The position numbers and the translations under genes are program-made. Under the pieces are notes generated by a model. It ran no database searches, was not told where the DNA came from, and saw only the letters and a program-made list of their open reading frames with translations. A stretch of 64,000 nucleotides of DNA from Mycobacterium sp. SMC-8. GTDB taxonomy: Bacteria > Actinomycetota > Actinomycetes > Mycobacteriales > Mycobacteriaceae. Location: assembly GCF_025263565.1 (NCBI RefSeq), contig NZ_CP079865.1:2604001-2668000 (forward strand), written 5' to 3'. This document shows, one piece after another, positions 1 to 64,000 of this stretch (position 1 is the stretch's first letter; every line of letters begins with the position of its first letter).

Positions 1-2843
1 GCATCGCCAGCCTCGGCGGCGCCACCCTGGACAACGAAGAGAACTATCTGATCAAGAAGCTGTTCACCGCGCTGGGCGCCCTCCAGATCGAGAACCAGGC
101 GCGTATTTGACACAGCGCCACGGTTCCCGGTCTGGGAGCCTCCTTCGGTCGCGGCGGGGCGACGGACTACCAGCAGGATCTCGTCAACTCGGACTTCATC
201 GTCATCATGGGCTCCAACATGGCCGAAGCTCATCCGGTGGGATTCCAGTGGGTGATGGAGGCCAAGGCGCGGGGCACCGGCGTCGTGCACATCGACCCGC
301 GGTTCACCCGCACCAGCGCGCTCGCCGACCGGCACGTGCCGCTGCGCGCCGGAAGTGACATCGCGTTCCTCGGCGGCGTCATCAACTACATCCTGAGCAA
401 CGAGCTGGAGTTTCGCGAGTACGTCACCGCGTACACCAACGCGCCGTTCCTCGTCGACGAACGCTTCGCCGACACCGAGGATCTCGACGGTCTGTTCTCC
501 GGCTACGACGACGTGACCGCCTCCTACGACCCGTCGACGTGGCAATACCAGAACACCGGTGCGCAGGAGGGCGGCGCCGAGGCCAAGGAGCAGAGCGCCG
601 GTGACCGCTACGGGTCCGGCGGCCCGCCGATCGAAGGCGGCGCCGGCGACATCCCCAGCGATCCCACGCTGCAGCATCCCCGGTGCGTCTACCAGGTCCT
701 CAAGCGGCATTACGCCCGCTACACCCCGGAGATGGTCGAGCGGGCGTGCGGCATCCCCGCCGACGTGTTCCTCGAGGTGGCGCGCGCGTGGACGGAGAAC
801 TCAGGCCGCGAGAAGACCGCCGCGCTGGTGTATTCGGTTGGCTGGACTCAGCATTCGGTGGGCGCGCAGTTCATCCGGGCCGGGTCGATCATCCAGCTGC
901 TGCTCGGCAACATCGGCCGCCCCGGCGGCGGGGTGTTCGCGCTGCGCGGGCATGCCAGCATCCAGGGCTCGACCGACGTACCGACGCTGTTCAACCTGCT
1001 GCCCGGATACCTGGCGATGCCCCATGCCGGCGAGGAGACACTGGCCGACTACCTCGGCGGCATCAAGAGCCGAAACCAGAAGGGCTTCTGGCGCAATGCC
1101 GACACCTACATGGTGTCGCTGCTCAAGGAGTACTGGGGCGAGGCGGCCACCGCGGACAACGACTACTGCTTCGACTACCTGCCCCGCATCAACGGCGACC
1201 ACGGCACCTACCGCACCGTGATGGACATGGTCGACGGCAGGGTGTTCGGCTACTTCCTGCTCGGCCAGAACCCCGCGGTCGGGTCGGCGCACGGACGGCT
1301 GCAGCGGCTCGGCATGGCCAACCTCGACTGGCTGGTGGTGCGCGACCTCGTCGAGATCGAGAGCGCCACCTTCTGGAAGGACGGACCCGAGATCGAGACC
1401 GGCGAGGTCTCGCCGCAGACCTGCCGCACCGAGGTGTTCCTGCTCCCGGCTGCGTCGCACGTCGAGAAGGCCGGCACGTTCACCCAGACCCAGCGCATGC
1501 TGCAGTGGCGGGAGCAGGCCGTGCAACCGCCGGGCGACGCGCGCAGCGAGCTGTGGTTCTTCTACCATCTGGGCCGCATCCTGCGCGAAAAGCTGGCCGC
1601 CTCAACCGATCCCCGTGACCGGCCGCTGCTGGACCTGTGGTGGGACTACGAACTCGACGGTGACGAGCCGTCCGCTGCGGACGTGCTGCGCCGCATCAAC
1701 GGTGTGGACCTGACCACCGGCCGGGCGGTGAACAGTTACACCGAACTTCAGGCCGACGGCTCCACCGCGTGCGGCTGCTGGATCTACAGCGGGGTGTACG
1801 CCGACGAGGTGAACCAGGCCGCCCGCCGAAAACCGCACACCGAACACCGCCGGCAGAGCCGGCAATCAGACGAGGGCCCCTACGACCACGAGTGGGGCTG
1901 GACGTGGCCGCTGAACCGGCGCGTGCTCTACAACCGGGCGTCGGCCGATCCGCAGGGCCGGCCGTGGAGCGACCGCAAGAAACTGGTGTGGTGGGATCCG
2001 GACAAGGGGGAGGCCGGCGAGTGGACCGGGCACGACGTCCCCGATTTCGAGAAGACCAAACCGCCGGACTACTATCCCGAGCCCGGCGCGGTCGGTGTGG
2101 AGGCGCTGCGCGGCGACGACGCGTTCGTGATGCAGGCCGACGGCAAGGGGTGGCTGTTCGCGCCGAACGGGGTGGTCGACGGCCCGCTGCCGACGCACTA
2201 CGAGCCGCACGAGTCCCCGGTGCGCAACCCGCTGTATCAGCAGCAGAGTAATCCGGCGCGCAAAGTGTATGGGCGAGCCGACAATCCGTCGAACCCGTCC
2301 TGGCCGGACGCGCACGGGGAGGTGTTCCCGTTCGTGTTCACCGCGGCCCGGCTGACCGAGCATCACACCGCCGGCGGGATGAGTCGGCAGCTGCCGTACC
2401 TGGCCGAGCTGCAGCCGGCGCTGTTCGTCGAGGTGTCACCCGAACTGGCGCGGGTCCGCGGATTGACGCACATGGACTGGGCGCACGTGGTGACCAGCCG
2501 CGCCGCCGTCGACGCCCGGGTGTTCGTCACCGACCGGATGCGCCCGCTGCACGTCGAAAACCGTGTGGTGCACCAGATCTGGTTGCCGTACCACTGGGGC
2601 CACGCGGGCCTGGTCGACGGCGACGTCGTCAACGATCTGCTCGGTGTCGTCGCGGACCCGAACGTCTTCATCCAGGAGAGCAAGGTCGCCACCTGTGACA
2701 TCCAGCCCGGCCGCCGCCCGCGTGGCCCGCTGCTGCTGGAGTACCTGCGCGAATACCGCGACCGCGCGCATATCACCCCGTCGACCGGCACCGTTCTGGA
2801 CACCACCGCGCCGTCGCGCGGCCACACTGAGGAGGCGCCATGA
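1..2843 (+). CDS. fdhA: Formate dehydrogenase alpha subunit, selenocysteine-containing (5' partial)
   Basis: This is the catalytic subunit of a membrane-associated formate dehydrogenase, oxidising formate to CO2 at a molybdenum or tungsten bis-MGD centre. The reading frame enters from the left edge (first full codon at 3) and continues through an in-frame TGA at 108-110. Translation around it gives NQARI-U-HSATVPGL, the FDH active-site signature in which Sec (U) is followed by a conserved His. The downstream sequence keeps the molybdopterin oxidoreductase fold (FGRGGATDY, GSNMAEAHPVGFQW, and a C-terminal dinucleotide-binding part with TAARLTEHHTAGGMSRQ). About 946 residues are present. By comparison with E. 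coli FdnG, where Sec is near residue 196, roughly 160 N-terminal residues lie outside the window. The stop overlaps the next start by 4 bp. The ATG at 207 is an internal Met, not the start. Family and Sec reading are confident; the metal is not visible. Confidence 0.93.
108..140 (+). promoter_or_regulatory. Selenocysteine UGA codon and bacterial SECIS hairpin
   Basis: The TGA at 108-110 is followed 11 nt later by a hairpin inside the coding sequence. The stem GGTTCCC (122-128) pairs with GGGAGCC (134-140): 7 pairs, one of them G-U. The five-base loop is GGTCT. From memory of E. coli fdhF, its SECIS has the same GGUCU apical element that SelB recognises, at a similar distance from UGA. This is strong evidence for programmed Sec insertion. 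It requires SelA, SelB, SelC and SelD elsewhere in the genome. Confidence 0.9.
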
Positions 2844-3772
2844 GCACCAGCGGGAAGCGCGGCCGATCGCGCGTCGGACCCACCAGTTTCTACGGGCCGC
2901 TCGACGACGTGGCCGCTGACGCCGGCTACGACGAGCACCCGCCGCGGGTCGGCTTCTTCACCGACACGTCGGTGTGCATCGGGTGCAAGGCGTGCGAAGT
3001 GGCGTGCAAGGAATGGAACGACGTGCCCGTCTCAGGAGATGGGGACGGGTTCGACCTGCTCGGCATGTCGTTCGACAACACCGGCAACCTCGGCGCGAAC
3101 TCGTGGCGGCATGTGGCGTTCATCGAGCAACCTGGCCACCCAGTCGAGGATCTGGGGATGCCGGGCTTCGAACGTCCCGGGGATGCGACCGGCGCCGAGA
3201 CCCGGCAGGACTTCCGCTGGCTGATGGCTTCGGACGTGTGCAAGCACTGCACGCACGCCGGCTGCCTGGATGTCTGCCCGACCGGCGCGTTGTTCCGCAC
3301 CGAGTTCTCGACAGTCGTTGTGCAGCAGGACATTTGTAACGGGTGCGGGTACTGCGTGTCCGGGTGCCCGTACGGGGTGATCGAACGCCGTGAAGGCGAC
3401 GGCCGGGCCTGGAAATGCACGCTGTGCTACGACCGGCTGCACGACGGTCTGGAACCGGCCTGCGCGAAAGCCTGCCCGACGGACTCCATCCAGTTCGGGG
3501 TGCTCGACGAGCTCCGCGAGCGCGCCGCGCTGCGCATCGACGAATTGCACGAGCGCGGGGTGACCGAGGCGCGGCTGTACGGGCACGACCCCGGCGACGG
3601 CGTCGGCGGGGACGGCGCTTTCTTCCTGCTGCTCGACGAACCGGAAGTGTATGGGCTGCCGCCGGATCCGGTGGTTCCCACCCGCGATGCCGGTGCGATG
3701 TGGCGCTACGCCGGGATCGCGGCGTCGGCCCTGGTCGGGGTCGTGGTGTCGGCGTTTGTGGGGCGCTCATGA
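2840..3772 (+). CDS. fdhB: Formate dehydrogenase iron-sulfur (beta) subunit
   Basis: This 310-residue electron-transfer subunit should carry electrons from the selenoprotein to the membrane subunit. Four [4Fe-4S] cysteine sets are visible: C46/49/52/56 (CIGCKACEVAC), C134/137/142/146 (CKHCTHAGCLDVC), C166/169/172/176 (CNGCGYCVSGC) and C193/196/208/212. The C-terminus (about 289-307) is a single hydrophobic segment that could anchor it to the membrane, as in FdnH-type beta subunits. The ATG overlaps the alpha-subunit TGA (ATGA), and the gene ends in another 4-bp overlap with the NrfD-like gene, so the three subunits are translationally coupled. No unusual residues were seen. Confidence 0.93.
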   Translation: MSTSGKRGRSRVGPTSFYGPLDDVAADAGYDEHPPRVGFFTDTSVCIGCKACEVACKEWNDVPVSGDGDGFDLLGMSFDNTGNLGANSWRHVAFIEQPGHPVEDLGMPGFERPGDATGAETRQDFRWLMASDVCKHCTHAGCLDVCPTGALFRTEFSTVVVQQDICNGCGYCVSGCPYGVIERREGDGRAWKCTLCYDRLHDGLEPACAKACPTDSIQFGVLDELRERAALRIDELHERGVTEARLYGHDPGDGVGGDGAFFLLLDEPEVYGLPPDPVVPTRDAGAMWRYAGIAASALVGVVVSAFVGRS

Positions 3773-4710
3773 AGGAAAAGCGCGGCGACATGGCCGTCCC
3801 GCCCGCTGATTTCCGGTCATACTACGGCCGGCAGATCCTCAAGACGCCGGTGTGGAACTGGATGATCGCGGCGTACCTGTTCGCCGGCGGGTTGTCGGCG
3901 GGCTCGGCGCTGCTGGCCGCAGGGGCCGACCTGACCGGACGCCGGCGGCTGCGGAAGGTGTCCCGGCTCGGTGCACTGGCGGGCCTGTTGGCCGGCCTGT
4001 GTTTCCTGATCGGCGACCTGGGCCGGCCCGGGCGGTTCCATCACATGCTGCGGGTGGCCAAGCCGACTTCCCCGATGAGCGTGGGCACCTGGATCCTGTT
4101 CGGCTACGGCCCGGGCGCAGGCATCGCCGCCGCCGCGGAGCTGATGCCGCGTCGTCTGCGGCGAACCTGGTTGGGCCGCCTGGTTTCTCGGCTGGCCCGG
4201 CCTGCCGGACTGGAAGCCGCCGCGGTGGCGCCGGGTCTGGCGGCATACACGGCGGTGCTGTTGTCGCACACCGCGGTCCCGGCCTGGAACGAGGCGCACC
4301 CGTATCTGCCGTTCATTTTCACCGGTTCGGCCGCGGCCGGCGGCGGCGGCCTGGGCATGCTGCTGGCGCCGGTGGCGGAGAGCGGTCCGGCGCGGCGAAT
4401 GGCGGCGACGGGCGCGGTGCTGGAGGTGGCGGCGTCGCGCACCATGGAGCGCCGGCTGGGACTGGCCGGCGAGGCCTACACCACCGGCCGGCCGCACACG
4501 CTGAGGCGGGCCTCTGAGGTCCTGACCTTTGCCGGGGCCGTCGGCGCGGTGGTGTCGGGCCGGCGCCGCTGGGCCGTCGCGCTGTCGGGGGCGGCGCTGC
4601 TCGCCGGCGCGGCGCTACAACGGTCCGGGGTGTTCGAAGCGGGCGTGGCCTCGACGAAGGACCCGAAGTACGTGGTGGTGCCGCAGCGGGAGCGTCTCGA
4701 CGCGCGCTGA
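3769..4710 (+). CDS. NrfD/PsrC-family membrane subunit of formate dehydrogenase
   Basis: This 313-residue hydrophobic protein has several membrane helices. Early segments (IAAYLFAGGLSAGSALLAAG and LAGLLAGLCFLIGDLGRPGRF) are typical of the NrfD/polysulfide-reductase membrane subunit family (PF03916), which passes electrons to menaquinone without haem. It replaces the cytochrome b gamma subunit of classical FDH-N enzymes. The start ATG at 3769 overlaps the beta-subunit stop; a second Met at 3790 is possible. The C-terminal stretch TKDPKYVVVPQRERL is soluble and follows the last helix. Context makes it the quinone-side anchor of this formate dehydrogenase; the quinone is inferred from mycobacterial physiology. 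Confidence 0.88.
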   Translation: MKEKRGDMAVPPADFRSYYGRQILKTPVWNWMIAAYLFAGGLSAGSALLAAGADLTGRRRLRKVSRLGALAGLLAGLCFLIGDLGRPGRFHHMLRVAKPTSPMSVGTWILFGYGPGAGIAAAAELMPRRLRRTWLGRLVSRLARPAGLEAAAVAPGLAAYTAVLLSHTAVPAWNEAHPYLPFIFTGSAAAGGGGLGMLLAPVAESGPARRMAATGAVLEVAASRTMERRLGLAGEAYTTGRPHTLRRASEVLTFAGAVGAVVSGRRRWAVALSGAALLAGAALQRSGVFEAGVASTKDPKYVVVPQRERLDAR

Positions 4711-4745
4711 CGTCTAACCCCGCGTTTTCGGGGAACAGACGGTCT

Positions 4746-5674
4746 GTGGAATTCGAATGTGCAGTCGTCGGTGGCGGCGCGGCCGGCCTGAGCGCGGCCT
4801 TGGTGCTGGGCCGGGCCCGGCGCACCACGATCGTCCTCGACGCCGACGACCCGAGCAATCGCGCGGCCCCGGTGATCGGTGGGCTGCTCGGCTACGACCG
4901 GCGCCCGCCCGACGAGTTCTACGCGGCCGGGCGCGACGAGCTCACGGAGTATCCGAGCGTGCAGTACCGGCGCGCGGAGGTGCTGGGCGGGCGAGCGGTC
5001 GACCGCGGGTTCGTCCTCGACGTCGACGACGGCAGCCAGGTGCACGCGCGGCGGGTGCTGCTCGCGACGGGCATGGCGTACGCGCCGCCGCAGTTGCCCG
5101 GGCTGCCCGAGCTGTGGGGCACCTCGGTCTTCCAGTGCCCGTTCTGCCACGGCTGGGAGGTGCGCGACACCCGGCTGGCCGCGCTGGCCTCCGGGGAGCA
5201 GGGAGTGCACACCGCGCTGATGCTGCGCGGCTGGAGCGACGACGTGGTGCTGCTGACCGACGGACAATCGCAGCTCGGCCCCGACGACCAGCGGCTGCTG
5301 CACGATGCCGGCGTGACTGTCGACGACCGGCGCGTCGTCGAATTGATCGGTACGGAAGGTCAATTGGAGAGCATCGCGTTCGCGGACGGGACCCGGTTGG
5401 AGCGGGACGGGCTGCTGGTCGAGGCGCCGGTGCGGCAGCGGTCGCCACTGGCCGCACAGCTGGGCGCGACGTGCACGCCGGGCCCGTTGGGCACCGAACC
5501 GCTGACGGTCGACACGATCTCGCGGACCAGTGCGGGAGGGTGTTCGCCGCCGGCGACGTCTGCACCCAGCAGCCACACATCGCCGGCGCAATCGCGTCGG
5601 GCTCGCAGGCGGCGATGATCATCGTGCAGAGCCTACTGGCCGATCAGTTCGGGTTGCCGTATCCGCCGGAGTAG
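4746..5674 (+). pseudogene. Thioredoxin-reductase-like FAD/NAD(P) oxidoreductase, frameshifted near its 3' end
   Basis: From a GTG at 4746 the product begins with an FAD-binding Rossmann motif (VVGGGAAGLSAALVLGRA). It carries FQCPFCHGWE, the CxxC signature of actinobacterial thioredoxin-reductase-like flavoproteins. The frame is continuous to about 5537 (TISRTSAGG), where the expected C-terminal motif VFAAGDVCTQQPHIAGA continues in another frame and ends at 5674 with LPYPPE. Adding one G to the run at 5536-5540 (GGAGGG-TGTTC) restores the reading, so a single base is missing. Read as given, the protein would stop at 5618 with an unrelated Arg-rich tail and lose the second half of its FAD site. 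It is either a homopolymer sequencing error or a recent inactivating mutation. It starts 35 bp after the FDH operon. Confidence 0.85.
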
Positions 5675-5695
5675 CGAGATCGGTACCCTCTGTCG

Positions 5696-6241
5696 GTGGC
5701 GGACACGGTGTGGGAATTGGATTCCTCCGACGGTGAGCTTCGGCTGAGAACGGGTGTGACGGGCCCGGCGGCGAAGATGGGTCACCGGCTGACCATCGCG
5801 ATGACGTGGCGGGCCACCGTGCAGTGGGCAGGTGACGAGCCGGCCTCGGTGCAGCTGACGGTGGACGTCGGGAGCCTGGCGGTGCTGGGCGGCCAGGGTG
5901 GCGTCGCCGGACTGTCCGGCCCGGAGAAGGCACTGGCACGCTCCAACGCACTGAAGATCTTGGATGCGAAACGGTTCCCGCACATTGTTTTTCGGACTGA
6001 GTCGGTGGAGCGGGCCGACCTCGGCTACCGGTTGACCGGCAGGCTGGAGATCCACGGCAAGGTCCGCGACCGGGTGGTGGAGCTCCGGGTCGAGGAGGTG
6101 GGCGACCGCTGGCGGATGTCGTGCCAGGAGACGGTGCGTCATTCCGATTTCGGTCTCAAGCCCTATTCGATGATGATGGGCGCGATGAAAGTCGCCGACG
6201 AGGTGACGGTGTCGTTCACCGCGGAGCGCAAGCGCGGGTGA
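5696..6241 (+). CDS. YceI-family lipid-binding-like protein
   Basis: This 181-residue protein starts at GTG 5696. It matches the YceI family (PF04264, lipocalin-like beta barrel): an N-terminal WELDSSDGELRLRTG strand, LDAKRFPHIVFRTESVE in the middle and LTGRLEIHGKVRDRVVEL. No signal peptide is visible, so it is probably cytoplasmic. YceI proteins bind isoprenoid-type amphiphiles; the ligand here is unknown. It ends on a strong hairpin overlapping its stop codon. The 21-bp gap to the frameshifted oxidoreductase suggests possible co-transcription with it. Confidence 0.85.
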   Translation: MADTVWELDSSDGELRLRTGVTGPAAKMGHRLTIAMTWRATVQWAGDEPASVQLTVDVGSLAVLGGQGGVAGLSGPEKALARSNALKILDAKRFPHIVFRTESVERADLGYRLTGRLEIHGKVRDRVVELRVEEVGDRWRMSCQETVRHSDFGLKPYSMMMGAMKVADEVTVSFTAERKRG

Positions 6242-6267
6242 GGCTCGCAGCCGAAACGCGAGCCTCA
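6239..6267 (+). terminator. Hairpin terminator after the YceI gene
   Basis: TGAGGCTCGC (6239-6248) and GCGAGCCTCA (6258-6267) form a perfect 10-bp stem with a 9-base loop. The stem begins with the stop codon itself. There is no T-tract, as is common in mycobacteria. It also lies downstream of the convergent MFS gene and may serve both strands. Confidence 0.7.
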
Positions 6268-6292
6268 TGCATCGCTGTCCCGACGCTGTGGA

Positions 6293-6357
6293 CGAGATCG
6301 ACGTGAGGGCTGTTGCTGTCGCCGTGCCGGGTGTCCACGACCGTGGTGTCGATCTCG
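6293..6357. repeat. Intergenic inverted repeat between YceI and MFS genes
   Basis: CGAGATCGAC (6293-6302) and GTCGATCTCG (6348-6357) are perfect inverted 10-mers separated by 45 bases. The structure lies between two convergent genes, close to the MFS stop codon at 6373. It may act as a second terminator or be a copy of a dispersed element; no second copy was recognised in this window. Confidence 0.5.
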
Positions 6358-6372
6358 CGTTCAGTGTGTGAA

Positions 6373-7977
6373 TCAGTCGAGTTCGCGCACCGCGAGGTAG
6401 TGCTGGGAGACCGCCGGGCCTTCGGTGTAGCGCTCGACGTTCTGCTCGATGAGCTGGTCCTGCGCGGTGAGCCGGGTGTAATGCTGGTGCATGTGCTCGC
6501 CCCAGGAGCGCACGATGAACGTCTCCACGAACGTCGACTCCTGTTCCACGCTGCGGAAGAGTCGCCACAGCGACGCCCCGGTGCGCTGCCGGGACCGGCC
6601 CAGCACCGCCATCGCGGCCAGGAACGCCTCCTCGTTCTCCGGTGCCACCCGGTAGGAGGTGATCACCAGCACCGGCCCGTCGAGCGGCTCGGGTTCGAAG
6701 AGCAGCGTCGGCTCCGGCCAGTGCGACGACGGCGTCAGATCGAGATTGCCGGTGCTGGCGTGCAGCGGCCACCACAGCAGGGACAGACCGCAGAGCACGA
6801 GCAGCGTCATGCTCACCAGCAGGCTGGTGACACTGCTGGTGGCTCCGGCGAGCACACCCCACACCAGCGACCCGATCGCCTGACCGCCCATGAAGACCAG
6901 CTGATACACCGACAACCCGCGGGCGCGCACCCATCGCGGCAGGCTGAGCTGCATTGACGCATTGAGCGTGGACAGCGTCAGCAGCCATGCGGCGCCGCCG
7001 ACCACCAGCCCCGCCACCACGGCGGCGACGTTGTGCACCAGCGCGAGCACCCCGGTGGCGACGGCGAACCCGGCCGCACCGACGATGAGCAACACGTTCT
7101 GGCCGAACCGGGCCCGCAGCCGCGACAACGCGAACGCACCGAGAACCGCGCCGACCCCGAGCGCACCGAGCAGCACACCATAGCCGGCCGAGCCGAGGCC
7201 GAGCTGGTCGCGGGCGATCACCGGCAGCAGCGCCCACACCGCGCTGGCGGGGGCGATGAACAGCACGGTCCGCAGCAGGATGCGGCGCACGACCGGGGAG
7301 CTGCGGATGTAGCGGCCGCCGGCGCTGAGCGCGGCCAGCGCCCGCTCGGGCGGGAAGTCGCTCTGCTCCGGCGGACGCCGCCACGAGACGAGCACCAGCA
7401 CGATCCCGACGAACGACACGGCGTTGAGGGCGAACACTATCGTCGGCCCGGCCACTGACACCAGTGCGCCGGCGATTGCCGGTCCGATCGCCCGGGCGCC
7501 GTTCATGCTCATGCTGCCCAACGCCGCTGCGGCCGGAATCTGATGCGGGGGAACGAGATCCGGCTGAATCGCCTGCCAGGCCGGTGCGGTGAGAGCCTGC
7601 CCGCATCCGATGAGGAACAGCAGCGTCAGCAGCACGGTCGGCGTGGTCAGCCCGGCACCGGTGAGGGTGGCGAGCAGGCCTACCCCGGCGGCCATCGCGC
7701 CCTGGGTGGCGATCAGCAGCCGGCGCCGGTCGACGAGGTCGGCCAGCACGCCGGACGGCAGCGCCAGCAGCATGACCGGCAGCGTGGTGGCGGTCTGCAC
7801 CAGCGGCACCAGGACCGCGGCGCGGGGATCGTCGACCAGCATCCATTGCGCGCCGACGGTCTGCATCCAGGTGCCGAGGTTCGAGACGAATTGCGCGATC
7901 CACAGTGCGCGGAAGATCGGCGATCGCAGCGGCGCCCATGTCGAGGTCGACTCTGTCGATGTCATCCGTCTCCCCAT
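6373..7977 (-). CDS. MFS transporter (EntS-like) with C-terminal monooxygenase-like domain
   Basis: This 534-residue protein has about twelve membrane segments. The motif LPSGVLADLVDRRRLL after helix 2 is the major-facilitator signature, and the family looks like MFS_3 (PF05977). After the last helix (about residue 410) there is a soluble tail of about 110 residues (VITSYRVAPENEEAFLAAM..FIVRSWGEHMHQHYTRLT) resembling an ABM/Dabb ferredoxin-like barrel, an arrangement known in this MFS group. The substrate cannot be read from sequence. The start is ATG 7977; an internal Met at 7965 has the better ribosome site (GGGGAG) and may be the real start. It lies downstream of the LLM oxidoreductase on the same strand, separated by 72 bp. 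Confidence 0.82.
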   Translation of the reverse strand: MGRRMTSTESTSTWAPLRSPIFRALWIAQFVSNLGTWMQTVGAQWMLVDDPRAAVLVPLVQTATTLPVMLLALPSGVLADLVDRRRLLIATQGAMAAGVGLLATLTGAGLTTPTVLLTLLFLIGCGQALTAPAWQAIQPDLVPPHQIPAAAALGSMSMNGARAIGPAIAGALVSVAGPTIVFALNAVSFVGIVLVLVSWRRPPEQSDFPPERALAALSAGGRYIRSSPVVRRILLRTVLFIAPASAVWALLPVIARDQLGLGSAGYGVLLGALGVGAVLGAFALSRLRARFGQNVLLIVGAAGFAVATGVLALVHNVAAVVAGLVVGGAAWLLTLSTLNASMQLSLPRWVRARGLSVYQLVFMGGQAIGSLVWGVLAGATSSVTSLLVSMTLLVLCGLSLLWWPLHASTGNLDLTPSSHWPEPTLLFEPEPLDGPVLVITSYRVAPENEEAFLAAMAVLGRSRQRTGASLWRLFRSVEQESTFVETFIVRSWGEHMHQHYTRLTAQDQLIEQNVERYTEGPAVSQHYLAVRELD

Positions 7978-8049
7978 ACCGGCTCCGTGGACACTGTAGG
8001 CCCGCGACTGCTTACCCGGCGAAGGGTGGGTTCACGCGTTGGGCTGCGT

Positions 8050-9117
8050 TCAGGCGCGGGATGCAGCGGCGGTCATGCCAGTCCCCGGTGGGGGCTGCAG
8101 GGTCAACCGTTGCGCGACAATGCCGTAGCGTTCGAAGCGCTCCGCGTCGGCCAGGGCGTTGTAGAGCACGATGCGGGTCGCGGTGGCGCCGTACCTGGCG
8201 GTGAGCGCGTCGGCCAGACCGTCCCACGTCGACTCGGTGGCGAACGTCGCGATGTGCTCGTCGGTGATCTGCGCGGCCATGCCCTGAAAGTCGCCGGCCT
8301 TCTGCTTCTCGCGGATGCGAGCCGTGGTGCCCTCGAAGCCGGCCTCGTCCCAGATGAACGCGTAGTTGGGTGTGCTGCCGTAAAAGCTCATGCTCGCCCG
8401 CACCAGTTCGCGCTCGCGATGCCGTTCCTCGTCGGAATCGCCGACGATCGTCATCACCGGCACGATCAGCGCCACCTCATGCGGTGATCGTCCCGACCTC
8501 GCAGCTCCCTCAGCAACTTTCGGAACGACGTGGCGCGCGATGTAGCCGGGCTCGCCGAGCGGATGCACATGCACCCCGTCGGACACCTCGCCGGCCATCC
8601 GCAGCATCCACGGGTTGACCGCGGCGATGTCGACCTTGGGATCCGGGGCGTCGATCGGGCCCGCGCTCCACTGCGGGGTGATGAAATCGAGCGTGTAGAA
8701 CTCGCCGTGATGGTCGAGGGTGCCTGTGCGGAACGCCGTGAAGCAGGCTTTGACCGCCAGCACGTAGTCCCGCAGCCGCGGACCGGGATGGGCGAACTCG
8801 GCGCCGTAGCGGCGGACCACATGGGTGCGGACCTGGGTGCCCAAACCCAGCCGGAAGTTGCCGCCCGTCGCCTCCTGGAGTTCCCACGCCGTCGCGGCGG
8901 TGACGAACGGGCTGCGCGGGAACGCCACCGCCACGCCCGTCGACAACTGCAGTCCCGGCGCCGCCTGCGCCGCCATCGCCGCGTTCAGGTAGGCGGTCCG
9001 GCCGGTTTCGGTGAACAGCAGCCCGTCGAAGCCGGCCTTCTGAGTGCGGCGTGCGAGATCGCCGGTCTGCAGGAGCGGCTGGGGAGTCGTCATCACGTCG
9101 ACATGCACCATCGGCAC
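8050..9117 (-). CDS. LLM-class F420-dependent oxidoreductase
   Basis: This 355-residue member of the luciferase-like monooxygenase superfamily (PF00296) resembles mycobacterial F420-dependent members. Features include FDGLLFTETGR near residue 35, the strand-loop LQLSTGVAVAFPRSPFVTA, and NFRLGLGTQVRTHVVRRYG, where LGLGTQ corresponds to the cofactor-binding region. The substrate is unknown. The start codon lies 26 bp after the end of the SMC-like gene on the same strand, so it could be transcribed with that operon although it has no known role in it. It occupies the place where a jetD nuclease gene would be expected in a complete Wadjet locus. Confidence 0.82.
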   Translation of the reverse strand: MPMVHVDVMTTPQPLLQTGDLARRTQKAGFDGLLFTETGRTAYLNAAMAAQAAPGLQLSTGVAVAFPRSPFVTAATAWELQEATGGNFRLGLGTQVRTHVVRRYGAEFAHPGPRLRDYVLAVKACFTAFRTGTLDHHGEFYTLDFITPQWSAGPIDAPDPKVDIAAVNPWMLRMAGEVSDGVHVHPLGEPGYIARHVVPKVAEGAARSGRSPHEVALIVPVMTIVGDSDEERHRERELVRASMSFYGSTPNYAFIWDEAGFEGTTARIREKQKAGDFQGMAAQITDEHIATFATESTWDGLADALTARYGATATRIVLYNALADAERFERYGIVAQRLTLQPPPGTGMTAAASRA

Positions 9118-9143
9118 CCTACGCAGAAAAGTCGTTCCCCGCG

Positions 9144-12100
9144 TCAGACTGGAGCGGGCACCTTCGCGGTGGCCCGCATCTCGCGGCGCAGCGCACCGAA
9201 CTCCGAGATGGTGCGCGTCGCGACCGTCGCCACGGGTCGGGCATTGCGGCCCGTGGCTTCGGTCTTGGACACCATCACCACGCTGTCGATGTAGGGCTGG
9301 ATCGTCGTCGCGTTCTGCACGGTCGCGACGATCACCAGCTGGAACCCGAACTTGCGGAACGCCTGCAGCGCCTGCTGGGCGAACTGCGGATCCGACTTGG
9401 AGAACGCCTCGTCGAGCATCAGCTGCGCGAACACCGGCCGGTTGGCTTCGTCTGTTCCTGCGTGTCCGGGCGCCGCAAGGTTGAAGCTCAGCGCACCGGC
9501 CAGGCAGAACGCCATCAGCTTCTCCTGCTCACCGCCGGAGTTGTCACCGGCGTTGGAGTGCGTGCGGATCAGCTCCTCGCTGGCGACATCCCACTCGGCG
9601 CAGTCGAACGTGAACCGGTTGCGCACGTCGAGCGCGTCGCGGGTCCACGCCTTGTCCTCCGGCGCCGTCGACGCCAGCCGGTTGCGCAGCCGCAGGATGT
9701 CGGCGTACTGGTCCAGGATGGCCTGCTTGTCGCCGAGCCCCACCTCGGCGATGCGCCGCGAGATCGCCCGCACGATCTCGGTCAGCTCCGACACCGCCGT
9801 CAACGCCCGCGGGGTGGCCCGCAGCGTCAGCCGGGTGCCGCGGTTGAACTCCACCGCTCCCAAACCGGTGTTCACACGGGCGATCTGGTCGCTGATGCGG
9901 CGCGCTTCCTGCTCGGCCACCCGGTGCAGCGTCAGGATCGCGTCCGGGGCCTGCTCGGTGACCAGACGCATCATCCGCTCATAGGCCTCGGGCAGCTCGC
10001 GTTCGTCGATGTGCCGGCACAGTGCCACGTAGTCGTGCACGCGTTCCTCAAAATTGTCCGAGTTGTTCGGGATGGCGTCCGGGAACGACGTGTCGAAGGT
10101 GTTCAGGATGCGAGCCAACTCGTCGTAGGAGCGACGCCGGCTCTCCCGCAGCTGTTCGCGTTCCTTCTTGATCGCGCCGAAAAGCGCGTCGCGGTGCGGC
10201 TCGGGATCGAGCAGCTCCAACGGCACCGGCAGCTGGGCGGCGTAGCGGTTCAGCAGCTCCGTCAACGGTTCCGACACGAACGCGGGCTGCAGCCGCTCCT
10301 GCAGCTCCAGAAGCTGCGTGCGCCGAGAGTCGAGGTCGTCACGGCGGGTCTGGATCGCGCCGCGGCGCGTCATCAATTTCTGGATCTGCGTCCAGCATTC
10401 GTCGGCGCGGGCGTTGAGCGCCTCGATGTCGGGATGGTCGGCCAGCAGCAGCTCGTACTGCTCACGCAACCGGTCGGCGTGCCCGTCGGCGGTCTCGGTG
10501 TCGATCTGGCTCCACTGCGGGAACTGCTCGCAGATCGCCTTGCACGCCGCGGCCCGGTCGCGCCACTGCTGCCGCTGGGCGGCGATGTCGTCGGCGGTGC
10601 GCCGCGCCTTCTGGTAAGCCTCCTCGGCCGCGGCCAGATCGACCGTCAGCGCGTTGATCTTCGCCGACACGTCCCCCTGGTACAGGTATTCCGACTGTTT
10701 GAGCGGACGGCGGTCGTCCTTGATCGCGAGCCGGTCGGAGTCCTTGTACAGGCCGGTGTCGGTGACCGCGCGGCGGAAACGCGCGAACACATCCGGGGTG
10801 TCGACGCACACGTGGTCGCCGGCGGCGGCGACCACGTCGACGGCCTCGGCCGCACAGGGGTGCTTCGGGTCGACCGGGAAAAGCTTGCCCGCCAACGTGT
10901 TCGGCTCCGGAGCGACCGGCTCGGCGCCGAGGAACTTGGCCCGCACATGGTGCAGCTGCAGCCGTCCCCGCATGTTGGTCTCGTTGACGAACTGCAGCAC
11001 CGTGGTCCAGTGCTGATCGGGCACCATCAGCCGCAGACCGACTCCGCGCAGCACCTTCTCGACCGCGGTGCGCCACCGGGTCTGGTCCGTGCGCAGATCC
11101 AACAGTTCGGCGATGTAGGGCAGCTCGCCCGCGTCGACCCCGACGGCGGTGCAGATCTGCTCCCGCATCAACAGCGCGAACTCCGGCAGCGCCGACCCGA
11201 CGTGCTCGACGCGCTTGAGTTCCTTGGCGGCCTCGTCGCGGGCCATCCGCGCCGACTTCTGCGCGTACTCCGCGTCGGTGGATGCCTCCCGGTTGCGCTC
11301 CACTTTGGCGAGCAGCTCGGTGGCCTCGGCCAGCAGCTCCTCGCGCAGATTCCAGAAGTCGTCGGCCGTCTCCGGGGTGTCGCGCTGCTGCGCGGCCAGC
11401 ATGTCCTCGTAGGCGCCGCGCCGACGCGACACCTGCTCGGCCTCGGTCTCGGCCGCGGTCACCTGCGACTGCAGCGGACCGATGCTCGCGCTGGATCCGC
11501 TGATCTGCGCATTGAGCGAATCCGCCTCGGCCTTGGCGAGATTCAGGCTCCGGGTGACGTCCTCGTACTCGTTGTCGAGCTGCTCGATGGTGGTGTCGAG
11601 CTGCGCGATCTGAGCCGGGCACTGCGCGAACCGGATGTGGTCGGTGTAGGCCCGCACCATCGGCAGATCGACCAGGTCGATGATGCCCAGATCGGTCGAC
11701 TCCGACGCGTAGCGCTGCTGGATCTTCTCGATGTCGCCGAGGATCTTGCGCTTCTTCTGTGCGACCGCGAGCAGCTCGCGGGCCTCCACCAGCGGGTCGA
11801 TCTGCTTGAGCGCCTCAGGCAGGCGGGCCAGGCTTTCGGGTTCGTCGAGCATGAACTCGCGGACGAACTGTTCCAGCCCACCAACGCTTTTCAGTGACTT
11901 CGCCTTGCCGAGCAGCTGCTGGGCGGCGTCGGAGGCGCGGATGCCGATGGTCGCGTACAGCTGAGCCAGGTACTGCGACTCGACCTTGGTGGTGAACCGC
12001 CAGCCGTGAGTTTTGAACACGCCGGTGTCGAATCGTGCTGCCGCCCAACGGTTGCAGACGTCCTCGATGTCGAGGTCACCGTCACCGAGGACGAAGCGGC

Positions 12101-12518
12101 TCGACGAGTCGTTGCGTGACTCGCCCGTCAGCCATTTGAGCACCAGGCCGGTCACGGTGCGGCCCGAGTCGCTGGAGTAGGTGACCGCCACCGCTGACCA
12201 TGCGGTGCCGTCGCCGCGCAGGTACATCACCCGGCTGGTGCCGCCGTCGCTGCGCTGCCCCCACGCGCCGCGCACGTACTTGTCGACGGTGCGCCGGCCC
12301 GCGCTGGAACCCGCGGCGGTGTTGTCGCCGGAGGCGTTGAAGTTGCGCCGGTTGAACGGCAGGAACCCCAGCGAGATGGCGTCCAGCAGTGAGGATTTGC
12401 CGCTGCCCGAGGCGCCGGCGATCAGCGCGCCGCCCCGGCTGAACGGGATGTCGTGGTAGCCGTCGAACACACCCCAGTTGATGACCTGAAGCCGGGACAG
12501 ATGGAACTGTTCAGTCAA
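9144..12518 (-). CDS. jetC: SMC-like condensin ATPase (JetC/MksB-type)
   Basis: This 1124-residue protein has split SMC-type ATPase architecture. The N-terminal Walker A is GASGSGKSS (35-43). Long Glu/Arg/Leu-rich coiled coils fill the middle. The ABC signature [17 protein letters not shown] lies near residue 995 and the Walker B and D-loop [11 protein letters not shown] near 1030. This matches the COG4913/MukB-like subunit of Wadjet (JetC) and MksB. Such ATPases extrude DNA loops; in Wadjet they detect small circular DNA for cleavage by JetD. The ATG overlaps the jetB stop by 8 bp. No jetD follows, so cleavage would need a nuclease encoded elsewhere, or the complex acts as a plain MksBEF condensin. 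Confidence 0.87.
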
Positions 12519-13203
12519 GGTTGGTGTCCTCCTCGGCCGGGGTGCCGCCGCCCAACAGCAGCTCGAACTGCTGCTGCAGCTCGGTGATCACGCTGCCCGT
12601 CATCACCGCTGTGATGACGGGGGAGATGGTGTAGCTGTCCTCGTCGTCGCGGCTCTTACGCAGGATCTCCAGGCCGGCGAGCCGCGCGATCGCGGCGTCG
12701 ATGCGGCCGGCGAACGTGACCGCGTCGCGGTCGGTGTCGTTGAGCACGCCGGAGAACAGATTGTGCATCTCCTCGCGGGAGATCAGCACGCTCTGCCCGC
12801 CCGCCGCACGCATCATCTGCGCCAGGTGCAGCGCCAGGATCGAGTCGTAGGTGCCGAGCGGTTCACGGCGCAGAAGCTTGATGCCCTTGGCGGATTCGTA
12901 GCGGGCCTGCTCGACGAACGCGACGTCGGTACCGTCCACCACCCGCAGGATCAAGTCGAGCTCGGACAGCCGGACCGACAGCTGGTGGCGGTACTCGAGC
13001 ACCCAGGCGTAGATGTCGCTGTCGGTCTCGGCGCTAATGTAACGGCGGGTCAGCAGGTGCTGCAACGCCCAGCAGGCGCGGTCGGGCAGCTCGGAGGCGT
13101 CGCCGTCGAAGCGCGGGCGGCGCTGGTGCGGGGGACGGGCGGTCTGGTCGACCTGCGGCAGCGAGGAGAACGCCTCGAAGTCGGTGTCGTGTTCGGTGGT
13201 CAC
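12511..13203 (-). CDS. jetB: DUF4194 protein, JetB/MksE-type condensin accessory subunit
   Basis: This 230-residue protein is predicted to be winged-helix (KITE-like). It contains [35 protein letters not shown] and [20 protein letters not shown], features of the DUF4194 family that is the middle subunit of JetABCD and equivalent to MksE. It bridges the kleisin (JetA) and the SMC-like ATPase (JetC). Its ATG overlaps the jetA stop by 4 bp and its stop overlaps the jetC start by 8 bp, showing tight coupling. The C-terminus is acidic and variable. Assignment rests on position and family features. Confidence 0.82.
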
Positions 13204-14672
13204 TGCGCGGCTCCGACACTGATCGGTTCTGTGAATATCAATTGGGGAACGGCGATTTCGCGGTCCTTGCCGTCCAGGGACCGGAAGCGCACGGTGGTCG
13301 ACTCAGGGCTTTCGGTGCCGGGTTGCTTGAGCGCCCACGACCACAACACGATGACGTGACCGAGGTAGGCCCCTTGGCCTGAACTACCGAGCATGCCGAT
13401 GGCCTCCGGCAGCGACACCGGCCCCTTGGCGACCGCGGTGTTGAGCATGTCCGACATCGCCGGCGCATCGACCTGGGTGGTGAGCGCGGCGAAGCTGGAC
13501 AGGTCGACCTCGCCCGCCGCCGGCTTGGCCGGTTTCGGGGTGGACAGGTCGCCGATCTTGAAACTCAGCGCCCCGACGGAGCTGATCGCGTGGCGGGCCA
13601 GCGGCAGCTCGATGTCCAGCCGCGAGTCGATCAGGCTCGACTTGAGCAGATTGCGTGCCGCGCCGATGGCCTCGTTGAGCTGACGGGCCACGCCGCGGCT
13701 CTGCTCCAGCGTGCCGAACGCGGTGAACCGCTTGACCCGCTGCGCGCAGCGCTGCTGGATCCGCTCGACCTCGTCGATCTGATGGCCGACAAGCTCGAAG
13801 AACCCGGCCATGACCTTGCGCAGGGCTGGGTCCAGCCCGGGCAGCGCGGCGGCGACGGCGGCGACATCGGCCTCGAACTCGGCACGCTGATCGGGATCGT
13901 TGATCATCCGCAGGAACGCCCGGTGGCTGTCCCGGCCCTGCGAATCCCAAGCGGCCTGGTAGTCGGCGTACATCTGGCGCTGCCGGTCGCGGTACTCGAC
14001 ATTGGAGTCGATCGGCTCGTCGAGCGCGGCGGTGGCCTGCTCGATCATCGCGCCGTACTGGCCGATGTCGGTGATCAGCCGCTCCATCTGCATGGCGATC
14101 GCGCGGGCCTCGTCATAGGCGTCGGTGAGGTCGGCGTCGTCGGGCGACGGCGACTGGCCGGCGTCGAGGAGCTCGAGCTCGTGACGCAGCGCCTCGATCT
14201 CGGCCTCGATGCTCTTGCGGATGCGGGCCGGGTCGTTGCCCACCTTCAGCGCCACATGCTTGAGCCGCGACGCGATGCCGGTGATCGACCCGCCGGTGGC
14301 GATGGTGTCCTGGCGGCGCATACCGCGCAGGAAGTCCAGCGCCCGGCGCGCGTCCTGGGTCAGGTAGCAGACGTTGCGGCCTGCGGCGCCTGCGAGTCCC
14401 CGGTCATCCACGATGCGGTGCACCCAGCCCTGGCTGGCCCACGACTTGATCAACGCCAGGCCCGACTGGTCGTCGCCGAGGTCGTCGAGGTCGCGTTCCA
14501 GCCGGACCACCAGCTCGGTCTCCGGGATCACCCCGTCGGCCAGATGCCGCTCCATCAGCGTCGCGTACAGGCTCAGGTTGGTGGTGGCCAGCAGCCGGAT
14601 CGCGCGCGAAGACTGCAGGTCGCGATTGAGTTCGAACAGCTCGACGGCAGACACGGTTGCGTTGTCGTCCAC
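13200..14672 (-). CDS. jetA: DUF3375 protein, JetA/MksF-type kleisin subunit
   Basis: The start is taken as GTG 14672 (VDDNATVSAVELFELNRDL), because GAGGGG lies just upstream; a frame extending to 14846 has no family-like sequence before it. The 490-residue product has an N-terminal winged-helix region (SRAIRLLATTNLSLYATLMERHL..VRLERDLDDL), a helical coiled region (RKSIEAEIEALRHELELLD), and FFELVGHQIDEVERIQQRCAQRVKRF, typical of DUF3375. It is the kleisin-like bridge of an SMC-type complex and the first gene of the operon. The promoter should lie in the 193-bp gap upstream. Confidence 0.83.
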   Translation of the reverse strand: MDDNATVSAVELFELNRDLQSSRAIRLLATTNLSLYATLMERHLADGVIPETELVVRLERDLDDLGDDQSGLALIKSWASQGWVHRIVDDRGLAGAAGRNVCYLTQDARRALDFLRGMRRQDTIATGGSITGIASRLKHVALKVGNDPARIRKSIEAEIEALRHELELLDAGQSPSPDDADLTDAYDEARAIAMQMERLITDIGQYGAMIEQATAALDEPIDSNVEYRDRQRQMYADYQAAWDSQGRDSHRAFLRMINDPDQRAEFEADVAAVAAALPGLDPALRKVMAGFFELVGHQIDEVERIQQRCAQRVKRFTAFGTLEQSRGVARQLNEAIGAARNLLKSSLIDSRLDIELPLARHAISSVGALSFKIGDLSTPKPAKPAAGEVDLSSFAALTTQVDAPAMSDMLNTAVAKGPVSLPEAIGMLGSSGQGAYLGHVIVLWSWALKQPGTESPESTTVRFRSLDGKDREIAVPQLIFTEPISVGAAQ

Positions 14673-14840
14673 CTGGCCCCTCGATGTGTGCGTCGTTTGT
14701 CCGTTGCCGGACGCCCCAACATAGGGCACGGCGCAGACATCGCCGGGCGCAGGGAGGGGAGTGTCGCGGCCTTTTCGCCCGCCGGTGTGACTCGTGTGAC
14801 CAGCGGGATTGCAGTGCGTGCTGGGGTTTCGCGAGACCGC

Positions 14841-14856
14841 CACCACGGTAGTGGTG
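14841..14856 (-). terminator. Hairpin downstream of the nitronate monooxygenase gene
   Basis: CACCAC (14841-14846), loop GGTA, GTGGTG (14851-14856) form a perfect 6-bp stem about 10 bases beyond the stop codon of the minus-strand gene ending at 14866. There is no U-tract. It separates that gene from the jet operon. Confidence 0.45.
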
Positions 14857-14865
14857 CGGGGGAAA

Positions 14866-15819
14866 TCACGACGCTGGTGGCGTTCTCGCGAGGATTGCGC
14901 GCGCGTCGCCGACCAGCCGGCCGATGACGGCCGCGGCGGCCTGGGCGGTCGTCACGTCGGCGACCCCCTGCCCGGCGTTGACCGGCGCCCACCGGTAGTC
15001 GTCGGCGGCGATCGCCGAACGCAGCTGCTCGCGGGCGTCGGCGTCGAGGTCGTCCTCACGGCCGTCCCAGGCGTCGGTGAAGGCGTTGCGCAGCACCCGT
15101 TCGGGGATCGTCGCCGGCCACGGGTAGCCGAGCGCGACGTCGAAGGCGCGGGTGGTGACGGTGTCGCTGTCGCCGGCGGTGAGCATCTGTTGTCGGGCCG
15201 CCTCGGGCAGCGTGGACTCCGGGCACACCGCGAACGCCGTCCCGATCCACGCGCCGGCCGCACCGGCCGCCAGCACCGCGGTCAGGGACCGGCCCGAGGA
15301 GATGCCGCCGGCAGCCAGCACCGGCACGTCGACCCGATCGAGGACCTCGGTCAGCAGCGGCAGGGTGGCGACCGCGGGCCGGCCGTGCCCGCCGCCCTCC
15401 GCGCCACGGGCCACCAGGACCTGGACGCCGGCGTCGACGGCGCGCTGCGCGTCGGCCAGGTCGGCGACCTGTGTGGCGCTCACGCAGCCGGCGTCGTGGG
15501 CGCGCGGCACCCAGGACCAGTCGTCACCGAAGCTGACCGACAGCAGCGCCGGGGCGGCGTCCAGCGCCGTCTCAAGAAGTGCGGGTTCCTTCTGAATTAC
15601 CCCACTGATCAGTCCAATCCCATACGGGCGGTTCAGGTTTGCGGTGTGCCTGAGGTGCTGGCGCAGTTGTGCCGCGGATCCGGAGCTGCCGATGCCGATC
15701 ATGCCCAGCGCCCCTGCCCGGCTGACCGCGGCGGCCAGTTCGCCACCGGCCACGCCGCCCATCGGCGCGTTGACGATCGGCACGTCGAGGTTCATCGCCG
15801 TCGACCACTGCGTTTGCAC
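14866..15819 (-). CDS. Nitronate monooxygenase / 2-nitropropane dioxygenase family FMN enzyme
   Basis: This 317-residue TIM-barrel flavoprotein (PF03060) begins near VPIVNAPMGGVAGGELAAAVSRAGALGMIG, the conserved FMN-binding start of the family. Later come ARGAEGGGHGR, with the His used in nitronate oxidation or FMN contact, and VPVLAAGGISSGRSLTAVLAAGAAGAWIGTAF, the phosphate-binding end. Members oxidise alkyl nitronates or act as FabK-like enoyl reductases; the nitronate role is more common in mycobacteria. The start is GTG 15819; ATG 15795 (MNLDVPIV) is an alternative. It is the same strand as jetA but separated by a hairpin. Confidence 0.85.
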   Translation of the reverse strand: MQTQWSTAMNLDVPIVNAPMGGVAGGELAAAVSRAGALGMIGIGSSGSAAQLRQHLRHTANLNRPYGIGLISGVIQKEPALLETALDAAPALLSVSFGDDWSWVPRAHDAGCVSATQVADLADAQRAVDAGVQVLVARGAEGGGHGRPAVATLPLLTEVLDRVDVPVLAAGGISSGRSLTAVLAAGAAGAWIGTAFAVCPESTLPEAARQQMLTAGDSDTVTTRAFDVALGYPWPATIPERVLRNAFTDAWDGREDDLDADAREQLRSAIAADDYRWAPVNAGQGVADVTTAQAAAAVIGRLVGDARAILARTPPAS

Positions 15820-15854
15820 CGGCCCATTATCGGGGCCGTGTCAGGATGTGGGCC

Positions 15855-16601
15855 ATGACGGTGGTGTTCGTGCATGGCAATCCGGAAACCGACGCGATCT
15901 GGGGGCCGCTGACGGCCGTGCTGGGCCGCGACGACGTGGTGCTGCTGTCGCCGCCGGGATTCGGTGCGCCGCTGCCGGACGGGTTCGGCGCGACGATGCT
16001 GGAGTATCGGGACTGGCTGGAGTCCGCGCTGGAGGGAATCGAGGGCCCGATCGACCTCGTCGGCCATGACTGGGGCGGCGGCCACGTCGTCAACGCGGTG
16101 ATGCACCGGCCCGAACTGGTGCGCAGCTGGGTCAGCGACTCGGTCGGCCTGTTCGACGCCGACTACGTCTGGCACGACATGGCGCAGGTGTGGCAGACGG
16201 CCGGAGCGGGGGAGGAGTCGCTGGACGCGATGATGGGCGGCGGAGTGCCGGCGCGCACGGAACTGATGGTCTCCTTCGGCATTCCGGCCGACGTCGGCGC
16301 CGCGCTCGCCGAACAGCAGAACGACGACATGCGGAAGGCGATCCTGGCGTTGTACCGCTCGGCCGCACAACCGGCGATGGCCGAAGCGGGCCGTGCTCTG
16401 GAGGCGGCCGCGGCGCGGCCGGGCCTGTCGCTGCAGCCGACCGACGACCCGTTCATCGGGCCTCACGACAACCGGCGCCGGGCCGCCGAACGTGCTGGTG
16501 CCCGCGTCGAAGTGCTTGAGGGACTGGGACATTGGTGGATGGTCGAGGATCCGCATCGCGGCGCCGCGGCGCTGACCGCGTTCTGGGACTCGCTGGGGTA
16601 G
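15855..16601 (+). CDS. Alpha/beta hydrolase with aspartate nucleophile
   Basis: This 248-residue alpha/beta-hydrolase fold protein has the oxyanion motif HGNPETDAIWGPL at the start and the nucleophile elbow GHDWGG with Asp near residue 72. Asp rather than Ser at this place is typical of epoxide hydrolases and haloalkane dehalogenases. The catalytic His is in GLGHWWMVEDP near 226. Start ATG 15855 is chosen because AGGA lies 8 bp upstream; an ATG at 15846 would add three residues. The substrate cannot be deduced. The divergent neighbour at 15819 leaves only 35 bp for two promoters. Confidence 0.82.
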   Translation: MTVVFVHGNPETDAIWGPLTAVLGRDDVVLLSPPGFGAPLPDGFGATMLEYRDWLESALEGIEGPIDLVGHDWGGGHVVNAVMHRPELVRSWVSDSVGLFDADYVWHDMAQVWQTAGAGEESLDAMMGGGVPARTELMVSFGIPADVGAALAEQQNDDMRKAILALYRSAAQPAMAEAGRALEAAAARPGLSLQPTDDPFIGPHDNRRRAAERAGARVEVLEGLGHWWMVEDPHRGAAALTAFWDSLG

Positions 16602-16603
16602 GC

Positions 16604-16742
16604 CGCACGCTCGCGGGCTGGGGGTGCGAGATGGCGTACCGGCGGTCGCGTCCCGGTGAGCGTGTCGCCGTGGACCGTGTCGACCGTGGGCTGCCCGGCC
16701 GGGCAGGCACGAAACAGGGCTACCGCGGCGTGCGAGCGTGCG
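16604..16742. repeat. Nested inverted repeat between convergent genes
   Basis: CGCACGCTCGC (16604-16614) and GCGAGCGTGCG (16732-16742) are perfect inverted 11-mers. Between them lies a perfect 16-bp palindrome, CTGCCCGGCCGGGCAG (16691-16706). The whole sits in the 202-bp space between the hydrolase and CHAD genes, which converge, so a bidirectional terminator is likely. No coding sequence was seen here. Confidence 0.55.
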
Positions 16743-16803
16743 ACTTTGTCGGGGACACACCGGGTGGAGGGCCGCAGACACGCACGTTCGCGGGGGAGGC
16801 TTC

Positions 16804-17622
16804 CTACAGCTGGGCGACGGCGCGGCGGCATTGCCGGGCGAGCTGTTCCTCCCGGCCGTAGAGCAGGCCGAAGGTGAAGCCGTTCTCACCGGATCGGGTG
16901 CCGGCTTGTGCGCCCATCTGCCGCAGCATCGGCCGGGCCACCACAGTGTCCTGGAGATCGCCGAGGACACTCTGAATGCGCTTGTAGCGCTTCTTGTTCC
17001 GCTTGTTCCTCGTCGACGGATCATCAAGCTCGATCAGCTCGGTGGCATACCGCGCACGCTTGGCGGCCTTGCGGGCGCGATGCAGCAGCGCGTCGTCGGC
17101 GCCGTCGAGCGCCTCCTGGAGCCGACGGTCGGCCTTCGCGCCGGCGCGGCGTGCCCGCTTCCGCAACACCTTGGCGCCGACCTTGCTCTGGACCGGCGGG
17201 GCTTCCCGCCAGCGCTGAAGTTCGCCGACCAGGTGCTCGAACCGCGCCGTCGCCATCGCCTCGGTCACCCGCCGCCGGGCCGGTGCCTCCACACCCCGCA
17301 GGTCGCGTTTGATCCGGCCCGAAACCCGCCCCAGCACCAGCTCGTCGGGCAGCTCTGCGACCGCGGCCCGCAACCGCCGCCGCTGCACCTGCGGATCGCG
17401 CACCTCACCCAGCACACCGGCGAACCACTTCAGGTCGTCTTCGAGCGCGCCGGCGTCGTCATCGAGCGCCTTGCCGAAGACGCGGATGGTGCTACGGACG
17501 CGTCGGATGGCGACGCGGGTGTCGTGGATCGGGTCGGTGCCGTCCCGCAGCCCGGCCATGCCGTCGAGCACAAGGCCGGCCTGCTCGGTCAGATAGCCAT
17601 GCAGCGGTGTCCTCGCGGGCAT
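16804..17622 (-). CDS. CHAD domain protein
   Basis: This 272-residue, strongly basic, helical protein begins with the CHAD signature IHDTRVAIRRVRSTIRVFG (about residues 32-50). It has a second conserved half, LHRARKAAKRARYATELIEL, ending in RIQSVLGDLQDTVVA. CHAD domains (PF05235) have conserved His and Arg/Lys residues that bind polyphosphate and associate with polyphosphate granules. No CYTH phosphatase domain is fused. It is transcribed divergently from the DUF6766-like gene; if both start where drawn, the shared promoter space is only 43 bp. Confidence 0.85.
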   Translation of the reverse strand: MPARTPLHGYLTEQAGLVLDGMAGLRDGTDPIHDTRVAIRRVRSTIRVFGKALDDDAGALEDDLKWFAGVLGEVRDPQVQRRRLRAAVAELPDELVLGRVSGRIKRDLRGVEAPARRRVTEAMATARFEHLVGELQRWREAPPVQSKVGAKVLRKRARRAGAKADRRLQEALDGADDALLHRARKAAKRARYATELIELDDPSTRNKRNKKRYKRIQSVLGDLQDTVVARPMLRQMGAQAGTRSGENGFTFGLLYGREEQLARQCRRAVAQL

Positions 17623-17665
17623 GGCGAGCGCATACCCGCACCCGATCGGGGGTACACGTGACCAG

Positions 17666-18343
17666 GTGAAAGCCCGGAACGGTCGCTGGATGCACGACCA
17701 TGGTCTGTTGCTGGCGTGCCTTGGCCTGTTCGTGGTGTTCTTCGCGGCGATGATCGTGTCCGGGGCCGCGAATCACAACCAGGAAGAGCGCGACCACGGC
17801 TCGACGGAAACGGTCTCGGTGATCGGATACCTGGCCAGCGGTGACTTCGTGGAGGCGACGTTCGAGAACTGGGAATCTGAGTTCCTGCAGATGGGGATGT
17901 ACGTCGTGTTGACGGCATTCCTGTACCAGCGGGGCTCCTCGGAGTCCAAGCCGATCGACGGGCAGCCGCCGCAGGACGACGATCCACGCCTGGCCCGGCT
18001 CGACCCCGGCGCGCCGTGGCCGGTGCAGCCCGGCGGCGTGGCGCTCCGCATCTACGAACATTCCCTGGCGATCGCGTTCTTCGTGCTGTTCTTCGCATCG
18101 TGGGCACTGCACGCGGTCGGCGGCGCCGCAGCGTACAACGACGAGCAGGTGCAACACGGGCAATCTGCGGTGTCGATCGCCGAATATGTGACGACACCGC
18201 AGTTCTGGTTCGAGTCGATGCAGAACTGGCAGAGCGAGTTCATCGCGGTCGCGGCGATCGTCGGGCTGTCGATCTTCTTGCGTCAGCGCGGCTCGGCGGA
18301 GTCCAAGGCCGTCGCCGAACCCGCCCGCGAAACCAGCGCTTAG
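17666..18343 (+). CDS. DUF6766-like membrane protein with internal duplication
   Basis: The protein has 225 residues if GTG 17666 is used (VKARNGRWMHDHGL). An ATG at 17621 is in frame but would overlap the divergent CHAD start. It contains two similar halves. Each has a hydrophobic helix, an acidic-His linker (NHNQEERDHG and YNDEQVQHG), VSVIGYL or VSIAEYV, a motif ENWESEFLQ or QNWQSEFIA, a second helix, and QRGSSESK or QRGSAESK. Four membrane helices are predicted. Its function is unknown; I recognise the family only as an uncharacterised actinobacterial membrane protein. The tandem duplication is directly visible. Confidence 0.75.
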   Translation: MKARNGRWMHDHGLLLACLGLFVVFFAAMIVSGAANHNQEERDHGSTETVSVIGYLASGDFVEATFENWESEFLQMGMYVVLTAFLYQRGSSESKPIDGQPPQDDDPRLARLDPGAPWPVQPGGVALRIYEHSLAIAFFVLFFASWALHAVGGAAAYNDEQVQHGQSAVSIAEYVTTPQFWFESMQNWQSEFIAVAAIVGLSIFLRQRGSAESKAVAEPARETSA

Positions 18344-18555
18344 GTCTTCTGCGGGGGACCCGGATCGGGTGTGGTGGACGGTCCAATCGGCGACTCGGGC
18401 ACCTCCTCGGGGACGAGCCGTTCGGGAACCTCGACGGGCGTGAGCCGCTCGGGTGGTTCGTCGGGCGCGCTGTCGCACCGGTTCAGAAGGACGCGCGTGA
18501 CAGGCGGTTCTGCGGCGAGCGGACGCGCGGGGTGGGTGTGCAAGGTGCTGTTCAT
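18340..18555 (-). CDS. Small proline-rich hypothetical protein
   Basis: This possible 71-residue protein runs from ATG 18555 to a TAA overlapping the end of the converging membrane-protein gene. The second half has repeated acidic-proline motifs (PPERLTPVEVPERLVPEEVPES) and ends in DPGPPQKT. No signal peptide, membrane helix or known domain was seen. No clear ribosome binding site precedes the ATG, and it lies downstream of a hairpin that may terminate the aldolase gene, so translation is uncertain. It is offered because the frame is open and the composition is protein-like. Confidence 0.35.
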   Translation of the reverse strand: MNSTLHTHPARPLAAEPPVTRVLLNRCDSAPDEPPERLTPVEVPERLVPEEVPESPIGPSTTPDPGPPQKT

Positions 18556-18600
18556 GACCGGGGCGTACCCGCGGTCGGGCGCCGGGTAACCGGGCCGGTC
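18556..18600 (-). terminator. Two-tier hairpin after the aldolase gene
   Basis: Outer arms GACCGG (18556-18561) and CCGGTC (18595-18600) enclose inner arms TACCCG (18566-18571) and CGGGTA (18583-18588). The structure begins at the stop codon of the minus-strand aldolase gene, which fits a terminator. No U-tract is present. Confidence 0.5.
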
Positions 18601-19630
18601 ACCCGCAGACGCGTTGCAGCGCATCGAGCGCGTCGTCGACCTCGGTCTCGGTGGTCGCCCACGAGCAGACGAACCGCACGACGGGCACCCCGGGGTCGGG
18701 CTGGTGCACCGAGTACGCCGCGCTGAGTCGGCGCTGGGCGTCCGCGTCGAGCTTGACGAAGACCTCGTTGGATTCGGTCGGCGACGCCAGTTGCAGACCC
18801 AGCGCCTCCATGCCGGTGCCGAGCCTGCGCGCCATGGCGTTGGCGTGGGCGGCGTTGCGCAGCCAGAGCCCATCGTCGAACAGCGCGGCGAACTGCGCGG
18901 CGACGAACCGGTGTTTGCTGGCCAGATGACCGATCTGCTTCTGCACGAAGTGGATTCCGTCGAAGTGCTCGGGCCGACGGACCAGGATCGCATCGCCGAA
19001 CAGCAGACCGTTCTTGGTGCCGCCCACGCTGACGACATCAGCGTCCGCGATCGCCTCCTGCGGTGAGACGCCCAGAGTGGCAACAGCATTGGCGATACGC
19101 GCGCCGTCGACGTGCACCAGCAGGCCGAGCGCGTGGGCGCGGTCGACGAACTCGGCCAGCGCCGCGGCGGTCCACACCCTGCCGTTCTCCGTGGACTGGG
19201 TGACCGACACGATGCGCGGTTGTGAGTGGTGCACGGCCTTGCGGCCCAGCACTCGTCGCTCAAGCTCGTCCGGTGCGATCAGTCCGTCGTCGCTGGCCAG
19301 CCGGGTGAGCTGAGCCCCCGACAGCCGAACCGGCCCGCCGGCCTCGTCGACGAGGACGTGCGCGACGTCGCTGCAGAAGATCTCATGCCACGGTCGCACC
19401 GCCGACGCCAGCGCGATGATGTTGGCCGCGGTGCCGGTGAACGCGAACAGCACGTCGGCGTCGGGGGAGTCGAACGCGGTCCTGATCGCGTCGGCCGCGT
19501 CCGCGGTGAGCGCGTCGCTGCCGTACGACGGGGCGGACCCGGCGTTGGCCCGGAGCAGGGCTTCGAGCACCTTCGGGTGAGCCGGTGCGGCGTTGTCGGA
19601 GGCGAAGGCAGAAGACGGCACGCGCTCCAT
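18599..19630 (-). CDS. ltaE: Low-specificity threonine aldolase / beta-eliminating lyase
   Basis: This 343-residue PLP enzyme (PF01212) would split L-threonine or allo-threonine into glycine and acetaldehyde. Features include FASDNAAPAHPKVLEAL at the start, FAFTGTAANIIALAS in the cofactor region, LVHVDGARIANA with the Asp that contacts the PLP pyridine, and SVGGTKNGLLFGDAIL containing the Schiff-base lysine (TKN). The length is normal for the family. It is apparently monocistronic, with a hairpin after the stop. The substrate range cannot be judged, so the gene symbol is provisional. Confidence 0.87.
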   Translation of the reverse strand: MERVPSSAFASDNAAPAHPKVLEALLRANAGSAPSYGSDALTADAADAIRTAFDSPDADVLFAFTGTAANIIALASAVRPWHEIFCSDVAHVLVDEAGGPVRLSGAQLTRLASDDGLIAPDELERRVLGRKAVHHSQPRIVSVTQSTENGRVWTAAALAEFVDRAHALGLLVHVDGARIANAVATLGVSPQEAIADADVVSVGGTKNGLLFGDAILVRRPEHFDGIHFVQKQIGHLASKHRFVAAQFAALFDDGLWLRNAAHANAMARRLGTGMEALGLQLASPTESNEVFVKLDADAQRRLSAAYSVHQPDPGVPVVRFVCSWATTETEVDDALDALQRVCG

Positions 19631-19688
19631 TGTGCGCCGAGCGAGAAAGCCAGGGCTGTGATCGAGGGGCTGAACGCAGCCAGGAATG

Positions 19689-22073
19689 CTATTCCGCGGG
19701 GGTGGTGGTGTGGGTGCGCAGCCAGGTGAAGAAATCGTCGGCGCCGAACACCGGTTTGCCGTACTCCTGCGCCTTGCGGGCCTTGCCCGACTGCGTGCCC
19801 GCTTCGGCCGTCACGAGCACGTCGCAGCGGGTCTTGGTCACCGATTTCACCGGTGTCAGCCCGGCCGCGGCGGCCATGCGCTCCATCTCGTCGCGCTCGA
19901 CGATGCGCCCCGAAGCATCCTGTGCGGTGCCGGTGAAACAGATGCGCATACCCGGCGTCAACGTCGCACCGATGTCATGGCGGGCCAGAAGCTCGGTGCC
20001 GGAAAGGATCTCCACACCGAGCAACTCCTCGACGCGACGCAGGCGATCCACGACGTCTTCGGTCAGCTGCACCCGCGCCGCCGCCGCGCGCAATTGATCG
20101 GCCACAGACTGCCGGGCCGCCGGTTCCCACCCGGTATCGCCGCGCGGGGCCGTCCCCTCCCCGTCGGGTGACACCTCGTCACGTCCCAACAACACGGCAC
20201 CGACGTCCCGACTGATCCGCAACACCGCCGACAAACCCGGTAGGTGATCGGCGATGGGTGTCGGCGCCGACGTATCCCGGCTCACGAGAAGCCCTGCCGT
20301 CTCGATGGATTCGGGTTCGTCGAACGCCGAAGAGCCTGCCCGGGACTCGGCGCCGCGATGGGCGTGCAACGCCGAGCGGGCGCGCTCCAGCGCGGTGCGG
20401 CCCGTCATTCGCGCGCCGCGAAGCTCGACCCCCAGCGGCATCGCCGTCACATAGCCGAGGCGCTTGAGCTCGAAATCGATCAGCCCGAGTTGTTCGTCGA
20501 TCCCGACCCCGACCGGGGTGCATCCCGCCAGCATCGGAGCGATCACCGCCCAGGCCTCGCGAAGGGTCGGGGCCAGCAGCACGTCGGCGACGGTGATCCC
20601 GAATCGTGTTCGCGCGTCGGCGAGGTCGCGCTGCGGGTTGACCAGCGTGGTGATCGCAGTGCCGTCGTCGAACGCGACGGCCAGCTCCACCGGCCGTGGA
20701 CGCGACATCCGCCCTTCGTCGCCGACGGTCAGCATCCCGATCGCGCAGTACCGGCGCACCGCCGGGTCCGCCGCCGAGGTACGCAGGAAGCGGGCGATGC
20801 GCCGGTCGGTCTTCAGGTCCTTCGGCAGCACAGGCCTTTTCAGCACCAGACCAGCCAGCGAGGTGCACCGGCTCAGCGCCACATAGAGCTGTCCCGTCGA
20901 GAACATGCCCCCGGTCAGGTCGACGACCACCCTGTCCAGCGTCTGGCCCTGGCTCTTGTGAATGGTGATCGCCCACGCCAGCTTGAACGGCAACTGTGTA
21001 TAGGAGCCGACCACCTCGCGGCCCAACGAGGAACCGGACATCACCGGCCGCGTCACCTCCCATGTGAACGGGGTGACCTCGGCACTGGTGCTGTCCGGGA
21101 ACTCGACTTCCACCACCGCGCCGTAGCGGTCATAGCCGACGCCGACGACGCGGCCCACCGTGCCGTTGACCCAGCGGTTGCCCTGGTCGTTGTTGAGCAT
21201 CATCACCTGCGCGCCCACCTTGAAGCGCAGTGTCTCCTCGACAGGCGGGTCGAACAGCGTCAGGTCACCGGATGCCTTGGCGTGGTGCACCATTTCGTCC
21301 CCGGGCAGTCTCTCGAGCTGCTGCCGGTTGCGCGCCGTGACGAGCCGGTTGGTCGGCGCCAGCGTCAACCAGAACTCGTCGTCAGGTGGGACGAAGTCGT
21401 TGTCGGCGCGGGCGTTCAATTGCTCCTGCGCGTGGCCGAGCAGCACGCCTTCGCGAATCTCATTGAGAATGGCCGTCATCCGGTCATCGCCGAGCTGGCG
21501 GAACACCGTCGTCAACGACACGGTCGAAAAGTCGGCGCGATCGAACGAGTGCGCCGAGAAGAAGTACGGGGTCTCGTAACGAGGTGGGGAGGCCGACGAA
21601 AAGAAATGGGCTTCGTCCTCGCGGATCACCGGCGGCAACTGGTACAGGTCGCCGACGAGCACGATCTGCACACCGCCGAAGGGTTCACCCGGAACCGGGC
21701 CGAACCGCTGCAGCGCGGCGGCAACCATGTCGAAGACGTCGGCGCGAACCATCGACGCCTCGTCGACGATGAGGGTCTGCAGCGAGGCCAGCGTCTTGGT
21801 GAATCGGCCCGGCCGGTAACCGCCGGTGCGGATCTCCTCCAGTGTGGTGGTCGACCGGAAGCCGAAGAGCCGGTGGATGGTGTAGCCGTCGACGTTCAGA
21901 GCTGCGATACCCGTCGGCGCGACAACGACTGTGGTGCGGTCGGTGGCGGCCAGGAAGCGGCGGATCAACGTCGACTTGCCGGTGCCGGCCTTGCCGGTAA
22001 GGAACAGGTGCTCACCGTCGGACAGCCGCGCCAACGCGTGGCGGAACTCGTCGGTGAGGACGAGGCCCGTCAT
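19689..22073 (-). CDS. Pif1/RecD2-like helicase with C-terminal BRCT domain
   Basis: This 794-residue protein starts at ATG 22073, which overlaps the stop of the upstream membrane gene (ATGA). The helicase core has Walker A FLTGKAGTGKSTLIRRF near residue 30, Walker B TLIVDEASMVRAD, a GDLYQLPPV motif, and the 3' motif AITIHKSQGQTLDRV followed by YVALSRCTSLAGLVL, all as in Pif1-type 5'-3' helicases. After about residue 450 comes an RNaseH/exonuclease-like stretch (VELAVAFDDGTAITTLVNPQ) and then a C-terminal BRCT-like domain (GMRICFTGTAQ..VTKTRCDVLVTAEAGTQSGKARKAQEYG), as found in NAD-dependent ligase and DNA-polymerase epsilon-type proteins. It may resolve structured DNA; this is inference. Confidence 0.82.
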   Translation of the reverse strand: MTGLVLTDEFRHALARLSDGEHLFLTGKAGTGKSTLIRRFLAATDRTTVVVAPTGIAALNVDGYTIHRLFGFRSTTTLEEIRTGGYRPGRFTKTLASLQTLIVDEASMVRADVFDMVAAALQRFGPVPGEPFGGVQIVLVGDLYQLPPVIREDEAHFFSSASPPRYETPYFFSAHSFDRADFSTVSLTTVFRQLGDDRMTAILNEIREGVLLGHAQEQLNARADNDFVPPDDEFWLTLAPTNRLVTARNRQQLERLPGDEMVHHAKASGDLTLFDPPVEETLRFKVGAQVMMLNNDQGNRWVNGTVGRVVGVGYDRYGAVVEVEFPDSTSAEVTPFTWEVTRPVMSGSSLGREVVGSYTQLPFKLAWAITIHKSQGQTLDRVVVDLTGGMFSTGQLYVALSRCTSLAGLVLKRPVLPKDLKTDRRIARFLRTSAADPAVRRYCAIGMLTVGDEGRMSRPRPVELAVAFDDGTAITTLVNPQRDLADARTRFGITVADVLLAPTLREAWAVIAPMLAGCTPVGVGIDEQLGLIDFELKRLGYVTAMPLGVELRGARMTGRTALERARSALHAHRGAESRAGSSAFDEPESIETAGLLVSRDTSAPTPIADHLPGLSAVLRISRDVGAVLLGRDEVSPDGEGTAPRGDTGWEPAARQSVADQLRAAAARVQLTEDVVDRLRRVEELLGVEILSGTELLARHDIGATLTPGMRICFTGTAQDASGRIVERDEMERMAAAAGLTPVKSVTKTRCDVLVTAEAGTQSGKARKAQEYGKPVFGADDFFTWLRTHTTTPAE

Positions 22074-22753
22074 TCCCGGGACCGCCACCGCTGCCAGCCG
22101 CGGCGCGCCGCGAATGCGCCGACCACCGCCGTCGCGCACCACACCACGATCGCGGCGGTCAGTAGCGGCGCGGAGAACTCGCCCAGCGTCGACCCCAACG
22201 CGGTGTAGGCGAACGCCTTGGGCGCCGACCCGATGAACGCGCCCGCGGCCATCTGCCACAGCGGCACTCCGAACGCCCCGAACGTGTAGGAGGCCAGCGC
22301 GTCGTTGACGCCCGGGATCCAGCGCTGTCCGACCACGGCCCACAGGCCTCCGCGCCGGATGAGACCGTCGACGCGCGCCGCACGGTCCGCGCCCAACAGC
22401 GCGCGGGCGCTGTCGCGGCCGGCGCGGCGGCCCGCGAACGCCGTGATCACCGCCGACCCGATCGTCGCGCCGAGGGTGACGAAGGTGCCCAGCAGAGGGC
22501 CGAACAGGAAGCCGCTGCCGGCCGCCAGTAGCGGGCCCGGCACCAGCAGCGCGCCGAGCACCGACGACACCGCGACATAGGTCAACGGCGCGAGCGGGCC
22601 CGTCGACTCGATGAGCCCGCGCACGTACTCGACGTCGATGACCCGTTCGATCGCGGTCAGATAGAACAGCACCGACAGCACGGCCGCGAACAGGGCGAGC
22701 CGGGTGATGTGCCTGCGCCGGGAAGTTCCGGGAGTGTCGTCGATGTCAGCCAT
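22070..22753 (-). CDS. TVP38/TMEM64 (DedA-like) membrane protein
   Basis: This 227-residue protein uses ATG 22753 (MADIDDTPGT), preceded by GCGGGGGC. It has an N-terminal helix, the re-entrant-type segment VLGALLVPGPLLAAGSGFLFGPLLGTFVTLGATIGS, and GQRWIPGVNDALASYTFGAFGVPLW, all conserved in the SNARE_assoc/TVP38 family (PF09335). These proteins are implicated in lipid scrambling or transport across membranes. The stop overlaps the helicase start by 4 bp, which couples two unrelated functions. Divergent from the rhodanese gene. Confidence 0.83.
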   Translation of the reverse strand: MADIDDTPGTSRRRHITRLALFAAVLSVLFYLTAIERVIDVEYVRGLIESTGPLAPLTYVAVSSVLGALLVPGPLLAAGSGFLFGPLLGTFVTLGATIGSAVITAFAGRRAGRDSARALLGADRAARVDGLIRRGGLWAVVGQRWIPGVNDALASYTFGAFGVPLWQMAAGAFIGSAPKAFAYTALGSTLGEFSAPLLTAAIVVWCATAVVGAFAARRGWQRWRSRE

Positions 22754-22859
22754 GCCCCCGCAATCCTGCCCTAACCCCCGATTGCGGTGGCGAGATCGCC
22801 GGTCGGCGAGCACGGGCACCCCGAAAGCGCGGAGGTAGCCTCAGGTCCTGGAGGTAATC

Positions 22860-23690
22860 ATGACTGCCCGCGACGACGTGTTCATCACCGCGACGGAACT
22901 GGCCCGGCTGCTCGACGCCGGTGAGCCCGTCACCCTGCTCGATGTGCGGTGGACGCTGGCCGAACCCGACGGCACCGCCGCCTACGAGGCGGGGCACCTC
23001 CCCGGCGCGGTGTACGTGTTCCTGGACGACGAACTGTCCGACCACACCGTGCCGGGGCGCGGCCGCCACCCGCTGCCGTCCGGGTCCGCCGTCCAGGACG
23101 CCGCCCGACGCTGGGGAGTGCGCGACGGTGTGCCGGTGGTGGTCTACGACGACTGGAACCGCGCCGGGTCTGCCCGTGCGTGGTGGGTGCTCACCGCGGC
23201 GGGCATCTCCGATGTGCGCATCCTCGACGGCGGCCTCGGTGCATGGGCACGCGAATTGGATTCCGGCACAGTGATTCCCGCCCCCGGCAACGTGACCGTC
23301 ACGCACGAGGACCTGTACCGGGGTGCCCGCAGGACCATCACCGCCGACGACGCGCTCGACGCGCCGGCGCTGATCGACGCCCGTCCCCCCGAGCGTTACC
23401 GCGGCGACAACGAGCCCGTCGACCCCGTCGCCGGGCACATCCCCGGCGCCGTGAACGTGCCGAGCACCAGCCTGCTGGCCGGCGACGGTACGCTGCTGGC
23501 CGATCCCGGGCTCGCGCAGCGTCTGGGTGCCCACCACTCCGACGTCGCGGTCTATTGCGGATCGGGAGTGACGGCGTCGCTGGTCGTCGCGGCGCTGGCC
23601 GTCACCGGCGTGGACGCCGCACTGTTCCCGGGTTCGTGGTCGCAGTGGAGCTCGGATCCGGCCCGCCCGGTGGCGCTCGGAGAGGAGTGA
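22860..23690 (+). CDS. sseA: Thiosulfate/3-mercaptopyruvate sulfurtransferase (tandem rhodanese)
   Basis: This 276-residue protein has two rhodanese domains. The N-terminal one (about 8-133) has lost the catalytic cysteine (VVVYDDWNRAGSAR). The C-terminal one (about 157-270) carries the active-site loop CGSGVTAS with Cys233. The motif CGSGVT is typical of mercaptopyruvate and thiosulfate sulfurtransferases of this type. A consensus ribosome site, GGAGGT, lies 5 bp before the ATG. The name SseA follows the mycobacterial family; the donor specificity is not proven by sequence. Confidence 0.87.
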   Translation: MTARDDVFITATELARLLDAGEPVTLLDVRWTLAEPDGTAAYEAGHLPGAVYVFLDDELSDHTVPGRGRHPLPSGSAVQDAARRWGVRDGVPVVVYDDWNRAGSARAWWVLTAAGISDVRILDGGLGAWARELDSGTVIPAPGNVTVTHEDLYRGARRTITADDALDAPALIDARPPERYRGDNEPVDPVAGHIPGAVNVPSTSLLAGDGTLLADPGLAQRLGAHHSDVAVYCGSGVTASLVVAALAVTGVDAALFPGSWSQWSSDPARPVALGEE

Positions 23691-23704
23691 AACCCCCCGG
23701 GGAT

Positions 23705-24433
23705 TCAGAACTGGACGCCGCGGGTCAGCGCACCGTCGACGAGCAGGTTGGTGCCGGTGATGAAGCCGGCTGCGGGGCTGGACAGGAACACCACCGCGTT
23801 GGCGACCTCCTGAGGTGTCGCCATCCGGCCCGTCGGATTCAGTGCCAGCGCCGCGGCGAACAACTCCGGGTCGTTCTGCTCGATCGACGGCCACACCCCG
23901 CCCGGGAAGTAGGTGTTGCCCGGGCTGACGGTGTTCGCCCGCACCCCGTTGCCGGCCAGCTTGAACGCCAGCCCCTGGGTGTAGTGGATGATGGCGGCCT
24001 TCATTGTGCCGTACGGGCCTGCGGCGAAATCGATCTCGCGGCCCGACACACTGGAGATCGTCACGATCGACGCGGCGTCGGATTCCAGCAGATACGGCAG
24101 CGCGGCATCGACCAGACCGACGGTGCCCATCATGTCGACCTCGAAGGTGGTGCGCCAGTTGTCGTTCGACTCGGGGATGGCGAGCGCGCTCACATTGGCG
24201 ACTACGCCGTCCAGTCCGCTGAACGCTTCGGCGGTGGCCTCCACCCACGTCGCGAGCGCGGCACCGTCGGCGACATCCACCGCGGTGCCCACCGCGCCGG
24301 GCACGGCTTCGTAGGTGCGGGCGCAGTAGGCGACCGACGCCCCTTCTGCGAGCAGACCCTCGACGACCGCGCGGCCGATACCGCGGGTGCCCCCCGTGAC
24401 CGCGAACCGCTTACCCGAAAGCCCCAGATCCAT
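23705..24433 (-). CDS. SDR-family oxidoreductase
   Basis: This 242-residue classical short-chain dehydrogenase has the NAD(P) loop TGGTRGIGR (13-21), the NAG-like VVANVSAL region near 78-84, a catalytic Ser in TISSVSGRE near 128, and the YxxxK pair Y141/K145 (YGTMK). The C-terminal PTGRMATPQEVANAVVFLSSPAAGFITGTNLLVDG is the usual family ending. The substrate is unknown. The ribosome site GAAGGAG precedes ATG 24433. It follows the formamidase gene with an 11-bp gap and is probably in its operon. Confidence 0.88.
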   Translation of the reverse strand: MDLGLSGKRFAVTGGTRGIGRAVVEGLLAEGASVAYCARTYEAVPGAVGTAVDVADGAALATWVEATAEAFSGLDGVVANVSALAIPESNDNWRTTFEVDMMGTVGLVDAALPYLLESDAASIVTISSVSGREIDFAAGPYGTMKAAIIHYTQGLAFKLAGNGVRANTVSPGNTYFPGGVWPSIEQNDPELFAAALALNPTGRMATPQEVANAVVFLSSPAAGFITGTNLLVDGALTRGVQF

Positions 24434-24444
24434 GGCACTCCTTC

Positions 24445-25458
24445 TCAGTAGTTGATCGCACCCAATGACTTTGCCGCCGAACGAAGTTCAGCATGAATAC
24501 CGCCGTACGAGGAGGACGAGGGCAGCAGCCGCTTGTCGATCTTGGTTACCGAGCTGTAGTTGGTGTCGACCACGTTGGCGATCGGCGCCAGGGAGATCTG
24601 GGTGAGCAACTGGTAGGCGTCGAGCCGGTCGAGGCCGTAGAGTTCGCCCAGCCAGGTGATCATCTCGACCTGACCGGCGCGCCAGGCCTCCTCCAGCGGT
24701 CGCCCGGATCCGACACACATCAGGTGGGTGTCGGTCTCCAACCGCGGCCATGCCGGGCCGCCGCCTTTGATCAGGTCGACGATCGCGGTCACGTGCATGG
24801 CCCCCTCGACGGCGGTGCCGCACGACTCGCCCTCGCCCTGGCGGTAGTGCCCGTCGCCGAGGGAGAACAACGCCCCGGGCACGTTGACGCGCAGGAAGCA
24901 TGTCGCGCCGGTCGTCATCTCGGGGGTGTCCATGTTGCCGCCGAACACGTCGGGCACCAGTGACGTCCGTACCTCGCGGCGGGCCGGCGCCACTCCGACG
25001 GTGCCCAGCATCGGGTTGGACGGCAGCGCGACACTGAAATCGCTGCCTTTCGCATTGAATGCCAAAGTGCCTGCTGCCGAGTCATATTCGTAGATCCAGG
25101 TACGCTCGGGCAGCGCGTCCTGCAGGGTCGGGCTGACCGGCACGCTGGTCAGACCGCCGAAGAACGGGATCAGCGTGGACGCGCCCCAGGTGCGCGCCGG
25201 GGTCAGGTCGACCAGGTGGACGGCCAGCGTGTCGCCGGGTTCGGCGCCCTCGATCCAGAACGGACCCGTCTGCGGGTTGAGGTCCTCGGTGTCCAGCGCC
25301 ATCGACGCGACATCGTCCCCACTGGTGATGCGCCCGCCGAAGGCGTCCTCGGTCCACAGCGTCAGCACGGTGCCCGGTCGGATCCGTCGCACCGGCTCCG
25401 CACCGCCGAAGGTGAAGCTGAATTGATCGGGCGTCGGGACGAAGGTGACGTGGTCCAT
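24445..25458 (-). CDS. Acetamidase/formamidase family protein
   Basis: This 337-residue protein (PF03069) starts at ATG 25458 (MDHVTFVPTPDQF), with AGGA upstream. A much longer frame exists upstream but does not look like protein of this family and overlaps the divergent nitroreductase gene. Family features are FWIEGAEPGDTLAVHLVDLTPARTWG, NPMLGTVGVAPA, VFGGNMDTPEMTTGATCFLRVNVPGALFSLGDGHYRQGEGESCGTA, and metal-binding HYRQGEGE-type residues. The enzymes release ammonia from formamide or acetamide. A link to the formate dehydrogenase 20 kb away is only speculation. Confidence 0.87.
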   Translation of the reverse strand: MDHVTFVPTPDQFSFTFGGAEPVRRIRPGTVLTLWTEDAFGGRITSGDDVASMALDTEDLNPQTGPFWIEGAEPGDTLAVHLVDLTPARTWGASTLIPFFGGLTSVPVSPTLQDALPERTWIYEYDSAAGTLAFNAKGSDFSVALPSNPMLGTVGVAPARREVRTSLVPDVFGGNMDTPEMTTGATCFLRVNVPGALFSLGDGHYRQGEGESCGTAVEGAMHVTAIVDLIKGGGPAWPRLETDTHLMCVGSGRPLEEAWRAGQVEMITWLGELYGLDRLDAYQLLTQISLAPIANVVDTNYSSVTKIDKRLLPSSSSYGGIHAELRSAAKSLGAINY

Positions 25459-25506
25459 CCGACCATCCTGGCCCGGCAGCGGTCGGACCGCCATACGATC
25501 GACGAC

Positions 25507-25938
25507 ATGGCAGACCAGTCCGCCGGGGAGCGCGACTTCAACCAGGGCATCATCGACGAGTTCCGCGCCAACCGAGGCAAGGTCGGGGGCCAGTTCGAGG
25601 GCTTTCCGCTGCTGCTGCTCACTTCCACCGGCGCCAAGAGCGGGCGGCAGCGGGTGAATCCGGTGGCCTACTTCGACATCGACGACAAAATCTACGTTGT
25701 CGGATCCTCCGCCGGCCGCGAGCGAGATCCTGCCTGGGCGTTCAACATTCGTGCCCACCCCGACGCGAGCGTGGAGATCGGATCCGATGCGCCGCTGCCG
25801 GTGACGGCCCGTGAGCTGCCGCGTGAGGAGCGCGACCGGGTCTACGCGGTGGTCGCCGAACGCGCCCCGGGATTCGCCGAGTACGAGACCCAGACCGACC
25901 GCGTCATACCCGTCTTCGAACTGGTGCCCGCCGGCTGA
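25507..25938 (+). CDS. Ddn-like deazaflavin (F420)-dependent nitroreductase family protein
   Basis: This 143-residue protein belongs to PF04075. It has the typical split beta-barrel sequence LLLLTSTGAKSGRQRVNPVAYFDIDDKIYVVGSSAGRERDPAWAFNIRAHPDASVEIG, containing the GAKSG and W-N-R/H-P residues used to hold F420. Start ATG 25507 is chosen because the 48-bp space to the divergent formamidase start holds promoter-like sequence and the product matches usual family length. Members reduce quinones and nitro compounds with reduced F420. The physiological substrate is unknown. Confidence 0.87.
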   Translation: MADQSAGERDFNQGIIDEFRANRGKVGGQFEGFPLLLLTSTGAKSGRQRVNPVAYFDIDDKIYVVGSSAGRERDPAWAFNIRAHPDASVEIGSDAPLPVTARELPREERDRVYAVVAERAPGFAEYETQTDRVIPVFELVPAG

Positions 25939-26011
25939 GGGGCATGCGGCCGCAACGCTGGCTGAGCGCGGATTACTCCAAAAACCCGACACGGGCCGCT
26001 AATCTGCGACC

Positions 26012-26848
26012 GTGTCAATAACTTGGTTGCGGCGTGGTGTGGTGCCGGTGATGGCTTCCGGGCTGCTCGTCGTCGGATGCGCGGGCGCACCCGAACCCCC
26101 GCAGGCGGCCGACCCCGACGTGGATTCGGCGCCGCAAGACAGCGGCTCGATGCTGGTGACCTACGAGGACGCCGACAGCCCCGAGGCGATCCGGGGCAGG
26201 AAGCTGCTGCAGGATGCGCAGCTGCTCGAGGACATGGCCGACGACCTCAACCAGTCGCTGATCCTGCCGTACGACATAGCGCTCACCGGCGCGCAGTGCG
26301 ACGAGGCCAACGCGTACTGGGACGCGGACGCCAAGTCCATCACGATCTGCTACGAAGACGTTTCCACCAGCGAGGACATCTTCGCCGAGGCCGGGGATCC
26401 CGATCCGGCGGCTGCGGCGGTCAACGCCGAGTGGGCCACGTTCTACCACGAGGTCGGCCACATGGCGATCACGGTGTACGACCTGCCGATCACGGGACGG
26501 GAAGAGGACGTCGCGGATCAGCTGGCCGCCTATGTGCTGTTGCAGCCCGGCGAGGACGGCCAGGCCGATCCCGGATCGGTGCAGGCGGTCAAGGACTTCG
26601 CGTGGGTGTTCGGTGCGAGCGGAGCCGAGCGCGGCGCGGCGGGCGAGGCGGACTTCGCCGACGTGCACACCCTCGACGAGGCCCGGATGTACAACCTGCA
26701 GTGCTGGATCTACGGGTCGGACCCGCAGTCCAACGCCGACCTCGTCGGCGACGGCCAGCTGCCGGCAGACCGGGCCGAGGGCTGCGAGGACGAATGGAGC
26801 CAGCTCGACAACGCCTGGTCGACGCTGCTCGACCCGCACTTCAGGTAG
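26012..26848 (+). CDS. DUF4344 metallopeptidase-like lipoprotein
   Basis: This 278-residue protein begins at GTG 26012. A basic-hydrophobic signal peptide ends in the lipobox LLVVGC with lipidation Cys23. The domain (DUF4344) carries a zincin motif FYHEVGHMAI, with H146-E147-xx-H150 as metal ligands and general base. Conserved cysteines C96, C113 and later ones could form disulfides outside the cytoplasm. It is thus a probable cell-surface metallopeptidase of unknown substrate. Its stop abuts, with no spacing, the stop of the convergent mycolyltransferase gene. Confidence 0.8.
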   Translation: MSITWLRRGVVPVMASGLLVVGCAGAPEPPQAADPDVDSAPQDSGSMLVTYEDADSPEAIRGRKLLQDAQLLEDMADDLNQSLILPYDIALTGAQCDEANAYWDADAKSITICYEDVSTSEDIFAEAGDPDPAAAAVNAEWATFYHEVGHMAITVYDLPITGREEDVADQLAAYVLLQPGEDGQADPGSVQAVKDFAWVFGASGAERGAAGEADFADVHTLDEARMYNLQCWIYGSDPQSNADLVGDGQLPADRAEGCEDEWSQLDNAWSTLLDPHFR

Positions 26849-28053
<1,205 letters not shown>

Positions 28054-28058
28054 AAAAA

Positions 28059-30584
28059 CTAGTCGAGGTCGACCGACATCGGGCCCACGCCCCAGATCTC
28101 GTCGCAGTACTCCCTGATCGCCCGGTCGGAGCTGAACTTGCCGCTGCGCGCGGTGTTGCGGATCGACATCCGCGACCACGCGTCCCGATCCAGCCAGGCC
28201 CGCGACACCGCGTCCTGGCAGTCGACGTAGGAGCGGTAGTCGGCCAGCGCCAGGAACGGGTCGTGGTGCAGCAGATTGTCGACGATCGGGCGCAGCACCT
28301 CGGTGTCGCCATGGGTGAACTCGCCGCGGGCGATCAGCTCCAGCACCGCGGCCAGTTCCGGATCGGACTCGACGAAGCTCATCGGGCGGTAGCCGTCGGC
28401 CTTGACCTGCTCGACCTGACTCTCGGTGAGCCCGAACAGAAAGAAGTTCTCCGCCCCGGCCTCCTGCCGGATCTCGACGTTGGCGCCGTCGAGCGTGCCG
28501 ATGGTCAGCGCGCCGTTGATCATGAACTTCATATTCCCGGTGCCGGAGGCCTCCTTACCGGCCGTGGAGATCTGCTCGCTCAAATTCGCCGCCGGATACA
28601 CCAGGTGCGCGGTCTTGACGTTGAAGTTCGGCAGGAAAACCACTTTCAGGAAACGGTTGACGCCCGGGTCGGCGTTGACCGTCTCACCGACGGCGGTGAT
28701 CAGCTTGATGATCCGCTTGGCCATGAAATAGCCGGGCGCGGCCTTGCCGCCGAAGATGAACACCCGCGGTGGGATGGACAGCCCCGGGTTGGTCTTGAGC
28801 CGGTGGTACAGCGCGATGATGTGCAACACCATCAGGTGCTGACGCTTGTACTCGTGGATGCGTTTGACCTGCACGTCGAACATCCACGACGGGTCCAGCT
28901 CGATGCCGGTGATTGAGTGCACGTACTCGGCCAGCCGGGACTTGTTGGCACGCTTGACCTCTCGCCAGCGTGACCGGAACGCGGGATCGTCGACGAACGC
29001 TTCCAGTCCGTGCAGGCGCTGAAGGTCGGTCAGCCAGCCGGGGCCGATGGTGTCGTCGAGCAGCCCGCGCAGGCCCGGGTTGGACAGCGCCAGGAACCGC
29101 CGCGGCGTCACCCCGTTGGTGACGTTGCCGAAGCGCTCCGGCCACATCTCGTAGAAGTCCTTGAGCACGCTGGCCTTGAGCAACTCCGAATGCAGCGCCG
29201 CGACCCCGTTGACCGCGTGGCTGCCGACGGTGGCCAGGTGCGCCATCCGCACGCTCTTGCCGCCGTCCTCACCGATCAGCGACATCCGGCGCACCCGGTC
29301 TTCGTCGCCGGGGAACCGGGCCCGCACCTCGTCGAGGAACCGTTCGTTGATCTCGTAGATCAGCTCCAGATGGCGCGGCAGCGCCTCGCCGAACATGTGC
29401 AGCGGCCAGGTCTCCAGCGCCTCGGGCAGCAGCGTGTGGTTGGTGTAGCCGAAGGTGCGCACCGTGAGGTCCCACGCCTCGTCCCAACCGAGCTGGTGCT
29501 CGTCGATGAGCAGCCGCATCAGCTCCACCACCGCAATCGACGGGTGGGTGTCGTTGAGCTGGATCGCCCACTTGTCGGGCAGCATGCGCAGCGGCAGGTG
29601 CGCCCGCTGCAGATGGATGTTCAGGATGTCCTGCAGCGAGCACGTCACGAAGAAGTACTGCTGCAACAGGCGCAGCCGCTTGCCCGCCTCGGGCTCGTCG
29701 TTGGGGTAGAGCACCTTCGACACGGTCTCGGAGACGACCTCCTCGTCGACCGCCCTGTAGAAGTCGCCGGTGTTGAACGCCTCCAGCGCGAACGACTCGA
29801 CCGCCCGTGCGCTCCACAACGTCAGCGTGTTGCAGGTGTTGACGCCGTAGCCCTGCACCGGGGTGTCGTGGGAGACGCCCTTGAGCACGCGCTGGGGCAC
29901 CCAGCGCACCCGCAGCCTGCCTGTGACGTCCTCGTAGGTCTCGGTGTGACCGCCCCAGTTGACGATGTAGCTGGCGTCGGGCTTGTCGATCTCCCACGGA
30001 TTGCCGTGGACGAGCCAGTTGTCGGTCTTCTCGACCTGCCAGCCGTCGGCGATCTCCTGGGTGAAGATGCCGAACTCGTAGCGGATGCCGTAACCGATCG
30101 ACGGCCGTTCCAGCGTGGCCAGCGAATCCAGGTAGCACGCCGCCAGCCGGCCGAGCCCGCCGTTGCCCAGCCCCGGTTCGCCCTCGCAGTCCAGGATCAC
30201 GTCGAGGTCCTGACCCAGGTCGGCCAGCGCCTGCCGCGCGGCGTCCTCGATGCCCAGGTTGAGCAGGTTGTTGCCCAGTTGCGGGCCCATCAGGAACTCC
30301 GCCGACAGATAGCAGGTGACCTTCGCCGACAGGTCCAGCCAGTCCTGGGTGGTGGCCATCCACCGTTTCTGCATGCGGTCACGCACCGCCAGCGACAGCG
30401 CGCGGTAGTAATGCTCGGGGGTGAGCACCGCGGCGGGGCGGGCGATCGAGTACACCAGGTGATCGGTGATGGCCGCGCGCAGCGCATCGGCGGTGAGCCC
30501 GGACCGGGTCTGCCCGGTCGGGCCTCTCTGCGCGCCGTTGACCTCGGTGAATGCCTCCGAGGCGGGGTTGACGACGTCGGTCAC
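28059..30584 (-). CDS. glgP: Glycogen (alpha-glucan) phosphorylase
   Basis: This 841-residue protein has the normal length of GT35 phosphorylases and releases glucose 1-phosphate from storage glucan. Recognisable blocks are the N-terminal YYRALSLAVRDR, GNGGLGRLAACYLDSLATL, IQLNDTHPSIAVVELMR, and the PLP site EASGTGNMKFMINGALTIGTLDGANVEI, whose lysine (NMKF) forms the Schiff base. The frame is intact. The gene appears monocistronic. A 150-bp divergent space separates it from the diguanylate cyclase gene and should carry both promoters. Confidence 0.95.
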   Translation of the reverse strand: MTDVVNPASEAFTEVNGAQRGPTGQTRSGLTADALRAAITDHLVYSIARPAAVLTPEHYYRALSLAVRDRMQKRWMATTQDWLDLSAKVTCYLSAEFLMGPQLGNNLLNLGIEDAARQALADLGQDLDVILDCEGEPGLGNGGLGRLAACYLDSLATLERPSIGYGIRYEFGIFTQEIADGWQVEKTDNWLVHGNPWEIDKPDASYIVNWGGHTETYEDVTGRLRVRWVPQRVLKGVSHDTPVQGYGVNTCNTLTLWSARAVESFALEAFNTGDFYRAVDEEVVSETVSKVLYPNDEPEAGKRLRLLQQYFFVTCSLQDILNIHLQRAHLPLRMLPDKWAIQLNDTHPSIAVVELMRLLIDEHQLGWDEAWDLTVRTFGYTNHTLLPEALETWPLHMFGEALPRHLELIYEINERFLDEVRARFPGDEDRVRRMSLIGEDGGKSVRMAHLATVGSHAVNGVAALHSELLKASVLKDFYEMWPERFGNVTNGVTPRRFLALSNPGLRGLLDDTIGPGWLTDLQRLHGLEAFVDDPAFRSRWREVKRANKSRLAEYVHSITGIELDPSWMFDVQVKRIHEYKRQHLMVLHIIALYHRLKTNPGLSIPPRVFIFGGKAAPGYFMAKRIIKLITAVGETVNADPGVNRFLKVVFLPNFNVKTAHLVYPAANLSEQISTAGKEASGTGNMKFMINGALTIGTLDGANVEIRQEAGAENFFLFGLTESQVEQVKADGYRPMSFVESDPELAAVLELIARGEFTHGDTEVLRPIVDNLLHHDPFLALADYRSYVDCQDAVSRAWLDRDAWSRMSIRNTARSGKFSSDRAIREYCDEIWGVGPMSVDLD

Positions 30585-30734
30585 GTGCTCTCCTGTGGTC
30601 GCGAACTCGAGGTTGCGGACGCGTCATTGTGTCCTGCGCGCGTTTCCACGGCGGGTCGGGGGTGTGAACGACACGTACGCCGCCATTTGCGGCCAAGGAT
30701 TGCCGAGACAATATTGACGCTGTTGACTGTTTGA

Positions 30735-32630
30735 ATGTCGAAGGGCCGTGCGGTGCCTCTGACCGGCGCGAGGAGCCGCCGGCAGTCGTGGCGTGCGCGG
30801 TTGGCGGCGGCCGATCTGCTGCCCCCGTTCTGGAGTCTGGTGGGCTGGACCGCGGGCGTGGTGGCCGCCTCGGAACTGGTTCGCTTCCTGGCTTCGGTCG
30901 ACGGCCGGACCTTCACGGTGGTGTGGCTGGCGGCGGCCCCGCAGTTGGTGGCGCTACTGCTGGCCCGGCGCCGGCACTGGCCTGCCTATCTGCTGACCTT
31001 CGCGTTCTTCCAGTACGTGCCGGCCTGGGTGCTGCTGGACCGGCCCCCGGAGCTGGCGGCGCTGTCGACGCTGACCGCGGTGGTGTTCGCCGCGGCGACG
31101 CTGCACTCCGACCAGGACTGGATCCACGGCCGGACCGACTCCCTGCGCAGCTGGCGCCGCTTCGTGCTGTACGCGGTGATCGTCGCGCCGGCGTTCGCCG
31201 GAACGATCGGGGCGTTGAGCGTGCTGGTGCATCAGCAGGGCCGCACGGATCCGAAGTCGCTGTGCATCGTCGCGCTGATCTGGTATCTCGCCGAGGCGGT
31301 CGGCATCGCGTTCCTGGCGCCGGTGCTGCTGCGGTGGCGCCGGTACTGGCGGCGGCACACCGCCCGCCAGGTGTTCATGACCGGCGGCTTCACGGTGCTG
31401 ATGGTGGTGCTGGGAACCGTCGCGGCCTACGAGTCGAACTTCGTGCTGATGTTCCTGACCGCGGTGCCCGCCCTGCTGGTGCTGATCGAGTTCGGGATCG
31501 CGGCGGCGTTCTGGCAGATGGCCGTCGGCGCGGTGATCCTGCTGAGCACCACGTTCGCCGGGATGGGGCCGTTCGTGGCGACCGCCGTCGACCGCACCGA
31601 GGCGATGATCCACACCCAGGTGTTCCTGCTCACCGGCTACGCGATGGTGGTGCTGGTGGCGGCGGCGCTGGAGGAACGCAACCGCCTGACCGCGCTCGAC
31701 CACGCCAGCCACGAGGTGTACGACCTCGTCGCCGACCTGACCGGCGACCTGGTGATCGTCGTCGACGCCCGCGGGGACGTGCTGCATCACGCGTTCACCG
31801 GGCACAGCGACCTCAACCTGCCGGCCGGGCGCATCGGGCGCCACCAATGGCGTCACCAGGTGCATCCCGACGACCTGCACCTCATCGCCGAGCACTGGTT
31901 CGCCGCCCGCCCCGGCGCGTCGCTGCCGTTCCGGATCAAGGCCCGCGACGGGTCGTGGCGCTGGCTGGTGATGCACACCCGCCATGCCGCCAAGGGGCTG
32001 ACGGCGGCCGTACTGCGCGACGTCACACTCGAGCGCGAGGTGCAAGAGTCGCTGACCGACATGGCGAACTCCGATCCGCTGACCGGGCTGCCGAACCGGC
32101 GCGGACTGGCGGCGCGGGCCCGCGACATCTGGCTGCGCGCCCTGGAGCGCGACGAGCCACTGACCGCGATGTTCGTCGACGTCGACCACTTCAAGGCGTA
32201 CAACGACCGGTTCGGGCACCAGGCCGGTGACGTCTGCCTGCGCGAGGTCGCCGAGGTGCTGGCCCATCTCGCCGATCCGGCCAGCTGTGTGGCCGCCCGG
32301 TACGGCGGCGAGGAGTTCGCGGTGGTGCTGTCCGGATGCGGCGACCCGTACACGTTCGCGACCGGGCTGGCCTCGGCGATCCGGGCGCTGGGGATCAGCC
32401 ACCCAGCGTGCGCGTCGGGGGTGGTCACCGTCAGCGTCGGTGTCGCGACCGTCTTCCCGCGCGACGAGGCCCGGTTCGGCGGCGCCGATCCCGACGCGGC
32501 GGTCAGTGAACTGCTCGACCGCGCCGACAAGGCCCTGTACTCGGCGAAATCGAAAGGGCGCAACGCGATTTCGGTGGCCCACGACGACGCGCTGCTAGTC
32601 GGCGAGCAGGTTCACCACCCCGGTGAATAG
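30735..32630 (+). CDS. Diguanylate cyclase with MASE1-like membrane sensor, PAS and GGDEF domains
   Basis: This 631-residue protein has about eight N-terminal membrane helices (residues 30-310), similar to MASE1 sensors. It then has a PAS-like domain (VYDLVADLTGDLVIVVDARGDVLHH..ARDGSWRWLVMHTRH) and a C-terminal GGDEF domain. The domain starts with SDPLTGLPNRRGLA; the active loop is GGEEF (524-528), so c-di-GMP synthesis is likely. The product-inhibition RxxD motif is not found at the usual place before GGEEF. The last 36 bp overlap the end of the convergent FAD oxidoreductase gene. The stimulus is unknown. Confidence 0.9.
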   Translation: MSKGRAVPLTGARSRRQSWRARLAAADLLPPFWSLVGWTAGVVAASELVRFLASVDGRTFTVVWLAAAPQLVALLLARRRHWPAYLLTFAFFQYVPAWVLLDRPPELAALSTLTAVVFAAATLHSDQDWIHGRTDSLRSWRRFVLYAVIVAPAFAGTIGALSVLVHQQGRTDPKSLCIVALIWYLAEAVGIAFLAPVLLRWRRYWRRHTARQVFMTGGFTVLMVVLGTVAAYESNFVLMFLTAVPALLVLIEFGIAAAFWQMAVGAVILLSTTFAGMGPFVATAVDRTEAMIHTQVFLLTGYAMVVLVAAALEERNRLTALDHASHEVYDLVADLTGDLVIVVDARGDVLHHAFTGHSDLNLPAGRIGRHQWRHQVHPDDLHLIAEHWFAARPGASLPFRIKARDGSWRWLVMHTRHAAKGLTAAVLRDVTLEREVQESLTDMANSDPLTGLPNRRGLAARARDIWLRALERDEPLTAMFVDVDHFKAYNDRFGHQAGDVCLREVAEVLAHLADPASCVAARYGGEEFAVVLSGCGDPYTFATGLASAIRALGISHPACASGVVTVSVGVATVFPRDEARFGGADPDAAVSELLDRADKALYSAKSKGRNAISVAHDDALLVGEQVHHPGE

Positions 32631-33617
32631 ACCCGGAAAGGTGCTCGAGGCCGGGACGATGACTGAGCGCAGCGGCGACGTACCGGCCCGCAGCACCCCC
32701 GCAGTCGTCAGCCGGTAGCGGCGGGTGGCCCGCCGCCACTGCTGCTCATAGTCCTCGGGCCGGTCGGCCAGCACGGACTCGACCAGCAGCCGGGCCGCGG
32801 CGAAGGACAGCCCCAGCCCCTCCCCGGTGAGCGCGTCGACGTAGCCGGCCGCGTCGCCGACGAGAAGCACCCGCCCGGCGACCCGGCTGCGGACCCGCTG
32901 CCGCAGCGGGCCGGCGGCCCGGTCGGGCTGGTGCGGCAGTCCCGCGATGCGTTGCCGCAGTGCGGGAAACGCGTCCAGATGCGACTCGAACCCTCCCTGC
33001 CGGGAGGTCAGGACGGCGATGCCGACGCAGTCGTCGGCCACCGGGGTCACATAGATCTCCCCGGCCTCAGGGTCCGGTGACCAGTGCACCTCGACGTTGT
33101 CGCTCCACGGCGCGACGGCCACGTGGCGTTTGATCCCCCAGCGCCGCGTCCGGCCCGCGGGGAGCCCCAGGCCCAGGCCGGCGCGAATCGGGGAGTGCAG
33201 CCCGTCCGCGGCGGCCAGATACCGGGCGCGGAAACCGTTGACCGACACCGACTCCGCGTCCTGGGTGGGCTGGCCGACCCTGTCGTGCACGACCGTCACC
33301 CCCGCCTCGGCGGCCGCCTGCAGCAGCGACGCGTGCAGCGTGGTGCGGCGCACGCCGAGCCCGGGCCCGGAGCGCAACCGCGCGGTGACGCGGCGGCGGC
33401 CGTCGACGTAGGTGATGCCGTCGAAGTGTCTCCCGGCGGGACGTGCCCCGAGCTGATCCAGCTGCCGGACCGCGTGCGGCATCAGGCCCTCGCCGCAGGC
33501 CTTGTCGATCGGGCCGGACCGCGCTTCGATGACGACGGTCTGCAGGCCGGACCGCGCGGCGTGGATCGCCGTGGCCAGACCGGCCGGACCGCCGCCGGCC
33601 ACCAGCAGGTCGATCAT
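32595..33617 (-). CDS. FAD-dependent oxidoreductase, geranylgeranyl-reductase-like (polyketide tailoring)
   Basis: This 340-residue flavoprotein has GGGPAGLATAIHAARSGLQTVVIEA as the FAD dinucleotide site (about 7-31), KACGEGLMPHAV, which is characteristic of the geranylgeranyl-reductase/PHBH-like group, and VLLVGDAAGYVDALTGEGLGLSFAAA as the second FAD motif. Start ATG 33617 overlaps the stop of the methyltransferase gene by 4 bp. In related mycobacterial type III polyketide synthase clusters, such enzymes hydroxylate alkylresorcinol or alkylpyrone products into quinones. Its position fits the last tailoring step, which is inference. Confidence 0.85.
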   Translation of the reverse strand: MIDLLVAGGGPAGLATAIHAARSGLQTVVIEARSGPIDKACGEGLMPHAVRQLDQLGARPAGRHFDGITYVDGRRRVTARLRSGPGLGVRRTTLHASLLQAAAEAGVTVVHDRVGQPTQDAESVSVNGFRARYLAAADGLHSPIRAGLGLGLPAGRTRRWGIKRHVAVAPWSDNVEVHWSPDPEAGEIYVTPVADDCVGIAVLTSRQGGFESHLDAFPALRQRIAGLPHQPDRAAGPLRQRVRSRVAGRVLLVGDAAGYVDALTGEGLGLSFAAARLLVESVLADRPEDYEQQWRRATRRYRLTTAGVLRAGTSPLRSVIVPASSTFPGLFTGVVNLLAD

Positions 33618-34129
33618 GGCGGCGACGGTGTCAGAGACCGTAACGCGGTGTTCTCCACCGAGATCCGCACCCACAGCAGCGCGGCGTTGAGGGCGGTGAA
33701 CACCAGCGCCGTGATCCAGGCGGTATGCACCAGCGGCAGCGCGATGCCCTCGATGACGACCGCGACGTAGTTGGGGTGCGACAGGAATCGGTACGGCCCG
33801 GCGGCGACCCGGCCGGCGTTCGGAACCACCACGACCCGGGTGTTCCACTGCCGCCCGAGCGTGCTGATGCACCACCAGCGCAGCGCCTGGGCGGCCAGCA
33901 CCAGCGCGAACATCGGCCAGCCGAGGGCGGGGATGAACTCCCGGTGCATGGCCTCAAGCAGGCAGGCCGCCAGCAGCGCGGTGTGCAGTGCGACCATCAC
34001 CGGGTAGTGGCCGGCGCCGAACTCGACACCGCCGCGGTCCCGGCTCCACTTCAGGTTCTGTTGCGAGACAACCAGTTCGGCCACGCGCTCGAGCGCGACC
34101 GCGCCGATAAGCAGGGTGTAGGCGAGCAT
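33614..34129 (-). CDS. ICMT-family (isoprenylcysteine carboxyl methyltransferase-like) membrane methyltransferase
   Basis: This 171-residue protein has about four or five membrane helices. The motif SHPNYVAVVIEGIALPL with preceding AGPYRFL is the ICMT/phospholipid methyltransferase C-terminal signature that binds S-adenosylmethionine. It probably O-methylates the polyketide product. Start ATG 34129 gives a 5-bp gap to the polyketide synthase gene; a GTG at 34144 would give an overlap, and neither has a strong ribosome site. Its stop overlaps the FAD oxidoreductase start by 4 bp. Membrane location suits a lipophilic substrate. Confidence 0.83.
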   Translation of the reverse strand: MLAYTLLIGAVALERVAELVVSQQNLKWSRDRGGVEFGAGHYPVMVALHTALLAACLLEAMHREFIPALGWPMFALVLAAQALRWWCISTLGRQWNTRVVVVPNAGRVAAGPYRFLSHPNYVAVVIEGIALPLVHTAWITALVFTALNAALLWVRISVENTALRSLTPSPP

Positions 34130-34134
34130 GGCGG

Positions 34135-35208
34135 TCAGCGCCACCGCAGCAGCACGAGCTCGGAGCAGAAGCCCGGGCCCATCGCCATCAGCAGGCCGGG
34201 CGTTCCGGCTGGGGGTTTCTTGGCCAAGGTGTCGCGCAGGATGTGCAGGACCGACGACGAGGACAGGATGCCGACCTCGGCCAGAGACCGCCAGGACAGC
34301 TCGAGCGCGTCGTCGGGCAGGTGCAGCGCGCCGGAGATCGCCTCCAGGACCTTCGGGCCGCCGGGATGGGACACCCACGCGGCGATGTCCTCGGCAGCGA
34401 GGTCGTGCTCGCCGAGGAAGCCCGCGACGTCGTCGGGCAGGTAGCATTCGATGAGCTCGGGCAGGTCGGGCGAGAGGAGCAGCTGGAATCCGTTGTGGTT
34501 CACCGACCATCCCATGATGTCCAGAGAGTCGGGGTACATCCTGCTGCGGCTGTCGAGTACCGCCGGGCCTGCCGCGTTCATCGTGCCGACCCGGTCTTCT
34601 CCGACGGCGATCACCGCGGCCGCACCGTCGCCGAACAGCGCGCTGCCGACGAGGCTGCCGATGGTCGGCTCGAGCGCGGGGCGCGTGAGCGAGCACAGTT
34701 CGACCGAGACCAGCGCGGCGACGTGGCTGGGTGCACCGCGCAGGTAGTCGTGCATGCGGGCGATGCCCGCCGCCCCGGCCACACAGCCGAGTCCGAACAG
34801 CGGCACCCGCCGGACGTCGGGGCGCAGACCCAGCCGGGCGGCGATGCGCGCGTCCAGAGACGGAACGGCGATCCCGGTCACGGTGGTCGACATGATGATG
34901 TCGAGATCGGTGGGCATCAGCCCGGTTTCGTCGAGCGCCGCGGTCAGCGCCTGGCAGCCGAGTTCGACGGCATGCTCGATGTAGAGATCGTTGGCCTCGC
35001 CGAAATCGACCAGGTCCGGGTACTGCTCCAACGGCAACACCAGGTGGCGGGCGTCGACCTTCGCATTGTCGTGCAATCCGCGCAGCAGCTCACCGACGCC
35101 GGCGAAAGCCGGTTCCTGGACGAACCGTTCGGTGATCTCGGCTTGTGTGTAGCGGTATGGCGGCAGTGCGCCCTGCACGCCGGCGATGACGCTGATCGGG
35201 TTGTTCAT
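34135..35208 (-). CDS. Type III polyketide synthase
   Basis: This 357-residue chalcone-synthase-fold enzyme has catalytic Cys142 in [13 protein letters not shown], the gatekeeper region WSVNHNGFQ and the His site [12 protein letters not shown] (His281). The third catalytic residue, Asn in a GN motif of this family, appears as Ile314 in [14 protein letters not shown]. This is an odd substitution, read directly from the DNA. Mycobacterial homologues condense long acyl-CoA with malonyl-CoA to alkylpyrones or alkylresorcinols. The ATG overlaps the MMPL transporter stop by 4 bp. Family is certain; activity is uncertain because of the Asn change. Confidence 0.9.
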
Positions 35209-37457
35209 GATGACGTGATCCGTTCGGGTTGGGGGCTCGGTGCCTCGGCGAAGCCGAGGCGTTCGTGTACGCGTTTGAGCCAGGCCGGGGCCCACCAGTT
35301 GAACCCGCCCATCAGCCGCATGAACGCCGGCACGAGGACCATCCGCACCAGTGTCGCGTCGACCAGGACGGCCAGGGTCAGGCCGAGGCCGAACATCCGC
35401 ATGAATGACACGCTTGCGGCGATCAGTGCGGCGAACGAGATCGACATGATCAGCGCGGCGGCGGTGATGATGCGGCCGGTGTGGGCGATGCCCAGCGCCA
35501 CCGACTCGTCGGAATTGCCGGTCCGGAGCCAGAATTCGCGGATACGTGCCACGAGGAACACCTCGTAGTCCATCGACAGCCCGAAGGCGATGCAGAACAG
35601 CAGCACCGGCATGTTGGCCACCAGCGTGCCGGTCGGGGTGGTGCCGAGACCCCCCAGATGCCCGTCCTGGAAGATCCACACCAGCGCGCCGAACGCGGCG
35701 GTCAACGAAAGCATGTTCAGCACAAGGGCTTTGAGTGGGACGATGACGCTGCCGGTGAGCAGGAACAGCAGCGCGAACATGATGACCGCGATCAGCGCGA
35801 GCACCACCGGCAGCGTCGAGGTGATGGCATCCACGCTGTCGCGGTTGACTTGGGCGGTGCCGGTCAGCAACACCTCTCGTCCGCCGGGACCGGCCACGGC
35901 GTGCAGCCGATCGAGCTGGCTCTCGGATGCCGCGGAGAACAGCGGCGCCGTGCTCGCGACGGTGAGGAAGGTGCTGCCGTCCTTCACGCCGGCCGGCGCC
36001 GACGGAGGACCGGACCGGACGCCGCCGACGAACGTGCCGGTGGGCGCCGACACCGCGGGCACGTCGGGCACGCGGGACAGTTCGGCGGCATACCCCGACA
36101 GTTCTTCTGGGCTGAGCCCCGCACTGTCGGGCACGACCACCGTCACCGCGGTGTCGGTGTTGTCCGCGAACCCGGCGCGCAGCTGGTCGCCCACCTGATG
36201 CGCGGACGCCGACGTCGGCAGCACCCGCTCGTCGGGGAACCCCCACTTCACACCCAGAAACGGGGCGCCGAGCACGAGCAGCAGCGCCACCACGGCCAGC
36301 CCGAGCGGCAGCGCCCGGCGCATCACCGCCTTCGCGCAGCGGTACCAGAAGCGCTGTTCGACGGGCACCGGCTGCGGTTCCGGCCGGCGCAGCAGGCGCC
36401 GCGCCAGTCTGCGGACGTCCAGCGACTCGACGCGGTCGCCGAGCACCACCAGCGCCGCCGGGGTCACGACGACGGCGGCTGCCGCGGCGAACGCGACGGT
36501 GGCCACCCCGGCGTAGGCGAACGACTTCAGGAAGTGCATCGGGAACAGCACCATCACCGCCATCGACAGCGCGACCGTCGTCGCCGAGAACAGCACGGTG
36601 CGCCCCGCGGTGGCCACGGTGCGCCGGATCGCGTCGGGACGGTCCGCGCCGGCGGCGAGTTCGTCGCGGTACCGCGACAGGATCAGCAGCGTGTAGTCGA
36701 TCGCCAGTGCCAGCCCCATCGCGGTGGCGAGGTTCAGCGCGAAGATCGACACGTCGGTGGCGAAGGTGACCAGCCGCAGCACCGCCAGCGCCCCGATGAT
36801 CGCCATGCCGCCGATGGCCACCGGCAGCGCGGCGGCCAGCAGCCCGCCGAACACCCACACCAGCACCAGGAAACTCAACGGGATCGCCAGCGCCTCCATC
36901 ACCAGCAGATCGCGCTGGGAGTGCTCGGTGATCTGCACGTTGACCATCGCGGTGCCGCCCGTACGCACGGTGATGCCGTCGCGGTCGCCGGTGACGTCTT
37001 CGGAGATCTGCTTGGCGTAGGTCTGCTGTTCGGCCTCGTCGCCTCGGATACCGGCCACGACCAGACCGGCGGTGCGGTCGCGGCTGATCAGATCGGCGGC
37101 CGCCGCGGGAGGCGAGGTCCACGGCGACGACACGTCGGTCACATGGGGATCGGTGTCCAGGCGTCGAACGATGTCGAGTCCGGTGTCGCGCACGCGGGGG
37201 GCGTCGATACCGTCGGCCGAGGACACCACGATCAGCATCTGCACGTCGCCCTGGCCGAACCTGTCGGTGAGAAGCGCCGAGGCGCGGGCGGATTCGGAGC
37301 CGGGATCGGAGAACCCGCTCGGCGACAGGCTCTTGGCGACCGGCACACCGAATACCGCCAGCACGACGGTCAACAATGCCGCGGCGAGAAGGATCCGCCG
37401 GGGGGGCGGCCAGAGCCAGTGAGGCGATTCTGGGAAGCAGCTGAGTCTCCCGTCCAC
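35205..37457 (-). CDS. MMPL/RND-family lipid transporter
   Basis: This 750-residue membrane protein has the RND layout: one N-terminal helix ([20 protein letters not shown]), a large exported loop (about 45-190), five helices, a second loop (about 400-540) and five more helices. Family residues are [15 protein letters not shown] (helix 4, the proton-relay D-Y pair) and [17 protein letters not shown] in the second half. MMPL proteins export long-chain lipids across the mycobacterial inner membrane. It begins at GTG 37457, inside a CACGTA direct repeat. It is the first gene of the polyketide cluster, so the product may be exported. Confidence 0.9.
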
Positions 37458-37508
37458 GTAGAGCGCCTTAATCTACGACACGTAATACGCCCTGCGGGGG
37501 TTCACGTA
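37455..37508 (-). promoter_or_regulatory. Three CACGTA boxes at 24-bp spacing before the MMPL gene
   Basis: CACGTA (TACGTG on the coding strand) occurs at 37455, 37479 and 37503, each exactly 24 bp from the last. The first copy overlaps the GTG start codon. Even spacing near a start suggests protein binding sites on one helical face. No regulator gene is adjacent. The 82-bp gap holds nothing else recognised. Confidence 0.35.
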
Positions 37509-37539
37509 TTGCACATGATCGCCCGCGAAGTCGGGAGGG

Positions 37540-38274
37540 TCAGTCGATTTCGAAGTGCTGGTAATCGAGCGGGGTGCGCCAGTGCCCGCCCCACCGCCAG
37601 CCCCGGTCGGTGAACGCGCGCACGGCGGCGTCCCCGTCGTGCAGCATCCCGGGATCGGTGCGGCCGCGGTCCACCCAGGGACCGGCGTTGGCGGGTTGGA
37701 AGTCGCCGCGCCGGTCGATGTACGGGTTGAGTTTCGGGTTCACGTCCACCGCCCGGCCGTAGGCGTGCAGCGACCAGCTGCCGGTGCCGGGGATGTCGCG
37801 GCAGTTGAACGCCGAGGTGTTGTTGTCGCGCATCGAAAGTTCGTCGTAGGCACCGGGATAGCGCTCGACGGTGTCCATCTTCTCGATCGGATACCTTAAG
37901 CGGTGCAGTTCGGCGAAGACGTCGATGACCGCCTGGGTGACGTCTCGGTGCACCACGAGCCGGCCGCGGTGTGTCTGCCCGTCGAAGCCCACGTAATCCA
38001 ATTCGACACGGCGCAGGGCGTCGGGGTCCAACGGGCAGCCCGGGCGCCACGTCGCCCCGAGATCGGCGGCGGTGACCGGATGCACCTGGGCGGCGCGTGG
38101 CCGCGGCGGGGCCGCGGTGACGGTGCGGACGGTCTCCGGGGACAGCCGCGGGGACGCCGCGATGGACGACCCCGTGGCCGGGTCCCCTGACCGCGCCGGC
38201 GGCTCAGGCGCCGACGCGCACTGCACCAGCACCGCCGTCATGACCGCCAGCGCGGCCGGCATCGCGAACCTCAC
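37540..38274 (-). CDS. M15-family D-Ala-D-Ala carboxypeptidase-like lipoprotein
   Basis: This 244-residue exported protein has a signal peptide with possible lipobox VLVQC (Cys19) and a Pro/Ala-rich linker to about residue 65. The C-terminal peptidase domain has SLHAYGRAVDVNPKLNPY, containing a His and Asp zinc ligand pair, and ends in DYQHFEID with the last His ligand. This is the VanY/M15 fold that trims peptidoglycan peptides. Cysteines C80 and C157 may pair. It lies between the polyketide cluster and a small membrane protein and shows no operon link to either. Confidence 0.83.
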   Translation of the reverse strand: MRFAMPAALAVMTAVLVQCASAPEPPARSGDPATGSSIAASPRLSPETVRTVTAAPPRPRAAQVHPVTAADLGATWRPGCPLDPDALRRVELDYVGFDGQTHRGRLVVHRDVTQAVIDVFAELHRLRYPIEKMDTVERYPGAYDELSMRDNNTSAFNCRDIPGTGSWSLHAYGRAVDVNPKLNPYIDRRGDFQPANAGPWVDRGRTDPGMLHDGDAAVRAFTDRGWRWGGHWRTPLDYQHFEID

Positions 38275-38402
38275 CGCCGACCAACCTACCCGAGCCGACG
38301 TCGCGGTTAGCAGCCCTAATCAGTTCCGTTAGTTGAGCTTTCGAATTTGACGGCTTGGTCACAACATCGCCGTCATTCATGTGATGTGCGTCATGCCTGG
38401 GC

Positions 38403-38408
38403 TATATT
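38403..38408 (+). promoter_or_regulatory. Probable -10 box (TATATT) for the small membrane protein gene
   Basis: TATATT lies 29 bp before the chosen ATG at 38437, in an AT-richer stretch otherwise rare in the window. No convincing -35 box was seen, which is normal for many mycobacterial promoters. The ribosome site AGAAGGG is at 38423-38429. Confidence 0.35.
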
Positions 38409-38436
38409 GTGGGCGTCATCACAGAAGGGCGTGGTC

Positions 38437-38658
38437 ATGGTCGGAATGGGTGAGGGCGCGATGGTCCCACAGGGTGTCGAGTCGCACCGCGCATCGCACG
38501 CGTCCAGTTCGGTCAATTGGGCGCTCGTGCTGCTCATGGTGGCGCTTTTGATCGCAGCGATCGCCGGCGTAGTGGTTGCGCTGTACAGCGGGCTGCCGAC
38601 CGTGGCGCTGGTGATCGCGCTGGTCACAGGCGCGGTGTTCGCCGGAGTCGCGTGCTGA
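38437..38658 (+). CDS. Small two-helix membrane protein, function unknown
   Basis: This 73-residue protein begins at ATG 38437, with AGAAGGG 7 bp upstream. A longer frame back to 38347 exists but would run through the promoter-like TATATT. The N-terminal 27 residues are soluble (MVGMGEGAMVPQGVES). Two hydrophobic helices follow (WALVLLMVALLIAAIAGVVVALY and VALVIALVTGAVFAGVAC), ending in Cys. I do not recognise the family. Length, ribosome site and composition support a real gene. Its stop is 7 bp from the end of the convergent flavoenzyme gene. Confidence 0.6.
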   Translation: MVGMGEGAMVPQGVESHRASHASSSVNWALVLLMVALLIAAIAGVVVALYSGLPTVALVIALVTGAVFAGVAC

Positions 38659-38665
38659 GCACGCG

Positions 38666-39856
38666 TTAGATCTGGCCGTGTCGTGGCGGCCTGACCCCAG
38701 ACAGGGTGTGGCGGCCGATGTGCTGCAGTTTCCACCGCGTCGGGTCGTGCAAGGTGTGCGTGCGCGCGTCGCGCCAGTACCGGGACAGGTTCGCCGCCGC
38801 TGACGCGCTGCGGGTGCCGCCGAGCTCGAACAGTACGTTCGACGCCTCCAGCGAGGCCCGCACCGCCGCGACCTTCGCGACGGCCGCCGCGATCGACGCG
38901 GCCGCCGCCGTCTCGTCGGTGAGGTTCTCGGTCGCGGCGTCCACCTGCCGCGCCGCGTCGGCCAGCAGCGCCTGTGCGCCGCGCACCGTGACCGTCGCCT
39001 CGCCGGCGAGATGGACCAGGGTCGGATCGTCGGCCGCCGCGTCGACCCCCGCCTCGAAGTGCGGCCGGGCCCGGCCGGCCTGGCGCACCCCCTCGGCGAG
39101 CGCCCCCGTGGCGATGCCGACGTCGATCGCGGCGTGCCAGAGCTGTGCCCGCGCGCCGTAGGTGGTCGGGCCCGAGAAGATCGGGGAGAACGGGACGACG
39201 TGCTCGCCGGGCACGGCGACGTCGGTGAGGGTCACGGTGCCCGAGGCGGTGGTGCGCTGGCCCATCCCGTCCCAGTCGTCGACGACCTCCAGGCCATCGG
39301 CGTCGCGTTGCACGAACGCCAGCGCCTTCGGCGTAGATGCGGTCGGGGTGTGGCCGGAGCCGTCGGCCAGTGACGCCCGCACGACGACCCAGTCGGCGAA
39401 CAGCGCGCCGGTGGAGTAGAACTTGCGGCCCGCCAGCGTGTAGTCACCGCCGGGCCGGCGCACCAGCGTGGTGGTGTCCACGTCGACGGGGTGCGGCCCG
39501 CGTTCGGACTGGGCGTTGGCGAACAACGCGCCCTGGCGCACGTGGTCGTAGAAGCAGGCCTGCTGGGCCGCGGTGCCCTGCAGCCGCAGCGCCTCCAGGA
39601 ACACGAAGTGCGAGTGCGGGATCTGGGCCAGCGACGGGTCGGCCTGGGCCAGCAGCCGGAACACCTCGGCCAGTACCGCGGCGGGCGCGTCGGGACCGCC
39701 CAGACTCCGCGGCACCGACAGCGTCAGCAGACCGGATGCCTTGAGCGCCTTGACCTGATCGTGGGGCAGGGTGCGGTCGGCGTCCCGCGCGGCCGCGTCG
39801 GCGGCGACGTCGGCGGCCAGGCGTTCCGCGACGGCGATCGCCTCGCCGGGTGTCAC
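38666..39856 (-). CDS. Acyl-CoA-dehydrogenase-fold flavin monooxygenase (SfnB/DszC-like)
   Basis: This 396-residue protein has the ACAD fold: N-terminal helical domain, FANAQSERGPHPVDV, AGRKFYSTGALFADWVVV, and a C-terminal helical domain ending SRYWRDARTHTLHDPTRWKLQHIG. That ending is distinctive of the SfnB and DszC sulfur-acquisition group, which use reduced flavin and oxygen on organosulfur compounds. Start GTG 39856 overlaps the stop of the SsuD-like gene by 4 bp (GTGA), so the pair is translationally coupled. Role in organosulfur use under sulfate limitation is inferred from the pair. No reductase is adjacent. Confidence 0.83.
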   Translation of the reverse strand: MTPGEAIAVAERLAADVAADAAARDADRTLPHDQVKALKASGLLTLSVPRSLGGPDAPAAVLAEVFRLLAQADPSLAQIPHSHFVFLEALRLQGTAAQQACFYDHVRQGALFANAQSERGPHPVDVDTTTLVRRPGGDYTLAGRKFYSTGALFADWVVVRASLADGSGHTPTASTPKALAFVQRDADGLEVVDDWDGMGQRTTASGTVTLTDVAVPGEHVVPFSPIFSGPTTYGARAQLWHAAIDVGIATGALAEGVRQAGRARPHFEAGVDAAADDPTLVHLAGEATVTVRGAQALLADAARQVDAATENLTDETAAAASIAAAVAKVAAVRASLEASNVLFELGGTRSASAAANLSRYWRDARTHTLHDPTRWKLQHIGRHTLSGVRPPRHGQI

Positions 39857-41031
39857 CGCGCCGCGCCGAGGAACGGAATCGAGCCCGGCGCAGCACTTTT
39901 CACGTCCGGCGCGAACAGCCCGCGCTCGCGCAGCAGCGGCACCACGCCCTCGCCGAGCCAGTACAGCTCCTCCAGATGCGGATAGCCCGAGAAGATGAAC
40001 TCGTCGATACCGGCGTCGGCGTACTCGGCGATGCGGTCGGCCACCTCGGTGTGGCTGCCCACCAGCGCGGTGCCCGCGCCGCCGCGAACCAGACCGACGC
40101 CGGCCCACAGGTTGGGCGCTATCTCCAGTGTGCGGGCGTCGTGCCAGGTGCCGTCGGCGCGATGGGCCTCGTGCAGGGCCAGCATCCGCTTCTGGCCCTC
40201 GGACTCGCTGCGGCCCAGCCCGGCCTGGGCGCTGCGCACGGTCTCCTCGTCGAGCGCACCGATCAGCTTGTCCGCCTGTGTCCACGCCTCGTCCGCGGTG
40301 TCGCGGGTGATCACGTGCAAGCGGATCCCGAACCGCACCTGCCTACCCTGCTTGGCGGCGAGCCGGCGGATCCATGCGATCTTCTCGGCCACCGCGGCGG
40401 GCGGTTCGCCCCACGTCAGATACACGTTGGCATGGCGTGCCGCCACCGGGCCGGCGGCAGCGGAGCTGCCACCGAAATACAAGGGCGGCAACGGGTTCGG
40501 CAGCGTCGGGATGGTCGCGTCCTCGACCCGGATGTGTTCACCGTCGAGGGTCACCGTCTGCCCGTCCCACAGCCGGCGTACCACGTCGAGGAATTCGTCG
40601 GCGCGGGCGTACCGGCCGTCCTTGTCGAGATGGTCACCGAACGCGCGCTGTTCGTGGGCCTCGCCGCCGACCACGACGTTGAGCAGGATCCGGCCGGGCG
40701 CGTGCCGGGAGAACGTCGCCGCCATCTGCGCCGACAGCGTCGGGCTGACCAGGCCCGGCCGGAACGCCACCAGGAACGCCAGCGACGTCGTCTCCCGGGC
40801 CAGCAGCGCCGCCGTGATGAACGCGTCCTCGCACCACGCGCCGGTCGGGATCAGCGCACCGGTGAAACCGAACGTTTCGGCGGCGCGCACGATCGAGGCG
40901 AGGTAGTCGATCGACGCGTCGCGATCGCCGCGGGCCGCGCCGGCCGGCGTGCCGTGTCCTCCGCCGACGATCAGCCGGCTGTCTCCGTAGGTCGGAAGGA
41001 ACCAGTGCAGTTTGATCGCAGAAGTCACCAC
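39853..41031 (-). CDS. Alkanesulfonate-monooxygenase-like LLM flavoenzyme (SsuD family)
   Basis: This 392-residue luciferase-like monooxygenase uses reduced FMN. SsuD-type features are LHWFLPTYGDSR at the start, SLAFLVAFRPGLVSPTLSAQMAATFSRHAPGRILLNVVVGGEAHEQRAFGD, PPLYFGGSSAAAGPVAARHANVYLTWGEPP, and the C-terminal FSGYPHLEELYWLGEGVVPLL. Length and motifs match alkanesulfonate and related sulfonate or sulfone monooxygenases. Start is GTG 41031, possibly the next GTG. It is first in a two-gene operon with the SfnB/DszC-like gene. The exact substrate is unknown. Confidence 0.87.
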   Translation of the reverse strand: MVTSAIKLHWFLPTYGDSRLIVGGGHGTPAGAARGDRDASIDYLASIVRAAETFGFTGALIPTGAWCEDAFITAALLARETTSLAFLVAFRPGLVSPTLSAQMAATFSRHAPGRILLNVVVGGEAHEQRAFGDHLDKDGRYARADEFLDVVRRLWDGQTVTLDGEHIRVEDATIPTLPNPLPPLYFGGSSAAAGPVAARHANVYLTWGEPPAAVAEKIAWIRRLAAKQGRQVRFGIRLHVITRDTADEAWTQADKLIGALDEETVRSAQAGLGRSESEGQKRMLALHEAHRADGTWHDARTLEIAPNLWAGVGLVRGGAGTALVGSHTEVADRIAEYADAGIDEFIFSGYPHLEELYWLGEGVVPLLRERGLFAPDVKSAAPGSIPFLGAAR

Positions 41032-41087
41032 GGGATGGTCCCCGCCGCGCGTCCGGCGCTCACGGGTTTACCTCACCGCGATTGGAA

Positions 41088-41107
41088 GCCCCCGAGGGAA
41101 AGGGGGC
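41088..41107 (-). terminator. Hairpin downstream of the P-type ATPase gene
   Basis: GCCCCC (41088-41093) and GGGGGC (41102-41107) form a 6-bp stem with an 8-base loop, 7 bases past the ATPase stop codon on the minus strand. On that strand the loop is pyrimidine-rich. It separates the ATPase from the sulfur operon on the same strand. Confidence 0.5.
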
Positions 41108-41113
41108 GGCGGG

Positions 41114-43834
<2,721 letters not shown>

Positions 43835-43885
43835 ACCCCGATGCTGTCGGCTCGGCGGCCGGGCTGCAACCGGCGGACCGCAGGC

Positions 43886-46273
43886 TCAGATCATGTCCCT
43901 GCGGGTCAGCCAGCGCATGATCGGCCAGCCGATGAAGACCGGCAGCCAACAGGTCAGGATCCGGTACAGCAGCACCGCGGGCACCGCGACGGCCGCGGGT
44001 ACCCCGAACGCGGCCAGCCCGCCGATCAGCGCGGCCTCCACCGCGCCGACGCCGCCGGGGGTGGGTGCCGCCGACGCGAGCGTCCCGCCGATCATCGTGA
44101 CGATCGTGACGGTGACGAAGCTGGCGTCGCCGCCGAACGCCTCGATGCTCGCCCACAGAGCCAGTGCGCCACCGAGAGTGGTTGCGGCGCAGCCGATCAC
44201 GATCAATGCCAGCCGCCGGGGTTCGCGGGCCAGTGCGAACAGGTCGTTGACGACCTCCTCCAGACGCGGGCGCACCGCGGTGGCCAGCCAGTGCCGCAGC
44301 TTCGGCACGAACAGGAAGATCCCGACGGCCCCGAGCGCCGCGCCGGCGACCAGGTAGATCACCGTCGCGCTCGGCACGAACCGCGACAGGTCCGCCGACA
44401 CCCCGACCAGCGCGCTGAACAGGATCAGCAGCGTGATGTGGGTGATCACCTGGACCGATTGCTGCAGCGCCACCGCGGTGGTGGCCCGCAGCGCGCCGAG
44501 CCCGGCCTTCTGCAGGAAACGGGTGCTCAACGCCAGACCGCCGACACCGGCGGGCGTCGTCGTCGCGGCGAACGTGTTGGCCACCTGCATGATGGTCAGG
44601 TCGCGGAAACTGACCAGCCGGTCGGCGCACGCCCACAACGCCGCCGCGGCTCCGAGGTACTTCAGCGCCGACACCGCCAGACCGGCCAGCGCCCACCACC
44701 AGTTGGCCGACCGCAGCTCGGAGAAGAACACCGGCACCGAGCTGATGAACGGATAGGCGACGTAGACCAGTGCGACCAGCAGCACCATCTGGATCACCTG
44801 GTTGCGGGTGAACCGGGTGATCGTCGCGGTCTTGATCTGGTCGGCGCCGGTCTGGTTCTTCACCTCGTCGCGCACCGCCGACATCACCGCGGCGGCGTCG
44901 GGCACCGAGTTTCGCAGGCGTTTCGGGACGGCCGTCTTGGTCAGCCGCCGCGACGCGGCGAGTACCGGCTCGAAGCCGAACACCGTGATCGCGGCGGCCA
45001 CCGCCTTGCCGACGCCGTACAGGTGCGCGGTGGTGAGCAGGAGCGCCGCGATGTCGCTGTGCAGGTGCGCGTCCGAGGCGCCGTACTCGGCGTGGGCGAA
45101 ACCGCCGAACAGCGGGGTGCCGTCGACCACGGTGACGGACTTGGCGCGCAGGTCGCCGTGCGAGATCTGCTGGCTGTGCAGGACGCCGAGCGAGTCCCAC
45201 ACGCGGGCGACCGGGGTGTCGGCGGCGCAATCCTGCAGCGGTGTGCCGCGGGCCGGCTTGTGCGCGTACACCGTCCAGCCCCGGTCCAGTGTCGCGACCG
45301 CGAGCGGGGTGGTGTTGGCCATGCCGAGGTTGCCGACGGCCAGCGCCATCAGCGCGCGGTGTTCGACCGCGCGGCGCATCGAGGTCTGCAGCGGCGCGGT
45401 CTCGCTGTCGCGCAGCCGCAGCTTGCCCCAGAACTGGCGCAGGAAGCCGCCCCCGCGTTGGTGCGGTCCGTACAGTTCGACGATCGCGGTGCCGGGCACG
45501 GTGCCGGCGGGCACATCCTCGGTGGCGTCGAGCATCATCGGGCCCCGCCCCGCCGGCCGGACCACGTTCAGCGCCGACGCCCGGAACCCGCGGCGGGCCA
45601 TCGCCCGCACGGCCCCGTCGAGCGGTACTTCCAGCGCCGGTGTGCCGACGACGAGCACCACCAGCGCGCCGACGAACCAGCCGACCGCCAGGCCCAGCAG
45701 CGAGCGGGCCGGTACGACGGCACTGACCACCAGATGGATCGGGACGAACGCCAGCAGCAGCGCCCACCACCAGCGCCGCCACCGGGCGGGAAGCCACGGA
45801 CCCGACACCGTCAGCACGGCGGCGAGCATCGCGATCCACCGCGGATCGTCGAGGAACTGCGACAGCACGGTGTCGAGGCGGTCGTTGAGGTCCAGATGCC
45901 AGCGTGGCGCCGCGATGCCGTTGCCGGTGATCGACAGCGAAAGGATCGCGAGCAGGCCCGCCGCGGCGTACGCGCCGAGCAGCTTCCACTGCCGAGACAG
46001 GATCAACCCGATCAGGATGATGAACGGCAGCGCCAGGATCGCGACGCCGTAGATGAGGTAGACGGTGTTGGACTGCGCCGGACTCAGGACGCCGACGATC
46101 TCGGAGATCGACCGCTCCAGCGCCTCCCACTCGTAGCGGGTGATCAGCGAGCTGGTCACTACGACCACGAGGAACACCGCGGCCAGTGCCAGTCGCATGA
46201 TGTCGTTGGTGCGGCGGGTCAACGGCTGCAGAAGGCTGCCTGTGACAGCGACGTCCTGCCCGTCAACTCGCAT
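43886..46273 (-). CDS. Flippase-like (UPF0104/AglD family) membrane protein with internal pseudokinase-like domain
   Basis: This 795-residue protein has three parts. An N-terminal membrane section with about six helices (residues 25-220). A soluble middle (about 225-470) containing VLHSQQISHGDLRAKSVTVVDGTPLFGGFAHAEYG, resembling a kinase catalytic loop (HGDL) and a DFG-like site in which Asp is replaced (FGGF), so activity is doubtful. A C-terminal section with about eight helices, including ALSTRFLQKAGLGALRATTAVALQQ and SAAPTPGGVGAVEAALIGGLAAFG, the lysylphosphatidylglycerol-synthase/flippase family signature. It may move lipid-linked substrates. It is 51 bp downstream-adjacent to the ATPase gene on the same strand. 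Confidence 0.8.
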   Translation of the reverse strand: MRVDGQDVAVTGSLLQPLTRRTNDIMRLALAAVFLVVVVTSSLITRYEWEALERSISEIVGVLSPAQSNTVYLIYGVAILALPFIILIGLILSRQWKLLGAYAAAGLLAILSLSITGNGIAAPRWHLDLNDRLDTVLSQFLDDPRWIAMLAAVLTVSGPWLPARWRRWWWALLLAFVPIHLVVSAVVPARSLLGLAVGWFVGALVVLVVGTPALEVPLDGAVRAMARRGFRASALNVVRPAGRGPMMLDATEDVPAGTVPGTAIVELYGPHQRGGGFLRQFWGKLRLRDSETAPLQTSMRRAVEHRALMALAVGNLGMANTTPLAVATLDRGWTVYAHKPARGTPLQDCAADTPVARVWDSLGVLHSQQISHGDLRAKSVTVVDGTPLFGGFAHAEYGASDAHLHSDIAALLLTTAHLYGVGKAVAAAITVFGFEPVLAASRRLTKTAVPKRLRNSVPDAAAVMSAVRDEVKNQTGADQIKTATITRFTRNQVIQMVLLVALVYVAYPFISSVPVFFSELRSANWWWALAGLAVSALKYLGAAAALWACADRLVSFRDLTIMQVANTFAATTTPAGVGGLALSTRFLQKAGLGALRATTAVALQQSVQVITHITLLILFSALVGVSADLSRFVPSATVIYLVAGAALGAVGIFLFVPKLRHWLATAVRPRLEEVVNDLFALAREPRRLALIVIGCAATTLGGALALWASIEAFGGDASFVTVTIVTMIGGTLASAAPTPGGVGAVEAALIGGLAAFGVPAAVAVPAVLLYRILTCWLPVFIGWPIMRWLTRRDMI

Positions 46274-46368
46274 ATGTCAACGATCTCTTTCGATTGGCTG
46301 CAAGCCGCCATCGGCTCACCGACAAAATAGCGACTGTTCGGTGACGATCGGTACACGCGCGACGGTGC

Positions 46369-46680
46369 TCAGCGAATGGTCACGTAATACACCTTGCCGA
46401 CGACGCGAAGTTCCAGTCCGTCGTCTCCGCCCTCGTTGACCCACTCGGTGACGTTTCCGCCGGTGTGGATGCCGACGACCTCGGCCTCGGCGAGCGGCGC
46501 GCTGCCCAGCTTGTTGACGATCACGCGGTTGCCCTCGGCCTGCAGCCGGCTGATAGTGGACTGCGCGTCGCCGGTGGCCGTGGGGGCGGCAGCGGCGGCG
46601 CCGGCCAGGCCGAGCGTGGCGGCGGCCAGAGTGGTGGCGATACCCGTGGCGATCCCGGCGGTGGTGGTCAGGTTGCTCAT
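46369..46680 (-). CDS. Small secreted mycobacterial protein
   Basis: This 103-residue protein has a signal peptide with a long Ala-rich hydrophobic core and a probable cleavage after AGAAAAAP (about residue 33). The mature part, about 70 residues, has the pattern AQSTISRLQAEGNRVIVNKLGSAPLAEAEVVGI, which resembles a group of short exported mycobacterial proteins of unknown function. No cysteines are seen. It lies 95 bp from the flippase-like gene start, on the same strand, and may have its own promoter. No function can be assigned. Confidence 0.72.
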   Translation of the reverse strand: MSNLTTTAGIATGIATTLAAATLGLAGAAAAAPTATGDAQSTISRLQAEGNRVIVNKLGSAPLAEAEVVGIHTGGNVTEWVNEGGDDGLELRVVGKVYYVTIR

Positions 46681-46753
46681 GTCCGGGGAAACCGGCCGGC
46701 CGGCGCGGGCATTTCCGTTGGCAGCAATTGGCCGCGCCGTGGCAGAAAGCGAT

Positions 46754-46817
46754 CACCGAGATTGCGTCTGCGGTGCGAAAAAGCGTGAAATGACCGCGTG
46801 GAATGCGATTTCGGCGG
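46754..46817 (+). repeat. 64-bp dispersed repeat, copy B
   Basis: This copy aligns gaplessly to the one at 27990. A further half unit, GCGATTTCGGCGG, follows at 46831-46843, ending 2 bases before the recD stop codon. As at glgP, the repeat sits just past the 3' end of a minus-strand gene in the same orientation. The rest of the 165-bp gap holds no gene. Confidence 0.65.
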
Positions 46818-46845
46818 AGTTGTGGGGAAGGCGATTTCGGCGGGG

Positions 46846-48501
46846 TCAGGGGCGGGTGCGCAGCTGCTGGGCCAGGCCCGACGCGCGGGTGGCCCGACGG
46901 TCGATCGCCTCCCGCACCGAGGCCTCGGTCCCGACGACGTGCACGCGCTTCTTGGCGCGGGTGACCGCGGTGTAGAACAGCTCGCGGGTCAGCAGCCGGG
47001 ACTCCGGCGGCGGCAGCAGCACGGTCACCTCGTCGGCCTGACTGCCCTGGCTCTTGTGAATGGTCATCGCGAACATCGTCTCGACCTCACCGAGCCGGCC
47101 CGGCGCGAACCGCAGGGCACCGACGTGGGCGCGCAGCCCGTCCGGCGAGGCGACGACGACGCCGGTGTCGCCGTTGTACACCCCCAGCCCGTAGTCGTTC
47201 TCCGTCACCAGCAGCGGCCGGCCCGGATACCACTGCGCCCACAGCGGCTGCCCGGTGGTCTCGGCCAGCCAACGTTCCACCTGACGGTTCCAGTGCGTCA
47301 CACCGAACGGCCCGCGACGGTGTGCGCACAGCAGCCGGTGACTGTCGAGCACCGCCAGCGCCGCCCCGGCGTCGCCGAGCAGCGCCGCCCGGCGCAGCTG
47401 CTCGGCGCGGGACGTCAGCGTGGGCCGCAGCGGGCCCGCGGCATCGTCGGTGTCCAGCCACGCCACCGCGTCGCCGCCCGCGCGCAGCACCGCCAGCGCG
47501 GCATCGGCGTCGCCGGCGCGGATCGCCTGCGCCAGCGATCCGATGGTCTCGCCGTAGCGGTGCGGCGTCTTGAGCTCGACCACCCCGGCGCTGCCCAGAC
47601 CGTCCACCAGGTCGGCGAGCACCGCGCCGGCGTCCACCGACGCCAACTGGTCGGGGTCGCCGACGAACAGCAGCCGCGCGTCCGGGCGCACCGCCTCCAG
47701 CAGCCGCGCCATCATCGTCAGCGACACCATCGAGGTCTCGTCGACGACGATGACGTCGTGCGGAAGCCGGTTGTCGCGGTGGTGCCGGAACCGTGACGAC
47801 GTGCCCGGTCTGCTGCCGAGCAGCCGGTGCAAGGTGGTGGCCCGCAGGCCCGCCAGCCGCTTCCGATCGACCTCGGTGAGCCTGCCGAGCTCGTCGTGCA
47901 CCGCGTCCTGCAGCCGGGCCGCCGCCTTGCCGGTCGGTGCGGCCAGCGCCATCCGCGGCGGCGTGCCGCCGGCCACCTCGGCCTGCTCGGCGATCGCGGC
48001 CAGCAGCCGTGCCACCGTCGTCGTCTTGCCGGTGCCGGGCCCGCCGGTGAGCACCGTCAGCGATTGCTGCAGAGCAACTTTGGCGGCGGCGCGCTGTTCT
48101 TCCCAGCCGTTGGGAAACAGCCGCTCCAGGCCCGGGACAGGTCCGCGCGGCGCGGCGGCCAGCAGCGCCAGCACGTCGTCGCGGACCTGCTGTTCCTCCC
48201 GCCAGTACCGGTCCAGGTAGAGCAGGTCGCCGTGCACCCGCAGCACCTGTCGGTCGGCGAGCGCACTGGCCCGCACCGCGGTCAGCCACTGATCCGGTGA
48301 CGGCCACGGCAGCTCCGGCATTCCGGCCTGCCCGGCGATCGTGCGCAGGTCGACGCACACCGAGCCGCCGCGCAGCGCGCGCACCGCCAGCGCGACGGCC
48401 AGCGCCACCCGGTCGTCGTCGTCCCGGACCAGGGTCGTGAGCCGTTGCGCCACCTGTACATCCGCGGGTTCGAACAGTGCGGCGAACGCGTCGACGGTCA
48501 T
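46846..48501 (-). CDS. recD: Exodeoxyribonuclease V alpha subunit (RecD)
   Basis: This 551-residue 5'-3' helicase subunit of RecBCD processes double-strand breaks. Features are Walker A LTGGPGTGKTT (about 151-161), VIVVDETSMVSLTMM as Walker B, FVGDPDQLASVDAGAVLADL, and the C-terminal AMTIHKSQGSQADEVTVLLPP followed by YTAVTRAKKRVHVVG. Its ATG at 48501 overlaps the recB stop by 4 bp. Order recC-recB-recD on one strand is the mycobacterial arrangement. In mycobacteria, RecBCD acts chiefly in single-strand annealing, with AdnAB in recombination. Confidence 0.95.
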   Translation of the reverse strand: MTVDAFAALFEPADVQVAQRLTTLVRDDDDRVALAVALAVRALRGGSVCVDLRTIAGQAGMPELPWPSPDQWLTAVRASALADRQVLRVHGDLLYLDRYWREEQQVRDDVLALLAAAPRGPVPGLERLFPNGWEEQRAAAKVALQQSLTVLTGGPGTGKTTTVARLLAAIAEQAEVAGGTPPRMALAAPTGKAAARLQDAVHDELGRLTEVDRKRLAGLRATTLHRLLGSRPGTSSRFRHHRDNRLPHDVIVVDETSMVSLTMMARLLEAVRPDARLLFVGDPDQLASVDAGAVLADLVDGLGSAGVVELKTPHRYGETIGSLAQAIRAGDADAALAVLRAGGDAVAWLDTDDAAGPLRPTLTSRAEQLRRAALLGDAGAALAVLDSHRLLCAHRRGPFGVTHWNRQVERWLAETTGQPLWAQWYPGRPLLVTENDYGLGVYNGDTGVVVASPDGLRAHVGALRFAPGRLGEVETMFAMTIHKSQGSQADEVTVLLPPPESRLLTRELFYTAVTRAKKRVHVVGTEASVREAIDRRATRASGLAQQLRTRP

Positions 48502-51500
48502 GCGGCCGCCGTCCCGGCGTCCAGCAGCTCCGACAGGGCCTCGACCAGCGCGGCCGGCGGCCGCCAGCTGAACACCCCGGCTGGATGGCCGTCGACGGTC
48601 GGGGTCTGCGGACCGCACATGCCGCGCACGAACAGGTAAAGCACCCCGCCGAGGTGCTGCTCCGGATCGTATCCGGACTGCCGCCACCGCAGGAAGCGGT
48701 GCAGCACAACGCAATACAACAGCGCCTGCAGCGGGTAGTCGGAGTGCAGCATCGCTTCGGCCAGCCGGGCCCGGCCGTAGTCCGCGGCGGTCAGGGGGCG
48801 GGACGGATCGCCCAGCCAGTTGGTCTTGTAGTCGACCACCAGGTAGCGCCCCCCGATCCGCAGCACCGCGTCCAAAGACCCGGTCAGATAGCCCTTCAGC
48901 GACTGGGCGGCCAGGACGCTGTCGGTCAGCCGGTCGGCGTAGGGCGCCAGCGGGTCGCCGGCGGGCAGGTGCTCGGCGAGCAGTCGGCCGACGTCGGCCA
49001 GGGTGATCGACGGCGCCGAGGACCGGCGGTCCCCCCCGGCGAGCGGGAACTCGAACTCCATCTCCCGCAACCGGTCCCGCAGCCCGATGTCGCGCAGGGT
49101 GACTCCGGGCGCCAGCGGTCCGAGCGGGGTGTCGTGCATCGGTACGAGCGCGGCGGCAAGCTCCGCGGCCGGCACGTCGACGGGCCACCACAGCGAGTGG
49201 TCGCCGATCTTCGCCTCCAGCTCGGCGGCCAGATCGGGGGCGAACGGATCGGCGGTCTCCAGCACCGCGTGCACCAGCGTGCCGAACTTGGCGCCCATCG
49301 GCAGTTCTGCCATCGGGGACGGCATCGGCTCGCCGGCTTCGGCCGGCTCCTGCACCGGAACCTCACCGGTCTCGTCGTCGAGTTCGGCGACCTCGGGCTC
49401 ACTGGTCACGCCGGCGCCCTGCTCGGCCTCCACCGCCCGGATCAGGCCGGAGTACGACGTCCGCCGCCACGACGTGTCGATCTGCCGGTGAAAGTGCCGG
49501 ACGTCCAGATCATCTGGGGCAGTGGGCAGCTCGACCTCGACCGCAGGCGCGATGACCGACTCCTCCAGCGCAGGTCCGCCCGCGTCGGACCAGGCGCGCA
49601 GCAGCGCCATCGCGTCGGCGTCGTCGATGCGGGGCGGATCGCACCGGTCGGGCACGGCGGCCTCGCCGGGCGCACGCCCGCGGAGCAGCCGGGACAGCCC
49701 GCCGTTGGGTTCGTCGTGGGACGGCGCCCACCACGCGACCACCTGGGACTGCGCGCGCGTCATCGCGACGTAGGTCAGGCGCACGTCATCGCCGGCGGCC
49801 TCGCGCCGGCCCTGCTGCTGGGCCGCGGCGTGGTCGGGGCTGAGCTCGCCGCCGATGTGCAGACAGCGGACGTCGCCGGCCGGTGTGGACTCGTGGAACG
49901 TCACCACGTCGCGGGTCTGGACGTTGCGGTTGAACGCGAACGGCAGGTACACCACCGGGAACTGCAGGCCCTTGCTCACCCACACCGTCATGATCTGCAC
50001 GGCCGCGGCGTCGCTGTCGAGCCGGCGGTTGCGTTCGGGGGCGCCGCTGCGTTCGTCGCGCTGGGTGCGCAGCCAGTCGCGCAGTGCGGGCAGGCTGAAG
50101 TGCTCGCGGTGGGCGACGGCCTGCAGCACCTGGGTCAGGTGCGCGAGGTCGGTCATGTGCCGCTCACCGTCCACCCAGGACAGCACCCGCTCACCCATGC
50201 CGCCCAGCGAAGCGGCCTCGAACACCGCGGCGACCCCGCGTTCCCGCGCGAAATCCGCCCACTGCCTGAGTGTCTCGGCGACCCGATCGGTCAGTGTGTC
50301 GTCTTGGGCGGCAAGGGTTTCAGCGGTCTCGCCGAAGAACATCGTGGTGGCCGCGGCGCGCACCAGCCCGGACCGGTGCGGCTGGTCGAAGGCCTCCAGC
50401 AGGCACAGCCAGTCATCGGCGGCAGGGCAGGAGAACACGTCCGAGTCGCCGGTGTAGACCGCCGGGACACCGGCAGCGGTGAGTGCGTCGAAACACGCGT
50501 GGCCGTCGCGGTGGCTCTCCACGATCACCGCGATGTCGCCGGGGTGCAGCGGGTTCCCGCAGAACGTCGCGCCACCGGCCAGCAGCGCGGCGATGTCGGT
50601 GGCGAGGTCCTTCGGGATGTGCCGGCGGAGCCGGTCGATCGGAACGGGTTTGTCGGGATGGGTGCCGAACTGGTCACGGCTGACCACCCGGAGCCGGAAC
50701 GGCGCGTTGTGCGGCGCGCCCTGCAGGCGGTGCTCCTTGTGGTGGGCTTGCACCCGGTGCACCACGATCCGCGGATCGCCGAGCTGCGCGTCCCGCATGA
50801 CCGCCTGCAGGCTCTCGACCAGCGGGCCGTCGCTGCGGTAGTTGGTGCCCAACGTCTTCTGCTCGCCGGCGGTGGAGGCGGCGTGCAGATAGGTGACGAT
50901 GTCGCCGCCGCGGAACGCGTAGATCGCCTGCTTCGGGTCCCCGATCAGGATCACCGTGGCGTGGCCGCTGAACGCGCGGTCGATGATCTGCCACTGCACG
51001 GGGTCGGTGTCCTGGAACTCGTCGACCATCACGATCGACCAGCGCCGCCGCATCCGGGCCCGCGCGGGGGAGTCCTGCGGCTCCAGCGCCCGGGCCAGCC
51101 GGGAGAGCAGGTCGTCGTAGTGCAGGATGCCGAGCCGGCGTTTGCGGGTCTCCAGTTCGGCGCAGACCGCGCGGGCGAACTGGACCCGCACGTGCGGGTC
51201 GAAGCCGGGCGGCGGGTCGGCGGGCCGTAACTCGGTGTGCGCGTTGCGGACCACCTCGTGGGCCAGGTTCAGCGCCGCGTCGTAGGACAGCAGCGGCTCG
51301 TCGCGCTGCTGCCCAAAATGCGCCAGGTACAGGTCGTCGACGATCTCGGTCACCAGGTCGTCGAGGCTTTCCACCAGCTCCACGCCGGAGTCGGTGTCGC
51401 CGGCGACGCCCAGCGAGCGCAGCACCAGCTGACAGAACTGGTGGGTGGTGGCGATGGTGGCGGCGTCGAAACCGGCCAGCGCGTCCCGGAGCCGCTGCCG

Positions 51501-51812
51501 GCGGTCGGCCAGTTCCTCGGCGGTGCCGTCGAGAAGGTGGGCGAGGACCTCGTTGTCGGCGGCGCCGGCGGGATCGTCGAATGCGCGCACCGCGTCCACG
51601 ATCTGGCGGCGCACCCGCTCGCGTAGTTCCTGACTGGCGGCGCGGCCGAACGTGATGAGCAGCATCTGGTCCAGGGTCGCCACGCCCTCGGCGACGTAGC
51701 GGGTGACCAGACCGGCGAGCGCGAAGGTCTTGCCGGTGCCGGCGCTGGCCTCCAGCACCGTGGTGGTGCGCGGGGCGGGCAGCGGGCCGAGCAGCTCGAA
51801 GGGCTCCGTCAC
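48498..51812 (-). CDS. recB: Exodeoxyribonuclease V beta subunit (RecB helicase-nuclease)
   Basis: This 1104-residue protein uses GTG 51812, which overlaps the recC stop by 4 bp. The SF1 helicase core has Walker A LEASAGTGKTFAL (about 20-32), IVMVDEFQDTDPVQW (DExx box) and VWVSKGLQFPVVYLPF. The C-terminal nuclease domain keeps GGRYLVVDYKTNWLGD with the Asp/Lys active residues of RecB. It unwinds 3'-5' and cuts both strands. Longer upstream reading in this frame runs through recC and is not part of the gene. Complete domains indicate function. Confidence 0.95.
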   Translation of the reverse strand: MTEPFELLGPLPAPRTTTVLEASAGTGKTFALAGLVTRYVAEGVATLDQMLLITFGRAASQELRERVRRQIVDAVRAFDDPAGAADNEVLAHLLDGTAEELADRRQRLRDALAGFDAATIATTHQFCQLVLRSLGVAGDTDSGVELVESLDDLVTEIVDDLYLAHFGQQRDEPLLSYDAALNLAHEVVRNAHTELRPADPPPGFDPHVRVQFARAVCAELETRKRRLGILHYDDLLSRLARALEPQDSPARARMRRRWSIVMVDEFQDTDPVQWQIIDRAFSGHATVILIGDPKQAIYAFRGGDIVTYLHAASTAGEQKTLGTNYRSDGPLVESLQAVMRDAQLGDPRIVVHRVQAHHKEHRLQGAPHNAPFRLRVVSRDQFGTHPDKPVPIDRLRRHIPKDLATDIAALLAGGATFCGNPLHPGDIAVIVESHRDGHACFDALTAAGVPAVYTGDSDVFSCPAADDWLCLLEAFDQPHRSGLVRAAATTMFFGETAETLAAQDDTLTDRVAETLRQWADFARERGVAAVFEAASLGGMGERVLSWVDGERHMTDLAHLTQVLQAVAHREHFSLPALRDWLRTQRDERSGAPERNRRLDSDAAAVQIMTVWVSKGLQFPVVYLPFAFNRNVQTRDVVTFHESTPAGDVRCLHIGGELSPDHAAAQQQGRREAAGDDVRLTYVAMTRAQSQVVAWWAPSHDEPNGGLSRLLRGRAPGEAAVPDRCDPPRIDDADAMALLRAWSDAGGPALEESVIAPAVEVELPTAPDDLDVRHFHRQIDTSWRRTSYSGLIRAVEAEQGAGVTSEPEVAELDDETGEVPVQEPAEAGEPMPSPMAELPMGAKFGTLVHAVLETADPFAPDLAAELEAKIGDHSLWWPVDVPAAELAAALVPMHDTPLGPLAPGVTLRDIGLRDRLREMEFEFPLAGGDRRSSAPSITLADVGRLLAEHLPAGDPLAPYADRLTDSVLAAQSLKGYLTGSLDAVLRIGGRYLVVDYKTNWLGDPSRPLTAADYGRARLAEAMLHSDYPLQALLYCVVLHRFLRWRQSGYDPEQHLGGVLYLFVRGMCGPQTPTVDGHPAGVFSWRPPAALVEALSELLDAGTAAA

Positions 51813-54800
51813 GGCGGTGTCCTCTCGGCATGCAGCAGCGGTGACCACAGCCGCGCGGCGAAATCGGGCAGGCCCGCCTCCACCAGACCCGACAGCGGGA
51901 AATTCGGACCCCACACCCGGACGTGGGCGCGGTCGGCGTCCTCGCCGGGAAAACGACCGGACCGCCACTTCCAGCCCGCTTCGCGCATTGGCGAACCGCG
52001 GTGGTGCTCGGTCTCGGCCCAGGCGTAGGACGTCTTGAGCGGCAACGGGATCGGGGCTCGGCGGCCGGCGTCGTACATCGCGACCAGATCCCGCAGCACC
52101 TCGACGGCGGAGTCCGGCGGGCCGAGCAGCCGCTGCCTGACGGCGCCGTCCCTGCCGCCCCGGCTGTTTCCCCGGCCGATGCACACCGCGGTCCAGTCGG
52201 TGCCGGGACGGTGAACGGTCAACGCCACCAGGCGGATCCAGGACTCCAGCAGGTGCCGGCCGTCGAGTTTGGAATACGTGACGGCCACCATGTGGTCGCC
52301 GTACAGGCGCGGCACGGTGCCGGTCAGCCGCCGCGACGGCCCCACCGCGACGTCGACGTCGACGGCCCGCGGGTCCTGGGTGCGGTGACGCTGTGCCTCG
52401 GCGGCCAGGGCGGCCGAGCGCGCCGCGATCTCCTGCGCCTTGCGCCAGCCCAGCCGGCCCGGCGGCAGCGAGCCGCGCCGCCATTCCGCCTGCTGCGCAT
52501 CGGCCGTGCTCATGCCCCGCAGCATGTCGTCGAGCATGCGGTCGCCGATCTTCCATTCGGCCAGCGCGTCGATCTCCACGGGCATCGCGTCCTCGACTGC
52601 GTCGACATCCCACGGCAGCGTGTAGTCCAGCGCGCGGAAGAAACCCTTCACCGGATCCTTGAAGAAGCCGACCAGCTCATCGAGGGCGATGTCGGCCGGG
52701 GGCGGGGCGGGCAGCAGCGCACCGAGCAGCCGCGGCCGCTCGTCACGGTGCCCGGCCGCGGCCCGGGCGGCGGTCAGCGCGGTCGGGTCGAACGTGAACG
52801 GCAGGTCAGGGGGCATGCCGAGCCTGCCCGGGGTGACATTGTCGATGTCGAAGGGCTGCAACGGATGTTCGATCAGCACGTGGTCGCGCACCGGGGCGGT
52901 GGTGGTGAGGTCGAGGGCGTCGAGCAGCTCGATCACCGGGACGGCGGGCGGTTTGCGCTGACCGCTCACCTCGTCGGCGCCCGTGTAGGTGATCACGAGT
53001 CTCTCGGTCGCCGCCCCGACCGCGTCGAGCAGCAGCTGCCGGTCCTCGGCGCGCAGGTCACGCTCGCCGGTCATCGGGTCGCGGGCCAGCACGTCGTCAC
53101 CGTCGACCACGCCGACGCGCGGGAACACGCCGTCGTCCAGACCCACCAGGCACACCACCCGATGGGGGACCGAACGCATCGGCACCATGGTGCAGACGGT
53201 CAGTGTGCCGGTGCGGAAGTTGGCCCGGGTCGGCCGGCCCGCGAGATGGCGGTCCAGCAGCGCCCGGACATCGGAGAGCCGCAACTCGATCCCGGCATGG
53301 GCGCCGGCGACGGTGCGGATGCCGTTGAGCTCGCGCTGGACCTGAGCGGTCTGCCACAGGTCGGCATCCGACACCGCGGTCAGCATGTCCAGCCCGTCCG
53401 ACAGCCGGGTCAGCCAGCTGCTCAACGACGCTGTGCCCGTGAGTGATTCGACCACCCGGTGCAGACAGTCGACGTAGTCGGCCAGCCGGCCGGCCAGTTC
53501 GACGCGGTTGCTGCTGACATCGTCGAGCGGCAGCGTGGTGTCCAGCCAGGCGCGGGAGTCGTCGGACATCGCCACGCCGGCCAGCACCCGGTCGACGCCG
53601 AACCGCCAGGTGTTCTGCACGAAGTCGACGCCGTAGGGGCGGCGGTGGTCACGGTCGAAACCCCAGCGGATGTTCGCCTCGCGCACCCAGTCGCCGATCG
53701 CGTCGAGGTCGTCGTCGGAGAACCGGAAGCGCTCCCGCACCGGCGCGGCCTCGGCCAGGTTCAGCACCTCACTGGCGGTGGCGCGCCCACCCGCCAGCCC
53801 GAGCAGCTGGCGCGCGACGCCGAGCAGCGGATTGGTCTGCGTCAGCGCCCGGTCGGCGAGCTTGACCCGCAGCCGGTGCGCCGGGTGGGCGTCGGTGACG
53901 ACATCGCCGAGGCCGAAGCCGGCGACGATCAGCGGGGCGTAGGTCTCGATGTCGGGGCACATCACCAAGATGTCGCGGGGTTCCAGGGTGGAATCGTCGG
54001 CGAGCAGGCCGAGCAGCACCTCCCGCAGCACGTCCACCTGGCGGGCGGCGCCGTGGCAGCTGTGCACCTGCACCGACCGATCGCCACCGCGATACGAACG
54101 ATCTTGCGGCCGCACCGAATTCGCGATGAGGTCGGACTGCAGCCAGCCCAGCAGGGTGTCCGGCCGGCCGGCCGGGCCGACGGTCTCGTCGGTCCCGACG
54201 TCTGCGGGCAGCCCGCGCTGCAGTTCACGCAGATCCCGCCCGAGGGTGGCCAGCAACGGATGCCCGACTCTGCGGTGCGAGGTGTCGGTTCGGCGGGCAG
54301 CGACGCCGTGGATGTCGGCGAGCGCATCCCACAGTTGCGCGCTGGGGTGCGGCAACCACAGGTGCAGCTCGTGATGGGTGCTTACCGCGTCCAGCAGCTC
54401 GATCTCGGTGACCGGTAGCCGGGTGTGCCCGAACAGCGACAGCCGCTCCGGCAGCTCGGTGGCGGAATGACGCAGCCGTGCCACGGCTTCCGCCTGGCGG
54501 ACGTGCGGCGGGTCGGCGGCGACGGCGCGCAGCAGTGCGCGGTAGAGCTCGGGCTGCCACTGCAGGTCCTCGTCCAGATCTTCGGTGCGGCCGTCGATCC
54601 AGTCGATGAGCAGCTGCGGCCGCTGCCGGGCATAGGAGTCGAACAGGCCGGCGAGGCGGCGTGCCACGGCGTACCGCCGGCCCTGCCGCAGTGACCTCTC
54701 CTCGCCGTCGGCGAAGTGGCCGAGGTGAGTGGCCAGCGTCGCGCACCAGGGTTCGGCGATGCAGCGGTCGATGACGTCGAGCAGCGGCCACACCATCGCC

Positions 54801-55072
54801 TCGGGAGACCACGGGTCCTCCTCATCGGTGCCCGTCAGCTCGGCGATCAACGACCGCGGATGGCGAAACGTGATCCCCGCGCAGATACCGTCCTCGCCGG
54901 CACCGCGGCCGAGCAGGTGGGAAAGGCGCTGGCTCAGCCAGCGCTCGGTGCCGCGCGCCGAGACCAGCACCAGATCCTCGGCGAACGGGTCGGCGGGTGG
55001 GCTGGCCAGCATCGCGCCGAGGCCGTCGGCTAGCAAGTCGGTGCGGTCGGCCCGGTGCAGGTGCAGCGCCAT
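51809..55072 (-). CDS. recC: Exodeoxyribonuclease V gamma subunit (RecC)
   Basis: This 1087-residue subunit begins MALHLHRADRTDLLADGL, the typical RecC start. It has FAEDLVLVSARGTERWLSQRLSHLLG near residue 30 (a degenerate helicase Walker A region), QVHSCHGAARQVDVLREVLLGLLADDSTLEPRDILVMCPDIETYAPLI, and VVCLVGLDDGVFP. RecC has inactive helicase and nuclease folds, holds RecB and RecD together and in other bacteria reads Chi. It is the first gene of the recCBD operon. The 55-bp upstream gap and the DUF3060 gene 3' end lie before it. Confidence 0.93.
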   Translation of the reverse strand: MALHLHRADRTDLLADGLGAMLASPPADPFAEDLVLVSARGTERWLSQRLSHLLGRGAGEDGICAGITFRHPRSLIAELTGTDEEDPWSPEAMVWPLLDVIDRCIAEPWCATLATHLGHFADGEERSLRQGRRYAVARRLAGLFDSYARQRPQLLIDWIDGRTEDLDEDLQWQPELYRALLRAVAADPPHVRQAEAVARLRHSATELPERLSLFGHTRLPVTEIELLDAVSTHHELHLWLPHPSAQLWDALADIHGVAARRTDTSHRRVGHPLLATLGRDLRELQRGLPADVGTDETVGPAGRPDTLLGWLQSDLIANSVRPQDRSYRGGDRSVQVHSCHGAARQVDVLREVLLGLLADDSTLEPRDILVMCPDIETYAPLIVAGFGLGDVVTDAHPAHRLRVKLADRALTQTNPLLGVARQLLGLAGGRATASEVLNLAEAAPVRERFRFSDDDLDAIGDWVREANIRWGFDRDHRRPYGVDFVQNTWRFGVDRVLAGVAMSDDSRAWLDTTLPLDDVSSNRVELAGRLADYVDCLHRVVESLTGTASLSSWLTRLSDGLDMLTAVSDADLWQTAQVQRELNGIRTVAGAHAGIELRLSDVRALLDRHLAGRPTRANFRTGTLTVCTMVPMRSVPHRVVCLVGLDDGVFPRVGVVDGDDVLARDPMTGERDLRAEDRQLLLDAVGAATERLVITYTGADEVSGQRKPPAVPVIELLDALDLTTTAPVRDHVLIEHPLQPFDIDNVTPGRLGMPPDLPFTFDPTALTAARAAAGHRDERPRLLGALLPAPPPADIALDELVGFFKDPVKGFFRALDYTLPWDVDAVEDAMPVEIDALAEWKIGDRMLDDMLRGMSTADAQQAEWRRGSLPPGRLGWRKAQEIAARSAALAAEAQRHRTQDPRAVDVDVAVGPSRRLTGTVPRLYGDHMVAVTYSKLDGRHLLESWIRLVALTVHRPGTDWTAVCIGRGNSRGGRDGAVRQRLLGPPDSAVEVLRDLVAMYDAGRRAPIPLPLKTSYAWAETEHHRGSPMREAGWKWRSGRFPGEDADRAHVRVWGPNFPLSGLVEAGLPDFAARLWSPLLHAERTPP

Positions 55073-55127
55073 CGTGGGTCAGCCTACGACGGCGGCGGTC
55101 GCCCACGGGATCGCGGGGGAGACGGCC

Positions 55128-55751
55128 TCAGCCCTGTTCGACGACGTTGCCGACCCCTGACTTCGAGATCTCGGGGTCACCGGAGCGGTAGGTCACGCGG
55201 TTGTCGAAACCGGATGCGTGAACAGACCCCGCGGACTCGATGGTCACGGAATTCTCGACGCCCGACACGTTGACCAGCAGGCAGCCACCCTGGATTTCGA
55301 TGACGTTGCGCACGCCGGAGACGCTCACCGTGCCGTCCTGGCAGATGACCGTCCGCCTGGTTTCGACGCCGCCGATGCTCAGAAAGCTGCCCGCTTCCAC
55401 CGTCACGATCTGCTCGGTGGAGTCGATACGGGCCTGCGCGCCGAGACCCGGTGGCGGGTCAAGGGGTCCGCCCCCGCCGGCGATCGGCACCGGGCGGCCG
55501 TCCGAGTCGGCGGTGTCGAAGAACATCACCGCGGCGGCGACCGCGCCGGCGATCACGGCGACCAGCGCGACCGGGATCAGCCACAGCGCGGTGCTGTGCG
55601 GGCGCTTGTGCACCACTCGCTGCGGGGGAGCGTAGTACGGCGAACCGTTGTAGAGGTTCGGCTGTGCGCCGAGCTCGTTGGCCCGGGTCTGATCGGCGAG
55701 GGGCCGTTCCAGATCCCGGATGCGGGCTTCAGGGTCCCCGAACGGCTCCAT
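55128..55751 (-). CDS. DUF3060 membrane-anchored protein
   Basis: This 207-residue protein starts at ATG 55751 (MEPFGDPEARIRDLERPL). An N-terminal cytoplasmic segment is Arg/Glu-rich and helical, followed by one membrane helix (about 54-76, LWLIPVALVAVIAGAVAAAVMFF), then a Gly/Pro linker. The exported C-terminal domain has regular short repeats (VETRRTVICQDGTVSVSGVRNVIEIQGGCLLVNVSGVENSVTIESAGSVHASGFDNRV), matching DUF3060, a beta-helix-like fold common in mycobacteria. Two cysteines (in ICQ and GGC) may pair. Function unknown; same strand as recC, 55 bp upstream of it. Confidence 0.8.
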   Translation of the reverse strand: MEPFGDPEARIRDLERPLADQTRANELGAQPNLYNGSPYYAPPQRVVHKRPHSTALWLIPVALVAVIAGAVAAAVMFFDTADSDGRPVPIAGGGGPLDPPPGLGAQARIDSTEQIVTVEAGSFLSIGGVETRRTVICQDGTVSVSGVRNVIEIQGGCLLVNVSGVENSVTIESAGSVHASGFDNRVTYRSGDPEISKSGVGNVVEQG

Positions 55752-55829
55752 GGGCAGATGCTCGCACACCAGGTCAGCACGGCTCAACGGTTCGGATTGG
55801 ACGACCGGCCGAAGTGGTATCCCCAGCCC

Positions 55830-56933
55830 ATGGTGGCACCCGGGTTCCTGGCCATCGGTAGTGGACCCGCGGGCGTCAGCGCGGCCGAGACGTTCCGCAG
55901 CAGGCATCCGCGCATCCCGGTGCGCATCGTGTCGGCCGACCCGGCGCTGCCCTACGCGAAACCGCCGCTGAGCAAGGAGTTCCTCGGCTGCGGGCACACC
56001 GATCTGGACCTGCACAGCGCCGGCTGGTTCCGGCGCCACGACATCGACCTGCTGCTGGGGGTCACGGTCGAGCACATCGACGTCGACGCCCGGGAGGTGG
56101 TCACCACCGGCGGCGCCCGATATCCGTACTGGCATCTGGTGCTCGCACCCGGCGCGGCCGCGGTGCCGCTGGACGTTCCCGGCGGGCATCGCGCCCAACG
56201 GTTGCGTAGCTTCTCCGACGCCGTGGCGCTGAAGATGGCCGCCCGGCACGCGTCGAGCGCGGTGGTGATCGGCGGCGGGCTGGTCGGTTGCGAGGCCGCC
56301 GCCCGCCTGGCCGGGCTCGGGCCGGCGACCACCGTGGTGGTGCCCGAATCGGTGCCGCTGCAGCGCCGGTTCGGGGTCGAGGTCGGCAAGCGCGTCGTCG
56401 AGATGCTCTCCGATGCCGGTGTGCGAGTGGTGCTGTCGACGACGGTGACCGCGGTCGACGACGCCGGGGTGACGCTGTCGTCGGGGGACCGGGCCGGCGG
56501 GGAGGTGGTGGTCGCGGCCACCGGAGTGCGCCCCGACATCCGACTGGCCGCCGACGCGGGCCTGGCGCTCCGCCGGGGCCGGGTGGTGGTCGACGAACAC
56601 ATGCGCACATCGGTGCGCAACGTCTATGCCGCAGGGGATGTCACGATCGCGCACAACGTCGCGGCGGGACGGCCGATCGTCGCGGAACACTGGCGGGACG
56701 CCACCCAACAGGGGCTCGTCGCCGGGCTCACGGCGGCGGGCCGGCCCGCTGTCTGGAACACGGTGCCCGGATTCACCTGCCGGATCGGAGATTTCGTGCT
56801 GACCTACCGGGGTTGGGGCGACGGCTACGACACGTCGACGGTGACGGACAAGGACGGCGGCTTCTCCGTCGTGTACGCGGCCGGCGGTCGGGTGGTCGGC
56901 ACGCTCGACGTCAGATCCAGTCCCGCTTCGTGA
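55830..56933 (+). CDS. FAD-dependent NAD(P)H oxidoreductase, ferredoxin-reductase-like
   Basis: This 367-residue protein (pyridine nucleotide-disulfide oxidoreductase type) starts at ATG 55830. The FAD motif is IGSGPAGVSAAETFR (about 9-23), then YAKPPLSKEFL as in rubredoxin and ferredoxin reductases. The NAD(P) motif is AVVIGGGLVGCEAAARLAG (about 143-161), followed by the FAD-closing VRNVYAAGDVTIAHN. It has no redox-active CxxC. The partner electron carrier is not adjacent. Divergent from the DUF3060 gene by 78 bp and convergent with the crotonase gene. Confidence 0.86.
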   Translation: MVAPGFLAIGSGPAGVSAAETFRSRHPRIPVRIVSADPALPYAKPPLSKEFLGCGHTDLDLHSAGWFRRHDIDLLLGVTVEHIDVDAREVVTTGGARYPYWHLVLAPGAAAVPLDVPGGHRAQRLRSFSDAVALKMAARHASSAVVIGGGLVGCEAAARLAGLGPATTVVVPESVPLQRRFGVEVGKRVVEMLSDAGVRVVLSTTVTAVDDAGVTLSSGDRAGGEVVVAATGVRPDIRLAADAGLALRRGRVVVDEHMRTSVRNVYAAGDVTIAHNVAAGRPIVAEHWRDATQQGLVAGLTAAGRPAVWNTVPGFTCRIGDFVLTYRGWGDGYDTSTVTDKDGGFSVVYAAGGRVVGTLDVRSSPAS

Positions 56934-56952
56934 ACGTCCGCCCGGACGTAGC

Positions 56953-57654
56953 TCACCCCAGCGTGAATTCCGTTGCCAGGCCGTCGATTCCGGCCTGAAT
57001 GGCATCGAGGGCGGTCTTGCGTGCCTTGAGCTTGGTGGCCAGGTGCGCGCCGGTGTGCAGGGTGGCGGCCGCCTCGGCCGCGACCTGCTGGGCGCGGGGC
57101 AGCACCTGGTCGGCCTCGACGATCTCATCGAGCCAGCCCGCTGCGATCGCCTCGTCACCGGCGAACGTCGCCGCCAGCGCGGCGGCCCGTTCGAACGCCG
57201 CCGGGGTCAGCCGCATTCGCATGATCTCCAGTGCCGAGATCGGGATGGTCATGCCGATGGCGACCTCGATGGCCTGGCAGCGCGACTTCGGCTGACCGAC
57301 ACGGTGATCGGCCGACAGCAGCAGGAAGGAACCCATCGCGATCGCCGGGCCGGTGGCCGCGATGATCACCGGGACCGGGAACGTCAGTGTGCGCATCGAC
57401 AGTTCGAAGCCGCCGGAGAGCATGCCCAGCGCCGCGGCGGCCTCACCGGACTGGAACACTGCGAGGTCGAAGCCGCCGCTGAAAACCCGCGAATTCCCGG
57501 CGAGCACCACAGCCTTGGCTTTGTCGGCTTCGGCGCGGTCGAGCGCTTCGTTGATCGCGGCCTGCATCGCGGGCCCGAGCACGTTCACCTTGCCGTCGTC
57601 GAGGGTGATGGTGGCCACGGAGTGTGCGAGTTCGTAGGAGACGCTGCTGGTCAT
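56953..57654 (-). CDS. echA3: Enoyl-CoA hydratase/isomerase family protein (EchA3-like)
   Basis: This 233-residue crotonase is somewhat shorter than usual. Motifs are DDGKVNVLGPAMQAAINEALDRAE, the oxyanion region NSRVFSGGFDLAVF (about 54-67), and IIAATGPAIAMGSFLLLSADHRV. The usual glutamates of the active site are not clear in GSFLLLSADHRVG, so the hydratase reaction is uncertain; an isomerase or hydrolase role is possible. The position between recC and the MBL hydrolase matches echA3 in M. tuberculosis, supporting orthology. It has an own 167-bp upstream space shared with a small divergent gene. Confidence 0.87.
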   Translation of the reverse strand: MTSSVSYELAHSVATITLDDGKVNVLGPAMQAAINEALDRAEADKAKAVVLAGNSRVFSGGFDLAVFQSGEAAAALGMLSGGFELSMRTLTFPVPVIIAATGPAIAMGSFLLLSADHRVGQPKSRCQAIEVAIGMTIPISALEIMRMRLTPAAFERAAALAATFAGDEAIAAGWLDEIVEADQVLPRAQQVAAEAAATLHTGAHLATKLKARKTALDAIQAGIDGLATEFTLG

Positions 57655-57821
57655 GGCTCGAACCTAACAGCGGGCCGCGCGCCACTACGTAGCCGGGATT
57701 GCCGGCGACGGGCCGGAAACAGGTAGCCGACTACGCGGTCCGGCGCCGACACGCATTCGTAGCGTCGAGAGCAGGCGCGGTGCTTGAGGGGGGTATCGCG
57801 CCCAGACCTGAGGAGGAAGCC

Positions 57822-57956
57822 ATGCGTGCGAAGCGGAATCGGCCTGCGGAGCTGGTGGAGTCGGAACGGCGTGCCCGGCGCCGCCGGGAGCGACCGTACG
57901 GTGGCGTCCCGAAGCTGGGGCTGTGGGAGTGCGGGATCGGCTCGGCGTTCAAGTAG
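57822..57956 (+). CDS. Small basic protein of 44 residues, unknown function
   Basis: ATG 57822 is preceded by AGGAGGA at a spacing of about 4 bases, the best ribosome site in the window. The 44-residue product is strongly basic in its first two thirds (MRAKRNRPAELVESERRARRRRERP), followed by YGGVPKLGLWECGIGSAFK with a single Cys. No membrane helix or known domain was seen; a nucleic-acid-binding or regulatory peptide is possible. A hairpin follows directly after the stop codon. The ribosome site and closing hairpin make this very likely a real gene, too short for most gene callers. Confidence 0.7.
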   Translation: MRAKRNRPAELVESERRARRRRERPYGGVPKLGLWECGIGSAFK

Positions 57957-57958
57957 TA

Positions 57959-57981
57959 GACGGCCCGGGAAACCGGTCGTC
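57959..57981. terminator. Bidirectional hairpin between the small basic protein and MBL hydrolase genes
   Basis: GACGGCC-C-GG and CCGGTCGTC pair with one bulged C and one G-T wobble around a GAAA loop. It starts 3 bases after the plus-strand stop and overlaps the minus-strand stop codon at 57980. Confidence 0.55.
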
Positions 57982-58705
57982 AGCCACCCATCAGCATGCG
58001 CCATTGGTCGAGGTCGCTCGCTCGGTAGACGTAGTTGGTGTTGCGCACCTGCGACAGCGATGCGCTCGGCTCGGCGGAGTACCAGTGCCCGGGGAACACG
58101 GTCGGATCACCGGGCAGCTGCGCGAGCGCCTGCAGGCTGCGGAACATGTCGTCGACGTTGCCGCCGGGAAAGTCGGTGCGGCCGCATCCTTCGAGAAACA
58201 GCGTGTCGCCGGCGACCAGCCGTCCGTCCAGCAGGAAGCACTGGCTGCCCGGGGTGTGGCCCGGGGTGTGCAGTAGTTCGATCTCGATGTCGCCCACGGA
58301 CACCTTGTCGCCGTGCTGGTGCGAGGTCAGCTCGCTGGGGGCGATGCCGGTGATCCGCGCGACCCAGTCCACCTCGTGGGCGTTGACGTGAACAGGGACG
58401 CTGACCCGCTCCAGCAACTCGGCCAGACCCTTGAGTTCAAAACCCATCATCGACCCGCCGACGTGGTCGGGGTGGTGGTGGGTGACGAGCACGCCGGACA
58501 GCCGCATGCCGTCGGCCTCCACGGCGTCGACCAGATCCTGGGCCGCATAGGCCGGATCGACGACGACGGTGTCGCCGGTCTCCCGGTCGCCGATCAGATA
58601 GGCGAAGTTGCGCATCTGCTGGGCGATCATGTCTCCGGCCGCGAAGTCCCGGCCGGAGAGCAGCTGTCTGAAGTAGAGGCGGTCGGTGTGGTCCGTGGCA
58701 GCCAT
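57980..58705 (-). CDS. MBL-fold metallohydrolase, glyoxalase-II-like
   Basis: This 241-residue metallo-beta-lactamase fold protein has the metal site THHHPDH (H76, H78, D80, H81), LHTPGHTPGSQCF with the next His, GDTLFLEGCGRTDFPGG with the bridging Asp, and VFPGHWYS with the last His. This is the hydroxyacylglutathione hydrolase/glyoxalase II group. Mycobacteria lack glutathione, so the thiol is probably mycothiol or the substrate differs. It is orthologous in position to Rv0634c of M. tuberculosis. Divergent from the tRNA-rpmG-had operon. Confidence 0.87.
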   Translation of the reverse strand: MAATDHTDRLYFRQLLSGRDFAAGDMIAQQMRNFAYLIGDRETGDTVVVDPAYAAQDLVDAVEADGMRLSGVLVTHHHPDHVGGSMMGFELKGLAELLERVSVPVHVNAHEVDWVARITGIAPSELTSHQHGDKVSVGDIEIELLHTPGHTPGSQCFLLDGRLVAGDTLFLEGCGRTDFPGGNVDDMFRSLQALAQLPGDPTVFPGHWYSAEPSASLSQVRNTNYVYRASDLDQWRMLMGG

Positions 58706-58785
58706 GAAGTCAGCGTAGGCAGTGCCGGCCCGCGCCGCCGCGAGCAGCCCCGATTCGGGGTCTAACAGCGGTTATGACCAGCGGT

Positions 58786-58815
58786 TTGGCGCGGTAAACG
58801 CAGAGAATGTACCCT
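58786..58815 (+). promoter_or_regulatory. Probable promoter of the tRNA-Thr/tRNA-Met/rpmG/hadABC unit
   Basis: TTGGCG (58786-58791), an 18-bp spacer and TACCCT (58810-58815) resemble a SigA promoter 33 bp before tRNA-Thr. The position is right for a strong housekeeping promoter. Whether rpmG and hadABC rely only on it cannot be told. Confidence 0.5.
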
Positions 58816-58847
58816 CTTTAAGGCTCGCGGCACATCCGCGAGCGAAG

Positions 58848-58920
58848 GCCCCCTTAGCTCAGTCGGCAGAGCGTTTCCATGGTAAGGAAAAGGTCAACGG
58901 TTCGATTCCGTTAGGGGGCT
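58848..58920 (+). tRNA. thrT: tRNA-Thr (GGT anticodon)
   Basis: The 73-nt cloverleaf has acceptor stem GCCCCCT/AGGGGGC, D-arm GCTCAGTCGGCAGAGC, anticodon arm TTTCC-ATGGTAA-GGAAA with GGT reading ACC, variable loop AGGTC, and T-arm AACGG-TTCGATT-CCGTT. CCA is not encoded. It is followed 49 bp later by tRNA-Met, as in M. tuberculosis. Confidence 0.96.
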
Positions 58921-58969
58921 CGGTGGAGAAGGGCGGAGCGACCGTGTGCGCCGGCCCGGATCCGTCCGG

Positions 58970-59043
58970 GGCGGTGTAGCTCAGCTGGTTAGAGCGCACG
59001 ACTCATAATCGTGAGGTCGGGGGATCGAGCCCCCCCACCGCTA
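58970..59043 (+). tRNA. metT: tRNA-Met (CAT anticodon, elongator type)
   Basis: The 74-nt cloverleaf has acceptor stem GGCGGTG/CACCGCT, with a G-U first pair, D-arm GCTCAGCTGGTTAGAGC, anticodon arm CACGA-CTCATAA-TCGTG, variable loop AGGTC and T-arm GGGGG-ATCGAGC-CCCCC. Position 54 of the T-loop is A, not the near-universal T. CCA is not encoded. The anticodon arm lacks the three G-C pairs of an initiator. Confidence 0.93.
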
Positions 59044-59082
59044 CACAAGACGAGTACGAACGTTTAACGAAGGACGACTGAC

Positions 59083-59250
59083 GTGGCCTCCAGTACTGAC
59101 GTACGGCCCAAGATCACCTTGGCCTGCGAGGTGTGCAAGCACCGTAACTACATCACCAAGAAGAACCGCCGCAACGATCCCGACCGGCTCGAGATCAAGA
59201 AGTTCTGCCCGAACTGCGGCAAGCACCAGGCGCACAAAGAGTCGCGCTAA
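59083..59250 (+). CDS. rpmG: 50S ribosomal protein L33
   Basis: This 55-residue ribosomal protein begins at GTG 59083 ([18 protein letters not shown]), with AGGA upstream; it is too short for many gene callers. It has two CxxC pairs (CEVC and CPNC), so it is the zinc-binding (C+) form of L33. Mycobacteria often carry a second, zinc-free L33 induced in zinc limitation, which is not in this window. It lies between tRNA-Met and hadA as in M. tuberculosis (rpmG2). Confidence 0.93.
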
Positions 59251-59266
59251 GCGACGCGACTGGACC

Positions 59267-59746
59267 GTGTCTTTTCTGGACGGATACGTCGGGACGCACT
59301 TCCGTCATCCCGACCACTACGTCGTGGGGCGAGAGAAGATCCGCGAGTACGCGACCGCGGTCAAGAACGACGATCCCGCTTTCTTCGACGAGCAGGCCGC
59401 CGCGGACCTGGGTTACGACGCGCTGCTGGCCCCGCTCACCTTCATCTCGGTGTTCGGCTATCAGGCCCAGTCGGCGATGTTCGCCGCGGCCGGGATCGGC
59501 ATCACCGACGCGCAGATCGTCCAGGTCGACCAGGTCCTCAAGTTCGTCCGCCCCATCAAGGCCGGTGACGAGCTGTTCTGCGACGTGTGGATCGACTCGG
59601 TGCGCCAGGCCCACGGCACCGACATCATCGTCACCAAGAACGTCGTCAGCAATCGCAACGGCGACGTTGTGCAGGAGTCCTACACCACCCTGGCGGGGCG
59701 TAGCGAAGAAGACGGAGAGAGTGGCTTTTCAGATGGCACTGCGTGA
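59267..59746 (+). CDS. hadA: (3R)-hydroxyacyl-ACP dehydratase subunit HadA
   Basis: This 159-residue hot-dog-fold protein forms the structural half of the HadAB dehydratase in the FAS-II cycle that makes mycolic acids. Features are VGTHFRHPDHYVVGREKIREYATAVKNDDPAFFDEQAAADLGYDALLAPLTFISVFGYQ, the MaoC-like N-domain used for substrate channel building, and no catalytic His-Asp pair, as expected for HadA. Start GTG 59267 (MSFLDGYVG). The 3' end overlaps hadB by 14 bp. HadAB is the target of thiacetazone and isoxyl. Confidence 0.95.
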   Translation: MSFLDGYVGTHFRHPDHYVVGREKIREYATAVKNDDPAFFDEQAAADLGYDALLAPLTFISVFGYQAQSAMFAAAGIGITDAQIVQVDQVLKFVRPIKAGDELFCDVWIDSVRQAHGTDIIVTKNVVSNRNGDVVQESYTTLAGRSEEDGESGFSDGTA

Positions 59747-60161
59747 GTTCAGTTCGGTCAACGTCGGCGATCAGCTGCCCGAGAAGGTCATCCCGCTCAC
59801 ACGGGCCGACCTGGTCAACTATGCGGGCGTGTCCGGCGACCTGAACCCGATCCACTGGGATGACGAGATCGCCAAGCAGGTCGGTCTGGACACCGCGATC
59901 GCGCACGGCATGCTCACCATGGGTCTGGGCGGTGGCTACGTGACCGAATGGGTGGGTGATCCGGCCGCGGTCACCGAGTACAACGTGCGCTTCACCGCCG
60001 TCGTACCCGTCCCCAACGACGGCAGAGGCGCCGAGATCGTGTTCAACGGCCGGGTGAAATCGGTTGATCCCGAGTTCAAGTCGGTCACGATCGCGCTCAG
60101 CGCCACCGCCGGTGGGAAGAAGATCTTCGGCCGCGCCGTCGCTGTCGCGAAGCTCGCATAG
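59733..60161 (+). CDS. hadB: (3R)-hydroxyacyl-ACP dehydratase catalytic subunit HadB
   Basis: This 142-residue subunit supplies the active site to both HadAB and HadBC. ATG 59733 (MALREFSSVNVGDQL) matches the M. tuberculosis HadB start and length; a GTG at 59721 is possible. The catalytic hot-dog motif YAGVSGDLNPIHWDDEIAKQVGLDTAIAHGMLTMGLGG holds the Asp36/His41 pair. It dehydrates 3-hydroxyacyl-ACP to trans-2-enoyl-ACP in FAS-II. It sits between hadA (overlapping) and hadC (14-bp gap). Confidence 0.96.
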   Translation: MALREFSSVNVGDQLPEKVIPLTRADLVNYAGVSGDLNPIHWDDEIAKQVGLDTAIAHGMLTMGLGGGYVTEWVGDPAAVTEYNVRFTAVVPVPNDGRGAEIVFNGRVKSVDPEFKSVTIALSATAGGKKIFGRAVAVAKLA

Positions 60162-60175
60162 GCAGGTTTCGGACC

Positions 60176-60703
60176 ATGGCACTCAAGACAGACATCCGCG
60201 GGATGGTTTACAAGTACCCCGATCCCTACGTGGTGGGCCGCGAGCAGATCCGCCAGTACGCGAAGGCGGTCAAGGCCACCGATCCGGCGTCCCACGATGT
60301 GGAGGCCGCCGCCGCGCTCGGTCATCCGGGTCTGGTCGCCGGGCCGACGTTTCTGTCGATCTTCGCCGTGATGATCCAGCGGCACTTCTTCCAGCACGTC
60401 GACGTCGGCTTCGAAACCATGCAGATCGTGCAGGTGGACCAGAAGTTCCTGTTCCATCAGCACATCAAAGAAGGCGACGAGGTCACCGGTGTCATGCACA
60501 TCGAGACCGTCACCGAGCGTTTCGGCGCCGACATCGTGACCACGCGCAACGTGCTGACCAACCAGCACGGTGAGGTCGTGATGGAGGCGTTCACGACCTT
60601 GATGGGCCATGAGGGCGACAACTCGATCTCGGCCGGCTGGGATCCCGAAACCGGCCAAGTGGTCCGCAAGCCCGTCCAGCACGACCTGGAGGACGTGGAT
60701 TAG
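60176..60703 (+). CDS. hadC: (3R)-hydroxyacyl-ACP dehydratase subunit HadC
   Basis: This 175-residue protein is a HadA paralogue (shared start RGMVYKYPDPYVVGREQIRQYAKAVKATDPASHDVEAA). It pairs with HadB in HadBC, which handles late, longer acyl chains in meromycolate elongation. It ends in an acidic tail (QHDLEDVD). Start ATG 60176 follows hadB by 14 bp with AGGCAGG upstream. Intact and close in length to the M. tuberculosis protein (166 aa). Confidence 0.95.
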   Translation: MALKTDIRGMVYKYPDPYVVGREQIRQYAKAVKATDPASHDVEAAAALGHPGLVAGPTFLSIFAVMIQRHFFQHVDVGFETMQIVQVDQKFLFHQHIKEGDEVTGVMHIETVTERFGADIVTTRNVLTNQHGEVVMEAFTTLMGHEGDNSISAGWDPETGQVVRKPVQHDLEDVD

Positions 60704-60724
60704 TAACTCGGGACCCCGGCGCGC

Positions 60725-60730
60725 TACACT
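60725..60730 (+). promoter_or_regulatory. Possible -10 box for tRNA-Trp and downstream genes
   Basis: TACACT lies 99 bp before tRNA-Trp, in the 125-bp space after hadC. A weak TTAGTA lies 18 bp before it, overlapping the hadC stop codon. The call is tentative. Confidence 0.3.
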
Positions 60731-60828
60731 CGGGCGTCCGGGGTTTTCCCAGTTAAGCGCGCTGTCCGTCGGCTCAGATCGACCGAACGGGGAGCGCGCG
60801 AATTGTGTGGGCCTCAAGGGACCCGTGA

Positions 60829-60901
<73 letters not shown>

Positions 60902-61005
60902 CTCAAAACTGAATACTCGACAAGTGTGGTCACCCGCCGGGTCTGGATACTGGAGGGTGTCGACATGAAACGACGATCAGACGACGATGAGATGGGATGC
61001 ATGCG

Positions 61006-61461
61006 GTGAGCGACGAGCGCGACGGTGTCAGCTCCGCTGACACCGACAGCGGCGCACAGACCGACGACGGTGACACCCGCGGCCAGACCGCGGTCGTGAC
61101 GCGTCCGCTGCGTCCCACGGGCAAGCGGTCGCGGCGCCCGGCCGGGACCGAGGGCGCCGACACGGACACCGAGCAGGCGCCCGACACCGAGGCTTCTGAT
61201 TCCAAGGACGGCGGCAAGGGGCCCAAGGCCAAGAAGAAAACGGCCCGGAAGCCCAAGGACGGCCCGTCCCGTAATCCGTTCCTGTTCGTCCTCAACTACC
61301 TGAAGGAAGTTGTTGGCGAGCTGCGGAAGGTCATCTGGCCCAACCGCAAGCAGATGGTGACCTACACGACGGTCGTGCTGCTGTTCCTGGTGTTCATGGT
61401 GGCGCTGATCGGCGGCGTGGACCTGGGCCTGGCCAAGCTCGTGACCTGGATCTTCGGCTGA
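61006..61461 (+). CDS. secE: Preprotein translocase subunit SecE
   Basis: This 151-residue protein has the mycobacterial extended form: a charged, disordered N-terminus (residues 1-85) with Lys-rich KAKKKTARKPKD, then the single-helix SecE domain NPFLFVLNYLKEVVGELRKVIWPNRKQMVTYTTVVLLFLVFMVALIGG. Start GTG 61006 (VSDERDGV) matches the MSDE start of the M. tuberculosis protein; an ATG at 60997 (MHAVSDER) is in frame. SecE stabilises SecY in the translocon. It is followed by nusG after 37 bp, as in most bacteria. Confidence 0.94.
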   Translation: MSDERDGVSSADTDSGAQTDDGDTRGQTAVVTRPLRPTGKRSRRPAGTEGADTDTEQAPDTEASDSKDGGKGPKAKKKTARKPKDGPSRNPFLFVLNYLKEVVGELRKVIWPNRKQMVTYTTVVLLFLVFMVALIGGVDLGLAKLVTWIFG

Positions 61462-61483
61462 CCGCGGGCCAGGCAGACAGTGA

Positions 61484-62314
<831 letters not shown>

Positions 62315-62368
62315 CGCGGGCCCCAAGCCGCACTTCGGATAGAACGAGAGAAGAGAGAAAGCACAGCC

Positions 62369-62797
62369 ATGCCCCCGAAGAAGAAGGTCGTCGGGCTGAT
62401 CAAGCTGCAGATCCAGGCCGGGCAGGCCAACCCCGCCCCGCCGGTCGGACCCGCGCTCGGCCAGCACGGCGTCAACATCATGGAGTTCTGCAAGGCGTAC
62501 AACGCCGCGACCGAGTCGCAGCGCGGCAACGTCATCCCCGTGGAGATCACCGTCTACGAGGATCGCAGCTTCACGTTCGCGCTGAAGACCCCGCCGGCCG
62601 CCAAGCTGCTGCTCAAGGCCGCCGGTGTGCCGAAGGGTTCGAGCGAGCCGCACAAGACCAAGGTCGCCAAGGTGACGTGGGATCAGGTGCGTGAGATCGC
62701 CGAGACCAAGAAGGAAGACCTGAACGCCAACGACATCGATCAGGCCGCCAAGATCATCGCGGGCACCGCCCGGTCGATGGGGATCACGGTCGAGTAG
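62369..62797 (+). CDS. rplK: 50S ribosomal protein L11
   Basis: This 142-residue ribosomal protein has the classic start [45 protein letters not shown], with the proline helix used at the GTPase-associated centre, and the RNA-binding C-domain ending [17 protein letters not shown]11 binds 23S rRNA, is the site of thiostrepton action and is needed for RelA-type sensing. It is followed by rplA after 64 bp. AGAGAGAAAG before the ATG is the ribosome site. Confidence 0.97.
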
Positions 62798-62861
62798 GAC
62801 CGCATCCCGTGGAAGGGCTGGCATCGGCCCGCACCACAACTTCTGAATTAAGGAGAAATCA

Positions 62862-63569
62862 ATGAGCAAGAACAGCAAGGCTTACAAGGAAGCCGCCGAG
62901 AAGGTCGACCGGAGCCGGCTCTACACGCCGCTGGAGGCCGCGAAGCTGGCCAAGGAGACGTCGTCGAAGAAGCAGGACGCCACCGTCGAGGTCGCGATCC
63001 GGCTCGGTGTCGACCCCCGCAAGGCCGACCAGATGGTCCGCGGCACCGTGAACCTGCCGCACGGCACCGGTAAGACCGCGCGGGTGGCCGTGTTCGCCGT
63101 CGGCGACAAGGCCGAGCAGGCGCAGGCCGCCGGCGCCGACATCGTCGGCAGCGACGACCTGATCGAGCAGATCCAGGGCGGCATGCTCGACTTCGACGCG
63201 GCGATCGCGACGCCGGACCAGATGGCCAAGGTCGGCCGCATCGCCCGTATCCTCGGCCCCCGCGGTCTGATGCCGAACCCGAAGACCGGCACGGTGACCC
63301 CGGACGTGGCCAAGGCCGTCGCGGACATCAAGGGCGGCAAGATCAACTTCCGCGTCGACAAGCAGGCCAACCTCCACTTCGTGATCGGTAAGGCGTCGTT
63401 CGACGAGAAGAAGCTCGCCGAGAACTACGGCGCCGCGCTCGACGAGGTGCTGCGCGCCAAGCCGTCCTCGTCGAAGGGCCGCTACCTGAAGAAGGTCGTC
63501 GTCTCCACCACCACGGGCCCCGGAATCCCGGTCGACCCGGCGGTGACCCGGAATTTCACGGAGGAGTAG
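62862..63569 (+). CDS. rplA: 50S ribosomal protein L1
   Basis: This 235-residue protein has the L1 sequences [89 protein letters not shown] (the conserved central motif) and [18 protein letters not shown]1 forms the mobile stalk of the 50S subunit and in many bacteria represses its own L11-L1 mRNA. TAAGGAGA precedes ATG 62862. A strong terminator follows 14 bp after the stop. Confidence 0.97.
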
Positions 63570-63583
63570 GCCACCACGCTCGA

Positions 63584-63620
63584 CAAGAAGCCCCGCACCT
63601 GTCCGGTGCGGGGCTTCTTG
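63584..63620 (+). terminator. Strong intrinsic terminator after rplA
   Basis: CAAGAAGCCCCGCACC (63584-63599) and GGTGCGGGGCTTCTTG (63605-63620) form a perfect 16-bp stem with a five-base loop, followed by GTATTTGGCTT, which is only weakly T-rich. It closes the secE-nusG-rplK-rplA unit and is the clearest terminator in the window. Confidence 0.9.
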
Positions 63621-64000
63621 GTATTTGGCTTCTGAGAGTGCTCCTCGGTCGCCGGCTTCCTGGCCCTGCCGGAGTACCGTCCCCCACGAACGGAGACTCG
63701 GGCATCTCGGCCAGAAGTCGACGGTGTCCCCCTGGCCTACCGCGACGCGACGACCGAAGAGCACCCTCGCGCAGCAACATAGCACCGTGGCCGTCAATTC
63801 GGTAATCGATCGTCGAGAAATTCTCACCGACGGCCAGAAGTGGGATCTTCCAGTGGTTTCACGGGCCACAGTGTGGGACCGGCGCCGGAGCGCCCGAGGA
63901 GTGAACGCGGGCGGCAAAGTATTGGCACTGCGTGCCTTTAGGCTGCTCCGGTGCTGACGAAGCGGGCCACCACGTGTGTGGATAACCGCTGATGGGGGAC
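63621..64000. other. Intergenic region at the right edge, no convincing gene
   Basis: These 380 bases hold no frame with family-like or codon-biased sequence; a 110-codon plus-strand frame (63625-63957) is low-complexity and unsupported. A -10-like TAGGCT (63939-63944) lies 7 bp before a GTG at 63951, so a leaderless 13-codon peptide (GTG to TGA at 63990-63992, VLTKRATTCVDNR) is conceivable. The next gene lies outside the window. Confidence 0.4.

Follow-up and report, generated by a model that had tools for sequence, protein, structure and literature searches.

The window, by which we mean the whole 64-kb stretch of DNA that was analysed, opens inside fdhA, the gene for the catalytic (alpha) subunit of a formate dehydrogenase (FDH); two further subunit genes follow it on the same strand (Table 1). 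According to the open reading frame list and the translation, the fdhA frame is open from base 3 to base 2843, with a single TGA codon as its sole interruption. The residues around this codon read RI-U-HSATV, with IASLGGATLDNEENYLIKKLFTALGALQIENQARI as the 5′ flank and HSATVPGLGASFGRGG as the 3′ flank, and the putative selenocysteine (Sec) and the histidine after it are U36-H37 of the partial product, aligned to X-H of PDB 1h0h. Two genes lie 3′ of the FDH operon. A thioredoxin-reductase-like FAD gene (4746-5674, plus strand) is divided near 5540 between two overlapping frames; its aligned pieces lie in one frame in loci L001, L004, L030 and L052, and the frameshift in the window's copy is an error or decay in this strain. 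A YceI-domain protein is encoded at 5696-6241 (plus strand), and DNA similarity to the same four loci (L052, L030, L001 and L004) extends through it.

Table 1. Features of the formate dehydrogenase locus, in positions of the window.
Feature	Position	Strand	Basis or remark
fdhA, formate dehydrogenase alpha (catalytic) subunit, 3′ part	3..2843	+	5′ end before window start
UGA, almost surely read as selenocysteine	108..110	+	putative Mo/W active-site ligand; role by family
Rfam SECIS_3 (RF01989) match	105..163	+	37.5 bits, E 3.5e-6; gathering score 63 not reached
SECIS hairpin, 7-bp stem, GGUCU loop	122..140	+	fold, invariant synonymous sites, pair counts
fdhB, iron-sulphur beta subunit	2840..3772	+	TIGR01582 E 1.8e-55, 188 bits, below cut-off 334.7; PF13247
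fdhC, NrfD/PsrC-type membrane subunit	3787..4710	+	PF03916 NrfD E 1.3e-20; start approximate; scanned piece 3787-4707

The alpha protein scored 1542 bits against NF041513 (NCBIfam formate_DH_Act, a short name that we read as actinobacterial), over the cut-off of 1400, and covered profile positions 151-1012 of 1067. Against TIGR01553 (FDH-N) it scored 808.4 bits for a cut-off of 814.2, the protein being cut at the window edge. It contains the Pfam domains PF00384 and PF01568, and its best PDB match is 1h0h (E 4.4e-174), with 1kqf also matched (E 7.9e-171). Residues 1-184 and 215-866 are aligned with 1h0h, in which the counterpart of the TGA is a residue written X. By the frames of the relatives, the full-length protein would have about 1,090 aa (~120 kDa). 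The segment ALRGHASIQG in the window protein is aligned to ALRGEANVQG of 1h0h; the catalytic Arg of FDH is placed in an RGQ/H motif in the available part of PMC8808070.

A scan of genome contigs returned at least 592 relatives, and the analysis used the best 80. All of these best 80, which come from several actinobacterial families, carry TGA at the Sec site (80/80), and coding similarity runs unbroken across it. This agreement is more than chance, and the peptide patterns used in the scan left the Sec site out. A reading made beforehand from the letters of the window (the sequence-only reading) had placed the in-frame TGA of RI-U-HSATV at the Sec position of Sec-FDHs, and the 80 relatives bear it out. 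Among the matches listed, the nearest named loci are those of Mycolicibacterium vaccae and M. parafortuitum; since protein identity to them is at most 92% and DNA identity ~84-88% over the longest stretches aligned, the window probably represents another species.

Directly after the UGA lies a hairpin with the stem strands GGUUCCC (122-128) and GGGAGCC (134-140) and a GGUCU loop (129-133). A 7-bp hairpin with a GGTCT loop had been claimed 19 nt past the UGA, and its first loop base is indeed the 19th after that codon. Folding of the RNA had been proposed as a check, and its outcome was mixed: the 7-bp hairpin forms, but its energy is no lower than that of dinucleotide shuffles (z of 0.07, -0.03 and 0.77 for three lengths, nothing unusual). 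Shuffles of such GC-rich DNA fold equally well, and folding energy was dropped as evidence; the case for the hairpin therefore rests on conservation rather than stability. At the gathering threshold, Rfam reported three tRNAs only and no SECIS in the whole window, and a looser search found the SECIS_3 match. This model was matched over its full length (1-59) with the hairpin and loop aligned, several of the model's pairs being non-standard in the window; locus L002 obtains the same score of 37.5 bits.

Conservation was assessed in 81 sequences, the window and the best 80 of at least 592 relatives, a fourfold column being scored if at least 90% of the rows shared the window's fourfold amino acid. 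Only 3 of 255 such columns are invariant, and the three belong to the adjacent codons 42-44, CCC GGT CTG, which form the hairpin tip. The glycine codon at the tip is GGT in 81/81 sequences, yet the most frequent base in third position is C in 51 of 60 Gly columns. The stem was examined over the 60 distinct rows among the 81: pairing amounted to 92.1% of cells, compared with 87.6% in shuffles (0/500 as high), and the covariation score was 0.237, against a shuffle value of 0.140 and no more than 0.119 for slid stems. One stem pair in which both bases are third codon positions occurs as CG in 31 rows, UA in 19, UG in 6, GU in 3 and GC in 1, and varies mostly by compensation. Changes on both sides of a pair were less telling, since the two stem pairs that show them were equalled in 246/500 shuffles and by a slide of +3, and the 24 cells with such changes in the stem compare with 25 at a slide of +2 (60 distinct rows); the outermost pair is unpaired in 32/60 rows. 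An earlier pair count had used 41 rows selected by hand to be diverse: the window, L115 and 39 of the 80 loci. Such a choice could flatter covariation, and these rows did look better than the window with all 80 loci. The figures given here are those of the full set, in which pairing and the covariation score hold and the both-side changes are weaker. Relatedness by itself, in the absence of structure, can lift sequences above such shuffles, so the frozen codons outweigh the pair counts. As to the features by which a SECIS is judged, we find a stem-loop right after the UGA, a G in the apical loop and selection as RNA, whereas energy alone gives no support.

These results can be set against the possibility that the TGA is a true stop, arisen by point mutation, and that fdhA is a pseudogene or encodes a short protein from the ATG at 207. 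This ATG opens an 878-aa ORF (207-2843), which is what a plain caller would give, and the best 120 of 7996 database homologues are of matching length (822-880 aa). Yet an ORF from 207 is without the active-site Sec and all that precedes it, the same TGA is kept in 80/80 relatives from several actinobacterial families (best 80 of at least 592), and the synonymous sites right after it are frozen; a true stop is thus highly improbable. The lengths also bear on how such genes are annotated. The sequence-only reading had held that automated callers would start the gene at 207 and lose the active site, and, judged by length, the best 120 of the 7996 homologues do start after the UGA and are too short for the active site. 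The claim fails for a RefSeq fdnG on a Tsukamurella plasmid, which is full-length and spans its TGA, so current annotation can handle a Sec-FDH; NCBI also keeps NF041513 as a model for this kind of protein.

A tRNA search and comparisons of protein similarity found no tRNA-Sec, SelA, SelB or SelD within the 64-kb window. Since the window begins inside fdhA, sel genes upstream of it would be out of sight; their absence from the window is expected if they lie there, but lends that idea no support. The genomes of relatives are more informative. tRNA-Sec scored over cut-off in 26/26 relatives' genomes (16 of them mycobacterial) chosen from the best 80 loci. In 17 genomes, the 16 mycobacterial ones and one Amycolatopsis, selD was over cut-off throughout (17/17) and selA was matched throughout (17/17, 15 over cut-off), the two lower matches lying at a contig start (G001) and beside an N run (G014). 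A loss of selA from G014 was considered and rejected, as the N run (7515-8469) separates the pieces in L014 and a gap or masking can account for the partial gene. The search for sel genes that the sequence-only reading had advised therefore came out in its favour when run on the 16 named mycobacterial relatives, each of which shows tRNA-Sec and selD together with selA, matched in full or in part. The distance from tRNA-Sec to the FDH match that follows it is 2.8-7.9 kb in 13/16 of the mycobacterial loci; of the remaining three, L001 and L003 have less than 4 kb of upstream DNA each, and the genome of L052 has its tRNA-Sec ~10 kb before FDH. The gene order in L002 is selD (reverse), tRNA-Sec, selA, selB, fdhA. 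TIGR00475 proved a poor marker for selB, with matches in 26/26 genomes and in 14/14 controls (over cut-off in 10/26 and 2/14), so selA, tRNA-Sec and selD were taken as markers instead; SelB was looked at by tblastn in 15 loci. Together with the NF041513 score over cut-off and the frozen hairpin codons, the sel genes of the relatives give good support to what had been proposed for the locus, namely that a mycobacterium has a Sec-FDH and a SECIS of the bacterial type. As a separate observation, G011 (L011, M. helveticum) has two matches each for tRNA-Sec and selD over cut-off; the contig with the second selD also bears another selB-like match, and the genome perhaps has a second sel locus.

We also surveyed 138 genomes from the genus of G002, with match limits of E 1e-100 for FDH and E 1e-12 for selA. 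An FDH match was found in 69/138 genomes, with a TGA inside the match in 63, and a selA match in 63/138, 61 of them over cut-off. TGA-FDH and selA occur together in 60 genomes, TGA-FDH only in 3, selA only in 3 and neither in 72 (Fisher p 2e-31, a value that treats genomes as independent and ignores shared ancestry). Among the selA-only genomes, G046 and G093 do carry the TGA on closer look, and the Sec-site part of G127 is lost at a contig end. The TGA-only genomes are G107, G117 and G136. The contig of G136 breaks off inside selA; in G107 selA, tRNA-Sec and selD are unmatched, and FDH lies on a 6.5-kb contig. In G117 (L146, ~6990-7307) the start of selA abuts the end of selB without any N, while TGA-FDH, tRNA-Sec and selD are present, which possibly reflects a recent loss of Sec decoding by deletion, or else a misassembly. 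Four mycobacterial homologues (L149, L150, L151 and L152) have a Cys codon at the Sec site, TGC in three and TGT in one, and the GGTCT loop motif is absent from 4/4. At the limits applied, selA, tRNA-Sec and selD are all absent from the Cys-only genomes G030, G075 and G113; in the fourth Cys genome, G005, selA and a copy with TGA are present as well.

The survey bears on a second alternative, in which a near-cognate tRNA of the usual kind (Trp, Cys or Arg) reads through the UGA without selenium. Such readthrough would fit the G107 and G117 assemblies, which are without a complete selA, and the window itself, which shows no sel genes of its genome (fdhA being cut at the window start). Against it stand the frozen hairpin codons, the selA match in 60/63 genomes with a TGA-FDH, the tRNA-Sec near fdhA in 13/16 mycobacterial loci and the occurrence of Cys versions in genomes without sel genes, and we regard it as no more credible than a true stop. 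Least probable of all is a sequencing or assembly error at the TGA, given that 80 other loci (best 80 of at least 592) have the same codon, even though the frameshift ~2.7 kb after the fdhA stop indicates that errors or decay occur in the window.

From the gene, its codon, the conserved RNA element, the subunits and the sel genes of close relatives, we conclude with a probability of about 95% that selenocysteine is inserted at the UGA at 108-110 in a membrane-linked Mo/W formate dehydrogenase; the stop codon in fdhA is, in other words, almost surely selenocysteine. We predict that the hairpin just 3′ of the UGA binds SelB, and that SelB brings in Sec-tRNA-Sec, which SelA and SelD produce on tRNA-Sec. 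The selenocysteine would then ligate the metal and, with the His next to it and the Arg of the RGH motif, oxidise formate to CO2; electrons would pass from the iron-sulphur beta subunit to the NrfD-type membrane subunit and from there probably to menaquinone. Sec decoding by SelB and a SECIS, and a Mo or W site that oxidises formate, are what membership of the family predicts. We infer Sec decoding in this strain, the metal and the electron acceptor. Catalysis is likely to take place on the cytoplasmic side, on the grounds that the relatives have no convincing Tat signal: a Tat-like motif ahead of the FeS motif was seen in only 2/78 of them, both instances being doubtful and before the apparent start. 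Formate respiration or detoxification may be the role of this FDH.

Comparison with E. coli FdnGHI (1kqf) shows a homologous alpha subunit (E 7.9e-171) and a beta subunit with 4Fe-4S domains in both. The E. coli enzyme, formate dehydrogenase-N, presumably has its Sec at the same place. It has a Tat signal and a cytochrome b gamma subunit; in contrast, the membrane subunit of the window operon is of the NrfD/PsrC type, with no cytochrome b, and a Tat signal is hinted at in just the two relatives mentioned, the window's own N-terminus being missing. The best PDB match, 1h0h, is a W/Mo FDH whose residue X is aligned to the Sec site, and we take the W/Mo enzymes 1h0h, 6sdr and 8cm4 to be those of Desulfovibrio. 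The Desulfovibrio W/Mo FDH is soluble, whereas a membrane subunit is present in the window operon. The likeness to FDH1 of Actinomycetospora chiangmaiensis and to NF041513 comprises an alpha subunit over cut-off, the Sec site and the beta and gamma subunits that follow. The FDH1 cluster lists SelA and SelB in the available part of PMC7176365, and relatives of the window likewise have selA and selB near fdhA. The same part of that paper reports three Sec-FDHs in A. chiangmaiensis, a related actinobacterium, with formate removal that depended on selenite and on which tungstate was without effect. Between the window's FDH and these actinobacterial Sec-FDHs we found no difference in kind, A. chiangmaiensis being compared by description; the host here is a mycobacterium near M. 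vaccae and M. parafortuitum.

In the available parts of the literature, FdhA is described as among the most widespread bacterial selenoproteins (PMC1794560), fdhA often shares one operon with sel genes, and a Sec-to-Cys change in FdhA has been described (PMC1794560, PMC5029168). The available main text of PMC1794560, PMC5029168, PMC13188914, PMC1273633 and PMC5330540 makes no mention of mycobacteria. A 2007 survey of 191 genomes gave SelB to Mycobacterium avium and not to other mycobacteria (available part of PMC1780047), and a 2005 prediction of rare amino acids listed an FDH alpha subunit under M. avium paratuberculosis (available part of PMC1242214); the SelB and FDH alpha of M. avium are set beside the window as printed in these papers, by description. 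The M. avium paratuberculosis row also lists a second gene, matched to the M. tuberculosis hypothetical protein MT0536 (same part of PMC1242214). The locus is an ordinary member of a well-known kind of Sec-FDH that occurs in many actinobacteria, a good number of mycobacteria among them; Sec in mycobacteria is already in print, and knowledge of selenocysteine decoding itself is unchanged by it. The survey adds that roughly half of the 138 genomes sampled from the genus have the trait. Since PMC1780047 gave SelB to M. avium only, the Sec trait is wider than was known in 2007, a comparison that rests on the genomes then examined. For the study of mycobacterial metabolism, the consequence is that formate oxidation may hinge on the supply of selenium.

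The mycobacterial FDHs fall into three lineages in a quick tree of 104 proteins, built by a short search without bootstrap; 102 of the proteins are different, L003 and L121 being one genome. The window's lineage has 29 rows and sits in a wider group that also includes Pseudonocardiaceae and Streptomycetaceae; some of its rows have one Amycolatopsis as neighbour. Another lineage with TGA, to which the plasmid copy from Tsukamurella belongs, is represented by 6 rows of ~33 such genomes, and the lineage with Cys by 4 rows. Each of the three is set apart from the other two groups by a branch with a support of 100, which suggests that FDH arrived in Mycobacterium more than once. We give even odds to the further idea that the sel genes and a UGA-containing fdhABC form a package that entered Mycobacterium at least twice, the third lineage having Cys and its Cys-only genomes being without sel genes. 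If this is true, mycobacteria would be a good natural series for selenocysteine gain, loss and bypass in aerobes. In G152 (L153), selA and selB are in pieces, which, as in G014, at first suggested gene loss; there is an N run at 12814-13166 besides isolated N, and the selB pieces are farther apart than expected. A selA fragment of this type-B genome shares 81% identity with the SelA of the type-A locus L002 over 101 residues, which hints at a mismatch with transfer of sel and fdh genes as one package. Nothing points to a plasmid origin of the window, the near search having returned two records with 8% coverage each. Plasmid 17 of Tsukamurella tyrosinosolvens (L115) carries fdnG with its TGA, the FeS subunit, nrfD, selD, selA and selB together, and is a possible vehicle for transfer.
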